From NCBI GenBank assembly GCA_030524715.1, contig JAUNGB010000027.1:3666-53809 (forward strand): a stretch of DNA of 50,144 bases. Reading direction: 5' to 3'. The notes beneath the pieces are model-generated. The model saw only the letters and a program-made list of their open reading frames with translations. It did no database searches and was not told the origin of the DNA. This stretch comes from Eubacteriales bacterium. Lineage in GTDB: Bacteria > Bacillota > Clostridia > Lachnospirales > Lachnospiraceae. Below are positions 1 through 50,144 of this stretch, piece after piece (within the stretch, counting starts at the first letter, position 1; each line of letters opens with the position of its first letter). Made by a program: the position numbers and the translations under genes.

Positions 1-660
1 GAACGGCCACATAAAGTCATTCCAGTGGGATACAAAATCAAGGATAAACACTGTCGCATATACGGTTTTGGAAATCGGAACCACAATCTTAAAAAAGGTT
101 CCCGCAGGGCTGCAGCCGTCGATAGCCGCAGCCTCGATCAGGTCGTCCGGAACGTCAGAGAAGAACTGACGGAACATATAAATAGAGAAGCATTTGGCAA
201 CAAACGGTACAACAAGGGCCGTCAGGGTATTTACCCATCCTAACTGTGACATTTCTATGTACAGAGGGAGCATGATCGCTTCCATAGGAAGTACCATCAG
301 GGCAATTACAAGGTTCAGGATCGCGCCCTTTCCTTTGAATTCAAATTTTGCCAGAGCATAACCGCACATGGAGTTTACCAGAAGATCCAGCACCAGGATC
401 AGTGCGATATATACGAGAGTATTTTTAAATACCTGCGGCATATTCAGCCTGGAAAAAACCTCCGCGTAATTATCCAGAGATGCCTGTACCGGCAGGAATG
501 TGGTAATGGAATTCATATCGGCAAAAATCTTTGCTTCCGGCTTCAGGGAAGCGGAAATCATCCAGATCAGCGGTGACACGAAGATGATACCGATTACGAT
601 ATTTCCAAAATAAAACATGAATTTTGAAAACTTTGCGGAGAATTTCATTGATTTTGTCAT
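1..660 (-). CDS. Carbohydrate ABC transporter permease, MalG type (3' end outside window)
   Basis: Inner-membrane permease of a CUT1-type sugar ABC importer. The reading frame starts at ATG 658-660 behind an AGGAGGG ribosome site and stays open for 220 codons to the window edge, so the C-terminus is missing. Reading the frame shows an N-terminal membrane segment and the diagnostic cytoplasmic EAA loop (DDLIEAAAIDGCSPAGTF...), which contacts the ATPase. It lies 17 nt after the partner permease at 678-1577 and completes the binding protein-permease-permease order of the operon. No ATPase is visible; in Clostridia such importers commonly share an MsmK-like ATPase encoded elsewhere. The sugar cannot be told from sequence. 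Confidence 0.9.
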   Translation of the reverse strand, partial: MTKSMKFSAKFSKFMFYFGNIVIGIIFVSPLIWMISASLKPEAKIFADMNSITTFLPVQASLDNYAEVFSRLNMPQVFKNTLVYIALILVLDLLVNSMCGYALAKFEFKGKGAILNLVIALMVLPMEAIMLPLYIEMSQLGWVNTLTALVVPFVAKCFSIYMFRQFFSDVPDDLIEAAAIDGCSPAGTFFKIVVPISKTVYATVFILDFVSHWNDFMWPF

Positions 661-677
661 GATCGAACACTCCCTCC

Positions 678-1577
678 TTAATCTGTGGCAGCGGTAACTT
701 TTTTCATTGCCATGGACATGCAGACTACGATAATAAAGAATACGGCTGCGATGGAGCAGGCATAACCGAAGTTACCCTTCTGGAAACCTTGTGTATAGAT
801 ATAGTATACAAGTGTTTTTGTGGAGTTCTTAGGACCGCCCTGAGTCATAACATAAGGCTGCGTAAACAGCTTCATTGCCTGGATCATGGTGATCATGATA
901 ACGTATTTAATAGTGCCTTTCAAACCGGGCAGGGTAATATAAAGGAACTGTTTGAATTTGGTTGCGCCGTCTACGGATGCAGCCTCATACTGGTCGCGGG
1001 GGATACCCTGCAGGCCGGCAAGGAAGATCATCATCTGATAGCCGGCTCCCTGCCATGCGGACATGAAGATAATGGAGTTCATTGCGGTGTCCGCGTTTGT
1101 CAGGAAGTTGACAGGTTCCATTCCAAGGGATACAAGAATGGAGTTGATAAGGCCTGTATTCGGGTTTGCATTGTAAAGAACAGACCACAAAACAGAGATA
1201 ACTACCATGGAAGTAAGCTGCGGGCTGAAATACATGGTACGGAAAACCGCTACTCCGCGGAATTTCTTGGAAACAAGCAAAGCAAGCGCAAGGGCAAGGG
1301 CACACTGGCACGGAACAACGATCACGGTGAAATATACGGTGTTCTTTAATGCCTGCCAAAAGTTTTTGTCCGAAAAGAGCTTAGTGTAATTGTCAAGACC
1401 AATAAAGGTGATATCATTCGGTCTCATGATCTGATATTTGAAACCTGAATAATAAACTGTATAAATCATGGGTACCACCAGGAAGGCGATCAGAAGGATC
1501 ACGCCGGGCGCTACAAATGCGTAAGCGGTCATTCGTTCATTGCGTTTTCGGCCGGTGAGGTTTGATGTTTTTGCCAT
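678..1577 (-). CDS. Carbohydrate ABC transporter permease, MalF type
   Basis: Membrane permease (299 aa) of the same CUT1-type sugar importer as its neighbours. About six hydrophobic segments are visible, the first near residues 18-40, and the EAA loop (PRDQYEAASVDGATKFKQF) sits about two thirds along, as expected for this family. The start at 1577 follows an AAAGGAG site. It lies between the binding protein gene (1673-2992) and the second permease (1-660) on the same strand. A terminator-like hairpin at 1626-1663 separates it from the binding protein gene, which would lower permease expression relative to the binding protein. Confidence 0.92.
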   Translation of the reverse strand: MAKTSNLTGRKRNERMTAYAFVAPGVILLIAFLVVPMIYTVYYSGFKYQIMRPNDITFIGLDNYTKLFSDKNFWQALKNTVYFTVIVVPCQCALALALALLVSKKFRGVAVFRTMYFSPQLTSMVVISVLWSVLYNANPNTGLINSILVSLGMEPVNFLTNADTAMNSIIFMSAWQGAGYQMMIFLAGLQGIPRDQYEAASVDGATKFKQFLYITLPGLKGTIKYVIMITMIQAMKLFTQPYVMTQGGPKNSTKTLVYYIYTQGFQKGNFGYACSIAAVFFIIVVCMSMAMKKVTAATD

Positions 1578-1625
1578 AATTTATTCTCCTTTCCCGTAAA
1601 AGAAGCATTTGATTGCTTTTTTGGA

Positions 1626-1663
1626 TAAAAAATGCCCGCACCGCAAAGCGATGCGGACATTTT
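1626..1663 (-). terminator. Intrinsic terminator or attenuator between binding protein and permeases
   Basis: On the minus strand a 9-bp stem (1652-1660 with 1632-1640, one mismatch) is followed by a run of T. It begins about 12 nt after the binding protein stop codon. Partial read-through here would give excess binding protein over permease. The second sugar importer in this window has the same arrangement at 9600-9635. Confidence 0.75.
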
Positions 1664-1672
1664 GTTTACTGA

Positions 1673-2992
1673 TTATTCTGCATAATATGTTTCATAGTCT
1701 TCTGTAAAGGTCTCTGCTACAGTGTCAAGCTCGGACTGGATATAATCTGCGTCAACTTCGCCGTTGGAGGCTGCGTCAGAGAAGATATTAGTCATTGCTT
1801 CTGCATAAGCGGAAGAGAATACAGCGTAGGAAGGTGTTCTTGGACGCGGTACTGCGTTGCCCTGAAGCTGTTCTACAAAGAGAGCGCGGGGACCGTCTGC
1901 GTAATCAGCCATAAATTCTGTCTCATATGCGGAAGTACGGGTAGCAGGTTTTGCGATAGCGGCAGCGTAGCTTGCAACGTTATCTGTGTTCATCAGCCAC
2001 TGAAGGAATTCGCCTGCTGCTTCTACGTTCTCGCAGTCCTTGCTGACTGCTGCGGACCAGTCGCCGCACGGGGAAACTGCTGTTTTGGTGTCGTCGTTAA
2101 CCGGATAGTAGGTTACGCCCCAGTCAAAGTCAGCGTTTGCTTCCAGAGTTGCCACATCCCAGGATCCGCCCAGCATGGTAGCGCAGGCACCGTTCAAAAA
2201 TTCGTCGGTGATGGGGTCAACGTTTGCATATCCGTTTGCGATAAGCTCAGCAAGATAAGTGGTTGTGGTAACTGCTTCTTCGCTGTTTACATAGCCTTCT
2301 GCTTCAACACCGTCTTCGCTGATATAATCTTTGCCGGCGGAGATATACATTGGTTCAAGTGCATATGGAAGACCTTCGCCGTGGTCCATGATCACATGAG
2401 TTCCCACATAGCTGTCTGTGGTACATTTCTCCGCGATTTCAGCAAGCTCGGACCAGGTGATCGGGTTGTCGATGGTGCGGGAATCCAGATCAGCCACATC
2501 CACGCCGCATTCGGTAAGGTAATCTTTGTTGTAGTACAGAGCAACGGAGGATTCTGTAGCGGAGATAGCATACAATTCACCGTCGTATGTACACTGAGCG
2601 ACAGTAGAACCAACGAAATCGGAAAGGTCGTCTTCCGGGAAATATTCGGAAATCGGAACAGTGATTCCGTTTGCTGCGTAGTAGGAAACCTGCGGTCCGT
2701 CTACATAGAAGATGTCCGGAAGGTCGTTGGAGGTTACTGCGGTAGCGATCTTGTTGTCGTAAGCATAGGAATCGGAGCGGTCGATGGCTTCGCGGCTTAC
2801 CTGGATTTCAGGATGAGCTTCGTTCCATTCGGCGATTTTTTCTACCCACCACTCTTCAATGTTCTGGGTATCTGTGGGGCTCCAGATGGTCAGGTTGGTA
2901 ACGTCCTCGCTGTCTGCCCATACGGTTGACAGGCCTGCTGTTGTGGAGAGGGCGAGGGTTAATGCCATGGCGAAACTGATACTTTTTTTCAT
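1673..2992 (-). CDS. Extracellular sugar-binding protein (family 1)
   Basis: Solute-binding protein of a sugar ABC importer, 439 aa. The frame is open upstream to 3232, but the start at 2992 is chosen because AGGAGG sits just upstream and a signal peptide begins there (MKKSISFAMALTLALSTTAG, cleavage likely after VWA). The body has features usual for family 1 binding proteins: a TIWSPTDTQN opening, an NDLPDIFYVDG segment and many acidic residues. No lipobox cysteine is visible, although most Gram-positive binding proteins are lipoproteins, so anchoring is unclear. It is the first gene of the operon 2992 to 1, with its own promoter and two operator-like sites. The ligand is unknown. Confidence 0.9.
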   Translation of the reverse strand: MKKSISFAMALTLALSTTAGLSTVWADSEDVTNLTIWSPTDTQNIEEWWVEKIAEWNEAHPEIQVSREAIDRSDSYAYDNKIATAVTSNDLPDIFYVDGPQVSYYAANGITVPISEYFPEDDLSDFVGSTVAQCTYDGELYAISATESSVALYYNKDYLTECGVDVADLDSRTIDNPITWSELAEIAEKCTTDSYVGTHVIMDHGEGLPYALEPMYISAGKDYISEDGVEAEGYVNSEEAVTTTTYLAELIANGYANVDPITDEFLNGACATMLGGSWDVATLEANADFDWGVTYYPVNDDTKTAVSPCGDWSAAVSKDCENVEAAGEFLQWLMNTDNVASYAAAIAKPATRTSAYETEFMADYADGPRALFVEQLQGNAVPRPRTPSYAVFSSAYAEAMTNIFSDAASNGEVDADYIQSELDTVAETFTEDYETYYAE

Positions 2993-3058
2993 TTTCTTTT
3001 CCTCCTGTTGGATATTGGATTTTGTGTATTTCCTGATACGAAAGGAAATACCGGTATC

Positions 3059-3140
3059 TGTGAAACCCGTTCCACATTGGGGATTTTTTATTCCACAGAT
3101 GTTGTATCTGTGGAAGTCTGGTGATGTGGAACCCGTTTCA
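3059..3140 (-). promoter_or_regulatory. Two LacI-like operators flanking an inverted repeat
   Basis: Two 14-bp sites match TGRAAC-CC-GTTYCA: TGAAACCCGTTCCA at 3061-3074 and TGGAACCCGTTTCA at 3127-3140. Their centres are 66 bp apart, about six helical turns, which suits looping by a tetrameric LacI-family repressor. Between them is a perfect 9-bp inverted repeat (TTCCACAGA, 3091-3099 with 3107-3115). Both sites lie downstream of the promoter, in the 5' leader of the binding protein gene. They are one base off the CcpA cre consensus, so catabolite control is a weaker alternative. Confidence 0.6.
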
Positions 3141-3152
3141 TATTGTGCCTTT

Positions 3153-3181
3153 ATATTAATCTTAATAATCGGATTTGTCAA
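3153..3181 (-). promoter_or_regulatory. Sigma-70-type promoter of the first sugar ABC operon
   Basis: On the minus strand TTGACA (3176-3181) is separated by exactly 17 bp from TAATAT (3153-3158). Transcription would start near 3146 and give a leader of roughly 150 nt before the binding protein ATG at 2992. The proximal operator at 3127-3140 lies just inside the transcript, where a bound repressor could block elongation or initiation. Confidence 0.75.
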
Positions 3182-3314
3182 TATATTTTTAGCAAAAAAA
3201 TCGGGAAATTCAAAATTATGTGCAATATACATGAAAATGAGGTGCAGAAATTATGCATATTTAACATAAAATGGGGTACAGGAGAAAGAGTGGGTTGGCA
3301 AAAGTGCTTTTGAA

Positions 3315-3366
3315 AGAGAACGCCGCCAAGAATATCTGACTTCCTTCGTGGCGGCATTTTTTCTCT
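3315..3366 (-). terminator. Intrinsic terminator after DUF4317 gene
   Basis: A 7-bp perfect GC stem (GCCGCCA 3322-3328 with TGGCGGC 3349-3355) is extended by AGAGAA/TTCTCT flanks. It lies just past the stop of the minus-strand gene at 3383. The longer T run is on the plus strand (3357-3362) and a shorter pyrimidine tract on the minus strand, so it may act in both directions. Confidence 0.55.
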
Positions 3367-3382
3367 GACAAGAAATAGCGTA

Positions 3383-4528
3383 TCAGACGGCGGACTCGTC
3401 GGCAGGCATTCTGACATGGATCCCGTTGACCTCTACATTATCCTCCATGGGGATTACGAGGCATTTGCGTCCGTCGATGATTTTGGTTTTCACCAGATCG
3501 GCCCGTTCCGGATTGACATGTATCACAACATCCGGGGTTTTGATCTCAAAACGCCGGGTATTGGTGATATTGGACGCCACCAGAGAGGATTTTTCGCCTC
3601 CGGCAGTTACTTCGTATTGTTCATCAAAGCTTTCCAGCTTTTCATCCTCTACGCCGCATTCTTCAAACAGGCGTTTCACCTCGGATTTTGTCAGAACTAC
3701 GGGATCCGGGGAATCCTTCTGAGAATCCACCCATTCGTTAAGCTTTCCATGGATATTCATAACAGTATCATAGGCACAGTCGTCCCCCAGCGTCTCTTCT
3801 ACAAGAGCATTGAAGGAGTCGCGCTGTCCTCCGGCAGAAAGGGGAGTATTACAGCCAAACAGCTCATCCACAAAGGTGCTGCGGAGTTCTTCTGCATTTT
3901 TGGTATAATAGAGAACCCCGTGGATGTCTGTGCTTCTGTCGTTGAATACCGGGAACAGGAAACCCAGATCCGGCATTTCCACGATCCAGTCACGGATACG
4001 GTCCTCAATATTGTTGGTTTCCGCATTGTAGCAAAGGCCTGCTTTGGAAAGCTTTACCGGACAGATGCTGCAGAGAATGTGTTCATAGATTTCGTCGGAA
4101 GCATCGAACATTTCCTGTCCGTCCGTGGATTTGCCCGGGATGTCGTAGACTGCATGGATCAAAATGATATAATAATTCTCTCCGTAGTCATAGTTTTCAA
4201 TAATTTTATCGTAAAAGCTTTCGACCAGTTCATTATCCTGGAGCTTGCTGCTGCGCAGCCGGAGCAGAAATTCCTGTGTGCCGCCTTCTTTTTCCTGATC
4301 AAGGGGAAATTCCATGTTGATCAGGTTCTTGCCAATGGTACCGGAAAGAGTCTTGCGGAAAATATCAAAATATTTAAACATTTCTTCTTCCGGCAGGGAG
4401 AGAAAGGCTTCCTTCAATTCTGTTTTTTTGTTCTTTTCCCCGTCCACATAGCAGCCGCAGATGCGGGTGATGGCACAGTTATTAGGGGTAAATTGCTTTT
4501 TGATCTCAGAGATTTCTTTTTTGTTCAT
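3383..4528 (-). CDS. DUF4317 family protein
   Basis: A 381-aa soluble protein that I recognise as the DUF4317 family, found mainly in Clostridia; its function is not known. The start is placed at 4528 (MNKKEISEIKKQF) rather than the longer open frame from 4579, because family members begin with this segment. No signal peptide or membrane segment is visible. The protein is acidic and has a central DIHGVLYYTKNAEELR stretch. It stands alone between the sugar operon promoter and the divergent YesM kinase gene, with its own terminator at 3315-3366. Confidence 0.8.
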   Translation of the reverse strand: MNKKEISEIKKQFTPNNCAITRICGCYVDGEKNKKTELKEAFLSLPEEEMFKYFDIFRKTLSGTIGKNLINMEFPLDQEKEGGTQEFLLRLRSSKLQDNELVESFYDKIIENYDYGENYYIILIHAVYDIPGKSTDGQEMFDASDEIYEHILCSICPVKLSKAGLCYNAETNNIEDRIRDWIVEMPDLGFLFPVFNDRSTDIHGVLYYTKNAEELRSTFVDELFGCNTPLSAGGQRDSFNALVEETLGDDCAYDTVMNIHGKLNEWVDSQKDSPDPVVLTKSEVKRLFEECGVEDEKLESFDEQYEVTAGGEKSSLVASNITNTRRFEIKTPDVVIHVNPERADLVKTKIIDGRKCLVIPMEDNVEVNGIHVRMPADESAV

Positions 4529-4622
4529 AATTAAAATCCTTTCGTATGTTGCTTTGTATGTAAGAACATCCAATCGCACAGTTGGAATACTTTGTCCGGA
4601 ATCAGAGTTTCAGGACTCGCTT

Positions 4623-4666
4623 GCGAGTCTTGGTGCGGGATTCGGATCAGCTACGCTGATATAATT
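4623..4666 (+). repeat. Dispersed 44-bp repeat, copy 1
   Basis: This 44-bp block matches the reverse strand of 23338-23381 at 37 of 44 positions by eye. Shared cores are GCGAGTCTT, TGCG, ATTCG, CAGCTACGCTGA and ATAATT. It includes the hairpin ATCAGC-TAC-GCTGAT (4646-4660) and its first bases are part of the palindrome GACTCGC-TT-GCGAGTC (4614-4629). It lies in the non-coding gap between DUF4317 and the YesM kinase. Confidence 0.7.
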
Positions 4667-4743
4667 GGAACGCAGGCAGTTTTTATTATAGCTTAGATTT
4701 AAGGATCGGGCAAGTCTGACAAGGGCGGCAGCCAGAATGTAAA

Positions 4744-4761
4744 TTGACATATAAATGTCAA
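4744..4761. repeat. Inverted repeat in kinase upstream region
   Basis: A perfect inverted repeat, TTGACAT-ATAA-ATGTCAA, lies about 60 bp upstream of the extended -10 box of the YesM kinase. It could be a regulator site; nothing else supports a specific factor. Confidence 0.4.
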
Positions 4762-4821
4762 AGCAACTAACATTTGTTGTATTTACTTTGTCATTCAATC
4801 TGTGATTTATAAGATGTTTTA

Positions 4822-4830
4822 TGTTATAAT
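4822..4830 (+). promoter_or_regulatory. Extended -10 promoter of yesM-like operon
   Basis: TGTTATAAT at 4822-4830 is a perfect extended -10 (TGN-TATAAT), about 48 bp before the kinase ATG. No good -35 is present at 17 bp, as is common for extended -10 promoters. Confidence 0.6.
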
Positions 4831-4878
4831 TTATTAGAAGTATCTGGTGGAGAACACAGAAGATTGGATGGTGAAGGA

Positions 4879-6678
4879 ATGAAAAAAGTACATTTATCCT
4901 TGTATCATAAATTTACATTGCTCCTGATATTCGCAGGATTGATTCCAATGGGAATCATATGCTCGATTATGTTAAATAAGATGCTGGCAGAATACCGTTC
5001 CTCCGTAATAGACAACTATACACAGGCTGTCGCCTATATGAATATGAGCGTCAGCGATACTCTGAAAAATTATGATGAAATTACCAAGATGCTTTATTAC
5101 TACTATACGGAAGCAGATCGCCAGACCGTTCTGTCATATGGAAATTATGATAATATCCGCCAGATTTTGAGTTGGGAGGACTCAAAACGGGATGAGGCTA
5201 TGGAGCGTTTCATGAATACTATTCAGAGTGTGGACGGAAGTATTACAGCCGTTCACTTTATCGCACAGGAAGAAGGCCAGAAGGATAAGCAGAGCTTCCA
5301 TACCAGTACGGCAGGCAGTTTCTTAGAGGATGAGGATTTGTTTGAGCGTGTTATGGGATATGAGACAATGAGCAGAACGACGAGAAACGCCATGGTTATT
5401 CCTGTACATAAGAATTCTTACTATCGGGGTGAGGATCGTCAGGTATTTACAATAGCGCGTAATTATTATAATCTTGTGAAGCTTCGGCCGGATAATGTGT
5501 ACGACTATATCGGAACACTCTTTATTGATGTTGATGCGAACTGTTTAGAGAGTATTTATAAGCAGATAGATGCTATTGGGAAAAATGATTTTTATATCGT
5601 GGATTCTCAGGACAAGTGTCTGTTCACCGAAGAGTCAGGGGAGTTAGATGAATATATAGAAGTAGAATCCGGGTTCAATGAATATGGGTACAAGGTGAAG
5701 CTTAAGGTGGGGTATGACCAGATTTTTTCCCGTATAAAAGATTTGCAGCATATTATGTATTTGATCCTGATTTTTAGCTTTCTGGTGTTGGCATGGGGAG
5801 CTGTATTTTTCACCAGACGTCTGACGGAGCCGATTCATAATATGATGGATAAGATGGCTCAGATTGAGACGGGAAACTTTCAGGTCAGCCTTCCTGTCAG
5901 GACGAACGATGAGATTGGTATCCTGTCAAAGCGATTTAACCAGATGTCTCAGGAATTGAACAGATATATCAGTCAGGTCTATGTGGCCCAGCTAAAACAG
6001 GCAGAGGCAGAAATGACGACCTTAAAGTCCCAGATTTATCCTCATTTTTTGTATAATACTCTGGAGGTAATCCGTATGACTGCCGTGGAGCAGCATGACT
6101 TGAAAGTGTCCGAGATGATTGAGGCGCTTTCAATCCAGATGCATTATATTATAGGAACGGTGCAGGATATGGTTCCTCTTGGAAAAGAAATAGAAATTGT
6201 GGAGAAATATGTCTATCTTTTAAATTGTCGGATTGAGGAAGGACTGACCCTTCATTCAGCAGTGAAGCCCTATGATTCTGTTATGGTACCAAAACTGATC
6301 TTACAGCCAATTGTGGAAAATGCATATGTTCACGGAATTAAGCCTCTGGGTTCGGATGGAGACATCCGTATTGAAGCCGAAGAGACGGATAACTGTTTTA
6401 TCATAACAGTCATGGATAACGGAGTTGGAATGAATGAAGAGGAAATTGAGAAACTGCAGCATATTCTGGCGGGAAATGAAATAGGAATCAGGAATGAACA
6501 TAACTGGCAGAGTGTGGGGCTAAAAAATATTCATGATAGGATTCGCCATCTCTACGGGGAGGGATATGGGCTTCAGATCAGCAGTACGGTTATGCTGGGG
6601 ACGATTGTCAGTATCGTTTTGCCACTTTCGGAAAAAAGGAGAGAGTTGAAAGATGATCAAGATGGTAATAGCAGATGA
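4879..6678 (+). CDS. Sensor histidine kinase, YesM type
   Basis: Membrane sensor kinase of about 600 aa. It has an N-terminal membrane segment (LLLIFAGLIPMGIICSIML), an extracellular sensor domain of roughly 260 residues, a second membrane segment (MYLILIFSFLVLAWGAVFF), a HAMP linker, a His-kinase domain with phospho-acceptor His389 in YPHFLYNTLEVIRM, and a HATPase domain with N box (PIVENAYVHGI) and G boxes (DNGVGM, GLKNIHDRI). The ATG at 4879 is chosen; a TTG start at 4864 adds five residues and has a GGTGGAG site, so the start is uncertain. It overlaps the regulator gene by 26 nt. It probably senses a sugar signal and activates the importer and glycan genes downstream. Confidence 0.93.
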   Translation: MKKVHLSLYHKFTLLLIFAGLIPMGIICSIMLNKMLAEYRSSVIDNYTQAVAYMNMSVSDTLKNYDEITKMLYYYYTEADRQTVLSYGNYDNIRQILSWEDSKRDEAMERFMNTIQSVDGSITAVHFIAQEEGQKDKQSFHTSTAGSFLEDEDLFERVMGYETMSRTTRNAMVIPVHKNSYYRGEDRQVFTIARNYYNLVKLRPDNVYDYIGTLFIDVDANCLESIYKQIDAIGKNDFYIVDSQDKCLFTEESGELDEYIEVESGFNEYGYKVKLKVGYDQIFSRIKDLQHIMYLILIFSFLVLAWGAVFFTRRLTEPIHNMMDKMAQIETGNFQVSLPVRTNDEIGILSKRFNQMSQELNRYISQVYVAQLKQAEAEMTTLKSQIYPHFLYNTLEVIRMTAVEQHDLKVSEMIEALSIQMHYIIGTVQDMVPLGKEIEIVEKYVYLLNCRIEEGLTLHSAVKPYDSVMVPKLILQPIVENAYVHGIKPLGSDGDIRIEAEETDNCFIITVMDNGVGMNEEEIEKLQHILAGNEIGIRNEHNWQSVGLKNIHDRIRHLYGEGYGLQISSTVMLGTIVSIVLPLSEKRRELKDDQDGNSR

Positions 6679-8170
6679 TGAGAATGTCATCATCCGGGGC
6701 ATTCAAAAGTTGATTGACTGGGAAAAGTATGGGATTGTAATTGTTGGCAGCTACAAGGATGGCAGGGCGGCTCTTGACGGCATCATCAAGGAAGAGGCGC
6801 AGATTGCGCTCCTGGATATTAATATGCCTAAGATGAATGGGGTAGAGATTCTGAAAGAACTGTCGAAGTTAGGGATACAGACAAAGGTTGTATTCATCAG
6901 TGGGTTTCAGGAGTTTGAGTATGCCAGATCAGCATTAACTTATGGTGCAAAGGGATATATCTTAAAGCCGATTGTACGTAAAGAACTGCTGGACAATATT
7001 CAGCTATGTATAGAAGATATTCATAGGAATCAGGAAAAAAGAGAGCCGGAAACAGCCGTAGTTTCGGAGAAAAAGTTAAAGTTATTGGCGGATCCTGAGG
7101 AAACGGTCTATGTACCTGCTTTGCTCTATATTGTTTTCCGGGGCGGCTCTAAACAGGAACGGAAACTGATTCATTTCTCCGTAACCAGTTTCCTGGATAA
7201 AAGGTTAGAAAAGGATGATAAGGGGATTTATTTCGAGAAGGACGAACATCAGATTCTGGTGTTTAAAGGAATGGCGAGGGAAGAGTTAGATGATTATATT
7301 TTAAGACTGATCCAGGAAGTACAGGAGAAAACCAGGCAACGCATTGGATTGATTGTGGGCCGGGAAATAGATTCTATGGGGGAAATTCCGCAGGTTTATC
7401 AGGAGTGCAAGGAAAGATATGGATGCTTCTTTTTCTTTAGCGAGTGGAAAAAGCCGATTCTATATCAGGATCAGGAGCTTTTCTACCGGAAAGTTACGGC
7501 AGAGGAGCTGGAAGAAGGACAAAGGAAGCTGATTGAATTGGTTATAAGCCAGAATGAAGAAGGATGGAGGAAACAGTACGACTGGTTTACACATTGCATT
7601 GCCGTGATTGCGAAAGGAAAACGGGATGACGCAGCGTTTCGCTTTTGCGCAGCAATCCGGGACGCTCAGGCAAAATTGCGGGAGATGGGAATTGAGATAG
7701 CCCCTGATATGAAAGACCTGCTGGAGGCAGGAAGAAATACAGAAGATTTTGCGGAGATGGCATCCGTTTATAAAAAATACTTCTACGATTTCTATCATTT
7801 GGTATCAGAGTCGGTGGAGAAAAATGACAGTAAATCTATTACAGAGGTAAAGCGATATATTGAGGAGCATTATGCGGAGAATCTGACGCTGAAGGTTATG
7901 GCGGATTATTTTCATATGAATACATATTATTTCTCCAGTTTTTTTAAGAAGAATACGGGCATAAATTTCAAAGAATATCTAAATGAGATTCGTTTAAAAC
8001 ATACGGTATCTCTGATGGTAACTACGGATAAAAATATAGGGGAAATCATGAATGAGGTAGGTTTTGCGGATATGCGTTCGTTTACGAAAGTATTTCAGAA
8101 AAAGTATAATGAGACGCCGGGAAAATATAAGAAAAGGTTGTCTAAAGGCAGTAAGGATATTATTGTGTAA
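6653..8170 (+). CDS. Response regulator, YesN type (REC plus AraC DNA-binding domain)
   Basis: Cytoplasmic transcription regulator of 505 aa. The N-terminal receiver domain carries the acidic pair (IADDE), phospho-acceptor Asp55 in LLDINMPKMNG and the conserved Lys in KGYILKPI. A long middle region of unknown fold follows. The C-terminal 100 residues form an AraC-type double helix-turn-helix (LTLKVMADYFHMNTYYFSSFFKK and IGEIMNEVGF...FTKVFQKKY). It overlaps the kinase gene and is the likely activator of the binding protein operon that starts 128 nt downstream. Confidence 0.94.
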   Translation: MIKMVIADDENVIIRGIQKLIDWEKYGIVIVGSYKDGRAALDGIIKEEAQIALLDINMPKMNGVEILKELSKLGIQTKVVFISGFQEFEYARSALTYGAKGYILKPIVRKELLDNIQLCIEDIHRNQEKREPETAVVSEKKLKLLADPEETVYVPALLYIVFRGGSKQERKLIHFSVTSFLDKRLEKDDKGIYFEKDEHQILVFKGMAREELDDYILRLIQEVQEKTRQRIGLIVGREIDSMGEIPQVYQECKERYGCFFFFSEWKKPILYQDQELFYRKVTAEELEEGQRKLIELVISQNEEGWRKQYDWFTHCIAVIAKGKRDDAAFRFCAAIRDAQAKLREMGIEIAPDMKDLLEAGRNTEDFAEMASVYKKYFYDFYHLVSESVEKNDSKSITEVKRYIEEHYAENLTLKVMADYFHMNTYYFSSFFKKNTGINFKEYLNEIRLKHTVSLMVTTDKNIGEIMNEVGFADMRSFTKVFQKKYNETPGKYKKRLSKGSKDIIV

Positions 8171-8298
8171 TGGACAATGCAATTCTAAAAAAATGAAAAT
8201 CAGAACTTAAAAAATGTATATTTTATAAAATAAGAAGGTGATAAACTGGCACCATAACAAAGAAACAATAAACAGTTAATAAAAGGAGGAAAAACAAG

Positions 8299-9585
8299 AT
8301 GAAAAAAAGAATCGCGAGTTTATTGCTTGCTGCTGTTATGGTTGCAGGAACGGTTACCGGATACGGCGGGCAAAATGTAGAAGCTGCTGGAAAAGGAGAC
8401 AGCGGCGAAAAAACTCAACTGACAATTATGTTTGCCGGAGGAGATCAGAGCTGGAAAAAAGCGGTCAATGATGTGGCGGACAAGTTCATGGAGGAGAATG
8501 ATGACGTCGAATTGAAACTTGAACCATCAGGCTCCGGAGTATATGACGATTTCCTGAAAACCAAAGATGCGGTTGGGGAATTTGGAGATGTGGTAGAGTT
8601 AAAAAGTACAAAAACCTATGCGCGGTCGGGAAAAATTATCGAACTTCCAGAGAGTATCACATCTAAAATCGAGACACCTATCGTTGTAGATGATAAGATT
8701 TATGGTGTGCCTACGGCTGTTAATACGCAGGGAATTATCTATAATAAAAAGATTTTTGACGAACTTAATCTGGATGAACCGAAGGATTATGCGGAATTTT
8801 TGGATATTTGCCAGAAAATCAAGGATTCAGGTGTGGATCCACTGGTAGTAGGGGCGAGCGACCTGTGGCATATGGGATTCTGGGTAAACGGGTTTTTCAG
8901 AAATGATGTAGTCAGCAGCAATCCTGATTTCCTGAAGCAGAGGACTGAAGGAAAGACGTCATGGACGGATCCGGAGCCCACAAAACTTATGGAGGATATG
9001 AAGGAACTGTTTGACAAAGGATATGTTCAGGAAGGCTATATGAGCACTGCGGACAGCCAGACTGCTGCAATTCTGACATCCGGTATGGCGGCAATGCTGT
9101 TTTCCGGTCCATGGATGTTCTCACAGCTTGAAGAGGCGGACGCAGATTATGAGTACGGTTTCTTTTTCCTTCCGAATGATGCCGGAGAACTGAATGTATT
9201 CAGTGATAATGGTTCAGGATGGTCTGTTTCAGAAGAGTGTGCGGCTGATGAAGCAAAATACGATGCAGCTTTGAGATTCCTGGATTTCTTCTACTCCAAA
9301 GACGTATACACGGAAGTAGTGAAGGCAATGAATGCGATTCCGGCAACCAAAGAGGCAATCACCTATGAGGCATCCGAAGTACAGGAGAATTTAATTGCAA
9401 AATTCCAGGAAGAAAGCACTAAAAAGTGGACACATCAGATTGGTGATATAGATACACCGGATGGATTTAGGGATTTTATGTATAAGACTGTGCAAAATGT
9501 GATTTTGGGACAGACTTCTGTTGAAGAAGCGATGGAAGATCTGGACGCAGAATGGGATAAAGACGTAGCAGCCGAAGCACAGTAA
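8299..9585 (+). CDS. Extracellular sugar-binding protein, lipobox cysteine replaced by tyrosine
   Basis: Solute-binding protein (428 aa) of the second sugar ABC importer. AAAAGGAGG precedes the ATG. A signal peptide is followed by the family 1 binding-protein pattern (LTIMFAGGDQSWKKAV, VYDDFLKTKDA, GIIYNKKIFDELNL). At the place where relatives carry a lipobox such as L-T-G-C-G-G, this protein reads V-T-G-Y22-G-G; codon TAC differs from TGC by one base. Without that cysteine it should not be lipidated at this position. It is the first gene of the transport and degradation operon downstream of the YesM/YesN pair. The ligand is likely an oligosaccharide from the glycan processed by the following genes. 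Confidence 0.92.
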   Translation: MKKRIASLLLAAVMVAGTVTGYGGQNVEAAGKGDSGEKTQLTIMFAGGDQSWKKAVNDVADKFMEENDDVELKLEPSGSGVYDDFLKTKDAVGEFGDVVELKSTKTYARSGKIIELPESITSKIETPIVVDDKIYGVPTAVNTQGIIYNKKIFDELNLDEPKDYAEFLDICQKIKDSGVDPLVVGASDLWHMGFWVNGFFRNDVVSSNPDFLKQRTEGKTSWTDPEPTKLMEDMKELFDKGYVQEGYMSTADSQTAAILTSGMAAMLFSGPWMFSQLEEADADYEYGFFFLPNDAGELNVFSDNGSGWSVSEECAADEAKYDAALRFLDFFYSKDVYTEVVKAMNAIPATKEAITYEASEVQENLIAKFQEESTKKWTHQIGDIDTPDGFRDFMYKTVQNVILGQTSVEEAMEDLDAEWDKDVAAEAQ

Positions 9586-9599
9586 ACAGCAAAAAACCG

Positions 9600-9635
9600 G
9601 AGAATCCCAATGGTTATGCATGGGATTCTCTTTTT
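9600..9635 (+). terminator. Intrinsic terminator or attenuator after binding protein gene
   Basis: A 10-bp perfect stem (9600-9609 with 9621-9630, GAGAATCCCA/TGGGATTCTC) is followed by TTTTT. It lies between the binding protein stop and the first permease gene on the same strand. It probably reduces downstream transcription, as at 1626-1663 in the other importer operon. Confidence 0.8.
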
Positions 9636-9659
9636 GTACTCTTTTTTAAGAAAGGGGAT

Positions 9660-10571
9660 ATGGAGATGTATATGGACAATCATCAGAAAAGAAAAAAATA
9701 TGACTGGCAGACTGTACTTTTCATTTTACCGGCATTCTTATTATATGCAGGATTTGTCCTGTTCCCTGCAGTCAGCAGTATCTATTACAGTTTTACCTCC
9801 TGGAATGGCGTTGAGGAGAATATGAATTTTATAGGCATTTCCAATTATAAGGAACTGCTTAATCCGGATAATGTAAGGTTTTGGGGCGCGATCATGAGAA
9901 CCTTTATCGTGGCGATTGTTGCTGCCATTGGAAACAATATCATTGCGTTGGCATTGGCTATATTGGTAGACAAGGTAAGAATATTAAAGGGATTCTTTAG
10001 AAGCGCTTTTTATATTCCGGTACTGATCAGTGGTATCGTTGCCGGGTTTATCTGGAAGATCATGTATAACAATAACTTTGGCGTATTTAACCGGGTACTC
10101 ACTGTGCTGGGACTTGAGAACCTGACAAATGACTGGCTGGGAAATCCTGATACGGCGTTGATCTCTCTGATCATCACGATCCTATGGCAGGGCGCGGGCT
10201 ATTATATGATTATTTATCTTGCAGGGCTGCAGTCTATTCCGGAAGAACTTACTGAGGCTGCCAGGATCGATGGAGCCAATAGCTGGCAGCAGTTTTGGAA
10301 GATAACATTTCCGCTGCTGGCGGGTTCGATTACGATTAACATGACGCTTGCATTGATCAATGGTATGAAGGTATTTGACCAGATTAATGTTATGACCAGC
10401 GGAGGTCCTGGATTTGCTACAGAAACTATGACTTATTATATATATAAAGTGGCATTTGCGGAAATGAGACAGGGGCTGGGTACGGCTGCAAGTATTATCT
10501 TGTTTGTAATGATTCTGGTCTTTAATCAGATACAGTCCAGAATATTGAGAAGCAGGGAGGTGGAGATGTAA
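9660..10571 (+). CDS. Carbohydrate ABC transporter permease, MalF type
   Basis: Membrane permease (303 aa) of the second sugar importer. Six hydrophobic segments are visible, the first at about residues 20-42 (VLFILPAFLLYAGFVLFPAV). The EAA loop reads PEELTEAARIDGANSWQQF. The start is ambiguous among ATGs at 9660, 9666 and 9672; 9660 follows AAAGGGG, while 9672 follows a GGAG at better spacing. The stop codon overlaps the next ATG by one base (TAATG), showing translational coupling with the partner permease. Confidence 0.93.
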   Translation: MEMYMDNHQKRKKYDWQTVLFILPAFLLYAGFVLFPAVSSIYYSFTSWNGVEENMNFIGISNYKELLNPDNVRFWGAIMRTFIVAIVAAIGNNIIALALAILVDKVRILKGFFRSAFYIPVLISGIVAGFIWKIMYNNNFGVFNRVLTVLGLENLTNDWLGNPDTALISLIITILWQGAGYYMIIYLAGLQSIPEELTEAARIDGANSWQQFWKITFPLLAGSITINMTLALINGMKVFDQINVMTSGGPGFATETMTYYIYKVAFAEMRQGLGTAASIILFVMILVFNQIQSRILRSREVEM

Positions 10572-11413
10572 TGAAGAGAAAGATAAAGGCATCGTGGAAA
10601 CCCGTAGATGTTTTGATACTGGTAATATTGATATTTCTTGCAATTATATTTTTATTCCCGACATTTTATGCATTTATGTCTGCATTAAAGACGAATGGTG
10701 AAATTCTCAAGGACTCTATGGCGCTTCCAAGCAGATTGAATTTTGATAATTTTATTTATTTGTTCCAGGAGACAGAGTTCCCAAGAGCATTGATGAACAG
10801 TACAATTCTGACTGTAGTGTCTATGATGCTTATTATTATCGTCGTACCGATGGCGGCTTATGGCATCGAGAGAAAGCAGTCTCGGGCAACAAAGGCGATT
10901 TATAGTATTTTCATTGCAGGAATGATGATTCCGTTTCAGGTATATATGGTTCCATTGTTCAAGCAGTTGAAAGTATTAGGGCTATACGGAACATTAATAG
11001 GCCCGATTGTTATATATGTGGCAGGGGCAGGCTGTTTCGGAACTCTTTTATATTGCAGTTTTATCCGCGGAGTACCGAAGGAATTGGAGGAAGCGGCAGC
11101 CATTGATGGCTGCGGAAGGTTCCGTATCTTCTGGCAGATCGTCTTTCCGCTCCTTAAGCCGTGTACATCAAGTTTGATCATTATCAACGGCCTCGGAATC
11201 TGGAATGATTATCTGATGCCAAGCCTTGTGTTAAATTCAGATACAGGAGCAACTATTAATGTGGAAATATTCTCTTTTGTAGATCAGTTTACCAGTCGTT
11301 GGGATGTTGTATTCGCGGGAACCGTATGCGGCATGCTTCCGATATTGGTTATCTTCCTTTGCCTGCAGAAATATTTTGTTAAAGGTGTTGCTGCAGGAGC
11401 CGTAAAAGGATGA
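10571..11413 (+). CDS. Carbohydrate ABC transporter permease, MalG type
   Basis: Second membrane permease (280 aa) of the importer. It has an N-terminal hydrophobic segment (VLILVILIFLAIIFLFPTF), the AFMSALKTNGEIL segment typical of MalG proteins, and an EAA loop (PKELEEAAAIDGCGRF). It is translationally coupled to the gene before it through a TAATG overlap, with GGGAGG upstream. No ATPase gene follows, so a shared ATPase elsewhere is inferred. Confidence 0.93.
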   Translation: MKRKIKASWKPVDVLILVILIFLAIIFLFPTFYAFMSALKTNGEILKDSMALPSRLNFDNFIYLFQETEFPRALMNSTILTVVSMMLIIIVVPMAAYGIERKQSRATKAIYSIFIAGMMIPFQVYMVPLFKQLKVLGLYGTLIGPIVIYVAGAGCFGTLLYCSFIRGVPKELEEAAAIDGCGRFRIFWQIVFPLLKPCTSSLIIINGLGIWNDYLMPSLVLNSDTGATINVEIFSFVDQFTSRWDVVFAGTVCGMLPILVIFLCLQKYFVKGVAAGAVKG

Positions 11414-11446
11414 TATATGATGGCACGATAGAATTATTATCAATAG

Positions 11447-11482
11447 AGGCTGTCGGATCTTGAAGCATTTTTCTGACAGCCT
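11447..11482 (+). other. Hairpin between permease and GH43 genes
   Basis: An 8-bp perfect stem (AGGCTGTC 11447-11454 with GACAGCCT 11475-11482) closes a 20-nt loop and has no T run after it. It could stabilise the upstream messenger or act as a weak processing site. Confidence 0.4.
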
Positions 11483-11500
11483 TCATGAGGAGTATATATT

Positions 11501-13126
11501 ATGATTAAGAATCCGATTTTAACAGGTTTTAACCCGGATCCATGTATTTGCAGAAAAGGTAATGATTATTATATAGCGGTCTCTTCCTTTGAGTGGCTGC
11601 CGGGGATCCCGATATATCATTCAAAGGATTTGAAAAATTGGGAATTACTGACACATATTATTACAGATGAAAACCAGGTAAATCTTAACGGGATTCCCTC
11701 CGGCCAGGGAATTTGGGCGCCCTGTATTACCTACTGTGAGGCTGAGGATTTATTTTATGTAGTATATGGAAGTGTTGTTCCCAATGGGATGAATATTGAT
11801 AATTATCTGATTGCAGCAAAGGATATCATGGGACCATGGAGTGAGCCGGTATATTTACAGTCCTCTGGATTCGATGCTTCGCTCTTTCATGATGATGACG
11901 GGAGAAAATGGCTCGTATCCCTGGAGTGGGAAAGAAGGGACGGATATCAGAAACCGGGAGCAATTTGTATGGCGGAGTATTCTGTGAAGGATAAGCGGCT
12001 GATTGGCTTTCCAAAAAGAATCTGGTATGGCGGCACCACGAGAGGATGGATTGAAGGACCGCATCTTTATAAGCATGAGGGTAAATATTATCTTGTGTGC
12101 GCGGAAGGGGGAACCGGTTACCATCATTGTACATCTGTCGGCAGAGCGGATACGATATGGGGACCTTATGAATCAGATCCACAGAATCCGGTCATTACTT
12201 CTATCATAACAGACGGAAGCGAAGGACGGACAAAGGCGGCGGAGGATCATACTTTTTATAATCCTGATATTGTTATCCAGAAATCCGGCCATGCCAGTAT
12301 TGTAGAAACACCGGATGGAAAATGCTATGCAGTGCATTTGTGCGCGCGTCCTTTCCTGCCGGAATTGCGCTGTACACTGGGAAGAGAAACTGCCATAGAA
12401 GCGATGATGTGGACATCAGACGGGTGGCTGAGAAAGAAGAATGGCTGCGCCCTTCCGGATGAGTTTTGTGAGGAAAGCGGCGCGGAGGAAGTTAAAATGC
12501 CGACGTTTTCGGAACATGATGATTTTGATGACAGTGAACTTGAGATTGGATATTATGCGCCCCGTTCCATGCCGGAGAGTTTTGCAGATGTAAAGTCAAG
12601 ACCGGGATATGTGCGGCTCCGGGGACAGGAGGTACTGGATTCCTACGGCAGGGCCAGTGTTCTTGCAAGGAAGCTGACCTCCGTCCACAAGATGGTTACT
12701 GCAAAAATGGAATTTATCCCGGAGGTTCATCAGCACACTGCAGGGATTGTACTTTATTATGATAATCTGAACTATTTGTACCTGCGGAAGTATTACAGTG
12801 AGACACTGGGGGAGAGCGCCTTGTCCATTGTACACGCAGAAAAAGGAAAAGTGACAGAGCATGTGGAGACAAGGACGCCGGTAACAGATGTTCCGGTGAA
12901 ACTCCGTATCTGCATTGATGGCCATAAGACACAATTTTTCTGGGCATACGAGGATCAGGAAGCGTATACTCCTATAGGAAAAATATTTGATACTTCCCGG
13001 TTTTCGGATGAGTATTGTGGTGAATTTACCGGAACAGTGGTGGGAATGGCGTGTACGGATGGGGTATATCGCAGAAAATACGCAGATTTTGACTATTTTG
13101 AAATAAAGGAAATAAAAAGAGTATGA
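11501..13126 (+). CDS. GH43 glycoside hydrolase (beta-xylosidase/alpha-arabinofuranosidase family)
   Basis: Predicted cytoplasmic exo-glycosidase, 541 aa, no signal peptide. The N-terminal five-bladed propeller carries the GH43 catalytic set: base Asp13 in GFNPDP, pKa-modulating Asp125 in GFDASLF and general acid Glu185 in WIEGPHLYK. From about residue 340 a second beta-sandwich domain follows (YYAPRSMPESFADV...YVRLRGQE), as in XynB/SXA-type two-domain enzymes. Length fits that group. It would remove terminal xylose or arabinose from imported oligosaccharides. Its stop overlaps the next start (ATGA), showing coupling. The exact sugar and linkage cannot be read from sequence. Confidence 0.92.
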   Translation: MIKNPILTGFNPDPCICRKGNDYYIAVSSFEWLPGIPIYHSKDLKNWELLTHIITDENQVNLNGIPSGQGIWAPCITYCEAEDLFYVVYGSVVPNGMNIDNYLIAAKDIMGPWSEPVYLQSSGFDASLFHDDDGRKWLVSLEWERRDGYQKPGAICMAEYSVKDKRLIGFPKRIWYGGTTRGWIEGPHLYKHEGKYYLVCAEGGTGYHHCTSVGRADTIWGPYESDPQNPVITSIITDGSEGRTKAAEDHTFYNPDIVIQKSGHASIVETPDGKCYAVHLCARPFLPELRCTLGRETAIEAMMWTSDGWLRKKNGCALPDEFCEESGAEEVKMPTFSEHDDFDDSELEIGYYAPRSMPESFADVKSRPGYVRLRGQEVLDSYGRASVLARKLTSVHKMVTAKMEFIPEVHQHTAGIVLYYDNLNYLYLRKYYSETLGESALSIVHAEKGKVTEHVETRTPVTDVPVKLRICIDGHKTQFFWAYEDQEAYTPIGKIFDTSRFSDEYCGEFTGTVVGMACTDGVYRRKYADFDYFEIKEIKRV

Positions 13127-15240
13127 TAACAGACAAGAAAACAGGCGAACCTTATATCAATATCTGGTTCGGTAATTTTTACCGTCCGGCATATGATGAC
13201 GAGAAATTTGTGAAAGAAAGTATTGCGCTTTTGAAGAAACTGGGATTCAACAGTGTTATGCTGGATACAAAGGCATGGGAAGATTTTAAAGAACGCTATG
13301 GGGGAAAGGAAGCAAGCCAGTATGTCGCCATGCATGAATATATGCAGCAGGAGCTGAAGAAAATGGACATGTCCCATGAATTCCTGGCTCTTTATCTAAA
13401 CGGAGATAATCTTTATCCTAACATCCGGTTCAGCCCTCCGATCTACGGCGAATCTGTCATTGATAAAGACGGAAATGACGGGAAATGGTACCGTTACTGG
13501 TCTGATAAGGCGAAAGCTTCTATGGAGGAACATGTGGCGAGGATCATGGAATCCTATGGAGAGAATTATGTGACGGTGACGGTAAACGGAAGAGAGAGAA
13601 AACCAATCTGCAGCATGTGGGATCCGATCGTAGCCCCAAGCTTTGATGAAGAAGGAAGAAAGCGTTATCTTCATTGGCTTGAGAATGAGTATGAAGGGGA
13701 TATCGGATTATTTAACCGGGCCTATGGTGTGGAAAAGACAGATTTCGGCACATTAGAGAAAGAAGATTATTGGTTCGGGTGCAGATATCCGGATTGTCTT
13801 ACATTCTCAGAAGATGATGCAAGGAATCAGGCTCCGAAGGCAAGGATGCTGATGGATAACCGGAAGTGGCAGTGCGAAGAACTGTGTCTTTATTTTCAGG
13901 ATATGAAGGAGCGGCTGCATAAGATCGACGAGTCTCTTTATCTGTGCCCTGACATGGCGCAGTGGGGATATTTCCTGAATGTAGACGGAGCCATGCTGGC
14001 AGGCGTGGGATTTGCTGACCTTTGGGATACGGCGGCAAGAGGAATCGATATCTATCGTCTTGCGGAATATGTGGACTGCGCCCATTTTCTTTCAGTCCCG
14101 GTAACGCCTGCCGGAGATCCTGAAGCTTATGTGACTTCCTGTCATCACAGTATGATGCGCAGCATGAACAGGGGAAGAGAATTTATAGGCGGAATTTACT
14201 GGGGAAGGTTTCTGTATAATGATATTTATGCAGTGCTGACTCCTTGTGAGATTGTGGCGTCCATTGTGGCAAGCGGTGCGGCAGGATATACTTCTTACGG
14301 TATGTGCGGTTTGGATGACGGCGGCCTGCTTCATCGGATGGAAAAGCGCTTCAATGATTCTCTGGGGCGCGCGAATGAATGGGCAAAAGAAGTAATCCCG
14401 CAGCTTGGAGCAAAAAAGAAATCAGAGATTGCGATTTTGTTCCCTTCTGCAATGGCGGCCTATGAAACGATGTACACAGAGGGAAACAAGGAGAGAAGGC
14501 TGGATTTGTTAGGGTGGTACAAGGCGTGCCGCGATCTGGGACTGGAGGCGGATGTGACAGACAGCAAAAACTTGTGCAAAGAATATTTGCTTGACAGCTA
14601 CCGGGTGCTGATCATTTCGGATGACGACTGTTATGAGATGAATCCGGATCAGGAGTTTGAAGAATCGCTTCAGGCATGGTGCGAACGCGGGGGCATTGTG
14701 CTCTACGGTCCCAATAGCGCACTTGCGAAGAATTGTTTTAATACCAGAGCGTGTGCACATCAGCCGGACGCCATATACTATCGGGAAGCAGGTATGGTAA
14801 GAAGCAGAGGATATTATACCTATACAGGCGGAGAATGCGTGGCGTCGTATTTGTCTGACGGAGCGCCATGTGTGACGAGATATCGAACCGGAAAGGGCTA
14901 TCAGTATGCGTTTGGATTCAGTTATGGAGCTGCTTATGACACAAAATTTGTGCCGCATGTTCCTGTAGAGCAGAAAAACAATGAATTATATCCGTTAGAG
15001 ATGATGAACGCAAATATTCTGGAGGACATTTTAAAAAGTACAGCGGGACTGGAGACAAACCTGCAGAAAAAGATAGAGAGAGCCTGGTTTGATAACGGGG
15101 AGATCATTATCAACCATACGTCTTATCCGTATGAAGTACGGCAAAGTGAAGAAAAAGTATATCAGTATCCGACAGATAACGGACTGTTGCTTCCGCACTC
15201 GGCAGTATTTATAAAACATGATTTTCCGGTGCGGAAATAA
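13123..15240 (+). CDS. Putative glycoside hydrolase, GH42-like fold with beta-galactosidase trimerisation-like domain; family uncertain
   Basis: A 705-aa protein without signal peptide. The N-terminal half looks like a TIM-barrel glycosidase of the GH42 type: NIWFGNFYRPAYDDE near the start, CSMWDPIVAPSFDEEG, then YLHWLENEYEGDIGLFNRAY, a pattern GH42 enzymes show after their acid/base region. The segment from about residue 440 (SEIAILFPSAMAAYE...VLIISDDDCYE) resembles the glutamine-amidotransferase-like trimerisation domain of GH42. I could not identify the two catalytic glutamates with confidence, so it may belong to a distinct or unclassified family. It is coupled to GH43 by an ATGA overlap and probably acts on the same imported oligosaccharide. 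Confidence 0.6.
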   Translation: MITDKKTGEPYINIWFGNFYRPAYDDEKFVKESIALLKKLGFNSVMLDTKAWEDFKERYGGKEASQYVAMHEYMQQELKKMDMSHEFLALYLNGDNLYPNIRFSPPIYGESVIDKDGNDGKWYRYWSDKAKASMEEHVARIMESYGENYVTVTVNGRERKPICSMWDPIVAPSFDEEGRKRYLHWLENEYEGDIGLFNRAYGVEKTDFGTLEKEDYWFGCRYPDCLTFSEDDARNQAPKARMLMDNRKWQCEELCLYFQDMKERLHKIDESLYLCPDMAQWGYFLNVDGAMLAGVGFADLWDTAARGIDIYRLAEYVDCAHFLSVPVTPAGDPEAYVTSCHHSMMRSMNRGREFIGGIYWGRFLYNDIYAVLTPCEIVASIVASGAAGYTSYGMCGLDDGGLLHRMEKRFNDSLGRANEWAKEVIPQLGAKKKSEIAILFPSAMAAYETMYTEGNKERRLDLLGWYKACRDLGLEADVTDSKNLCKEYLLDSYRVLIISDDDCYEMNPDQEFEESLQAWCERGGIVLYGPNSALAKNCFNTRACAHQPDAIYYREAGMVRSRGYYTYTGGECVASYLSDGAPCVTRYRTGKGYQYAFGFSYGAAYDTKFVPHVPVEQKNNELYPLEMMNANILEDILKSTAGLETNLQKKIERAWFDNGEIIINHTSYPYEVRQSEEKVYQYPTDNGLLLPHSAVFIKHDFPVRK

Positions 15241-15342
15241 TGTCTTAAAATGTCTTAAAAAAATGTATTTTTTTCTGGAAAAATTGTATTAAAAAATTTT
15301 TTCAATCTGCTATGATAATAAAGAAAAAGAAAGGGAATAAAA

Positions 15343-16605
15343 ATGCAGGACAACATCAGAAAATATAGGATCGATACGGAGGAAAATAAAGAGTTTTTAA
15401 AGGAAATCCGTGAGAACCTTCTTGCTTTTGGCCACAGATTTCCATCGTCCCGGGGAAGCTCTTACTATCTGGGAGACGACGGAACCCCATGGAAGGATCG
15501 CAATAGAGAGACGTGGATTACCTGCCGTATGGCGCATGTGTACAGTATCGGCACATTTCTGGGACATGAGGGAAGTCAGGAACTGGTGGATGCTGCACTG
15601 AAAGGGCTGAAAGGCGAACTATATGACCAGACCAACGGCGGGTGGCGCCCGGGGGTTACAGCAGAGGGAGGGGTTCTTCCTGATAAGCAGTGCTATGGGC
15701 ATGCGTTCGTAATTTTGGCAGCTTCTTCCGCTCTTCTGGCGGGAAGATCGGGAGCACAGGAGCTTCTGGAAAAGGCATTGGAACTCTTTGATCGTTACTT
15801 TTGGGATGAGAAGGAGGGACTTGCTGCAGATACATGGAATACGGATTTTTCAGTTTTGGATGACTACCGGGGACTGAATGCCAATATGCATACGGTGGAA
15901 GCATTTCTGGCGGTGGCAGATGCAGCGGGAAGAGAGATGTACCGGACCAGGGCAGGCCGTATCATTGACCATGTAATCGCCTGGGCGGCAGCGAATGAAT
16001 GGCGTATTCCGGAGCATTTTACAAAAGAATGGAAAGCAGAACTTGAGTATAACAGGGAGCGCCCGGCAGATCCCTTCAAGCCTTACGGAGCTACACCAGG
16101 ACATGGAATCGAGTGGGGACGACTGATCACCCAGTGGGCGCTGTCCGTATACAAGGAGGATGAACAGGCACGAAAACCTTATCTGGATGCGGCGGAGAAA
16201 CTTTATCAGAGAGCTGTCGGTGATGCGTGGAAGGCAGACGGTGCGCCGGGGATCGTATATACAACAGACTGGAAAGGCAAACCGGTGATCCATGACCGGA
16301 TGCACTGGACGCTTGCAGAAGCCATCAACACATCGGCAGTCTTGTACCGTACCACCGGAAAAGAGAGGTATGCGGCCGATTATGCACAGTTTATGGAATA
16401 CCTGGATAATCAGGTCCTTGATCATGTGAACGGCTCCTGGTTCCACCAGATGAATGAGAAGGGAGAAGTAACCGGAAGCGTATGGCCGGGGAAATCGGAT
16501 CTTTATCATGCATTCCAGTCCACCCTGATTCCTTACTGCAGGACGGACGTGTCAGTCGCTTCGGCAGTATACCGTAAGAGCCGCTGTTTGGAACAGGCGC
16601 AATAA
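15343..16605 (+). CDS. AGE-family isomerase, YihS/mannose isomerase-like
   Basis: Cytoplasmic (alpha/alpha)6-barrel sugar isomerase or epimerase, 420 aa, about the usual length. Motifs match the N-acylglucosamine 2-epimerase superfamily in its YihS/ManI branch: ETWITCRMAHVYSIG, NGGWRPG, KQCYGHAFVILAASSA, NANMHTVEAFL, TPGHGIEWGRL and GKSDLYHAFQSTLIP. The last two hold the histidines used in proton transfer by this family. Known members convert mannose to fructose or sulfoquinovose to sulfofructose. Here mannose or another released aldose is the likely substrate. An extended -10 (TGCTATGAT, near 15309) lies upstream, so an internal promoter is possible. Confidence 0.85.
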   Translation: MQDNIRKYRIDTEENKEFLKEIRENLLAFGHRFPSSRGSSYYLGDDGTPWKDRNRETWITCRMAHVYSIGTFLGHEGSQELVDAALKGLKGELYDQTNGGWRPGVTAEGGVLPDKQCYGHAFVILAASSALLAGRSGAQELLEKALELFDRYFWDEKEGLAADTWNTDFSVLDDYRGLNANMHTVEAFLAVADAAGREMYRTRAGRIIDHVIAWAAANEWRIPEHFTKEWKAELEYNRERPADPFKPYGATPGHGIEWGRLITQWALSVYKEDEQARKPYLDAAEKLYQRAVGDAWKADGAPGIVYTTDWKGKPVIHDRMHWTLAEAINTSAVLYRTTGKERYAADYAQFMEYLDNQVLDHVNGSWFHQMNEKGEVTGSVWPGKSDLYHAFQSTLIPYCRTDVSVASAVYRKSRCLEQAQ

Positions 16606-16633
16606 AAGCAAAAACGGCAGGAAAGGAAATATC

Positions 16634-17800
16634 ATGGAAGAAAGCAGATTAACAGGATATGAAGAATGGGCGGAGGGAATCGCTTCTAAAATCCGTGAAA
16701 AAATGGAATGGGTAAGTGAAAAGAATTGGGATAAGATTCCGTATACCACCAATGAAGCGGGAGATTATGACGACCGTTCCGATACAAACAAAAAATGGGC
16801 TTTGGATGATGGTCTTAACTGGTGGACAAACGGATTTTGGGGCGGTCTTATGTGGCTGCTCTATCAGGACACGAAGGATGGGCGATATGCAGAGATCGCA
16901 AGAATTTCTGAATACAGGATGGAGAAATGCTTTGACGATTTTTACGGGCTTCACCATGATGTGGGCTTTATGTTCCAGCTTTCCGCAGTCGCAGACTATC
17001 GCCTGACAAAGAATGAGCGATCCAAAAAGATCGGGCTGCATGCGGCAAATCTTCTTGCCGGAAGATTTAATCCGGCTGGAAATTTCATCCGTGCATGGAA
17101 TGAAGTTTCCGATAATGATACTACAGGCTGGGCGATCATTGATTGTATGATGAATATTTCCCTGCTGTACTGGGCGTGGGAAGAGACAAAGGATCCGAGA
17201 TTCCGCCATATTGCAATGGCCCATGCGGATACTGTGATGCAGCATTTTGTAAGGCCGGACGGTTCTGTGAACCACATTGTGGAGTTTAACCCGGAATCAG
17301 GAGAAGTGGTGCGAAGCCTTGGAGGCCAGGGATATGAAGAAGGTTCTTCATGGACAAGAGGCCAGGGCTGGGCAGTTTACGGGTTTATGATCAGCTATCG
17401 CCACACCGGAAAGCAGGAATATCTGGATACTGCAAAAAGAGCAGCCCATTATTGCATGGCCAATATTCCGGAAAATGGAATCATCCCGGTGGATTTCAGA
17501 CAGCCAAAGGAACCGGCGTATGAGGATTCCTGCGGAGCCTGCGTCATTGCAGGCGGGCTTCTGGAGGTCGCAAAGTATGTGCCGGAACAGGAAAAAGAGA
17601 TGTATGTGAGATCCGCGGTAAAAATCCTGAAGGCGATCGACGAAAAGCGTTCGGATTGGAGCAGAAGCTGTGACGCCATCGTACAGAATTGTACAGGGGC
17701 ATATCACAGTCCGGAACATCACTTTACCATGACTTACGCGGATTATTTCTTTGCGGAAGCAATCTATAAACTGAAAGGAACCGGAATATTTCTCTGGTAA
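16634..17800 (+). CDS. GH88 unsaturated glucuronyl hydrolase
   Basis: Cytoplasmic enzyme (388 aa) that removes the 4,5-unsaturated uronate left at the non-reducing end by polysaccharide lyases. The two acidic residues characteristic of Bacillus UGL are present: Asp109 in HHDVGFMF and Asp170 in WAIIDCMMN. Other family motifs are NGFWGGLMWLLYQDT, FNPAGNFIRAWN, SSWTRGQGWAVYGF and DSCGACVIAGGLLE. The product, an unsaturated glucuronate that opens to 5-keto-4-deoxyuronate, is the substrate of the next two genes (kduI, kduD). Known targets of GH88 include glycosaminoglycan, gellan and xanthan fragments; which one applies is not shown. No lyase gene is in the window. Confidence 0.92.
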   Translation: MEESRLTGYEEWAEGIASKIREKMEWVSEKNWDKIPYTTNEAGDYDDRSDTNKKWALDDGLNWWTNGFWGGLMWLLYQDTKDGRYAEIARISEYRMEKCFDDFYGLHHDVGFMFQLSAVADYRLTKNERSKKIGLHAANLLAGRFNPAGNFIRAWNEVSDNDTTGWAIIDCMMNISLLYWAWEETKDPRFRHIAMAHADTVMQHFVRPDGSVNHIVEFNPESGEVVRSLGGQGYEEGSSWTRGQGWAVYGFMISYRHTGKQEYLDTAKRAAHYCMANIPENGIIPVDFRQPKEPAYEDSCGACVIAGGLLEVAKYVPEQEKEMYVRSAVKILKAIDEKRSDWSRSCDAIVQNCTGAYHSPEHHFTMTYADYFFAEAIYKLKGTGIFLW

Positions 17801-17836
17801 AAATAATTTAAGAAAAAACGAAATGGAGATGGAATT

Positions 17837-18700
17837 ATGGAATTAAGAACAGCGGCGTCACCGAGAGATGTGAAACATTATACAACAGAAAGGCTCAGGG
17901 AGGAATTTTTGATCGCGCCTGTTTTTTGCAAAGACGAGATCAAACTGGTATACAGTCATATTGACCGCATTATTACAGGAAGCGCTATGCCTGTCAAAAA
18001 AAGCCTTGTGCTGACAGCGGGACAGGAACTCCGGGCTGAATATTTTCTTCAGAGAAGAGAACTTGGGGTAATCAACATTGGCGGTCCGGGACGGATCCTG
18101 ATCGATGGAAAAACATGGAACGTAGGGAGCAGGGACGGAATGTACATCGGTCTGGGAGCGAAGGAGATTATCTTTGAAAGCGAAGACAGCGGGAAGCCTG
18201 CGAAATTTTATCTGAACAGCGCGCCTGCGCATATGGCCTATCCCACAAAGCTAATTAAGCCGGAGGGAGAACCGGGTGAAGGGGTCGTGATCGTTCATCC
18301 GGAAAATAAGGTGGAACTTGGAAGTCTGGAAAAGTCCAATCACAGAACCATCTGCAAATATATTCTTCCGGGACAAGTGGAAAGCTGCCAGCTTGAAATG
18401 GGCATGACACATCTTGAGCCGGGGAGTGTGTGGAATACTATGCCATGCCACACCCATGACCGGAGGATGGAGGTTTATCTGTATTTTGACATTCCGGAGG
18501 ATGGATTTGTGATGCACTATATGGGAGAACCCACAGAAACCCGTCATATTATTGTACGGAACGAAGAAGCCGTCATTTCACCGAGCTGGTCCATCCATTC
18601 CGGCTGCGGATCTCAGGCATATACGTTTATCTGGGGAATGGTCGGGGAAAATCAGGATTTTGACGATATGGACAGCGTAGATAATAAAGATTTAAGGTAG
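17837..18700 (+). CDS. kduI: 5-dehydro-4-deoxy-D-glucuronate isomerase
   Basis: Cupin-fold isomerase of 287 aa, close to the usual 276-280. It converts 5-keto-4-deoxyuronate to 3-deoxy-D-glycero-2,5-hexodiulosonate. The metal-binding cluster typical of KduI is visible in MPCHTHDRRMEVYLYF (two His and a Glu) with a further His in SWSIHSGCGS. The N-terminal YTTERLREEFLI and the INIGGPGRILIDG stretch are also characteristic. It sits between GH88 and kduD, exactly the pathway order. Confidence 0.96.
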   Translation: MELRTAASPRDVKHYTTERLREEFLIAPVFCKDEIKLVYSHIDRIITGSAMPVKKSLVLTAGQELRAEYFLQRRELGVINIGGPGRILIDGKTWNVGSRDGMYIGLGAKEIIFESEDSGKPAKFYLNSAPAHMAYPTKLIKPEGEPGEGVVIVHPENKVELGSLEKSNHRTICKYILPGQVESCQLEMGMTHLEPGSVWNTMPCHTHDRRMEVYLYFDIPEDGFVMHYMGEPTETRHIIVRNEEAVISPSWSIHSGCGSQAYTFIWGMVGENQDFDDMDSVDNKDLR

Positions 18701-18717
18701 GACAGCAGGAGGTTAAA

Positions 18718-19518
18718 ATGGATATGAAGAATCTTTTTTCATTGGAAGGAAAAGTGGCTCTGGTAACAGGCGCGGCATATGGGATCGGCTTTGCGATCGC
18801 AGAAGCGCTTGCAGGAGCGGGCGCAAGGATTGCCTTTAACTGCAGGGGACAGGAGCATTTGAAAAAAGCTCTTGAGGCATACAAAGAAAAGGGAATTGAC
18901 GCGAAAGGGTATATCTGTGATGTGACGGACGAGCAGCAGGTAGTACAAATGGTTGCGGATATTGAGAAGGAACTGGGAACCGTCGATATTCTGGTAAATA
19001 ACGCGGGAATCATCAAGAGAATCCCCATGCATGAAATGAGTGCGGAAGAATTCCGGCAGGTTGTGGATATTGACCTGAATGCGCCGTTTATCGTTTCCAA
19101 GGCAGTAATTCCCGGGATGATCAAAAAAGGCCATGGAAAGATCATCAATATCTGTTCTATGATGAGTGAGCTTGGCCGTGAAACAGTATCTGCCTATGCA
19201 GCGGCAAAGGGCGGACTGAAAATGCTGACTAAAAATATTGCTTCCGAATATGGTGAGTATAATATCCAGTGCAATGGCATCGGCCCCGGATATATTGCCA
19301 CACCACAGACAGCGCCTCTTCGCGAAGTTCAGGCGGATGGTTCCCGTCATCCCTTTGACCGTTTCATTATCGGAAAAACGCCTGCAGCACGCTGGGGAAC
19401 TCCGGAGGATCTGATGGGACCGGCAGTATTTCTTGCCTCGGACGCTTCTGATTTTGTAAACGGACATATTTTGTATGTGGACGGCGGCATTCTGGCATAC
19501 ATTGGTAAACAGCCGTAA
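18718..19518 (+). CDS. kduD: 2-dehydro-3-deoxy-D-gluconate 5-dehydrogenase
   Basis: Short-chain dehydrogenase of 266 aa. The Rossmann dinucleotide motif is TGAAYGIG (residues 18-25), the NNAG motif is at about 94-97, and the catalytic YxxxK is Y160-AAA-K164. It reduces the diketo product of KduI to 2-keto-3-deoxygluconate with NAD(P)H. GAGG lies just upstream, 18 nt after kduI. The name rests on family resemblance plus the kduI neighbour. Enzymes for the last steps (KdgK, KdgA) are not in the window. Confidence 0.93.
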   Translation: MDMKNLFSLEGKVALVTGAAYGIGFAIAEALAGAGARIAFNCRGQEHLKKALEAYKEKGIDAKGYICDVTDEQQVVQMVADIEKELGTVDILVNNAGIIKRIPMHEMSAEEFRQVVDIDLNAPFIVSKAVIPGMIKKGHGKIINICSMMSELGRETVSAYAAAKGGLKMLTKNIASEYGEYNIQCNGIGPGYIATPQTAPLREVQADGSRHPFDRFIIGKTPAARWGTPEDLMGPAVFLASDASDFVNGHILYVDGGILAYIGKQP

Positions 19519-19520
19519 CA

Positions 19521-19604
19521 TGGAATGACTGGAATGAAATAGCTGATATGGAATGAATGGTATGAAATGACTAGTATGGAATAACTGGTATGAAATGAAC
19601 GATA
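19521..19604 (+). repeat. Three tandem 28-bp repeats between kduD and next gene
   Basis: Three contiguous 28-bp units at 19521-19548, 19549-19576 and 19577-19604 begin TGGAATGA/TGGAATAA and share the core TGG(A/T)ATGAAAT. They fill the space between kduD and the next gene with no spacers, ending just before its GGAGG site. They are rich in ATGA and contain several short ATG-stop frames. Confidence 0.85.
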
Positions 19605-19621
19605 GGAAAATGGAGGAAAAA

Positions 19622-20437
19622 ATGTTTTGTCTGAAAATTATTGATAAAAATCAGATTACCGTGGCAGTCAGCAGAGGCGAGCACGAGGCAAATCTGGCTG
19701 TGTCACGGGAATATGAGGAGGGTGACAGAATTTTTCTGGAAGTTTCTGAAAAGCCCTGTTATGTATGGCTTCAGATTGATGACGCACTGGGAAAATCTCT
19801 GGTGTATGTCAAGGAGGATATTCAGTATACAGTGCCTTTTGGGGAGCAGAGCATCAATCTGTCTCCCAAGGCTTTCTCCGGGAAACGGCATCTGGTCAGT
19901 GTCAGAAAAGCAAGAGATTTTGAGATCAATACCTATAGAAATCTGGCATTGAACGTGAATGACCAGCACGGAAATACCATGTTTTTTCCCCATGCTTCGG
20001 CAAATGTGGAAACAAGAGGGGAAGCGGTTTTTGCTGCAAAAAACGCCATAGACGGAGTTACAGCCAATCACTGCCACGGAGAATGGCCCTTTGAATCATG
20101 GGGCATTAACCGGAATCCGGATGCCAGAATGAAGATTGAATTTGGAAGAGAAGTGAAAGTGGACAGGCTTATAGTCTATTTGCGGGCGGATTTTCCTCAT
20201 GATAACTGGTGGGAGAAAGCCACTGTAACTTTTTCAAACGGAGAAAACATGGAACTCACGTTCAGAAAGACAGATGAGGCGCAGGAATTTGTTTTTGACG
20301 CAAAGAGAATAAGCTGGCTGGAGCTGTCACATCTGATTGCTTCCGACGAACCCTCGCCGTTTCCGGCACTGACGCAGTTTGAAGTTTATGGAACAGAGAT
20401 AACAGAGGCGGCAGATGAACGTGAGAATCAGGATTAG
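19622..20437 (+). CDS. Putative carbohydrate-binding protein with F5/8C-like domain
   Basis: A 271-aa protein without signal peptide. The start at 19622 follows GGAGG; the longer frame from 19595 lies partly in the tandem repeats. The N-terminal 100 residues look like a small beta domain (VAVSRGEHEANLAVSREY). The C-terminal part resembles a galactose-binding jelly roll of the discoidin type: ASANVETRGEAVFAAKNAID, WPFESWGI, RMKIEFGREVKVDRLIVYLR and a final QFEVYGTE strand. It may bind or process the glycan fragment inside the cell; no catalytic motif is recognised. Its TAG stop lies at the first bases of the 44-bp hairpin repeat (20437-20480). Confidence 0.6.
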   Translation: MFCLKIIDKNQITVAVSRGEHEANLAVSREYEEGDRIFLEVSEKPCYVWLQIDDALGKSLVYVKEDIQYTVPFGEQSINLSPKAFSGKRHLVSVRKARDFEINTYRNLALNVNDQHGNTMFFPHASANVETRGEAVFAAKNAIDGVTANHCHGEWPFESWGINRNPDARMKIEFGREVKVDRLIVYLRADFPHDNWWEKATVTFSNGENMELTFRKTDEAQEFVFDAKRISWLELSHLIASDEPSPFPALTQFEVYGTEITEAADERENQD

Positions 20438-20480
20438 AGCGTGTTTGAAAATTGCGGGAATGAATTTTCAAACATACTCT
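20437..20480 (+). repeat. 44-bp hairpin repeat, copy 1
   Basis: A near-perfect inverted repeat with arms GAGCGTGTTTGAAAATT and AATTTTCAAACATACTC around the loop GCGGGAATG. A second copy at 36427-36470 differs at four positions by eye. Here it separates the binding-protein gene from the nitrilase-like gene. It has no T run, so it is more like a mobile palindromic repeat than a terminator. Confidence 0.85.
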
Positions 20481-20511
20481 AGTGATGCAGGCGCCGGGGA
20501 AAGGAAAACAA

Positions 20512-21339
20512 ATGAAAATAGGACTGCTTCAGACCAAACAAAATGAACTCTATGATTTTACGCGGCCGGAAAAGATGCGGACTGAGGAAGAAATTCTGCA
20601 ATATCAGAAAGAGATGACAGATAAAAACCTGCTGTTGGCAAGAAAAGCAGCAGGACAGGGAGCACAGGTTCTGGTAACGTCTGAGGTTGTGAACTTTGCG
20701 GGACGGCCGAAGCAGTATAACGGAAATTACAATAAGCTTATTAAAAAAACTCAAAGTAAGGTATTGGAGGCATTTTCACAGATTGCTGAGGAATTCAAGA
20801 CGTATATTGTTTTAGGAATGTTCCTGGCTGATGAAGAGGATGAACTTTATAATTGCGCGGTTTTTCTGGATCCTCTTGGAAATGTGAAACAATGCTATAA
20901 GAAAACACATCTGGCAGGGGAAGAAAAAGAGTATTTGAAACCGGGAAATGATCTGCCTGTAGTGGAAACCGAATATGGAAATTTTGGATTTGCCGTCTGC
21001 TGGGATATGCAGTTTCCGGAAACGGCAAGGATACTGGCGCTTAAAGGAGCAGATATTATTTTCTGCCCCACATGGGGCTGGGAATGGATCTATGGACCTG
21101 CCAGGGCCTATGAAAATGGGATTTATGTTGCTGCCGCAATGGGCGTCCCCTATTGGATGGATATTGAAGGACTCCGCAGTCCCAGTCAGATTATAACTCC
21201 GGATGGCAGCATATTAGCATGTGGGAATACCTCTGGCGATGATGCTGTCGTTGGAGAGGCAGATATCAGAACAGCACAAGTATACCGAAAAGCACGGCTG
21301 GGAGACAGACGACAGGAATTATACAGAAAACTGTTGTAG
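20512..21339 (+). CDS. Carbon-nitrogen hydrolase (nitrilase superfamily)
   Basis: Cytoplasmic amidohydrolase of 275 aa. The Glu-Lys-Cys triad is visible: Glu58 (VLVTSEVVNF), Lys131 (CYKKTHLAGEE) and Cys163 (FGFAVCWDMQFPE). ATG 20512 is chosen for its AAAGGA site; a GTG at 20482 would start inside the repeat. Superfamily members hydrolyse amides or nitriles. The substrate is unknown. Its place at the end of a glycan operon suggests a modified sugar carrying an amide or N-acyl group, or housekeeping unrelated to the glycan. It is the last gene before the convergent M56 gene. Confidence 0.88.
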   Translation: MKIGLLQTKQNELYDFTRPEKMRTEEEILQYQKEMTDKNLLLARKAAGQGAQVLVTSEVVNFAGRPKQYNGNYNKLIKKTQSKVLEAFSQIAEEFKTYIVLGMFLADEEDELYNCAVFLDPLGNVKQCYKKTHLAGEEKEYLKPGNDLPVVETEYGNFGFAVCWDMQFPETARILALKGADIIFCPTWGWEWIYGPARAYENGIYVAAAMGVPYWMDIEGLRSPSQIITPDGSILACGNTSGDDAVVGEADIRTAQVYRKARLGDRRQELYRKLL

Positions 21340-21372
21340 AAACAGAAGAGTGAATGTTATTATCTTTCCCCC

Positions 21373-21435
21373 TTAATCTTTCGGGATTTACTCCCCCGCA
21401 GCGAAGCTGCGGGGAAATGAACCCTGAGAGATTAA
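21373..21435. terminator. Nested hairpin between convergent genes
   Basis: An inner perfect 9-bp stem (CCCCGCAGC-GAA-GCTGCGGGG, 21394-21414) sits inside an outer pairing of TTAATCTTTCGGG (21373-21385) with CCCTGAGAGATTAA (21422-21435). It lies between the ends of the nitrilase-like gene (+) and the M56 gene (-), so a two-way terminator is likely. A related hairpin is at 24001-24027. Confidence 0.6.
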
Positions 21436-21447
21436 AATAATTGTATA

Positions 21448-22752
21448 TTATTTATGAGGACATTTAGGATAGGAAGTGGTATATTCTAAAACTCTGTTTT
21501 TTATATAGCTACATTTTGAACATATTTGAGCCTTGTATTTTTTTATAGAACAGCCGCCATTGTTTTTGACATTATGTTCGTATAAATATTTCGTTTGAAA
21601 AGAATGAATACAGGATACTTTTTTTATTGAGGAATCAACAATAGGCAATGCAATATAAGTATTGTCTCCCAGCTTTAAAACAATATTGGAAACCGAAAAA
21701 TCGACATTTTCTTCTTCAACATAGTATTGAGAATCAGAAACGCATTTGGGAGAAAAAAACTCTATGGTTTCATTATCGCCCATATATTCTTCGGGATTCC
21801 AGTTGGTATTTTTTAAAGGGGCATATGCCCATGTAGTAAAAGCACTTATAAAAACTGTAATAACAGATAATAGTATAGATACGATCTTTTTAGGTGATGT
21901 TGATTTTTCCCTTTTCATAATATACATAATCCTCCGTTTCATATTAAATTTAGCTGCAGAAAAGCCGTTTCTCCATACTACAGGCAAAGGTGTATGATCT
22001 GAGGAAATTTCCACTAGGAGACGGGCATATTCTTTCCTTTTATTTATATCTAAATCTCCTATTGCATAAATGTCGCATAAATATTCGCATAATGTGTTAT
22101 ACATTAATAATAAAATATAGGAGAATGGATTATAAAAATGTAAACAAATAATTACGAGGCAAAATAGTTTCATCCAGGTATCATGATTTTTTATATGACA
22201 ATATTCATGTTTGTATAAGACCTCTTTATAATCTGAATATAAAAGGGCTTTGGGCAGGACAATGTAAGTTTTGAAAAAACCTACAGAATAAGGGCTATGC
22301 AAATTATCCAGTACTACAATATGAATTTGGCTTTCTTTTGCTTTTAGTGTGGTGCAATGTGAAATAGTATTAATTAATTTCATATATGATCTTATTTGTA
22401 TAGATGCAAAAATAATAACGCATAAAAACCATATAATTGCCACGGAAACAACCTTCCAGGAAAGCCATATGTATTGGTTCCTTATATCCAAAATTAAATA
22501 TTCAGAAGGATATAGCCGTATGGTTTCGCTTAAAGGGGCTTTTTCTTCATACCAAAATTTAAAAAAATAGTAAACAGAATTTGGCAAAATATAATATAAA
22601 AGCTGTATAGGTATAAGGTAAAAAAATATACTGAATTTTAAAAGCCGCATTCCAAAGCGTATCAAAAAATTTTCCTTTTGCATCAACCATAAAAAAATGC
22701 AGAGAACTAAAGGAATCGTTCCAGCTATTGTCATAGTAAATGGTAATATCAT
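21448..22752 (-). CDS. M56 family (BlaR1-type) membrane metallopeptidase, sensor
   Basis: Membrane zinc protease of 434 aa that pairs with the BlaI-type repressor gene 3 nt upstream. N-terminal membrane segments are followed by the cytoplasmic peptidase with zinc motif HEYCH (residues 182-186) and downstream acidic CEYLCDIYAI. A membrane segment near residues 290-312 leads to the outside domain. Instead of a penicillin-binding domain, the C-terminus is a small cysteine-rich tail (GGCSIKKYKAQICSKCSYI...YPKCPHK) with C-x2-C spacing. By analogy with BlaR1, sensing outside would lead to cleavage of the repressor. The ligand is unknown. The gene is markedly AT-rich against its neighbours, suggesting transfer. 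Confidence 0.88.
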   Translation of the reverse strand: MILPFTMTIAGTIPLVLCIFLWLMQKENFLIRFGMRLLKFSIFFYLIPIQLLYYILPNSVYYFFKFWYEEKAPLSETIRLYPSEYLILDIRNQYIWLSWKVVSVAIIWFLCVIIFASIQIRSYMKLINTISHCTTLKAKESQIHIVVLDNLHSPYSVGFFKTYIVLPKALLYSDYKEVLYKHEYCHIKNHDTWMKLFCLVIICLHFYNPFSYILLLMYNTLCEYLCDIYAIGDLDINKRKEYARLLVEISSDHTPLPVVWRNGFSAAKFNMKRRIMYIMKREKSTSPKKIVSILLSVITVFISAFTTWAYAPLKNTNWNPEEYMGDNETIEFFSPKCVSDSQYYVEEENVDFSVSNIVLKLGDNTYIALPIVDSSIKKVSCIHSFQTKYLYEHNVKNNGGCSIKKYKAQICSKCSYIKNRVLEYTTSYPKCPHK

Positions 22753-22755
22753 AAC

Positions 22756-23127
22756 TTATAATCTTTCAATAAACTCTAATAACTCATCTTTTTCTTTATC
22801 TGTAAGTTTGTGACATCCGGTAAAAGCATATATAAAATTTTTTATTGATCCGTGATAAGATTCATCAACAATTTTTTTTGCTTGTTGCTGATAATAATCT
22901 TCCTGAGATAGAGCAGGAAAATATTCTGCTCTGGAATGATTTTTATCAACGCAAATAAGTCCCTTCTTAGCAAGACGGGATAAAAAAGTATTAATAGTCT
23001 GTTTTTTCCAATTTTTTTTCTTTACATCATTACAGTAACTCATAATTTCTGAAAATCTGGCTGGAGTATCTCTTGACCACAGATATTCCAGAATAAGCAT
23101 ACATGCGTCACTAAGCTCATTAGGCAT
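22756..23127 (-). CDS. BlaI/MecI/CopY-family transcriptional repressor
   Basis: A 123-aa winged-helix repressor. The opening LSDACMLILEYLWSRDTPARF and the NTFLSRLAKKGLICVDKNHSRAEYFPALS segment match the family DNA-binding domain. The C-terminal half (YQQQAKKIVDESYHGSIKNF) is the dimerisation part and would be cut by the M56 partner. It is in an operon with the M56 gene. Its promoter at 23187-23215 carries a TGTAATACA site immediately after the -10 box, fitting autorepression. Confidence 0.93.
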   Translation of the reverse strand: MPNELSDACMLILEYLWSRDTPARFSEIMSYCNDVKKKNWKKQTINTFLSRLAKKGLICVDKNHSRAEYFPALSQEDYYQQQAKKIVDESYHGSIKNFIYAFTGCHKLTDKEKDELLEFIERL

Positions 23128-23172
23128 ATAAATACCAGTCCCTTTCTTAATTTTTGTGATGGTACTTCATTT

Positions 23173-23215
23173 TGTAATACATTTGAATTATATAACATAA
23201 AAGTGAAATGGTCAA
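23173..23215 (-). promoter_or_regulatory. blaI-M56 promoter with overlapping operator-like palindrome
   Basis: On the minus strand TTGACC (23210-23215) is 17 bp from TATAAT (23187-23192). Just downstream, TGTATTACA (23173-23181; plus strand TGTAATACA) is a TGTA/TACA palindrome like BlaI-family operators and would cover the start site. Confidence 0.7.
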
Positions 23216-23262
23216 TACATTTAAAGGTAAAAATTTCCTCATTCGATACACAATCCACGAGG

Positions 23263-23301
23263 GCGCAAAACTGACGTCCGACAGATGTCAGTTTTGCGCC
23301 G
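23263..23301. repeat. Perfect 14-bp stem hairpin
   Basis: GGCGCAAAACTGAC (23263-23276) pairs perfectly with GTCAGTTTTGCGCC (23288-23301) around an 11-nt loop. It lies between the blaI promoter and the 178-aa gene, next to the dispersed repeat at 23338-23381. The two may be parts of one non-autonomous element spanning about 23245-23400. It could also end transcription of the upstream gene, though no T run follows. Confidence 0.7.
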
Positions 23302-23337
23302 ACAGGGGTGGAACGAAGAGTGTAGGATTCGGTTTGA

Positions 23338-23381
23338 AATTATGTCAGCGTAGCTGCTTCGAATTTCGCATTAAGACTCGC
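23338..23381 (-). repeat. Dispersed 44-bp repeat, copy 2
   Basis: On the minus strand this block matches 4623-4666 at 37 of 44 positions, with shared cores GCGAGTCTT, TGCG, ATTCG, CAGCTACGCTGA and ATAATT. It lies in the AT-rich BlaI/M56 locus but is itself GC-richer than its surroundings. Confidence 0.7.
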
Positions 23382-23412
23382 GGATGAGGATTGAATGTTT
23401 TGTAGATGCTCA

Positions 23413-23949
23413 TCACTCTAAATTAATAGTAAAAGCCTTATCGACTGGAATCTCCTTTACTTCATCGTAAACGGCATCCTCAAAGATATCTCCATCTATT
23501 TCTTCTGTAGAAAGGATGGTTTTTCCTTCCGTTTTTTGCTCATATAACTGCAATTCCATAGAAGAAAAATCTGCTAATTGTTTATGAGAAGTGAAAAAAG
23601 CAAGATTTTTATCGGCATAAGATAAATGAAAATCTATTTCTTCTTTCTGATTTGTTGTGCCTTTTAAATAATAATCGCTATCCGTCTGCAAATTATTAAC
23701 TTCTCCTATGATTATATAAGAATTATTTATTTTACATAAATAATCCAATTGCATTATTTCCTGTTCTTTTTCCTTAAGACTTATGTTAATGGGAATAAAA
23801 CTTTCTTGATAGTCATTCTCATCAGCATATACAGAAATTCCAGCGAAAGCTTTCTGCATTACTTGTGTAAGAGGTAAAGAATAATAAAATACACCTAACC
23901 CAATCCCTATTATAATAACCAATATAATTTGACTTTTTTTACGATACAT
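23413..23949 (-). CDS. Membrane-anchored protein of unknown function
   Basis: A 178-aa protein I do not recognise. It has one N-terminal membrane segment (IILVIIIGIGLGVFYYSLPL) and an outside domain of about 150 residues rich in Glu, Asp and Lys. It has no catalytic motif. GGGGG lies a few bases upstream of the ATG. It is on the same strand as, and between, the exported 169-aa protein and the BlaI/M56 pair, so it may belong to the same regulated set. The AT-rich composition matches those genes. Confidence 0.7.
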   Translation of the reverse strand: MYRKKSQIILVIIIGIGLGVFYYSLPLTQVMQKAFAGISVYADENDYQESFIPINISLKEKEQEIMQLDYLCKINNSYIIIGEVNNLQTDSDYYLKGTTNQKEEIDFHLSYADKNLAFFTSHKQLADFSSMELQLYEQKTEGKTILSTEEIDGDIFEDAVYDEVKEIPVDKAFTINLE

Positions 23950-24000
23950 TTTACAGTAGCCCCCTTTTGATTAGGATTTTTTATTTCTCTGGGTGGTTTA

Positions 24001-24027
24001 ACTCCCCACAGCTTTGCTGCGGGGAGT
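24001..24027. other. Hairpin related to that at 21394-21414
   Basis: ACTCCCCACAGC-TTT-GCTGCGGGGAGT is a 12-bp stem with one G-U pair. It shares the CTCCCC-CAGC...GCTGCGGGGA core with the hairpin at the other end of the BlaI/M56 locus. It lies between the two exported-protein genes and could attenuate transcription. Confidence 0.5.
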
Positions 24028-24141
24028 TTCATTTCATTTACATTTTCCTGCTATGTTTTATACATATTCCTTTTTTCTTTGACTTATTTTCTCTATAAAA
24101 ATGCGAGAATTTACTATAGTTTTACAAGATTTGATATGCAT

Positions 24142-24651
24142 TTATGAGTATGTTACATTTCCATTCTTATCAACAGTAATTTTAATTGTTTTATATGTTG
24201 ACTTGCCTGTTTGATTGTTTATTGCTGTACAGTATAGTGTTGCTGTATCATCATACATACTTTTACTAGCTTTTCCTCTATATTTGTTAGAATATGGTAT
24301 AATTTTTGAATATACGGTTTCACATTCGCTGTAAGAACCCGTATATTTAAAACGCCCCTCTAATTCAAATTTTATATGATATTTTTTATTTCCGTTACTT
24401 TGTATTGAATAAATAGTCCAAGAACGAGTTAACGTTTTTCGATGTGTGATCAAACCATTCGGTTCTACTTCTAAAACTATATAATCTTCAATTAATGCCT
24501 CATCGCCTCCCTCTAATTCTTCAATATGACTATTTAACAAAATTTTTTCTTCTATTACTTCATCATCATTATTAGCGGCGCTAACAGTAAGGATATTACT
24601 AAAAATTAAAATAAGCATAAGTACAATTATGAACGATTTATTTTTTTTCAT
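24142..24651 (-). CDS. Secreted protein of unknown function
   Basis: A 169-aa protein with a clear signal peptide (KSFIIVLMLILIFSNILTVSA, cleavage after VSA) and a mature domain that looks beta-rich (KKYHIKFELEGRFKYTGSY, STYKTIKITVDKNGNVTYS). I do not recognise the family. AAAGGGG precedes the ATG. It is the first gene of the AT-rich locus that ends with BlaI and M56. Its promoter carries two palindromes of the TACA/TGTA type, so repression by the BlaI-type protein at 22756-23127 is likely. Confidence 0.75.
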   Translation of the reverse strand: MKKNKSFIIVLMLILIFSNILTVSAANNDDEVIEEKILLNSHIEELEGGDEALIEDYIVLEVEPNGLITHRKTLTRSWTIYSIQSNGNKKYHIKFELEGRFKYTGSYSECETVYSKIIPYSNKYRGKASKSMYDDTATLYCTAINNQTGKSTYKTIKITVDKNGNVTYS

Positions 24652-24703
24652 ATTTGTTCCCCTTTCTTTTGCTGTAATGGCTGTGGTTTTTTATGCGATA
24701 TTT

Positions 24704-24728
24704 TTAATATGCCATTGGTATCACCTCC
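24704..24728 (-). other. Three-codon ORF with perfect Shine-Dalgarno
   Basis: On the minus strand GGAGGTGA (24721-24728), a full anti-SD match, is followed after five bases by ATG GCA TAT TAA (24715-24704). It sits in the leader of the secreted 169-aa protein, about 50 nt before its ATG. It could be a regulatory minimal ORF or the remains of a lost gene. Confidence 0.4.
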
Positions 24729-24739
24729 GATCCTATAAA

Positions 24740-24794
24740 TACTACATTAAGTAGTACATATTTGTATATTACCATATCGTTCTCAAATTTGCAA
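24740..24794 (-). promoter_or_regulatory. Promoter with two overlapping BlaI-like palindromes
   Basis: On the minus strand TTGCAA (24789-24794) is 17 bp from TAATAT (24766-24771), which is preceded by TGG. Just downstream are TACA-TATT-TGTA (24755-24766) and TACTAC-ATTAA-GTAGTA (24740-24756), both palindromes of the kind bound by BlaI/MecI repressors. They would cover the start site of the secreted protein gene. Confidence 0.6.
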
Positions 24795-24952
24795 ATAAAA
24801 AGCGTTAAAAATATATATAAATATTCTGATAAAAATTTGTTTGTTTTTACATATTTTAAAATTGCCTCATATATTATATAATAAAAAGTTGTATTACGAA
24901 ATATAGTACATATATTTGTGAGCAAATTGTTCTTGCTTGATGCAAGAAGGAA

Positions 24953-25095
24953 TTAACAAAAGCCGATTAAGTTTTACATGGATTTAACGGATTTACGAAA
25001 GCAGATTTAATAGTGCGCTGATATAGTATGCTCGTCAACACGGAATTCCTGGACAAATTTTTTCTGGTTGTGCGGGTACAATTGCGGGTACAATC
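24953..25095 (+). promoter_or_regulatory. Upstream region of alkaline phosphatase gene, possible PHO boxes
   Basis: TTTACA (24973-24978) and TTAACG (24984-24989) are 11 bp apart, as in PhoP direct repeats of Bacillus, with another TTAACA at 24953. A TATAGT -10 candidate is at 25022-25027. A perfect-but-one tandem duplication, GCGGGTACAATT/C, occupies 25072-25095. Phosphate control is suggested by the gene downstream and not otherwise shown. Confidence 0.3.
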
Positions 25096-25154
25096 TGACC
25101 GCGCAGTCAGGAACTTTTAGAAAATAATAAAGGTAAAATGAAGGAGAATTTATA

Positions 25155-26690
25155 ATGAAAGCAAAAAAAATCAGCGCATTGTTTTTGTCTGCGGCTATGA
25201 TGGCTTCCCTTGCGGTTCCGCAGACAGCTATGGCGGCAGAGGAAGTATCCGCACCGAAATATATTTTTCTGTTTATCGGTGACGGAATGAGTTATCCCCA
25301 GATTCAGACCACTAATTATTTTAAGAGTGCGATGGAGGACGACGGGGATGAGATCCTTACAAGCCAGAATAACCTGAATATGATGAATTTCCCGGTAGCA
25401 GGCTCTGCACAGACCTACGACAGCACGTCCTTCTGCCCTGATTCCGCTTCTACCGCAACCTCTATTTCCACAGGACACAAGACCTACAGCGGAACCATTA
25501 ACATGGATGAAAAAATGGAAACATCATATGAAACCATTGCTGAGAAGCTGAAAGCACAGTTGGGATACAAGATCGGTATTCTGTCTTCCGTAAACTTAAA
25601 CCATGCAACGCCTGCAGCCTTTTATGCACATCAGGCATCCAGAAACAACTATTATGAAATCGGGGAAGAGATGATTGCCAGCGATTTTGATTATTTTGCC
25701 GGCGGCGGTCTGAAAAAAGCAACAGGCGCAGAGGGCGACCAGAAGGATTTGTATGAACTGGCAGAGGAAGCCGGATATAAGGTAATCAGGACACAGGCAG
25801 AAGCAGAAGCGCTTACCGGTGAGGATGGAAAGGCGATCGTGATCGATGAAACTCTTGCGGATGATGATGCAATGAGCTATGCCATGGATCTTGAGGAAGG
25901 TGAGTGGGGCCTTGCTGATTATGTAGAAAAAGGTATTGAGGTTCTTGACAATGATACCGGCTTCTTTATGATGGTAGAAGGCGGTAAGATCGACTGGGCA
26001 TGTCATGCCAATGACGCAGGTGCCACCATCACGGATACGGTTGCTCTGGATGAGGCTGTGGGCAAAGCAGTGGAATTTTATAATGAGCATCCGGACGAGA
26101 CATTGATTCTTGTAACAGGAGACCATGAGACAGGCGGTCTGACCATCGGTTTTGCCGGAACAGACTATGATACTTTTCTTACAAATCTCAGCAATCAGAA
26201 GATTTCTTACGCAAAGTTTGATTCTGATTATGTGACCGGATACAAAGAGAATAAGACGGACTTTGATACGGTAATGGCTGATGTAACAGAACTGTTCGGA
26301 CTTCAGGCTCCTGAGGAAAACGCAGCGGAAGCCTCCAATCAGGCAGACAGCAAGGATGTACATCCGGAATCTGAAGAAACAGGGACTCTTGTAATGACAG
26401 ACTATGAGTATAACAAATTAAAAGCAGCTTATGAGGAAACCATGTCACGTACAGGCGAGGAAGAGGAATTTGGTCAGGAAGAGTATCTTCTGTATGGAAG
26501 CTACGAACCGCTTACCGTAACCATTACCCATATTTTGAATAATAAATCCGGTATTAATTTTGCATCCTATGCACATACGGGACTCCCGGTAGAGGTATTT
26601 GCAATGGGCAGCGGCCAGGAGGATTTCGGCGGTTACTACGATAATACGGATATTTATAACAAGCTGGCTGCTCTTACAGGAGTGGAATAA
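25155..26690 (+). CDS. Secreted alkaline phosphatase
   Basis: A 511-aa exported phosphomonoesterase. A signal peptide (LFLSAAMMASLAVPQTAMA) is cleaved near residue 27. The active site has Asp43 in LFIGDGM and nucleophile Ser97 in CPDSASTATS, the PhoA signature. Later metal ligands are visible in GGKIDWACHANDAG and LVTGDHETGG. AAGGAG precedes the ATG. A Glu-rich insert (EENAAEASNQADSKDVHPES) lies at about residues 393-415. It would release phosphate outside the cell, probably under phosphate starvation. The membrane protein gene starts 3 nt later and is presumably co-transcribed. Confidence 0.95.
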   Translation: MKAKKISALFLSAAMMASLAVPQTAMAAEEVSAPKYIFLFIGDGMSYPQIQTTNYFKSAMEDDGDEILTSQNNLNMMNFPVAGSAQTYDSTSFCPDSASTATSISTGHKTYSGTINMDEKMETSYETIAEKLKAQLGYKIGILSSVNLNHATPAAFYAHQASRNNYYEIGEEMIASDFDYFAGGGLKKATGAEGDQKDLYELAEEAGYKVIRTQAEAEALTGEDGKAIVIDETLADDDAMSYAMDLEEGEWGLADYVEKGIEVLDNDTGFFMMVEGGKIDWACHANDAGATITDTVALDEAVGKAVEFYNEHPDETLILVTGDHETGGLTIGFAGTDYDTFLTNLSNQKISYAKFDSDYVTGYKENKTDFDTVMADVTELFGLQAPEENAAEASNQADSKDVHPESEETGTLVMTDYEYNKLKAAYEETMSRTGEEEEFGQEEYLLYGSYEPLTVTITHILNNKSGINFASYAHTGLPVEVFAMGSGQEDFGGYYDNTDIYNKLAALTGVE

Positions 26691-26693
26691 CTT

Positions 26694-27839
26694 ATGATCG
26701 GCTGGCTGAAAAGAAACTCTGTTTCTGTACTGGCAATTCTGCTGATTCTCATCCTCATGGCCATCCCTACCGGCTATGAGGATGCAGCTATTTATAAGGG
26801 GACGGACAGAGTGAAGGCGAAAGTGCTTTCCACGGATGAAAGTACAGTAAAAAGCTCCGGGCTGATCCAGTCGGGAGAACAGTATTGTCAGTTGGAAATA
26901 TTGGGCGGAAAATTTAAAGGACAGGAGGCTACCGGAGTAAATATGCTCAGCGGCTCTCTGGAATCGGATAAGATCTTTCAGGAGGGGGATGTGGCTCAGG
27001 TTGTCATCAGCTATAAGGATAATGAGATTCTTTCGGTGATGATGTCTGACCATTACAGAATTGATAAGGAACTGCTTCTGGCAGGAATGTTTGTGGTACT
27101 TTTAATATTATTTGCGGGAAGGACAGGACTTCGGGCGGTTTATTCCTTTGTGATCACGGTTCTGGCGATCTGGAAGATCATGGTTCCCGCTTACCTGCGA
27201 GGAGTGAATCCTATCTGGTGCGGAATTTTGATCACGGCTTTTCTGACCGTGCTGATCATCTTTCTGGTATATGGCTGGAGCCGTAAGACCATTGCCGCCA
27301 GCAGCGGCGCATTGCTGGGAGTGCTGGTAACCTGTATAATCGGCTGTATTTTTACGGATGCGTTTAAAATCCATGGCGCGGTTATGGCATATTCAGAGAG
27401 CCTTTTGTATGCGGGCTATCAGGATCTGGATCTGACCAGGATTTTTATGAGCGGTATTTTTATCGGGGCGTCCGGTGCGATGATGGATCTGTCGGTGGAT
27501 ATTACCTCCGCAGTAAATGAGGTCATAGAGAAAAAGCCGGAGATCGGCTGGAGGGAGGCGGCGCGTTCCGGAATGAATGTAGGCCGTGCAGCTATGGGAA
27601 CAATGACCACCACGCTTCTGCTGGCTTATTCCGGCGGATATATTGCGCTTTTGATGACTTTTATGGCGCAGGGAACGCCATTGGACAATATCTTTAACTA
27701 TAAATATGTTTCAGCGGAAATCCTGGATACGGTAGTGGGAAGCTTCGGTCTGGTAACGGTGGCGCCCTTTACGGCGCTGACAAGCGGGATTCTGCTGACA
27801 GGGCATAAGAAAAAGGTGAAGCAGGGGGAAACGGTATAA
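26694..27839 (+). CDS. YibE/F-like membrane protein
   Basis: A 381-aa membrane protein of the YibE/F family. One N-terminal membrane segment is followed by an outside domain (residues about 30-125) and then seven or so membrane segments. The conserved IFIGASGAMMDLSVDITSAV stretch and the GRAAMGTMTTTLLLAYSGG stretch are typical. The molecular function is unsettled; transport roles have been proposed. It is 3 nt downstream of the alkaline phosphatase gene. Confidence 0.88.
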   Translation: MIGWLKRNSVSVLAILLILILMAIPTGYEDAAIYKGTDRVKAKVLSTDESTVKSSGLIQSGEQYCQLEILGGKFKGQEATGVNMLSGSLESDKIFQEGDVAQVVISYKDNEILSVMMSDHYRIDKELLLAGMFVVLLILFAGRTGLRAVYSFVITVLAIWKIMVPAYLRGVNPIWCGILITAFLTVLIIFLVYGWSRKTIAASSGALLGVLVTCIIGCIFTDAFKIHGAVMAYSESLLYAGYQDLDLTRIFMSGIFIGASGAMMDLSVDITSAVNEVIEKKPEIGWREAARSGMNVGRAAMGTMTTTLLLAYSGGYIALLMTFMAQGTPLDNIFNYKYVSAEILDTVVGSFGLVTVAPFTALTSGILLTGHKKKVKQGETV

Positions 27840-27950
27840 ATGTTGCCCCCTGCTTCTGATATAAAAGGAAAGCGTGATAGCTGTATGTACAGTCATAGCA
27901 GCAATTTTGGCATAAAATGGCTGAAACTGTATTTGTGTATTTGGCTGAAG

Positions 27951-28592
27951 TTATATTTTAGAATATCCGAAGCCATTTACAATAGCGTCAAGCTTCTGCC
28001 TGTTTTTGCACAACGGGCATTCATGCGTCCGGTATGTACCGTAATTGGGAATATCCTTCTGCTGAAAGATCGAGTGCACCGGAAGCTGAGCCACGCTGCT
28101 GACCGCACTGAAAATTGCTGCGATACCGCGGATCTTGCCTTCGTAGTAAAGAATACTTTCTACCGCGCGTGAAAGGGTTTCTCCTGTTGTTACGGAACCG
28201 TTCAGGATTAAAATGTTTTTGCCTTTTATCATCATCTGGACATTATCCCGGAAGATCATCTGTCCGATATTGTTATATTCCGGTGAAGTAATATAAATGG
28301 TCTGATGCGCATTCATAGAAAGAACTCCTGCCTTGGTCAGTTCTTCCGCCAGGTATGCGCCGACGACCTCAAGTCCGTCCATGCAGACGATAGTGTCGAT
28401 GGGAATTGTCGCCTCATAATTAGCAGAAAGCGTCTGCGCGATTCTTCTGGCCTCTGCACAACGGGACTTCATGGTAGTGATGTCCAGATAGTGTGTAATG
28501 TGGGACTGCGGTGTGGCAAAATGGCCGGGAAAAATTTTTAACTGAATACGGTCATCACTGCGCGCATAAATTTTGAACATTTTGGTTTCCAT
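27951..28592 (-). CDS. Phosphoribosyltransferase-like protein with altered PRPP loop
   Basis: A 213-aa type I phosphoribosyltransferase-fold protein. The hood and flexible regions resemble orotate phosphoribosyltransferase (PIDTIVCMDGLEVVGAYLAEEL). The PRPP loop reads ILNGSVTTGETL, where active enzymes usually have two acidic residues before the TTG, here Asn and Gly. The C-terminus has a C-P-L-C pair (THECPLCKNRQKLDAIV) like a half zinc ribbon. GGAGGGTG lies upstream of the ATG. It has its own promoter at 28640-28669. It may be a regulator or an enzyme with changed chemistry. Confidence 0.75.
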   Translation of the reverse strand: METKMFKIYARSDDRIQLKIFPGHFATPQSHITHYLDITTMKSRCAEARRIAQTLSANYEATIPIDTIVCMDGLEVVGAYLAEELTKAGVLSMNAHQTIYITSPEYNNIGQMIFRDNVQMMIKGKNILILNGSVTTGETLSRAVESILYYEGKIRGIAAIFSAVSSVAQLPVHSIFQQKDIPNYGTYRTHECPLCKNRQKLDAIVNGFGYSKI

Positions 28593-28639
28593 AAATCACC
28601 CTCCTTTGCGATAGTGTCTCGCTCTTTTTAAGTATGTAC

Positions 28640-28669
28640 ATTATAGCATTAAAGAGGGGGATTTTTCAA
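28640..28669 (-). promoter_or_regulatory. Promoter of the phosphoribosyltransferase-like gene
   Basis: On the minus strand TTGAAA (28664-28669) is 18 bp from TATAAT (28640-28645), which is preceded by TGC as an extended -10. Confidence 0.7.
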
Positions 28670-28773
28670 TAAATTCTGTATATTTTGCCTAATAAAATAT
28701 AGAAAAAATGTGTTGCCAGCCATAAGTCCGGGCGGCCAGTGCAGGATTTGGGTATGAACAATACCGAAAACAT

Positions 28774-28811
28774 AAAAAATACCGGAGGCTCCGATTCAGG
28801 AGCCTTCGGTA
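28774..28811 (-). terminator. Intrinsic terminator of hsp20 gene
   Basis: A 12-bp stem (28781-28792 with 28799-28810, one G-U pair) is followed on the minus strand by ATTTTTT. It lies about 90 nt after the Hsp20 stop. Confidence 0.75.
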
Positions 28812-28896
28812 GGAAATGAGGGAAAAGTAATAAGTGAGATGGTGCATCCCACAGATGGCAAAATGAAACCGTACAATTTGTACTTAAAATTATGGT

Positions 28897-29346
28897 TTAG
28901 CCTTCAATGGCAATGCATCCTTTATTTTCAACGGCTTTGGCATCCTTTTTTGGAATTGAGAGTTTCAGGATGCCGTCTTCGTATTTCGCATGGATTTCAT
29001 CCTGTGTAATCTGGTCTCCAATGTAGAAGCTTCGGGTCATGCTGCCGGCAAAACGCTCGCGGCGGATGAAATTGCCTTTATCATCCTGTTTATCCTTGTC
29101 AAGCCCTTTGGCGGCGGAGATAGTAAGATAACCGTCCTTTAACTGTACATTGATCTGATCCTTTTTAAAGCCCGGCAGGTCAACGTCAAGCTCGTATGTG
29201 CCGTCAGTCTCGCGAACATCGGTTTTCATCATGTTCTGAGTATTTTTTCCGTATAAAGGATTTTTCCTGTTCCAAAAATCATTTTCAAATGGGAAATCCA
29301 TCCAGTCGTCAAATAAGTTTTCTCCAAAAATACTAGGCATCATCAT
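28897..29346 (-). CDS. Small heat shock protein, Hsp20/alpha-crystallin family
   Basis: Cytoplasmic ATP-independent chaperone of 149 aa. The alpha-crystallin domain runs from about residue 42 (KTDVRETDGTYELDVDLPGF) to 140, with the conserved DLPGF-KKDQINV and the closing KYEDGILKLSIPKK. The C-terminal I-x-I-like tail reads CIAIEG. AGGAG precedes the ATG. A CIRCE element overlaps the promoter, indicating repression by HrcA and induction by heat or unfolded protein. Confidence 0.96.
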   Translation of the reverse strand: MMMPSIFGENLFDDWMDFPFENDFWNRKNPLYGKNTQNMMKTDVRETDGTYELDVDLPGFKKDQINVQLKDGYLTISAAKGLDKDKQDDKGNFIRRERFAGSMTRSFYIGDQITQDEIHAKYEDGILKLSIPKKDAKAVENKGCIAIEG

Positions 29347-29460
29347 AAGTCATATCTCCTTTCAAGAGTATTGCGAATTTATATATAGTTTATATGTTTA
29401 ACAATTTCCGGAACTCAGGAGGAATATTCATTTTTATTTCTCTTCCTTTGTTCTATGTGT

Positions 29461-29503
29461 AATATAACACTTATTGTTAGCAATGTCAATAGGTGAGTGC
29501 TAA
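29461..29503 (-). promoter_or_regulatory. hsp20 promoter with CIRCE element
   Basis: On the minus strand TTGACA (29484-29489) is 17 bp from TATATT (29461-29466). The plus strand at 29477-29503 reads TTAGCAATG-N9-GAGTGCTAA, the HrcA operator TTAGCACTC-N9-GAGTGCTAA with three changes in one arm. The element covers the -35 box. Confidence 0.85.
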
Positions 29504-29545
29504 TAATTTTGTGAAAAAAGTGTGAAGTCCAGATTTTCCTTGGGG

Positions 29546-29631
29546 AGCGGACATTCGCATTCTGCTTTTTTACATGTTTATGAACACAGGTTGTTAGTGT
29601 AACGATGTACTAGCTTATCTGCGTTCAAAAA
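29546..29631 (+). repeat. GCGGACATTCG dispersed repeat, copy A
   Basis: The block runs AGCGGACATTCGCATTCTGC then an ATGAACACAGG segment and ends ATCTGCGTTCAAAAA. Compared with copy B (45918-45984) the first 20 bases differ at only two positions. It occupies the gap between the hsp20 promoter and the HicAB terminator. Confidence 0.75.
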
Positions 29632-29675
29632 GGGGCTGCCGCTTTAACGAATGAAAATTCGTGCGACAGCCCCTT
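29630..29675 (-). terminator. Intrinsic terminator of hicAB
   Basis: AAGGGGCTG (29630-29638) pairs with CAGCCCCTT (29667-29675), with an inner ACGAAT-GAAA-ATTCGT hairpin. On the minus strand the stem is followed by TTTTT. It lies directly after the hicB stop. Confidence 0.85.
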
Positions 29676-29679
29676 GTAT

Positions 29680-30081
29680 TTATTTGGCTTGTGCCATTGA
29701 TAATAGAGTATCTTGTAAAAGTTTAGAGAAATTAATATTGTTTTTTTCAGCAAAAGTATTCAGCCATGCAGGAATAGTGAGGTTTTTCCTTACGGCTTTT
29801 TCACCATATTTTTTTTCATAAGCATCAATGTCTAATAATAACATATTTAGCATACACCCGTTTTCAACAGTTATTTCTGAATAGTCGGAGGCATGTGGGA
29901 TTTTTTCTCCATCTTCAAGCTCTCCTAATATCCAGCCACTGGCCGCATCAATTCCCATTTCAATAGCCTGCTCCAAGTTTTTTCCCTCTGTTACGCAACC
30001 GGGTAAGTCCGGAAACTCTACTACATATCCTCCGCTTTGATCTGTAAAAGGCTTAAATACAGCCGGATAAATTAATTTCAA
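29680..30081 (-). CDS. hicB: HicB-type antitoxin
   Basis: A 133-aa antitoxin of the HicAB toxin-antitoxin system. The N-terminal partial RNase-H-like fold shows VFKPFTDQSGGYVVEFPDLPG and AIEMGIDAASGWILGELEDG. The C-terminal DNA-binding part is NLTIPAWLNTFAEKNNINFSK, a ribbon-helix-helix type. The start is a TTG at 30079-30081 behind GGAGG; the ATG-initiated frame from 30114 would read through that ribosome site. The toxin gene hicA is 40 nt upstream on the same strand. HicB is expected to bind the palindrome in the shared promoter (30362-30376). Confidence 0.92.
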   Translation of the reverse strand: MKLIYPAVFKPFTDQSGGYVVEFPDLPGCVTEGKNLEQAIEMGIDAASGWILGELEDGEKIPHASDYSEITVENGCMLNMLLLDIDAYEKKYGEKAVRKNLTIPAWLNTFAEKNNINFSKLLQDTLLSMAQAK

Positions 30082-30116
30082 ATATATTCGCCTCCATTTA
30101 TATAGATTGAGCAAAT

Positions 30117-30131
30117 GGGGCTTAAAGCCCC
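30117..30131. other. Small hairpin at end of hicA
   Basis: GGGGCTT-A-AAGCCCC is a perfect 7-bp stem that includes the hicA stop codon and lies before the hicB ribosome site. It could set the toxin to antitoxin ratio. Confidence 0.4.
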
Positions 30132-30301
30132 GCCTGCTTCATAATTGATTTTACTGTATCAGGATTCAAATCCCCTCCATGTTCTGGGATTGTAACTTTT
30201 CCAGGCTTAGTCGGGTGTTTGTATTGGTGGTGTGAACCTTTTTGCTTTACTTGATACCATCCGTCTTCTAATATAATACTTTCAATTTCTCTAAATCTCA
30301 T
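30122..30301 (-). CDS. hicA: HicA-type toxin, mRNA interferase
   Basis: A 59-aa toxin with a double-stranded RNA-binding fold. The protein opens MRFREIESIILEDGWYQ and has the catalytic histidine region KGSHHQYKHP, followed by KVTIPEHGGDLNPDTVKSIM, which is the standard HicA ending. The ATG at 30299-30301 follows GGGAGG. In the free state HicA cuts mRNA; HicB blocks it. It is the first gene of the operon, and the promoter operator lies 54 nt upstream. Confidence 0.95.
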   Translation of the reverse strand: MRFREIESIILEDGWYQVKQKGSHHQYKHPTKPGKVTIPEHGGDLNPDTVKSIMKQAGL

Positions 30302-30354
30302 CCAATACCTCCCTATTCATTCATGGCATCTCTCCTTTCCGTTTATTTAATCAT

Positions 30355-30383
30355 ATTATAATGCGTATTATACGCACTGTCAA
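30355..30383 (-). promoter_or_regulatory. hicAB promoter with palindromic operator in the spacer
   Basis: On the minus strand TTGACA (30378-30383) is 17 bp from TATAAT (30355-30360). The spacer is almost filled by the perfect palindrome TGCGTAT-T-ATACGCA (30362-30376), so HicB bound there would exclude RNA polymerase. Confidence 0.85.
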
Positions 30384-30461
30384 TGATTTTATTCTTAAAA
30401 AATAAAAGGACGTTCAGCTAAATAGTATGTATCAGACAAACATTTCTACGTGTTCATCTGG

Positions 30462-31559
30462 CTATTGTACTGTTATAATAAATGTATCCCCTATCGGAAC
30501 AGCTCCGTCTGTGGGCTGCTCATTTTCTTCATAAATACGTCCTTCGGCTTCAATATAGGTGTCCGGTTCGCCGCTGCTGCTATATTTTTGAGATGCAGGT
30601 GGTTTCGCATTCTCGGGCTTAAGGACATAGAGCCGCAGGCTGAGGTATTCTGCTTTGGGAGATATCCTACTATATAAGGAATCCATGGTATCCAGGCGAA
30701 AAGTAATTTCCGGATTTCCATAGCTTCCCATTGTATAACGTACCGGATTTCCCAGGTTGTCCTCTCCTATGAGGAAATATTCTTCATCATCCTTCAGGGA
30801 ATCCAGACTGCCGTAAATGGCGCTGTCAAAAATATTGAGTCGGAATCCGGTTAATTTTAAACACCGTTCATCATCAATACGAATCTCTTCATTCAGAGGA
30901 ATTTCAGTAGTATCTGCCTCAAGTTCTTTTGGTGAAGCTGTAAATGTAAAGGGATACTCATCCGTGATTTCCTCTGTATCCGGGTTCATCGTTTGAACCT
31001 TTATTTCTATATTGGCTAAGTCTGTTTTATCAATCGTTGTTTCAAGACAAAAACGGCTGACCATTTCATTTCGGAAGTTTGCGGCTGATGTTTGTTCTGC
31101 AGTGAAATTCCAGGTTCCATTAAGCTGGGTTTCTGTTTGGTTAACCCGGACTTCTGTCAATAAAACCGGCATTGTGGTTTCAGGCTTTTCTGCAGCACAG
31201 GAATATGCCAGCCACAATTCTTTTCCATCCATAGCTGCTTCTTCCAGAGTTATGGTTATGCCGTTTTTGGTGACGCTTTTTCCCACGATATCTGTATAAG
31301 ACATTACATTATCATGTATTCCCAGTATCTTTCCGATCATAGTCGTAAAATGATTCCAGGCGGCCTGTACCTCTTTGTGATAGATTGCTGTCAAACTAAG
31401 CATCAAAACCAAAAACGTGCAGGCGGCAATGATCTTGAGCCTGTTTGTCCTAATTGTCTCAAATGTGGCATGCTGCTCTTCCCACGGACGAGAAGCATGA
31501 TAGATATATTGGTCGTCAATTTCACTGAATAACTCCAAAAACTGAAATCCCTGATTCAT
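30462..31559 (-). CDS. DUF4179-type anti-sigma factor
   Basis: A membrane protein of 365 aa. A short cytoplasmic N-terminus (MNQGFQFLELFSEIDDQYI) leads to one membrane segment (IIAACTFLVLMLSLTAIYH) and a large outside domain. The DUF4179 part is seen around KSVTKNGITITLEEAAMDGKELWLAYS. The start at 31559 follows AAAGGAG; the longer frame from 31580 starts inside the sigma gene's end. It lies directly after an ECF sigma factor gene and probably sequesters it until an envelope signal arrives. Confidence 0.88.
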   Translation of the reverse strand: MNQGFQFLELFSEIDDQYIYHASRPWEEQHATFETIRTNRLKIIAACTFLVLMLSLTAIYHKEVQAAWNHFTTMIGKILGIHDNVMSYTDIVGKSVTKNGITITLEEAAMDGKELWLAYSCAAEKPETTMPVLLTEVRVNQTETQLNGTWNFTAEQTSAANFRNEMVSRFCLETTIDKTDLANIEIKVQTMNPDTEEITDEYPFTFTASPKELEADTTEIPLNEEIRIDDERCLKLTGFRLNIFDSAIYGSLDSLKDDEEYFLIGEDNLGNPVRYTMGSYGNPEITFRLDTMDSLYSRISPKAEYLSLRLYVLKPENAKPPASQKYSSSGEPDTYIEAEGRIYEENEQPTDGAVPIGDTFIITVQ

Positions 31560-31572
31560 GAAGCTCACTCCT

Positions 31573-32121
31573 TTACTCATCTAAAAGGGAAAATAATTTT
31601 TTTCTGCTGCGGAACAAAATGGATTTTATTTTGCTTTCGGAACATTCGTGTCTTTTAGCGATATCTCTGATATTATCCATATACCAGTAACGTCTTATGA
31701 AAATGTCCCTGTCTCTTGCTGACAGCATTGCCAGGAAGTCATTGAGTATCTGTATAATTTCTTTTTTCCTGATGTAATCATCCAAAGTGTAGCTTATGAT
31801 ATTGCCAAGTCCTTCCACCTCCTGGCATATATCAGCGATATGCGTATCCATACGCTTCCCCGCTCCCTTTTTGCGGAAACAGTCAATTGCCAGATTTCTT
31901 GTGATTCTTCCAAGAAATGCGGATAAAATATTCGGTTTTCTGGGCGGTATGGAATTCCAGGCCGCAAGCCATGTATCATTGAGACATTCTTCAGAATCTT
32001 CTTTGTTGAACAGAATATTCCATGCAATTCCGAAGCAGAACTTTGTATATTTTCTTTCTGTTTCCAAAATAGCCTGTTCTTTTCGATTCCAGTACATATC
32101 TATGATTTGATGATCGTCCAT
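31573..32121 (-). CDS. ECF-type RNA polymerase sigma factor
   Basis: A 182-aa extracytoplasmic-function sigma factor. Region 2 includes KFCFGIAWNILFNKEDSEEC and NDTWLAAWNSIPP; region 4 is the helix-turn-helix DIAKRHECSESKIKSILFRSR. AAAGGAGG precedes the ATG. It is co-transcribed with the DUF4179 anti-sigma gene 13 nt downstream. The regulon is not visible here. Confidence 0.94.
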   Translation of the reverse strand: MDDHQIIDMYWNRKEQAILETERKYTKFCFGIAWNILFNKEDSEECLNDTWLAAWNSIPPRKPNILSAFLGRITRNLAIDCFRKKGAGKRMDTHIADICQEVEGLGNIISYTLDDYIRKKEIIQILNDFLAMLSARDRDIFIRRYWYMDNIRDIAKRHECSESKIKSILFRSRKKLFSLLDE

Positions 32122-32221
32122 GTGTCGCCTCCTTTATCTTTGCTGCTTACATCTTCGATGCAAACAGCAATTTTTCCTTTACTATATAAGACGTAAATTC
32201 TTAAAAAGCGTTGCATTTTTT

Positions 32222-32290
32222 TGAAAAAAATTTGAACGCAGCCGCACAGCGGTCTGCGTTCATGGGTATGAGGTAAAGCAGTCAGCGTTA
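32222..32290 (-). terminator. Terminator of the second BlaI/M56 locus, built from dispersed repeat copy D
   Basis: On the minus strand TGAACGCAG...CTGCGTTCA (32233-32262) forms a long stem followed by AATTTTTTT. The bases before it (32263-32290) match the CCGCTTTGCTTCATGCTCATGAACGCA part of the GCGGACATTCG repeat family at reduced identity. The M56 stop codon at 32288 lies at the edge of this repeat. Confidence 0.75.
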
Positions 32291-34105
32291 TTCTGAATAG
32301 GTATTTCCGTATTCATCCGTCCAGGAGCCGTCGCCGTTATCCGTAAAGCCGGTGCCGTTATCGTCACGGTAGAAATAATCTCCGTTAGTAGTTCGGATGA
32401 CCTCAGAGGTACTGCCGTCGCTGCCGGAAAGGATATGGGAGTCCAGTTCCATACCTTCATAATGATAGCGGTCATCCAGCGTTGCGTAAGATTCACCGTA
32501 TTCGTCCGTCCAGGACGTCCCTCCATTATAGGTGAAATTAGTACCGTAATAATTAGAATAGGTTCCGTTACCATTGTCTTTTAAGGCAGTAATATTTCCG
32601 TTACTGTCAATGACAGTATTGATGTAGCCGGAGCCTCTATTATTAAATCCTCCGGTATAAGGAATCACGGATGGCGCAGGTTCCGGGGATTCCGTTTCAG
32701 TGGTATCCGGAACAGAAGCATCACCGGTCTGTGCGGAGCCGGAGGATATTCCGTTCCAGGAATCCTCATACTCTGATGAGGAAATATCGCTTATGTTTTC
32801 TGACAATGTGTTTTCTGACAATGTGCTTTCCGGTAATGTATTTTCCGGCAATGTGTTTCCCAACGGTGTGTTTTTCGGCTGTGCTTGCAGAGCATTATCC
32901 GCCGGAGAGGATTCCTGTGTGCTGTCATAGGAAACAGGTTTAAAGGAAGCGTCCGCCGGGGCCTGCATACGGGATGCGGCAGGAGAGGCATTTTTATCCG
33001 GTATATAATCTAAAGCTTTTGCGGAAGCCTTTGCAGTTTCAGCAGAAATGTCCGTAAGGACGTCCGGAGAATCTGTGACGGCTGAAAAAACAACAAAGGT
33101 ATTTGCAGCGATTAATAAGGCCGTAAGTATAATTCCCGGAAGGCGGTTTCGTTTCAGATGCTTCAGGTTAAGCATGTAAAGGATTCTGTCCTTGAATACC
33201 ATTGTGCTGTCATTGAGGCTTGCCGAAACATAGGGCACATGGTTTTCAATTGCCGCGGTTCTCAGAAGAAGCTTTCTGTACAGCCTGTGATCCTTTACTG
33301 TGCAGTGGCGGATGACATTTGTATCGCACAGGTTTTCAATGTCATTATCCGCTTCCTTCAGCATGATATGCAGAAACGGATTAAACCAGTAAACCGTGGA
33401 GCAGATCCGCAGGAGCATCTTATACCACAGATCTCTGCGGCGGTAGTGTGAAAGTTCATGGTGGAAAATCAGTTTCAGCTCTTCAGCAGTGTATCCGACT
33501 GCCGGAAGATACAGCTCTGTTTTCAGCAGGCCGGTAAGAAGCGGAGTGGAAATCCCGGCGTTCTGCAGCAGGTTCGGAGGATTCTGGATATCCTTCAGCC
33601 TGTATACGGAGGAATACACTCTTAATGTCACCGGATTATAGACCGGAAGGCTCATGCGCTTCAGATTTTTCATAGAAATATGGTAGGAAACCGTTTCCCA
33701 GATCAATTTTAATACGGCTATGGCAAGCCACAAAATCAGAAAAATACTGAAAATGGATACGGAATCTCCGACCTTATGTACATTCCCGGAAAAATCCGTG
33801 TTTTGCCTTTCTGATGTCAGTTCCGTTCCGGTGTCACGGACATCCGGGCCATTTTGCGGAAGGCTCTGCATAATTGGATTTTCCGAAAGCTTCTGGACTG
33901 TCTCGTTTACCGGTAAATGAAAAACGGACAGCCTGGCAGGCATCCGGACGGGAATGAGAAGACTCAGGGAAAGCATGAGCCAGACAAGATATTTCCACTG
34001 TGCAGTAAATTTACCCTTGAGAAAAACGGACATCAGCTTTACAAGCAGAATGATGACTGCGGCGATGATGTTCAGTTTCAGGATATGAAGCACAAATCCT
34101 TCCAT
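32288..34105 (-). CDS. M56 family membrane metallopeptidase with repeat-containing outside domain
   Basis: A 605-aa membrane sensor protease. Membrane segments are at about 10-28, 38-52 and 118-140. The zinc motif HELSH is at residues 216-220, followed by the WFNPFLHIMLKEADNDIENLCD segment shared with BlaR1. A membrane segment near 320-340 leads to an outside region that holds a Thr/Ser-Glu linker made of 5-residue repeats (LPENT, LPEST, LSENT) and a C-terminal domain with recurring W-T-D-E-Y-G and DGSWTDEYGNTY motifs. The same motif type occurs in the exported protein encoded first in this operon. It should cleave the adjoining BlaI-type repressor when an outside signal is sensed. Confidence 0.9.
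   Translation of the reverse strand: MEGFVLHILKLNIIAAVIILLVKLMSVFLKGKFTAQWKYLVWLMLSLSLLIPVRMPARLSVFHLPVNETVQKLSENPIMQSLPQNGPDVRDTGTELTSERQNTDFSGNVHKVGDSVSIFSIFLILWLAIAVLKLIWETVSYHISMKNLKRMSLPVYNPVTLRVYSSVYRLKDIQNPPNLLQNAGISTPLLTGLLKTELYLPAVGYTAEELKLIFHHELSHYRRRDLWYKMLLRICSTVYWFNPFLHIMLKEADNDIENLCDTNVIRHCTVKDHRLYRKLLLRTAAIENHVPYVSASLNDSTMVFKDRILYMLNLKHLKRNRLPGIILTALLIAANTFVVFSAVTDSPDVLTDISAETAKASAKALDYIPDKNASPAASRMQAPADASFKPVSYDSTQESSPADNALQAQPKNTPLGNTLPENTLPESTLSENTLSENISDISSSEYEDSWNGISSGSAQTGDASVPDTTETESPEPAPSVIPYTGGFNNRGSGYINTVIDSNGNITALKDNGNGTYSNYYGTNFTYNGGTSWTDEYGESYATLDDRYHYEGMELDSHILSGSDGSTSEVIRTTNGDYFYRDDNGTGFTDNGDGSWTDEYGNTYSE
32796..32870. repeat. Five 15-bp tandem repeats inside the M56 gene
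   Basis: Units of 15 bp (plus strand TTTTCTGACAATGTG and variants) at 32796, 32811, 32826, 32841 and 32856 encode the five-residue repeats of the linker. Length changes here would stay in frame. Confidence 0.8.
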
Positions 34106-34108
34106 GGG

Positions 34109-34498
34109 TTAATCCTCCTTATTTTCCAGTTCCTGCAGGAAATCACTGAGTTCCTGAATCTCATCGGAACTTATTTTACGTCCCTGATAGAGAGAAGTCA
34201 CAAACTTTTTCAGGGAATTTCCATATAGTTTTTCTAATACGCTGTGACTTTCATGTGCCTGATATTCTTCCTGTGAAATCAGAGGGGTATAAAGGTTCAT
34301 CTTTCCCTGTTTTTCCACGCGCACAAAATTTTTGGCCTCAAGACGGGTCAGCAGGGACAGGATCGTTGTGGGCGCCAACTGCTTTTTCAGATTGACGATT
34401 TTTTCGATTTCAGATCGGCTCATAGGGGGAGCGCCGTTCCATAATGCCAGCATAATATCAAGTTCTGATTCAGGAAGTCTCTGATATGATTTTTTCAT
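34109..34498 (-). CDS. BlaI/MecI-family transcriptional repressor
   Basis: A 129-aa winged-helix repressor: LPESELDIMLALWNGAPPMS at the start, LAPTTILSLLTRLEAKNFVR as the recognition region, and a C-terminal dimer and cleavage part (HESHSVLEKLYGNSLKKFV). AGAGGTAA lies before the ATG. The M56 gene starts 3 nt later. Candidate operators CTAC-N4-GTAG are upstream of the first gene of the set at 35558-35631. Confidence 0.94.
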   Translation of the reverse strand: MKKSYQRLPESELDIMLALWNGAPPMSRSEIEKIVNLKKQLAPTTILSLLTRLEAKNFVRVEKQGKMNLYTPLISQEEYQAHESHSVLEKLYGNSLKKFVTSLYQGRKISSDEIQELSDFLQELENKED

Positions 34499-34525
34499 AT
34501 AACATTACCTCTGCTTTTTGCGTTG

Positions 34526-34551
34526 CCGGGCATTATTTTTAGCATGCCCGG
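34526..34551. other. Hairpin upstream of blaI-like gene
   Basis: CCGGGCAT and ATGCCCGG form a perfect 8-bp stem. The A run follows on the plus strand, so for minus-strand transcription the T run comes before the stem; it is not a normal terminator for this operon. It may be a structure in the intergenic transcript. Confidence 0.4.
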
Positions 34552-34582
34552 AAAAAAATACAAGTTATCTGTTGGAAGATAT

Positions 34583-34615
34583 GTTACTGTTCACACCAGC
34601 AGTGTAAACAATAAC
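34583..34615. repeat. 14-bp imperfect inverted repeat
   Basis: GTTACTGTTCACAC (34583-34596) and GTGTAAACAATAAC (34602-34615) pair at 12 of 14 positions around a 5-nt centre. A similar GTGAACAATAA string is at about 35670. It lies between the exported-protein gene and the repressor gene and may be a second regulator site. Confidence 0.45.
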
Positions 34616-34635
34616 AAAATATTACTACGGGAGGA

Positions 34636-35517
34636 TTACCATGGAAGGAAGCTCTCACTGTCCGTATCATAGTAATACCAACCGTTTCCTCTGCCGATAG
34701 GAGAGCCGTCGGTTTCTGCCTTCTGGAAAGGAATATAGGAATTTGTTCCCGGATCCCAGGAGTAGAGATCATACGGATCGTTTATATCCGATGTGCTGTC
34801 ATTGTCCTCGTCCGTATGATCAGAGGACGCATCAGCCGCTTCCCGGGCAAAAGTACCGTTCCAATAATAAGCTTCACCGTTTTCATTATAAATAGGGGCT
34901 GTTTCATCTACATTATCCAAATCTCCATAGGAAACGCCGTTTTCATCATACCAGTTGCCTGTGCCGTCAGTTCCGCAGGTAACATGGACACTGTTCATGT
35001 TGATGTCATAGAGGATGATGGAATTAAAGCCCTGGGGAGGAATCTCCGTATCGGATGCGGAGGAATCGGTTTGGGTTCCAGATGAATTGCCGTCGCTGTC
35101 CGTCTGCGCAGAGCTGCCTGGATTGGAGGAAGCTGTCTCCGGATAGTCGATACTGTCGATAATTTCCTTTACTTCGGCAATATCCTCTGCCTTTGCTGCC
35201 AGACCGGCTACCGTATAGATACTGTCTCCGGCGCAGTAGATGGTCTGATAAACCGCCTTATATTCGTCACTGGTCTTTGACAGGGCGGGAAGATCATCAT
35301 AGTCCTTATATTTCATAACAATAACCTTATCTGTGCCGTTTGTAAAGGTGTGAAAGGTATTTTTATCTGAAATTTCTTCCCAGTCTCTGTTAATGGCTTC
35401 CAGAGAAGTAGAAGGTTCATTGATGTTAATGGATGCGGCGTTTCCGGCAACGGGAAATGCGCAGATCAATGCTGCGGACAATGCAAATGCAGGTAAAATT
35501 CTTATTTTGGTATTCAT
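34636..35517 (-). CDS. Exported protein with W-x-D-E-x-G repeats, partner of BlaI/M56 locus
   Basis: A 293-aa secreted protein. The signal peptide (ILPAFALSAALICAFPVAGNA) is cleaved near residue 28. The first domain (to about 130) is unfamiliar and includes DKVIVMKYKDYDDLPALSKT. A Ser/Thr/Asp-rich linker follows, then repeats such as GTGNWYDENGVSYGDLDN, YNENGEAYYWNG and WDPGTNSYIPF. These resemble the outside domain of the M56 protein encoded at the end of the operon. AGGAG precedes the ATG. The promoter carries three BlaI-type operators. A role as signal, substrate or sensor modulator is inferred, not shown. Confidence 0.78.
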   Translation of the reverse strand: MNTKIRILPAFALSAALICAFPVAGNAASININEPSTSLEAINRDWEEISDKNTFHTFTNGTDKVIVMKYKDYDDLPALSKTSDEYKAVYQTIYCAGDSIYTVAGLAAKAEDIAEVKEIIDSIDYPETASSNPGSSAQTDSDGNSSGTQTDSSASDTEIPPQGFNSIILYDINMNSVHVTCGTDGTGNWYDENGVSYGDLDNVDETAPIYNENGEAYYWNGTFAREAADASSDHTDEDNDSTSDINDPYDLYSWDPGTNSYIPFQKAETDGSPIGRGNGWYYYDTDSESFLPW

Positions 35518-35557
35518 GGAAAATTCTCCTTTCGACTATTGTAAATATTAATTACTT

Positions 35558-35631
35558 CTACTTTTGTAGTAGATGATTACATTCTACAACTGTAGAAGAG
35601 GATTGTCAATAGCTATTTACTACTTTTGTAG
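35558..35631 (-). promoter_or_regulatory. Promoter with three CTAC-N4-GTAG operators
   Basis: On the minus strand TTGACA (35604-35609) is 17 bp from TAGAAT (35581-35586). Three 12-bp palindromes CTAC-N4-GTAG lie at 35558-35569, 35584-35595 (in the promoter spacer, within the perfect 16-mer TTCTACAACTGTAGAA) and 35620-35631. This is the shape of BlaI/MecI/CopY operators and points to repression by the protein at 34109-34498. Confidence 0.85.
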
Positions 35632-35772
35632 AAGATAAATGGATTTATGTTACTTTTATACCGTAGATGTGAACAATAATATGTAAACACGTAGTGAGCA
35701 GCAATACGATTTATGTTGCAGTTTTGCTGAAGAAACTATAAAATTAGAGATAACGGAACTGAACTTAGATAA

Positions 35773-35806
35773 GCACGCAGCAAAGCGGGATGCGAATGCC
35801 GACTTA
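35773..35806 (-). repeat. GCGGACATTCG dispersed repeat, copy E
   Basis: Plus strand GCACGCAGCAAAGCGGGATG followed by CGAATGCCGACTT matches the reverse strand of copy B (GCATGAAGCAAAGCGGAATA, CGAATGTCCGCTT). It lies just before the truncated 5' end of the AAA-ATPase-like pseudogene. Confidence 0.65.
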
Positions 35807-35822
35807 AGGCATAAAGCAGGAG

Positions 35823-36426
35823 GTGGAATATTTTTTTTCCAATCAATATGCCAATGAGGAATACTTATTCAGAGATCTTTTTATCTGGAAAGAGGAAAAA
35901 TACCGTAAGCTTCAGGGAAGCTACCCTGTGATTTTTGTGAGCTTTGCGGGTATTAAGGGAGATACCTATGAAACCGTAAGAGAGGGTATTATTCAGGTTA
36001 TCATAGATTTATATGCAAAGTACAGTTTTTTGCTTGAGGGAGATTTCTTAAACAGGCAGGAAAAAGCGTACTTTGATTATATAAATGCCGGTATGTCAGA
36101 TGCAGTAGCTTCCATGGCACTGCATCGGCTGGCGATGTGTCTGAAGCGCTATTATGACAAAAAAACAATTATATTGCTTGATGAGTATGATACGCCTTTG
36201 CAGGAAGCTTATCTATATGGATATTGGGATAAACTGGCGTCATTTATCAGAAGTATGTTCAATTTTACGTTTAAAACAAACCCTTATCTGGAGAGAGGGC
36301 TTATGACAGGGATTACCAGAGTAAGTAAAGAATCTTACAATCCGGGGCCTGATCGTTGATCTTGCGGATCAATACCGGATAACATCTAACAGGGAAAGCG
36401 GATTGGGGCGCTATGATGTAGTGATG
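35823..36426 (+). pseudogene. Remnant of an AAA-ATPase-like/PD-(D/E)XK nuclease gene
   Basis: The frame 35823-36359 encodes the middle of an AAA-ATPase-like protein: EYFFSNQYANEEYLFRDL at the point that normally follows the Walker A loop, YPVIFVSFAGIKGDT, Walker B IILLDEYDTPLQEAY and LMTGITRVSKES. The Walker A region is missing. At about 36335 the coding frame shifts, and the +1 frame continues as GLIVDLADQYRITSNRESG-LGRYDVVME, the end of the PD-(D/E)XK nuclease domain. The roughly 200 residues between are deleted. The remnant stops at the 44-bp hairpin repeat at 36427. Both ends thus meet dispersed repeats. An intact but diverged relative is at 38713-40380. Confidence 0.85.
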
Positions 36427-36470
36427 GAGCATGTTTGAAAATTGCGGGAATGAATTTCCAAACACGCTCT
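36427..36470 (+). repeat. 44-bp hairpin repeat, copy 2
   Basis: Same element as 20437-20480, with arms near GAGCATGTTTGAAAATT and AATTTCCAAACACGCTC around GCGGGAATG. It ends the AAA-ATPase-like pseudogene fragment and lies just before the DUF2284 stop region. Confidence 0.85.
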
Positions 36471-36505
36471 AAGACTTGCAAGAGGGGCTTAAACAAAATC
36501 TTATA

Positions 36506-37060
36506 TCAGGGAATCAGCAGGCCGTTTACCAGTATGAAATGTGCGGGGAGACGGTCTGCTTCCATCCATTCCAGATGAAGCCCCATAAGCTTTTCTATAG
36601 TCAGCCCCACGTTGCCCCCAAGGGATTCGATGGAATAGCGCATTTTGTCCGGGAAGCGGCAGGGCTTTCCAAGAGGCTTTGCGCAGCCGTTTTTGCATAA
36701 GGAGCAGCTTCCGGCAGACAGACTGATACTGCCTGGAAACTGTGCTTCCTGCCGGTACATTTCTTCGCTGAGGCGCTCTTTTTCAGGAGGGATGACCTTC
36801 TGGATAATGGCATTCTGTTCTTCAGGCGTATATGTCCGTTCTAAAAGCTCCGGTTTAAATATAATCTTTGTGGCTGTAAGCCGGAGCATGTTATATTTCT
36901 TCCAGTAGTCGGCTACATCAAAAGAATATGAGGGACAGGACCAGACCTGGTCATAGTTGGGACAGGCCTTGCATGCCTTAAGGAAAGTGGGGATATCAAC
37001 ATAGTTTTTGACATATTCGGAAACAGATATGGATGCTTCGTATTTTTCTGTTGTATACAT
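36506..37060 (-). CDS. DUF2284 metal-binding protein
   Basis: A 184-aa cytoplasmic protein of the DUF2284 family. Cysteines occur in the family pattern: FLKACKACPNYDQVWSCPSY in the first third and LSAGSCSLCKNGCAKP then GKPCRFPDKMRYSIES in the second half, suggesting iron-sulphur or zinc binding. GGAGG precedes the ATG. It stands alone and its cellular role is not known. Confidence 0.88.
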   Translation of the reverse strand: MYTTEKYEASISVSEYVKNYVDIPTFLKACKACPNYDQVWSCPSYSFDVADYWKKYNMLRLTATKIIFKPELLERTYTPEEQNAIIQKVIPPEKERLSEEMYRQEAQFPGSISLSAGSCSLCKNGCAKPLGKPCRFPDKMRYSIESLGGNVGLTIEKLMGLHLEWMEADRLPAHFILVNGLLIP

Positions 37061-37312
37061 TTTATACCTCCGTGTGATGAAAAAATCAATTATAATTGTG
37101 GAAAAGTTACCGGAATTCTCCGCCGTCTGTGGATAAGCGGCCAGGCGGAAGCTTTCTGTAATCTGATTATAAAGGATAAAAAAACGAATGGCAATATTTC
37201 CGCTTTTTTATCGTGGAATTTTCGGGAAAGCTGTAGTAGAATGGTGGATGTAAATGGAAAAAAATGTACCGGGAAATGCGGAGCATACTTTAAAAAGAGA
37301 GGGAGCTTGATA

Positions 37313-38215
37313 ATGACAACAAAAAACAGCAATGATAGAAACACTAACAGTGCAGAAGATAATTATATCAAAGGGATGCTGCTGATCATGGTATCCGCTT
37401 TTTGCTTTGCGTGCATGAATGTGTGTGTGCGTCTGTCCGGGGATCTGCCGTCCGTGCAGAAAAGCTTTTTCAGAAATCTTGTGGCGGCGGTGTTTGCGGG
37501 AGCGATCATTTATAAGAACCATATCCGTCTGAATGTGGATAAAAAGCAGTGGGCGCCTCTGGCGGCAAGATGTATTTTTGGAACGATAGGGATACTTTGC
37601 AATTTTTACGCGGTGGATCATCTGCTTGTGGCGGACGCGTCTATTTTAAATAAATTATCCCCGTTTTTTGCGATTTTGTTTTCGTTTCTGCTTTTAAAAG
37701 AAAAAATCAAGCCTGTGCAGGCTGTCTGTGTCTGCCTTGCCTTTATTGGCTGCCTGTTTATTGTAAAGCCGGGTTTCCAGAATGCCGCGCTGGTTCCGGC
37801 GCTGATAGGAGTGTGCGGGGGACTGGGAGCCGGTATCGCCTATACGATGGTTCGTGTGCTTGGTACCCATGGAGTAAAAGGCCCTGTGATCGTCTTTTAT
37901 TTTTCCATGTTTTCCTGCCTTGCCGTTACTCCATGGCTGATTCTGGATTATACGCCGATGACCGTAAGGCAGCTTGGAACGCTTCTGATGGCGGGACTTT
38001 TTGCAGCGGGCGGGCAGTTTACCATTACTGCAGCCTATACCTATGCTCCTGCCCGTAAAATATCGATTTTTGATTATTCGCAGATTATTTTTGCGACGGT
38101 TCTCGGCTTCCTTTTATTCGGGGAAATACCGGATGGGTACAGCTTTATAGGGTACGCGCTGATCATTCTGGCGTCATTTTTTATGTTTCTTTACAACCGG
38201 AAAGAGCAGGCATAA
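37313..38215 (+). CDS. EamA/DMT-family transporter
   Basis: A 300-aa membrane protein of the drug/metabolite transporter superfamily with about ten membrane segments in two EamA repeats. Typical parts are MLLIMVSAFCFACMNVCVRL, the SFFRNLVAA turn, DASILNKLSPFFAILFSFLLL-KEKI and LGFLLFGEIPD. The start at 37313 (MTTKNSN) follows GGGAG; the longer frame from 37241 adds an unlikely hydrophilic head. The substrate is unknown. It is a single gene divergent from DUF2284. Confidence 0.92.
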   Translation: MTTKNSNDRNTNSAEDNYIKGMLLIMVSAFCFACMNVCVRLSGDLPSVQKSFFRNLVAAVFAGAIIYKNHIRLNVDKKQWAPLAARCIFGTIGILCNFYAVDHLLVADASILNKLSPFFAILFSFLLLKEKIKPVQAVCVCLAFIGCLFIVKPGFQNAALVPALIGVCGGLGAGIAYTMVRVLGTHGVKGPVIVFYFSMFSCLAVTPWLILDYTPMTVRQLGTLLMAGLFAAGGQFTITAAYTYAPARKISIFDYSQIIFATVLGFLLFGEIPDGYSFIGYALIILASFFMFLYNRKEQA

Positions 38216-38223
38216 AGAGCGTC

Positions 38224-38259
38224 CCGGATATATACAATGGGATGGCATTGTATATCCGG
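38224..38259 (+). other. Hairpin after EamA gene
   Basis: CCGGATATATACAATG and CATTGTATATCCGG pair over 14 bp with a 2-nt bulge and a 6-nt loop. No T run follows. It starts 8 nt after the EamA stop and may protect or help end the transcript. Confidence 0.5.
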
Positions 38260-38313
38260 CGGAGTTTATACAGGGAGGACAGTGCCTGTACATCCGTCGG
38301 ATTTGCAAAAACA

Positions 38314-38355
38314 ACGGGCATTCTTAAGGCGTTAATCGGCTTTAAGAATGCCCGT
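38314..38355 (-). terminator. Intrinsic terminator between convergent EamA and zinc-ribbon genes
   Basis: ACGGGCATTCTTAA (38314-38327) pairs perfectly with TTAAGAATGCCCGT (38342-38355). On the minus strand the stem is followed by TGTTTTT, so it ends the zinc-ribbon gene transcript and may serve both genes. Confidence 0.85.
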
Positions 38356-38358
38356 AAT

Positions 38359-38553
38359 TTAATCTTCTTTTCTTTCTACCTTCAGAGGAGTAGCCTCTTC
38401 CGGTTGAAATACATAACCGCAGGAACAGGTCGTTTCCTCTGTAATCCTGCCTCTGTTGGTGAATACCTCGACTTCCTTTCCACATACGGGACAGGTTCTT
38501 TCCTCCGGTACAGGGGTTCTGTATTTGCTTTCACATCCGTCCATAACAGCCAT
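38359..38553 (-). CDS. Small zinc-ribbon protein
   Basis: A 64-aa protein with two metal-binding knuckles, CPVCGKEVEVF and CSCGYVF, forming a zinc ribbon or rubredoxin-like site. GGAGG with good spacing precedes the ATG and a strong terminator follows, so it is a real gene despite its size. The function is unknown. Confidence 0.8.
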   Translation of the reverse strand: MAVMDGCESKYRTPVPEERTCPVCGKEVEVFTNRGRITEETTCSCGYVFQPEEATPLKVERKED

Positions 38554-38712
38554 AATCGTTACCTCCTATTTCTTTGATTTGATATTAATATTAATCATTT
38601 GGAGAGAAATTGTCAAGCTTTTGAATGTAGTACAAGGTCTTATTTACTCCTTTTTCGATAGAATCATACTATTCTGTTATACCACAAAACAGATATAGAA
38701 AATCAGCAAAAG

Positions 38713-40380
38713 TCAGTATTCTGCTATTCTGCAAGTGTGCTTACCGGTCTTTGTACTGTAATTCAAACCAATTAACAGCAATTTTCCTTCATAACCAAAC
38801 TTCTTCATGATTTGCGGATACTGTTTATCCGTGATCTGCGTTATTGCTTGGTCAGCGCTTTTATTCCATTTCAATTCAACCAGCAAAGCCGGTTTCCTGG
38901 AGGTCGGTCTGGGCAGAAACAAGATATCGCAGTATTCTCTCCCGGATGCCAGCTCCTCAAATTTCAGATAGTGATCTATAGATGTAAGGTACGCCATAAT
39001 GACCACATGCCGCAGCGCCTGTTCGTCATTATAATTCTGCGGCGCTGTCTCAGCAAAATGTGCCGCTTCTATCATTTTGGCAACAGCCATTTCATCTTTA
39101 GCCAGTGTAGCTTTTAACAGATCATCCGATATTTTTACTGCCTTTGCCAGCTCTGGTCTCCCGCCTTCTTTTACTGCACGGATAAACTCGCCTCTGACTT
39201 CTTCATTGGGAATAAATACTTCTTTTCTGTCAGAATCATATGCCAGATACCCCAGGTGTACTAACAAAGTGAAAATATCATCCCTGCTCCTTATGGATAC
39301 CATATCATTCTGAAATGTCTCCGGATCAATCCGGCAGCGCTTTCCCCCAAGCATATTAACTAAAGCATTTTTTAACCCGTCATAATTGAAATCAATATAT
39401 TCCCTAAGTGATTCATAAGTTTCTGTTTTTGTCCAGTAACTGCCGAATTTCCTTTTTGTCATAAGCTCCACAATAGAGTTCGGGCAGTAAACATGCTGAA
39501 CGATATTGCCCTGTTTTATCTTTATACGTCCTGTCTTTGAATTACTTTGATTTTTCTCTGCCGCAGCAAACTGGCCAACTATGTCAAACTGATAACCATC
39601 ATACCATTTTTGCGTTTCTGTAAAATCTAAATCGTATTCTTCACACAGAAGTTTTACCTCATCCTCTGTAAATCCGATAAACGGCGCCAATGGTCCTGGT
39701 TCAAGCATGGTAAACTCTCTGAAATCAGTCAGTGCGGACTGTGTGCCATACTTCTTAATCGGCAGGATACCGGTCATATATGCTCCCGCTATAATCTGCG
39801 AAGTTTCGGCAGTTTTAAATAAACTCCGCAAAAATTGAATGTACGACTCCTGTAACTCTTTCTCATTTTTGGCTTCTCGAAACAGAGCATCCCATTCATC
39901 AATAATAATCAAAAATTTATGTCCGGTTTCCTCCCTGACATCCATAAGCGCAGATGCCAGCTTCTTCGTATGATCGCTAATACATCCCGGATATTCCTTT
40001 TTTAGTTCTTTAATAACTGCGGCCTGTAAATCATATACCGTGTTCCGAATATCTTCTGCCCTTGAAATAAATGAAGTAACATCTACAAAAATCACGTCAT
40101 GCTTATTAAGGTGCTCATCATATCTGCCCTCATCACCAATACTGGCAATCTTAAGCTTTTCAAAAAGTGACCTGGCGTCTGCTCCCTTTGAATAGTAAGC
40201 CGTTAGCATTTTGGCAGCAAAGGACTTACCAAAACGACGCGGACGAGTTGATATTATCAATTTTCTGGATGTACCAAGTACACCATTCGTATAAGCAATT
40301 AAGCCTGATTTATCCACATATTGCCCATCAGCCAGCACCTCTGCAAATCCATCTGCAGGCGGATTTACATAAAATCCCAT
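38713..40380 (-). CDS. AAA-ATPase-like protein with C-terminal PD-(D/E)XK nuclease domain
   Basis: A 555-aa cytoplasmic protein. The start at 40380 (MGFYVNPPADGF) is chosen because GGGGTG lies upstream and the promoter -10 box sits only about 45 nt before it. The P-loop reads STRPRRFGKSFAAK (K52), the Walker B is FLIIIDEWDALF, then GAYMTGILPIKKYGT. The nuclease-like C-terminus has YCDILFLPRP and PALLVELKWNKSADQAI. This two-domain family (AAA-ATPase-like plus PDDEXK_9) occurs in many copies in Clostridia and Bacteroidia; roles in defence or mobile DNA are suspected but not settled. A broken relative is at 35823-36426. Confidence 0.9.
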   Translation of the reverse strand: MGFYVNPPADGFAEVLADGQYVDKSGLIAYTNGVLGTSRKLIISTRPRRFGKSFAAKMLTAYYSKGADARSLFEKLKIASIGDEGRYDEHLNKHDVIFVDVTSFISRAEDIRNTVYDLQAAVIKELKKEYPGCISDHTKKLASALMDVREETGHKFLIIIDEWDALFREAKNEKELQESYIQFLRSLFKTAETSQIIAGAYMTGILPIKKYGTQSALTDFREFTMLEPGPLAPFIGFTEDEVKLLCEEYDLDFTETQKWYDGYQFDIVGQFAAAEKNQSNSKTGRIKIKQGNIVQHVYCPNSIVELMTKRKFGSYWTKTETYESLREYIDFNYDGLKNALVNMLGGKRCRIDPETFQNDMVSIRSRDDIFTLLVHLGYLAYDSDRKEVFIPNEEVRGEFIRAVKEGGRPELAKAVKISDDLLKATLAKDEMAVAKMIEAAHFAETAPQNYNDEQALRHVVIMAYLTSIDHYLKFEELASGREYCDILFLPRPTSRKPALLVELKWNKSADQAITQITDKQYPQIMKKFGYEGKLLLIGLNYSTKTGKHTCRIAEY

Positions 40381-40423
40381 TCTGCCCCACACCCCTTTCA
40401 GAAGTAATTCCTTTATCATCTGT

Positions 40424-40452
40424 ATTATACAAAACAGCCCTGTGAAATTCAA
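40424..40452 (-). promoter_or_regulatory. Promoter of the AAA-ATPase-like gene
   Basis: On the minus strand TTGAAT (40447-40452) is exactly 17 bp from TATAAT (40424-40429). It shows that upstream ATGs in the open frame (40452 and 40419) are not starts. Confidence 0.8.
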
Positions 40453-40562
40453 GTATCATACTGCCAGCATCAAAAAAGCCAGTCTGATTTCCGTCGAATC
40501 AAAACAGGAGTAACCGTTTTGTGTATGAGTTTTCCCAATGGTTTCGGCTGAGAAATACAATC

Positions 40563-40592
40563 TTGTCATAACCGCCTTTCTTGAAGTATAAT
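40563..40592 (+). promoter_or_regulatory. Promoter of the LytTR regulator operon
   Basis: TTGTCA (40563-40568) is 18 bp from a perfect TATAAT (40587-40592), about 90 bp before the regulator ATG. Confidence 0.7.
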
Positions 40593-40682
40593 AGTGTTAC
40601 TATTTATCCCCCCCGCGCTGACCGCAGGATTACGGGCATTAGATACCCCAAAACATTTCTATACTAAACAGGAGGACTCAAA

Positions 40683-41432
40683 ATGCGGGTTGCAATTGTG
40701 GATGACCTTCCGGAGGATTCAGAAAAGCTGTTGGCAGATGTCTGGCGGTGGGCAGAGGAAACACAGACGCCTCTGGTTCCGCCGCCATCGCTTTTTGACA
40801 GCGGCGAGGCTCTGCTTGACAGCATGACGGAAGGCTCCTTTGACGTAATTTTTTTAGACATTTATATGAATGGAATGAATGGGATGGAAACAGCCAGGAA
40901 AATCCGGGAAACGGATCAGAGCTGTCGTCTCATTTTCACTACATTAACACCTGACTTTGCGGTAGAAAGCTATGATGTGGAATCTTCCTATTATCTCGTA
41001 AAGCCCTACAGCTACCAAAAACTTTCTCTCGCGCTGAACCGCTGCGGAATTTCTGCTCTTGAGCAGGAACAGTTTATTACAATTCCCGGCAGGTTAGGTG
41101 AAGAAAGGCTCTATCTTCATGATATCGTCTATACAGAATATATCAACAGACGCATAACTGTCCATATGAAAGACGGAACCTGCCGCTCTGTTGCCATGCG
41201 GCAGAGTGATTTTGCGGACGCACTGCTGGAATATCCATATTTTTGTGACTGTATTAAGGGCGTACTTGTCAATTTTGAAATGGTAAACCAGCTTCAAAAG
41301 GACCGTTTTCTCCTTAAAAACGGCCAATATATCCCTATCAGCCGCTTAAAATACCAAAGTGTCAGAGAACAATTTCTGGAATTTAGCTATGCCCAGACAA
41401 GAGGAATAAACTATGATAGAAACCATATGTAA
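40683..41432 (+). CDS. LytTR-family response regulator (AgrA/VirR type)
   Basis: A 249-aa transcription regulator. The receiver domain has VAIVDDLPED, phospho-acceptor Asp59 in VIFLDIYMNGMNG and the conserved Lys in YYLVKPYSYQKL. The LytTR DNA-binding domain runs from about residue 140 (LHDIVYTEYINRRITVHMKDG) to the end (YIPISRLKYQSVREQF). AGGAGG precedes the ATG. It overlaps the kinase gene by 20 nt. In this family such pairs often answer peptide signals. Its partner kinase is broken, so the pair may be inactive or the regulator may rely on another kinase. Confidence 0.94.
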   Translation: MRVAIVDDLPEDSEKLLADVWRWAEETQTPLVPPPSLFDSGEALLDSMTEGSFDVIFLDIYMNGMNGMETARKIRETDQSCRLIFTTLTPDFAVESYDVESSYYLVKPYSYQKLSLALNRCGISALEQEQFITIPGRLGEERLYLHDIVYTEYINRRITVHMKDGTCRSVAMRQSDFADALLEYPYFCDCIKGVLVNFEMVNQLQKDRFLLKNGQYIPISRLKYQSVREQFLEFSYAQTRGINYDRNHM

Positions 41433-42738
41433 TCAACTGGCTGTTACCCTGCCAATTCATATTTTTTGCTATGCGCCTTTTCTCAACCATCTCCGTTGGG
41501 GGAAAAAAATAACAGTTGTGCTGGTCGCCGCAATAGAAGCAATTTATATCCTTCTGTTCGGCATTCTTCTCCATGACGGCATATCTGTTTCCCTGATACA
41601 GCTTATTGCCATACCGTTATTCGGAATCCCGTTTTTTATGGCTGTAGAAATGGAACCGGGAAAAATCATGTTTCTGTATGTTTTCAGCTTTTCCTACCTT
41701 TTGGCAGTGCGGGGAACCGCATCTTATCTGGAGATCATCCTTTCTAAGGATTCCGGATTTTCTGTTTATTCCTGGCAGGGAAGCATAATAAGCCTTATCC
41801 TGTATATCCTCACAATGCCTTTTATGCTGCGGTATTTCAGAAAAACTGCCCAAATGGTTATCGAAACGCATGCCCCGCATGTCTGGCAAAAGGCCTGGCT
41901 GCTTCCTTTGTTTAATACTGTGATCGTGCTGCTTTTTACATATTATCCCCAGTCGGCCTCCCAGATCAACGCCAGATTTATGCTGACCCGGATTCTCCTT
42001 ATAATATGTATGTTCATTACCTATTATTTTGTTATCAACTCTATAAACCAGCTTCAGCAGCGCATTACCGCGGAGGAACATGCCCGTTATCTGAAACAGC
42101 TTACAGATCTTCAGGCGGCGCAGTACCACCTTCTGCAATCCCGTATAGAGGAAACACGGCAGGCGCGGCATGACCTGAGACAGCACCTGAGAGCAATACA
42201 GGGTTATATCGATAAGGGAAACCTGACGGCGCTTGCTTCCTATGTACAAGCCTACGGGGAAAGCATTCCCGGTGAAGCGCTCCATGAATATTGCAGAAAC
42301 TATGCCGTAGACTCCGTCCTCAGCTTTTATGCGGAGAGAGCCTCCGCCGCGGGAATCCTGATGAAGATTTCCTTTTGCCCGCTTTCTGATACTATTATTC
42401 CGGAACCGGAATTTTGCGTACTTCTGGGAAATCTTCTGGAAAACGCAGTGGACGCCTGCTGCCGGCAGAACGGCAATGCCTAATCTGACCCGCCATCTGA
42501 CCCGCCTGTTATAACCGTCCGCGCCAAAAGAATGGGAAGCCGTATGCTTGCTATCACGGTAGACAATACCTGTCCCCACCTCCCGATCCTTCAGGATGGA
42601 CGTTTTCTCTCCAGCAAGCACAAAGGCTTCGGAAACGGAACGGAATCTGTCCGCAGTATAGCGGAGAAGTATGAGGGGGACGCACGTTTTGAATGGAAAG
42701 ACGGAATCTTTTATGCGTCCGTTATGCTGAATCCCTGA
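41413..42738 (+). pseudogene. GHKL sensor histidine kinase interrupted by an in-frame stop codon
   Basis: The frame 41413-42483 encodes 356 aa: six or so membrane segments, a coiled linker, His253 in QARHDLRQHLRAIQGY and the N box in LLGNLLENAVDACCRQNG, then stops at TAA 42481-42483. The same frame continues directly and encodes the rest of the ATPase domain (VITVRAKRMGSRMLAITVDN, GFGNGTESVRSIAEKYEGDA) to a stop at 42736-42738. Read-through would give a full-length 441-aa kinase of the AgrC/GHKL type. A perfect 12-bp tandem duplication (ATCTGACCCGCC) directly follows the stop. The truncated product lacks the G box and should not bind ATP properly. A sequencing error cannot be excluded. Confidence 0.85.
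42483..42506 (+). repeat. 12-bp tandem duplication next to the premature stop
   Basis: ATCTGACCCGCC occurs twice in a row (42483-42494 and 42495-42506). The first A is the last base of the premature TAA. Confidence 0.9.
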
Positions 42739-42802
42739 GGATATGCCAGAGGTGCTTATGTCAGTGGGAGTTTAAAGCTCCCACTGATAAGCCGCATAGC
42801 AA

Positions 42803-42878
42803 CTTGCGTTCATGATCATACAGCAAAGCGGAATGCAAATGTCCGTTTTATGCGGGGGAATACTCATCTGCGTTCAAA
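42803..42878 (-). repeat. GCGGACATTCG dispersed repeat, copy C
   Basis: On the minus strand CGGACATTTGCATTCCGCTT then TGCTGTATGATCATGAACGC matches copy B closely. The upstream end (42867-42878, minus TTTTGAACGCAG) is shared with copy A. The stop codon TGA of the histidine kinase gene (42874-42876) lies within this end of the repeat. Confidence 0.75.
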
Positions 42879-43854
42879 AAACCCCCGGAAATGTTATAGT
42901 AATAACCAGAAATTTTCTGTTTATCTCTGCTTTATGTTCTTCTTCAGGCTCTGCCTGATATTTTTCCGTAAGCTCTTCTTCATTGCAGTATTCCGCCCTG
43001 ATCTCTCCATGCATATGCTCCACCAGATGCTTGCTTATGGTAAGGCCAAGCCCGGTTCCTCCCCGGCTTCTGGACTGTTCCTGCATATAAAAACGGTCAA
43101 ATAAACGCGACGGTTCCTCTGCCTCTGTCTGCGGATCTATATCGTTCTTAAACGCGATAACCACGGATCTGTCCTCTTTATTCTGCTGCAGACAGACTTC
43201 CATTCTGCTCCTTGCATATCTTACGCTGTTCTGCAATAAATTCCCAAAAACACGCTCCAGGGACTCCCGGTCGCCCATCAGGAAAACTGGTGTCTCCGGC
43301 GCCTCCATCCGTACCTCCAGATGCGCTTTTTCAAAAGCTTCGTAATGCTCCAGGCAGGCCTCCCGGAGGATCCTGGCGCTGTCCACCGTTGTAAGCTTAA
43401 GCTTAAAGTCCTCAGAGGTCACCCTGGATAATTCATAAAACCGGGAAATCAGATTATTCAGGGTTTCCGACTTTCTCACTGCAACCTCCAGATATTCTCT
43501 GTCCTCCCGGGACAGACTATCTGCATCCAGCATTTTCAGATAGCCCAGAATTGCCGTCAAAGGAGTCCTCAGATCATGGCTGATATTTTCCACCTGTTCC
43601 TTTAACTGAAGCTCCTTTTGCCTGTACGTCTGACGCTCCGCGCGGATGTCTGCCAGATTCTGGTTCACAGCCTCTAACAGGCTTTCCAGTTCCCGGCAGG
43701 GAGCGGCAATCTTTACCACCCTGTTTTCCTCCAGATCAGAGGTGATTTCCTTCAATTCCTTCTCTGCCTTTCTCATTGATTTTCGCAATAAATAAAGGCG
43801 GCAGCCCAGATATAACGCAATAAGGACTGCCAATATCAACATCAGGTATACCAT
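42874..43854 (-). CDS. Sensor histidine kinase (BceS/bacitracin-type context)
   Basis: A 326-aa membrane kinase with one N-terminal membrane segment (YLMLILAVLIALYLGCRLYL), a coiled linker, His93 in ENISHDLRTPLTAILGY, N box VFGNLLQNSVRYARS and G boxes RGGTGLGLTISKHLVEHM. It has almost no outside domain, so it probably senses within the membrane or through the exporter encoded upstream. It is last in the minus-strand order regulator, ATPase, permease, kinase. Its stop codon is in a dispersed repeat. Confidence 0.92.
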   Translation of the reverse strand: MVYLMLILAVLIALYLGCRLYLLRKSMRKAEKELKEITSDLEENRVVKIAAPCRELESLLEAVNQNLADIRAERQTYRQKELQLKEQVENISHDLRTPLTAILGYLKMLDADSLSREDREYLEVAVRKSETLNNLISRFYELSRVTSEDFKLKLTTVDSARILREACLEHYEAFEKAHLEVRMEAPETPVFLMGDRESLERVFGNLLQNSVRYARSRMEVCLQQNKEDRSVVIAFKNDIDPQTEAEEPSRLFDRFYMQEQSRSRGGTGLGLTISKHLVEHMHGEIRAEYCNEEELTEKYQAEPEEEHKAEINRKFLVITITFPGVF

Positions 43855-43953
43855 GTGCTGCCTCCTTCAGATTTTATATTCTATTACATTTTCACTTATT
43901 TTTCTTTATAATTTCTCTTTATAAATTTCCTTTATGCTTCCTTATATTTTCCC

Positions 43954-44727
43954 TTAATATTCCTGCCTGCCTGCTTTCCGGAGCCCAAAGGCAAGAACGA
44001 CAAGGATCCACGCAATCCCGCCGAGAATACATCTTGTCAGTCCTTCCGCAGTATCCCACAGGCAATTATAATCACTGTAAGTTACAAGGTTCTTCATCTG
44101 CAGGAACACATAAGGCATCCACTCTGAAATCTTTTCTGCAAATTCTATCTTCAGTCCGACAAAAAAGCATACCGTAGGAATAATATAAAATACAACCGCC
44201 CACCATAAAACCGCGACAATATCCTTTGCACAAATGGTTTTCAGGACAATCATAAAAATCAGAGCGGCGGCGGCGCTTGGCAAAGCCGAAAGAATCGCTT
44301 TTACCATTTCCACCAAAGGCAGGATTTCCGGCTCCTTAAGCAGCAGATAGGCGCTGCCTACATAAACAACAAATATTGCGATCAACATCAACAGGGAAAA
44401 AATAAAGCTGATAATACACTTTCCAAGCAAAATCCGTACTCTTGGAATTCCATATGCAATCGCGTTTTTCATCACTCCGTTTTTAATGTCATCCGCATAA
44501 AGGTACGCTCCCACAAAGGCTGCGATCACAAGCATATAGTAGGATGCAGAAGTAAAAATATTCAACGAAAAACGGAAGGTTCCATAACGAAAATCGGGGA
44601 TATATCTGTTTCCCAGAGCAAGCACAATATTCATGGCAAGCACCAGTCCCGACATAACCGCCGTCATAACATAGATTTCTTTTCCATGAGTCAGTCTGTA
44701 CCATTCACTTTTCATATAATTCAGCAT
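43954..44727 (-). CDS. ABC-2 type transporter permease
   Basis: A 257-aa membrane protein with about six segments (for example VMTAVMSGLVLAMNIVLAL, ILLGKCIISFIFSLLMLIAI). It starts MLNYMKSEWYRLTHGKE, as lantibiotic-immunity or bacitracin-export permeases do. The ATG overlaps the stop of the ATPase gene by one base (TAATG). With the ATPase and the two-component system it forms a likely peptide-antibiotic resistance or export module. Confidence 0.9.
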   Translation of the reverse strand: MLNYMKSEWYRLTHGKEIYVMTAVMSGLVLAMNIVLALGNRYIPDFRYGTFRFSLNIFTSASYYMLVIAAFVGAYLYADDIKNGVMKNAIAYGIPRVRILLGKCIISFIFSLLMLIAIFVVYVGSAYLLLKEPEILPLVEMVKAILSALPSAAAALIFMIVLKTICAKDIVAVLWWAVVFYIIPTVCFFVGLKIEFAEKISEWMPYVFLQMKNLVTYSDYNCLWDTAEGLTRCILGGIAWILVVLAFGLRKAGRQEY

Positions 44728-45746
44728 TATTTTTCACCTCCATCTGTAAAACGGCCATTCGGAATCTGCTCCGTCGCTTCTTTTCTGCCGCTTTTCGTTG
44801 TAATACAGCCATTCGCATTCTGCTTTACTGCATGCTCATCCGTGTTCAATTTCATATAATATTCTTCCAGTGTCTGCTGGCATTTGGAAAGCGCCATCAC
44901 CTCAAGTCCAGCCTCTGCCGCCAGCCTGCTGTAAACCTCAATGGACTCTTTCGTATTATAAATATGGATTTTCTTATCCGGAAGAATCTTATAATCCGTA
45001 TGCCCCATTTTCTGTTCCAGGGCCACAGTATAACGTTCCGCGTCTGAGACCAGAATTTCCACATAATCCGAACATTTTTTGCGGATCTGTTCCGCGGAAA
45101 CCTGCTCTAAAAGCTGTCCCTTCCGCAGAAATCCATACATTGTCGCTATATGCTCCAGCTCGCTTAAAATATGGCTGGAAATCAAAATCGTAATATTTTT
45201 TTCCTGGTTCAGCCTGAGCAGAAGATTCCTCATTTCAATAATTCCGCTTGGATCAAGACCGTTGATCGGTTCATCCAAAAGCAACAGTTCCGGTACGCCC
45301 ATCAGGGCGATCGCAAGCCCCAGTCGCTGCTTCATACCAAGGGAAAGATTTTTACATGCTTTTTTTCTCGCATCCTTAAGCCCTGTTATTTCCAGAGCCT
45401 CTTCCATAGAATTCCTGCCCGGAATTCCTTTCTGGATCCGGTAATATTCCAGATTTTTTTCAACGGAAAGCTGGGGATAAAACCCCGGGTTTTCTATGAT
45501 CACGCCCATACGTGAACGCATAGCATCCAGTTCCTTCGGTTCGTGCTTTCCGAACAGCTTTATTTCACCGCCGCCGGGAAAAATCTGTCCTGCCAACAGC
45601 TTCAAAAACGTTGTTTTTCCTGCGCCGTTGTCTCCCACCAGGCCGTAAATTTCTCCGCGCTTTACGGATATGTCCACCTGATTTAAAGCACAGAAGTCCT
45701 GATAATATTTCGTAAGATTTTTGGATTCCACTACATATTCTGCCAT
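44727..45746 (-). CDS. ABC transporter ATPase (BcrA-like) with repeat-derived C-terminal tail
   Basis: A 339-aa cytoplasmic ATPase. Walker A is GLVGDNGAGKTTFLK, the signature is NLSLGMKQRLGLAIAL, Walker B is LLLLDEPINGLDP, and the switch His is in ILISSHILSEL. The family normally ends at about LEEYYMKLN (here near residue 303). About 35 further residues follow (TDEHAVKQNANGCITTKSG, RKEATEQIPNGRFTDGGEK). Their DNA (44751-44849) matches two copies of the GCGGACATTCG repeat in inverse orientation, so the tail appears to come from repeat insertion. It is coupled to the permease by a TAATG overlap. Confidence 0.92.
   Translation of the reverse strand: MAEYVVESKNLTKYYQDFCALNQVDISVKRGEIYGLVGDNGAGKTTFLKLLAGQIFPGGGEIKLFGKHEPKELDAMRSRMGVIIENPGFYPQLSVEKNLEYYRIQKGIPGRNSMEEALEITGLKDARKKACKNLSLGMKQRLGLAIALMGVPELLLLDEPINGLDPSGIIEMRNLLLRLNQEKNITILISSHILSELEHIATMYGFLRKGQLLEQVSAEQIRKKCSDYVEILVSDAERYTVALEQKMGHTDYKILPDKKIHIYNTKESIEVYSRLAAEAGLEVMALSKCQQTLEEYYMKLNTDEHAVKQNANGCITTKSGRKEATEQIPNGRFTDGGEK
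44751..44849 (+). repeat. GCGGACATTCG dispersed repeat, copies F1 and F2, inside coding sequence
   Basis: F2 (44806-44849) reads CAGCCATTCGCATTCTGC then TTTACTGCATGCTCATCCG and GTTCAA, closely following copies A and B. F1 (44751-44782) keeps ACGGCCATTCGGAATCTGCT. Together they encode the last 35 or so residues of the ABC ATPase on the other strand. Confidence 0.75.
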
Positions 45747-45917
45747 AATTCCTTTCCTTTCTCTTGTAAGCGGCTTTGTTATGCAAAACGTTCAATCGCC
45801 TTCTCCCTGATTCATAAAAAAGCCAGCGCTTATTTCTAAAATAAGTATACCTTCCGGCTTCTAAATAAGTCCTCAAGAAATCTTAAAGAATTCATAAAGA
45901 AACGGCAGATTTTGTAA

Positions 45918-45984
45918 AGCGGACATTCGTATTCCGCTTTGCTTCATGCTCATGAACGCAAGCCGCTACACGGCTTGCGTTCAA
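45918..45984 (+). repeat. GCGGACATTCG dispersed repeat, copy B (best preserved)
   Basis: The unit reads AGCGGACATTCGTATTCCGC, TTTGCTTCATGCTCA, then a perfect hairpin GAACGCAAGCCG-CTACA-CGGCTTGCGTTC (45954-45982). It lies between the response regulator stop (45992) and the ABC ATPase gene, where the hairpin could reduce read-through. The rest of the 245-nt gap 45747-45991 shows no gene. Confidence 0.85.
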
Positions 45985-45991
45985 ATACATT

Positions 45992-46693
45992 TTAAGCCAT
46001 TTTGAATCCGATTCCCCATACTGTTTTTATGTATTCTTCTTCCGGATCTGAGCAGGCAATTTTTTTCCTCAGATTGCTCACATGGACATTAACGGTATTG
46101 TCTTCCCCGTAATATCCGCCGCTCCATACGCGCTCATAAAGAGTTTCCCGGGAAAACACCTTTTCCGGCTCCTGCAAAAGAATATACAGAATTTCATATT
46201 CATGCCGGGTCAGAGAAATTTCCTTTTCCCTGACTATAACCTTACGGGCTTCCGGAAAAAGACTGAGATTTTTATAGGAAAGGAGCTCCGTCTCCTGCCT
46301 GGTTTCCGCACGCTTTCCGGATCTGCGCAGGCAGGCATAAACCCGCGCCAGAAGCTCCTCCGGTTCAAATGGCTTTGTCATATAATCATCCGCTCCCTCT
46401 GTGAGAAGCCGGACTTTGTCTGCCAGAGACGCCCTCGCTGAAAGAACAAGAACAGGAATTTCTGATTTCTTCTCATTTCTGAGCTTCTTCAGCAAAGCGC
46501 CGCCTTCCATGCCGGGCAGCATTAAATCTAAGATCAAAAGGTCAAACTTCTCCAGTTCCATTCTGAGATTTGCCTCCGTACCGGAGAAAGCCTGTATTAC
46601 CATATAATTATTTTTTTCCAATACTCTGCAGATAAGCTGATTGATATCCGCATCATCCTCAACAACTAAAATTCTCGGTGTATTTTCCATCAT
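45992..46693 (-). CDS. OmpR/PhoB-family response regulator
   Basis: A 233-aa regulator. The receiver has ILVVEDDADIN, phospho-acceptor Asp56 in LLILDLMLPGMEGG and Lys in DDYMTKPFEPEEL. The winged-helix output has ISLTRHEYEILYILLQEPEK and DNTVNVHVSNLRKKI. AGGAGGG precedes the ATG. It heads the group with the ABC exporter and the kinase at 42874-43854, its likely partner. Confidence 0.95.
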   Translation of the reverse strand: MMENTPRILVVEDDADINQLICRVLEKNNYMVIQAFSGTEANLRMELEKFDLLILDLMLPGMEGGALLKKLRNEKKSEIPVLVLSARASLADKVRLLTEGADDYMTKPFEPEELLARVYACLRRSGKRAETRQETELLSYKNLSLFPEARKVIVREKEISLTRHEYEILYILLQEPEKVFSRETLYERVWSGGYYGEDNTVNVHVSNLRKKIACSDPEEEYIKTVWGIGFKMA

Positions 46694-46825
46694 GTAGTCC
46701 CTCCTGGAATTTTATTCAGCTTTATATTACCTTCTAGATAGAAAAAATACAACCATAATCTCATTATAAAGAATTATACAATAACAATAATCGGCATGAT
46801 TCAAAAATAAGTTGCATTTACTTTG

Positions 46826-47860
46826 TCATTCAACCTTTCCCATTTCTCTTCCGTTTTTTCTATATTCAGTCGGCGTACAATGGTAAGTCCTGTAAAATAA
46901 TTTAGAGTAGTAGCTGGAATGATTAAACCCGCAGGCCTGCGCTATTTGTATGATACTTAAATCTTTGCTGCCCAGCAGATTGCGGCTGACCTCCAATCTG
47001 TAGCGGTTCAGAAAATCAATAGGCGACTGGTGTATATATTTGCTGAAAATCTGACAGCATTTGTTTCGGCATACATTTCCGGCCCGTGAGATATCTGACA
47101 GACCGATTTTTTCAGGATAATGTTCGTAAATATAGAAGATCATATTCTGGCGTATTGCGATGTCCGGATGATCTTTCGGTGTTCCGGATTTCAGATTCTC
47201 CCAAAGCATTCTGTATAATTCCCCAAAGAGCAGACACATCACGCCTGCTATCTGCAGTTCATAAGCCGGAAGGCGCTCTTTTTTCAGAGACAAAATTCTG
47301 TCAAGGCAGTTTCGGATGCTTTCTGCAGTTTCGCATTCTGCACGGAAATGCAAATATTCAAGGGCAGAATTATTCAGCAGCGGATTTACAAATTCGGTGC
47401 GGATCATCTGGTTCATGGAAAGAAGAGTCGGATGAAGGATAATACAGGTGAAGTCGCAGTCCTTATCCTGCCAGGAATAACCGTAGTGCATCTGCCTTGT
47501 ATTGACAAACAAACAGTCCCCTTCTTTTAAAAGAATTGTTTTTCCGTTGATCCAATAGCACATGCTTCCGTTGTGAATACGGATAAATTCTATATCCTCA
47601 TGCCAGTGGCATAATGAACGCATATTAGTATACATAGAAAGCCAGCCGCTTCGTATGTAAATCGGAAAACCAGGCGTATCATAGGGGATGATCTCCGAGT
47701 TATCCTGCATAAGCCGGATGCTGATGGTGGCGTTATTTATATCTGTTTTCATATCAGTTTTGATGTCTGCTTTTATATTTGTTTTGGTGTCTGTTTTCAT
47801 ATCAGTTTTGATATTTGCTTTCATATTTGTTTTGGTGTCTGCCTTTAGATCTGTTTCCAT
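46826..47860 (-). CDS. AraC-family regulator with N-terminal four-residue repeats
   Basis: A 344-aa regulator. The first 42 residues are nine or so tandem four-residue units of the form K-[TA]-[DN]-[IMT]. A cupin-like sensor domain follows (SLCHWHEDIEFIRIHNGSMC, LKEGDCLFVNTRQMHYG). The C-terminal AraC domain has IGLSDISRAGNVCRNKCCQIF and LSIIQIAQACGFNHSSYYSKLF. No good ribosome site is seen before 47860 and the repeats continue upstream in frame, so the true start is uncertain and could be internal (MQDNSEIIPY). It is divergent from the MATE gene, which it probably controls. Confidence 0.88.
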   Translation of the reverse strand: METDLKADTKTNMKANIKTDMKTDTKTNIKADIKTDMKTDINNATISIRLMQDNSEIIPYDTPGFPIYIRSGWLSMYTNMRSLCHWHEDIEFIRIHNGSMCYWINGKTILLKEGDCLFVNTRQMHYGYSWQDKDCDFTCIILHPTLLSMNQMIRTEFVNPLLNNSALEYLHFRAECETAESIRNCLDRILSLKKERLPAYELQIAGVMCLLFGELYRMLWENLKSGTPKDHPDIAIRQNMIFYIYEHYPEKIGLSDISRAGNVCRNKCCQIFSKYIHQSPIDFLNRYRLEVSRNLLGSKDLSIIQIAQACGFNHSSYYSKLFYRTYHCTPTEYRKNGREMGKVE

Positions 47861-47870
47861 GTCCGTTTTT
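47748..47870 (-). repeat. 12-bp tandem repeats at the start of the AraC gene
   Basis: About nine or ten 12-bp units (minus strand AAAACAGATATG and variants such as AAAGCAGACATC) encode the four-residue repeats. Units of the same kind continue a little upstream of the ATG at 47860. Any gain or loss of units keeps the frame. Confidence 0.85.
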
Positions 47871-47880
47871 ATATTGTCCT

Positions 47881-47955
47881 TGTTATATGTGCAATTGTTA
47901 TATGTTATGGCGATAATCGTGGTAGACTCGGCGCTTAATAATGATTATCATTATA
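47881..47955. promoter_or_regulatory. Divergent regulatory region with Fur-box-like palindrome and direct repeats
   Basis: The perfect palindrome ATAATGAT-T-ATCATTAT (47939-47955) matches the Fur consensus core GATAATGATNATCATTATC at all inner positions. A 10-bp direct repeat TTGTTATATG occurs at 47881-47890 and 47896-47905, 15 bp apart, suggesting AraC half-sites. The region is between the AraC gene and the MATE gene. Confidence 0.75.
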
Positions 47956-47997
47956 TCTGTAAATCTGGGAAATGGCAAGAAGGGAGGTGCGGTTTGA

Positions 47998-49335
47998 ATG
48001 AAAAAACAAAATATAGGAGCAAAAATCGTCACTTTCGTTTTGCCTATAGCTGTACAGAATCTGTTGGCTTCGCTTGTAAGTGTTTCTGATACATTGATGC
48101 TTGGTATGGTCAGTCAGAATGTTTTATCGGCTGTCTCGCTGGCTACGCAGGTTACATTTGTTTTGAATCTGTTTTTCAGTGCATTGACTGTGGGCACAAC
48201 GATATTGGCTGCTCAGTATTGGGGAAAATGCGATCTTGTGGCTGTAGAAAGAATATTGGGAATCGCAGTGCGGATATCCTGCCTGATATCCGCGGTCTTT
48301 TTCCTGGCTTCGCAGCTATGCCCGCAGTTTCTTATGGGTATTTTTACAGACGACGGAGAACTGATCAGGACAGGCGCCGGATATCTTAGGATCGCAGGTT
48401 TGTCTCATCTGCTTATGGCCGTCCCTCAAATATATCTGTGTATTATGAAAAACAGCGGGCGAATGTTAAAAAGCACAATATATGGTTTTGTGGCTGTGGC
48501 GGCCAATATTGTCCTGAATGGGATTTTTATTTTTGGATTATTTGGATTCCCTGAAATGGGTGCAGCCGGAGCGGCGGCGGCAACAGATCTTGCGATCGGA
48601 GCAGAACTGTGTCTGGTCCTGTATGAGAATATGACGACGGATACCGTCCGTATCAGGTGGAGATATTTACGTTCATTGGACATAGAGCTATTAAAGGACT
48701 TTTTTAAATATACGCTTCCTGTGCTTGCAGATCTTCTGGTATGGGGGCTTGGGTTTACGACGTTTTCAGTAATTCTGGGACATATGGGAAATGATGCTGT
48801 GGCGGCAAATTCTATAGCAAATACGGCGAAAAATATTATTTCGTGTTTTTGTCTGGGGCTTGGAAGCGGAACAGGTATCATTGTAGGAAATGAATTGGGA
48901 CAAAATCATCTGGATACTGCCAGAGAATATGGGAATAAGCTGCTGCATATTTCTGTATGGCTTGGAATTGGTTCGGGGGCTGCTCTTGTCCTTATGACGC
49001 CGTTGTTCCTTGGGATCGTATCATCACTGAATGACTGTTCTTCACAATATCTGAAGTGGATGATGCTGATCTGCGGATTTTACATGGCAGGTAAATCTGT
49101 TAATGTTACGCTTATTGACGGCGTTTTTTGCGCAGGAGGAGATACAAGGTTTGGGCTGTGGTGCGATATTGTGATCCTGTGGCTGATTGTAATACCCCTT
49201 GGAGCACTCTCGGCATTTGTGTTTAAATGTCCGGCGCCGTTTGTGTATCTGATTTTGAGCCTGGATGAGCTTTTAAAGCTTCCGGCAGTTTATCTACATT
49301 ATAAAAAATATAAATGGGTCAGGAATCTGACATGA
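47998..49335 (+). CDS. MATE-family efflux transporter
   Basis: A 445-aa membrane transporter with about twelve segments in two MatE repeats. The opening IVTFVLPIAVQNLLASLVSVSDTLMLGM and the second-half KYTLPVLADLLVWGLGFTTFSVILGHMGNDAVAANSIA are typical. GGGAGGTG precedes the ATG. It exchanges cations for an exported small molecule. The Fur-like site upstream suggests an iron-linked substrate, for example a siderophore or a metal-toxic compound; this is inference. Confidence 0.93.
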   Translation: MKKQNIGAKIVTFVLPIAVQNLLASLVSVSDTLMLGMVSQNVLSAVSLATQVTFVLNLFFSALTVGTTILAAQYWGKCDLVAVERILGIAVRISCLISAVFFLASQLCPQFLMGIFTDDGELIRTGAGYLRIAGLSHLLMAVPQIYLCIMKNSGRMLKSTIYGFVAVAANIVLNGIFIFGLFGFPEMGAAGAAAATDLAIGAELCLVLYENMTTDTVRIRWRYLRSLDIELLKDFFKYTLPVLADLLVWGLGFTTFSVILGHMGNDAVAANSIANTAKNIISCFCLGLGSGTGIIVGNELGQNHLDTAREYGNKLLHISVWLGIGSGAALVLMTPLFLGIVSSLNDCSSQYLKWMMLICGFYMAGKSVNVTLIDGVFCAGGDTRFGLWCDIVILWLIVIPLGALSAFVFKCPAPFVYLILSLDELLKLPAVYLHYKKYKWVRNLT

Positions 49336-49351
49336 TAAGGAGGAAAAAAAT

Positions 49352-49957
49352 ATGACGCAAAAAGAAAGAAGAGACCACGAATTACCTTACAAAGCAGATG
49401 AGGCGGTTGTGGAGGAAATGAAAAGGGCGAGGAAGCTGCTTCGGGAATTTAATACGGCTGATCCGTGCGATTATGAGAGACAGGCGACTATTGCCGGAAT
49501 GCTGATTCCTAATGCAAACGGCCCTGTTGGTTTAACCCAGCCGTTTTACTGCGATTATGGAACCCATATTTATATGGGCAAGAATTTTACCGCTAATTAT
49601 AACTGTACTATTTTGGATGTGGGAAGAGTAGAAATAGGAGATAATGTCCTTTTTGCACCGAATGTATCTATCTATACAGCAGGACATCCGCTTCATTATG
49701 AAACACGGAATACCGGCTATGAATACGGAATACCTGTAAAAATCGGAAATAATGTATGGGTTGGGGGAAATACCGTGATCACGCCGGGAGTTACCATTGG
49801 AGATAATACTGTGATCGGCGCCGGAAGCGTTGTTACAAAGGATATTCCTGCCAACGTAGTGGCAGCAGGCAATCCCTGCCGGGTGATCAGAGAAATAACA
49901 GAAGAAGATAAAAAATATTATTATAAAAATCGGGAGTTTGATATTGAAGTTTTATAA
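49352..49957 (+). CDS. Sugar O-acetyltransferase (Maa/LacA family)
   Basis: A 201-aa left-handed beta-helix acetyltransferase. The N-terminal Mac segment is YKADEAVVEEMKRARKLLRE. Hexapeptide repeats run from IYMGKNFTANYNC to TIGDNTVIGAGSVV. The catalytic His is in IYTAGHPL, and AAGNPCRVIRE ends the fold. AAGGAGG precedes the ATG, 17 nt after the MATE gene. It transfers acetyl from acetyl-CoA to a sugar hydroxyl; with the transporter it may detoxify and export a compound. Confidence 0.94.
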   Translation: MTQKERRDHELPYKADEAVVEEMKRARKLLREFNTADPCDYERQATIAGMLIPNANGPVGLTQPFYCDYGTHIYMGKNFTANYNCTILDVGRVEIGDNVLFAPNVSIYTAGHPLHYETRNTGYEYGIPVKIGNNVWVGGNTVITPGVTIGDNTVIGAGSVVTKDIPANVVAAGNPCRVIREITEEDKKYYYKNREFDIEVL

Positions 49958-50060
49958 TCTACTTTTAAAATATATATATGGGGGAAGGTTTGTGCGGTTT
50001 ATGTGGAAGAAGTGTATCGCTGCCGGGGAATTGCGGGAAAGATAAAAATAATTCTGAAAA

Positions 50061-50093
50061 AAGAAGCCATTCGAAATGAGTGGCTTCTTTTTT
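50061..50093 (+). terminator. Intrinsic terminator upstream of intron
   Basis: AAGAAGCCA (50061-50069) pairs with TGGCTTCTT (50081-50089), extended by flanking A and T runs, and is followed by TTTT. It ends the MATE-acetyltransferase transcript. The gap from 49958 to here holds no gene. Confidence 0.85.
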
Positions 50094-50096
50094 GTG

Positions 50097-50144
50097 GTGC
50101 GCCCGGCGGGCGCACGTTCTAAGGAGTGAAAGTCTCTGACCCGC
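50097..50144 (+). mobile_element. 5' end of a group IIC-type intron (rest outside window)
   Basis: The sequence starts GTGCGCCCGGC-GGGCGCAC, a group II intron 5' signature (GTGYG) with the first domain I stem (50097-50104 with 50108-50115), then GTTCTAAGGAGTGAAAGTCT and CTGACCCGC. This follows the pattern I recall for the Oceanobacillus group IIC intron (GUGUGCCCGGC...GUCUAUAGGGUGAGAGUCCC). It begins 4 nt after the T run of an intrinsic terminator, the known insertion preference of group IIC introns. The ribozyme body and reverse transcriptase would lie beyond the window. Confidence 0.8.

Follow-up and report, generated by a model that had tools for sequence, protein, structure and literature searches.

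Sequence comparisons support kinship between an M56 sensor ectodomain and a co-regulated exported protein in a Blautia operon lineage

What does a BlaR1-like membrane protease sense if it has no recognisable penicillin-binding domain and is encoded together with an exported protein? The question is raised by a three-gene operon on the minus strand of the window, the whole stretch of 50,144 nucleotides analysed here, which stems from a gut-dwelling member of Blautia. The first-pass annotation of this DNA had placed an exported protein (EXP), a BlaI-type repressor and an M56 protease behind one promoter with three operators, had noticed motifs common to EXP and the outside part of the protease, and had proposed a circuit unrelated to beta-lactams, in which the sensor detects EXP or both bind the same ligand. 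Operon, operators and motifs stood up to our analysis, while a strong likeness of EXP and M56 inside the window did not; the interpretation fared well in setting beta-lactams aside and in the kinship of EXP and ectodomain at lineage level. ORF calling bore out the order, position and strand of the three consecutive genes, and the ORFs of the flanks were read by eye.

34636..35517, minus strand: EXP, exported protein of 293 aa (ORF call)
34109..34498, minus strand: BlaI-type repressor of 129 aa (ORF call; PF03965, E = 1.1e-27)
32288..34105, minus strand: M56 (BlaR1-like) membrane metalloprotease of 605 aa (ORF call; PF05569 over residues 8-310)
33446..33460, minus strand: zinc protease motif HELSH, residues 216-220 of M56, with ENLCD downstream at residue 257

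The repressor matches Penicillinase_R (PF03965) over positions 3-115 of 115, so that the winged-helix and dimerisation domain is present at full length, and it aligns with S. aureus BlaI (1sd4) over residues about 8-126. The protease reaches 155 bits against Peptidase_M56 (E = 2.9e-45; cut-off 31 bits), which identifies the M56 core, and aligns with BlaR1 (8exp) over 9-344. HExxH is followed by a downstream glutamate, and both HExxH and ENLCD are found in all 18 M56 rows of the lineage. In both proteins, S-L occupies the residues aligned with the BlaR1 autocleavage site and the BlaI cleavage site as given in PMC9834060, the position in BlaI being taken from the alignment with 1sd4.

The penicillin-binding domain of BlaR1 had been described as absent, and our searches agree. 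A Pfam scan of the window M56 yielded no match to the transpeptidase family PF00905, and none to a penicillin-binding domain was obtained for the M56 proteins of the five relatives scanned. The positive control was L001, a separate M56 protein of BlaR1 type in the same genome, which carries PF00905 at E = 1.3e-37. Against the curated equivalog model NF000326 (blaR1_generic) the window M56 scores 118 bits, below the cut-off of 400 bits. Within the operon no beta-lactamase or low-affinity PBP was found; for EXP, the third gene, Pfam gave nothing up to E = 1 and NCBIfam nothing up to E = 0.1. Given the lack of a PF00905 match, we rejected the window M56 as a beta-lactam sensor.

The three claimed CTAC-N4-GTAG operators were all found at the locus, and the 50-kb window contains no other exact copy (expectation 0.20; not one of 100 shuffles reached three).

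35558..35569, palindrome without assigned strand: operator-like CTACTTTTGTAG, exact CTAC-N4-GTAG
35584..35595, palindrome without assigned strand: operator-like CTACAACTGTAG, exact CTAC-N4-GTAG, overlapping spacer and -10 of the promoter match
35620..35631, palindrome without assigned strand: operator-like CTACTTTTGTAG, exact CTAC-N4-GTAG, directly upstream of the -35
35581..35609, minus strand: promoter-like TTGACA-17-TAGAAT, sigma-70-like, 11/12 match (promoter pattern scan)
34499..34635, minus strand: EXP-BlaI gap of 137 bp with predicted hairpins (folding prediction)

The locus thereby has what is expected of a BlaI/MecI target, a putative palindromic operator at the promoter. The promoter match sits among the three palindromes and is the best of eight promoter-like sites in a 4-kb region, in which 7.9 are expected by chance. 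In all 16 loci for which that region was available, an operator recurred at the start of EXP; it was absent from the regions examined around the two M56 genes without EXP (L076, L084). As to the claim of one promoter, the promoter-like site at EXP was found; a single promoter for all three genes is unproven because the gap in the window contains strong predicted hairpins (-40.7 kcal/mol, a figure without shuffle control) and because an extra operator lies immediately ahead of BlaI in 11 of 15 operons, a count that takes in the window. Unlike those eleven, the window itself has no such operator.

EXP comprises a signal-peptide-like N-terminus (judged by eye), an N-domain, a linker, a repeat and a C-terminal module termed LPW; the protease ends in an extracellular module with two of the motifs in question.

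35128..35424, minus strand: EXP N-domain, residues 32-130, with a PsbP/Mog1-like fold as a lead; its family is present in 29 of 64 Blautia genomes
34927..34956, minus strand: EXP motif NWYDENGVSY, residues 188-197 (motif scan)
34639..34800, minus strand: EXP C-terminal LPW module, 54 aa (comparison with stand-alone exported proteins and the G027 operon)
32291..32644, minus strand: M56 extracellular C-terminal module, 118 aa, two all-beta units (alignment A1; AlphaFold2)
32486..32515, minus strand: M56 motif SWTDEYGESY, residues 531-540 (motif scan)
32297..32326, minus strand: M56 motif SWTDEYGNTY, residues 594-603 (motif scan)

Among window ORFs of at least 60 aa (shorter overlapping ORFs dropped), the motif W-x-D-E-x-G-x-x-Y occurs exactly three times, at residues 532 and 595 of M56 and at 189 of EXP, in line with the earlier observation. 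A common low-complexity motif lacking a fold had been named as the outcome that would undo the idea, and structure prediction of both C-terminal domains had been recommended; the M56 module is predicted with confidence to fold (AlphaFold2 pLDDT 87.3; remaining four models 77-80), and the low-complexity explanation was rejected on that prediction. Comparison with solved structures gave no clear fold match. The model of EXP reached a mean pLDDT of 41.9, with blocks of about 52-83 in the N-domain, for which PsbP, LpqN and Mog1 score about equal to RseB/MucB as candidate folds.

How closely are the two proteins of the window related? With blastp, the ectodomain gave no match to EXP at E 0.01. The window EXP reaches 12.7 bits against a profile of the M56-type module (500 shuffles gave at most 5.9), the reverse search with an EXP-type repeat profile gave 1.0 bit for the window M56 and lies within chance (32 of 500 shuffles equal or higher), and profile-profile comparison with hhalign aligned 48 columns at 87% probability (P = 4e-6). 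The window M56 does match EXP ORFs of relatives, with up to 78 bits. The shared repeat proposed earlier is thus weak in the window's own pair and strong in operons of relatives. Stand-alone exported proteins share the LPW module of the window EXP, and in the G027 operon it is carried by EXP and M56 alike. It seems from these comparisons that, in the window species, EXP took over the C-terminus of a family of stand-alone exported proteins in place of its own and M56 retained its WTDENG-type module; a tree of LPW modules resolved no order for which side of the G027/window pair switched first.

The first-pass annotation had called for a neighbourhood survey, its idea falling if relatives of the M56 gene never stood together with EXP. 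They do so on one contig in 15 of 18 cases in the lineage; one pair is split over the ends of different contigs (G053) and two M56 genes are without EXP (G037 and contig 41 of G058). In G523, EXP is separated from BlaI by 1.3 kb. Among the 15 operons that have EXP and M56 on one contig, the window pair is the sole exception to matching of the own partner by blastp: each of the 14 other ectodomains is homologous to the C-terminus of its own operon's EXP. Relatedness of the sensor ectodomain to the co-regulated exported protein is supported by sequence for the lineage. The type of module varies among lineages and matches within operons, being WTDENG pairs, the LPW module (EXP and M56 of G027) or SH3 plus repeats (SH3_3 in EXP and M56 of both G520 and G523).

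We analysed the history of these modules in trees of the module and of the M56 core, omitting the near-identical G004, G016 and G051 from both and G027 also from the core tree, which required the pattern HE..HY; alignment A1 was built without the window EXP and the G027 pair. In G520 and G523 alike, each module clusters with its operon partner rather than with modules of the same gene (support 100/98 and 95/94; AU p = 4.1e-5 and 4.6e-50), in a test that took in 12 stand-alone proteins, the most similar among 52, of which 45 showed similarity. Within these operons the pairs are 65% (G520) and 70% (G523) identical, while the same gene shares 44-47% between them; unlike the modules, the M56 cores of both cluster together (91/83). 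Very recent gene conversion was rejected as the source of this likeness, and any conversion must be old, because nucleotide identity is 70 and 73%. Moderate support (89/96) places the M56 module of G022/G058b with the EXP modules, and 8% of bootstrap trees in the same analysis give a single origin for each gene's module. In the main Blautia clade, pairs within nine operons are 36-45% identical (G053 50% over a shorter span) and G041 and G011 share 66-71% identity in the same gene; judged by these identities, the pairs of this clade are an old duplication without continuing co-evolution.

Is such pairing a habit of M56 loci in general? In 85 of 91 other testable M56 frames no neighbour resembles the ectodomain. 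The remaining six comprise four penicillin-binding pairs with transpeptidase PF00905 in sensor and neighbour (L309, L327, L334, L340), one solute-binding-protein pair (L307, SBP_bac_1 in ectodomain and adjoining protein) and one repeat pair (L308, TGNW-type repeats in both). These controls were top-scoring M56 matches or loci already collected rather than a random draw: one set of 52 loci, 51 of them testable (the ectodomain of L057 has 11 residues), with flanks of about 1.5 kb at E 0.01, and a second of 40 loci with spans of 6-9 kb at E 0.001, for which long reading frames were chosen. The three PBP matches of the 40-locus set are 27-30% identical over 81-91 residues, and Pfam confirms them. 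Penicillin-binding ectodomains adjoin beta-lactamase- or PBP-like genes.

That the ectodomain resembles a co-encoded secreted protein in relatives suggests that both bind one outside target rather than penicillin. We propose, with about even confidence, a BlaR1-like circuit that senses an outside ligand, probably of the envelope or gut surface, through a ligand-binding module shared by ectodomain and secreted effector. The ligand would bind the M56 ectodomain, whereupon the cytoplasmic M56 domain would cleave BlaI as BlaR1 does and EXP, BlaI and M56 would be expressed; secreted EXP would then bind the same ligand through its own copy of the module and, by taking it up or covering it, reduce the signal again. 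Of the two readings offered earlier, the same ligand for both fits better than a sensor that detects EXP, because solute-binding and penicillin-binding ectodomains adjoin like proteins. Such parallels point to a shared small ligand and, together with the mismatched window pair, make it unlikely that the ectodomain binds EXP itself by repeat-repeat pairing and gauges outside EXP as feedback or population signal. Gene order, common operators, the within-operon match of modules and co-evolution in two operons would be expected of self-recognition as well.

But, why should the two genes be linked at all? Related repeats and LPW modules also occur in stand-alone exported proteins, and both genes might have taken theirs independently from the wall-binding repeats (SH3, W-D-G-Y) that are popular among surface proteins of these bacteria, to which the mismatched window pair would conform. 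Independent drawing would not yield pairing by operon or a match of three module types, nor does it sit well with the rarity of such neighbours among other M56 frames, where four of the six are penicillin-binding pairs; we regard it as very unlikely. EXP could instead be a negative co-regulator whose N-domain docks on the ectodomain and holds M56 off, much as RseB docks on RseA and keeps RseA off. The low confidence of the EXP model, the similar scores of PsbP, LpqN and Mog1 folds and EXP relatives with neither M56 nor BlaI nearby (0 of 57 regions examined) render this quite unlikely. A degenerate beta-lactam system, whose sensor has lost the penicillin-binding domain, would account for the homology of BlaI and M56 to the bla/mec regulators. 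It appears extremely improbable in view of the missing domain matches in the window and five relatives, an EXP without a family match, the recurrence of distinct ectodomains and the separate BlaR1-type protein of the genome.

M56 matches at E 1e-20 or better occur in 184 of 299 sampled genomes of the family Lachnospiraceae, and M56 with BlaI partners, common in this family, is easily taken for beta-lactam resistance. For Blautia producta DSM 2950, a safety study includes blaI and blaR1 in its list of resistance genes, although it found the strain not resistant to beta-lactams such as ampicillin (PMC8146736). Beyond our preferred reading of a shared ligand, it is possible, if doubtful, that M56/BlaI proteases are general 'mirror sensors', which repeatedly adopt a copy of the secreted protein they control as ectodomain, stay matched to it over evolution and read the ligand not yet covered by the effector. 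If so, BlaR1 and beta-lactamase would stand beside several other cases (repeat modules, SH3 modules, solute-binding proteins), and the target of an operon could be read from the ectodomain of its orphan M56. Any tendency of the ectodomain to copy the operon's exported product would help to trace which signals orphan sensors respond to, and pairwise co-evolution with matched exchange of whole modules offers a natural test bed for changes of sensing specificity.

Among known systems, periplasmic regulators of the RseB/MucB type and PsbP/LpqN-like proteins resemble EXP in a possible fold of its N-domain, which is a lead from a low-confidence model; the membrane partner of RseB/MucB differs from the one here. 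SigI-RsgI of Clostridium thermocellum is alike in logic only: the membrane regulator has an outside domain similar to modules found in secreted enzymes, as in RsgI6, whose GH10 module is described as 57% identical to Xyn10D, with SigI6 acting on promoters of GH10 xylanases (PMC4711584). That system employs an anti-sigma factor and a sigma factor in place of M56 core and BlaI, and the RsgI ligands are plant polysaccharides. L307 and L308 use the same protease and repressor families and have ectodomains that match the adjoining exported protein, but these are single examples with unrelated ectodomain families and another gene order. BlaR1-BlaI and MecR1-MecI likewise combine an M56 membrane protease with a BlaI repressor and palindromic operators, and their sensor domain is akin to the effector; that of BlaR1 is described as related to class D beta-lactamases (PMC9834060). 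In the operon analysed here, no penicillin-binding domain was found and the ectodomain is instead a repeat or SH3 module common with the exported protein, the type of which changes between lineages.

We analysed an operon of three genes in the window, which lies within contig 132 of a source genome of 5.28 Mb:

34636–35517, minus strand: EXP, an exported protein of 293 aa, matching no family in family profile searches
34109–34498, minus strand: BlaI, a repressor of 129 aa, matching PF03965
32288–34105, minus strand: M56, a BlaR1-like membrane protease of 605 aa, matching PF05569

BlaI and M56 are spaced by 3 bp. The EXP promoter holds three CTAC-N4-GTAG palindromes, operator-like sites found nowhere else in the window, and the region's best promoter-like match (TTGACA-17-TAGAAT) is positioned among them. 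Reading frames, family matches and palindromes thus bear out the minus-strand set with three such sites claimed by the first-pass annotation. Directly downstream (30462–32121, minus strand), an ECF-type sigma factor (31573–32121) and a DUF4179 protein (30462–31580) are encoded, from which we infer a likely sigma/anti-sigma pair. Divergent from the EXP promoter, an ORF (35823–36359, plus strand) looks by eye like a fragment of the type of AAA-ATPase-like protein encoded at 38713–40452 (minus strand).

The protease motif is present in the window M56 and throughout the 18 M56 rows compared. A beta-lactam sensor identity was rejected: alignment with S. aureus BlaR1 is limited to residues 9–344 of the core, Pfam gave no match to a penicillin-binding domain (PF00905) after it, and the curated BlaR1 score of 118 bits is far below the 400 required. 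This agrees with the earlier claim that the domain is lacking. A separate protein (L001) among the eight M56 matches of the source genome carries M56 plus Transpeptidase (PF00905) and therefore resembles BlaR1 as ordinarily understood. The window contains another BlaI-M56 pair (21448–23127, minus strand), whose M56 has a Cys/His-rich C-terminal domain (C-x-H ... C ... C-x2-C), common to five of the eight M56 proteins, which may be a metal-binding ectodomain; no neighbour resembling it was found within about 1.5 kb.

What, then, does the M56 ectodomain resemble? From fetched neighbourhoods and a module search we assembled 18 lineage M56 genes, 15 of which carry a WTDENG-type module; these are spread over 14 Blautia genomes out of 64, that of the window among them. 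The remaining genes belong to G027 and to G520 and G523, two genomes of one other genus. Where the module is of the WTDENG type, M56 and EXP can be aligned over the whole of their C-terminal 118 residues; in G027, an LPW module terminates both proteins, with an additional SH3_3 domain in M56, and in G520 and G523 SH3_3 and related repeats occur in EXP as well as M56. AlphaFold2 predicted two all-beta units for the window M56 module (mean pLDDT 87.3), and no solved structure clearly related to it was found. By blastp, the ectodomain found the EXP of its own operon in 14 of 15 loci, the sole exception being the window, where M56 has a WTDENG-type module whereas EXP combines an NWYDENG repeat with an LPW module (54 aa), as do stand-alone exported proteins matching its residues 133–293 at up to 63%. 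The two repeat types are suggested to be weakly related by hhalign (87%, P 4e-6) and by a profile score that exceeded 500 shuffles in one direction, the reverse search staying within chance. The motif initially reported as shared by both window proteins was hence a true lead, albeit on thin evidence inside the window itself.

In 15 of the 18 cases, the window among them, BlaI-M56 is preceded by EXP on one contig (with a gap of 1.3 kb in G523), and in G053 EXP and M56 sit at the ends of two contigs. At G037 and on G058 contig 41, EXP is missing, and the fetched regions contain no CTAC-N4-GTAG either. At all 16 loci with the EXP start region covered, at least one such site lies just inside the called start or no more than about 175 bp upstream; some called starts are probably too early. 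A further site precedes BlaI in 11/15 operons. The EXP-BlaI gaps of several relatives (e.g. L074:6835-6966) contain a long hairpin (about −40 kcal/mol over the whole gap), followed by what looks by eye like a promoter and then an operator ahead of BlaI, an arrangement suggesting that EXP is controlled separately from BlaI-M56.

The clearest cases of co-evolution are G520 and G523. Within their operons, the EXP and M56 modules share 65% identity in G520 and 70% in G523, while between the two genomes identity is 44% for the M56 ectodomains, 47% for the EXP C-termini, 69% for the EXP N-domains and 54% for the M56 cores. In a module tree that included the 12 closest of 52 stand-alone EXP proteins, these modules pair by operon (support 100/98 and 95/94), while in an M56 core tree the two genomes group together (91/83). 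Forcing two EXP or two M56 modules together was rejected (AU p 4.1e-5 and 4.6e-50), for groupings named after the G520/G523 identities had been seen and in a tree with a program warning, in which the long branch SA_L198_3 meets the G520/G523 group. The G022/G058b M56 module was placed among EXP modules (89/96), as if taken from its partner EXP, with moderate support; the G022 M56 and EXP modules are 76% identical, and main-clade M56 modules are 43–48% identical to the G022 EXP module. Continued matching was not seen in the main clade (36–45% within nine operons vs 66–71% between G041 and G011).

The EXP N-domain was found in 29/64 Blautia genomes and 14/19 of a second genus (E 1e-5), and in 4/397 from a family-wide draw, including two Blautia (E 1e-6). 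Outside the operon lineage it belongs to stand-alone exported proteins. None of 57 fetched regions, with spans often shortened by contig ends, had BlaI or M56 nearby; the EXP frame was recovered in 52, and a single region (L245) contained CTAC-N4-GTAG, about 2 kb downstream of that frame. The fold of the N-domain may be of the PsbP/Mog1 or the RseB kind; the underlying model is too weak a basis for further reading. At five loci (L093, L094, L095, L100, L101), LPW- or NWYDENG-bearing exported proteins lie near agr-type two-component-like genes (by eye).

Among other M56 loci, an ectodomain-like neighbour occurred at 3/51 with a testable ectodomain (52 sampled, about 1.5 kb either side, E 0.01) and at 3/40 in a further set (longer spans, E 0.001). 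By sequence, a sensor resembling its neighbour is thus uncommon (6/91, non-random sample) yet recurs with unrelated domains. In four of the six matches (L302/L309, L327, L334, L340), sensor and neighbour both carry PF00905 and form a penicillin-binding pair. Another (L066/L307, from another genus of the same family) carries SBP_bac_1 (PF01547) in the ectodomain and the adjoining exported protein, and in the last (L063/L308, from another family of the same order) the two proteins share related TGNW-type repeats. At L307:3062-7774 (G070), solute-binding protein, M56 and BlaI stand in a row, the ectodomain is 63% identical over 298 aa to its neighbour, and this M56 probably senses the neighbouring protein's substrate. 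L308:4833-7615 (G084) comprises genes for BlaI, M56 and the exported protein; two TTACACTTGTAA palindromes are found where BlaI begins. The boldest interpretation compatible with the data is a general 'mirror sensor' role for M56 proteins, which we consider rather unlikely.

The protease-repressor pair is of an already known kind; what is new is that an ectodomain other than a beta-lactam sensor matches the co-regulated exported protein and in places evolves along with it. No such M56/BlaI system was recognised in the literature searched, which lay mostly outside subscription journals. Matched modules would most simply mean a matched ligand for sensor and EXP, along the lines of the BlaR1/beta-lactamase and RsgI/cellulosome systems. 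The presence of SH3 domains and aromatic repeats hints at a ligand that may be a wall component or a polysaccharide. Homotypic recognition, in which the sensor recognises EXP itself, is a less likely alternative to this matched ligand. In pairwise alignments, Ser-Leu occupies the positions of the BlaR1 autocleavage site (Ser-Phe) and the BlaI cleavage site (Asn-Phe), consistent with protease and repressor being adapted to each other. For BlaR1, direct cleavage of BlaI by the M56-type protease and a sensor domain related to class D beta-lactamases are established (PMC9834060); M56 and EXP of the relatives resemble this system in the module match between sensor and effector. In the RsgI/cellulosome system, with 57% identity between the RsgI6 GH10 module and Xyn10D (PMC4711584), the regulator's outside module likewise matches a secreted protein, as M56 matches EXP in the relatives.
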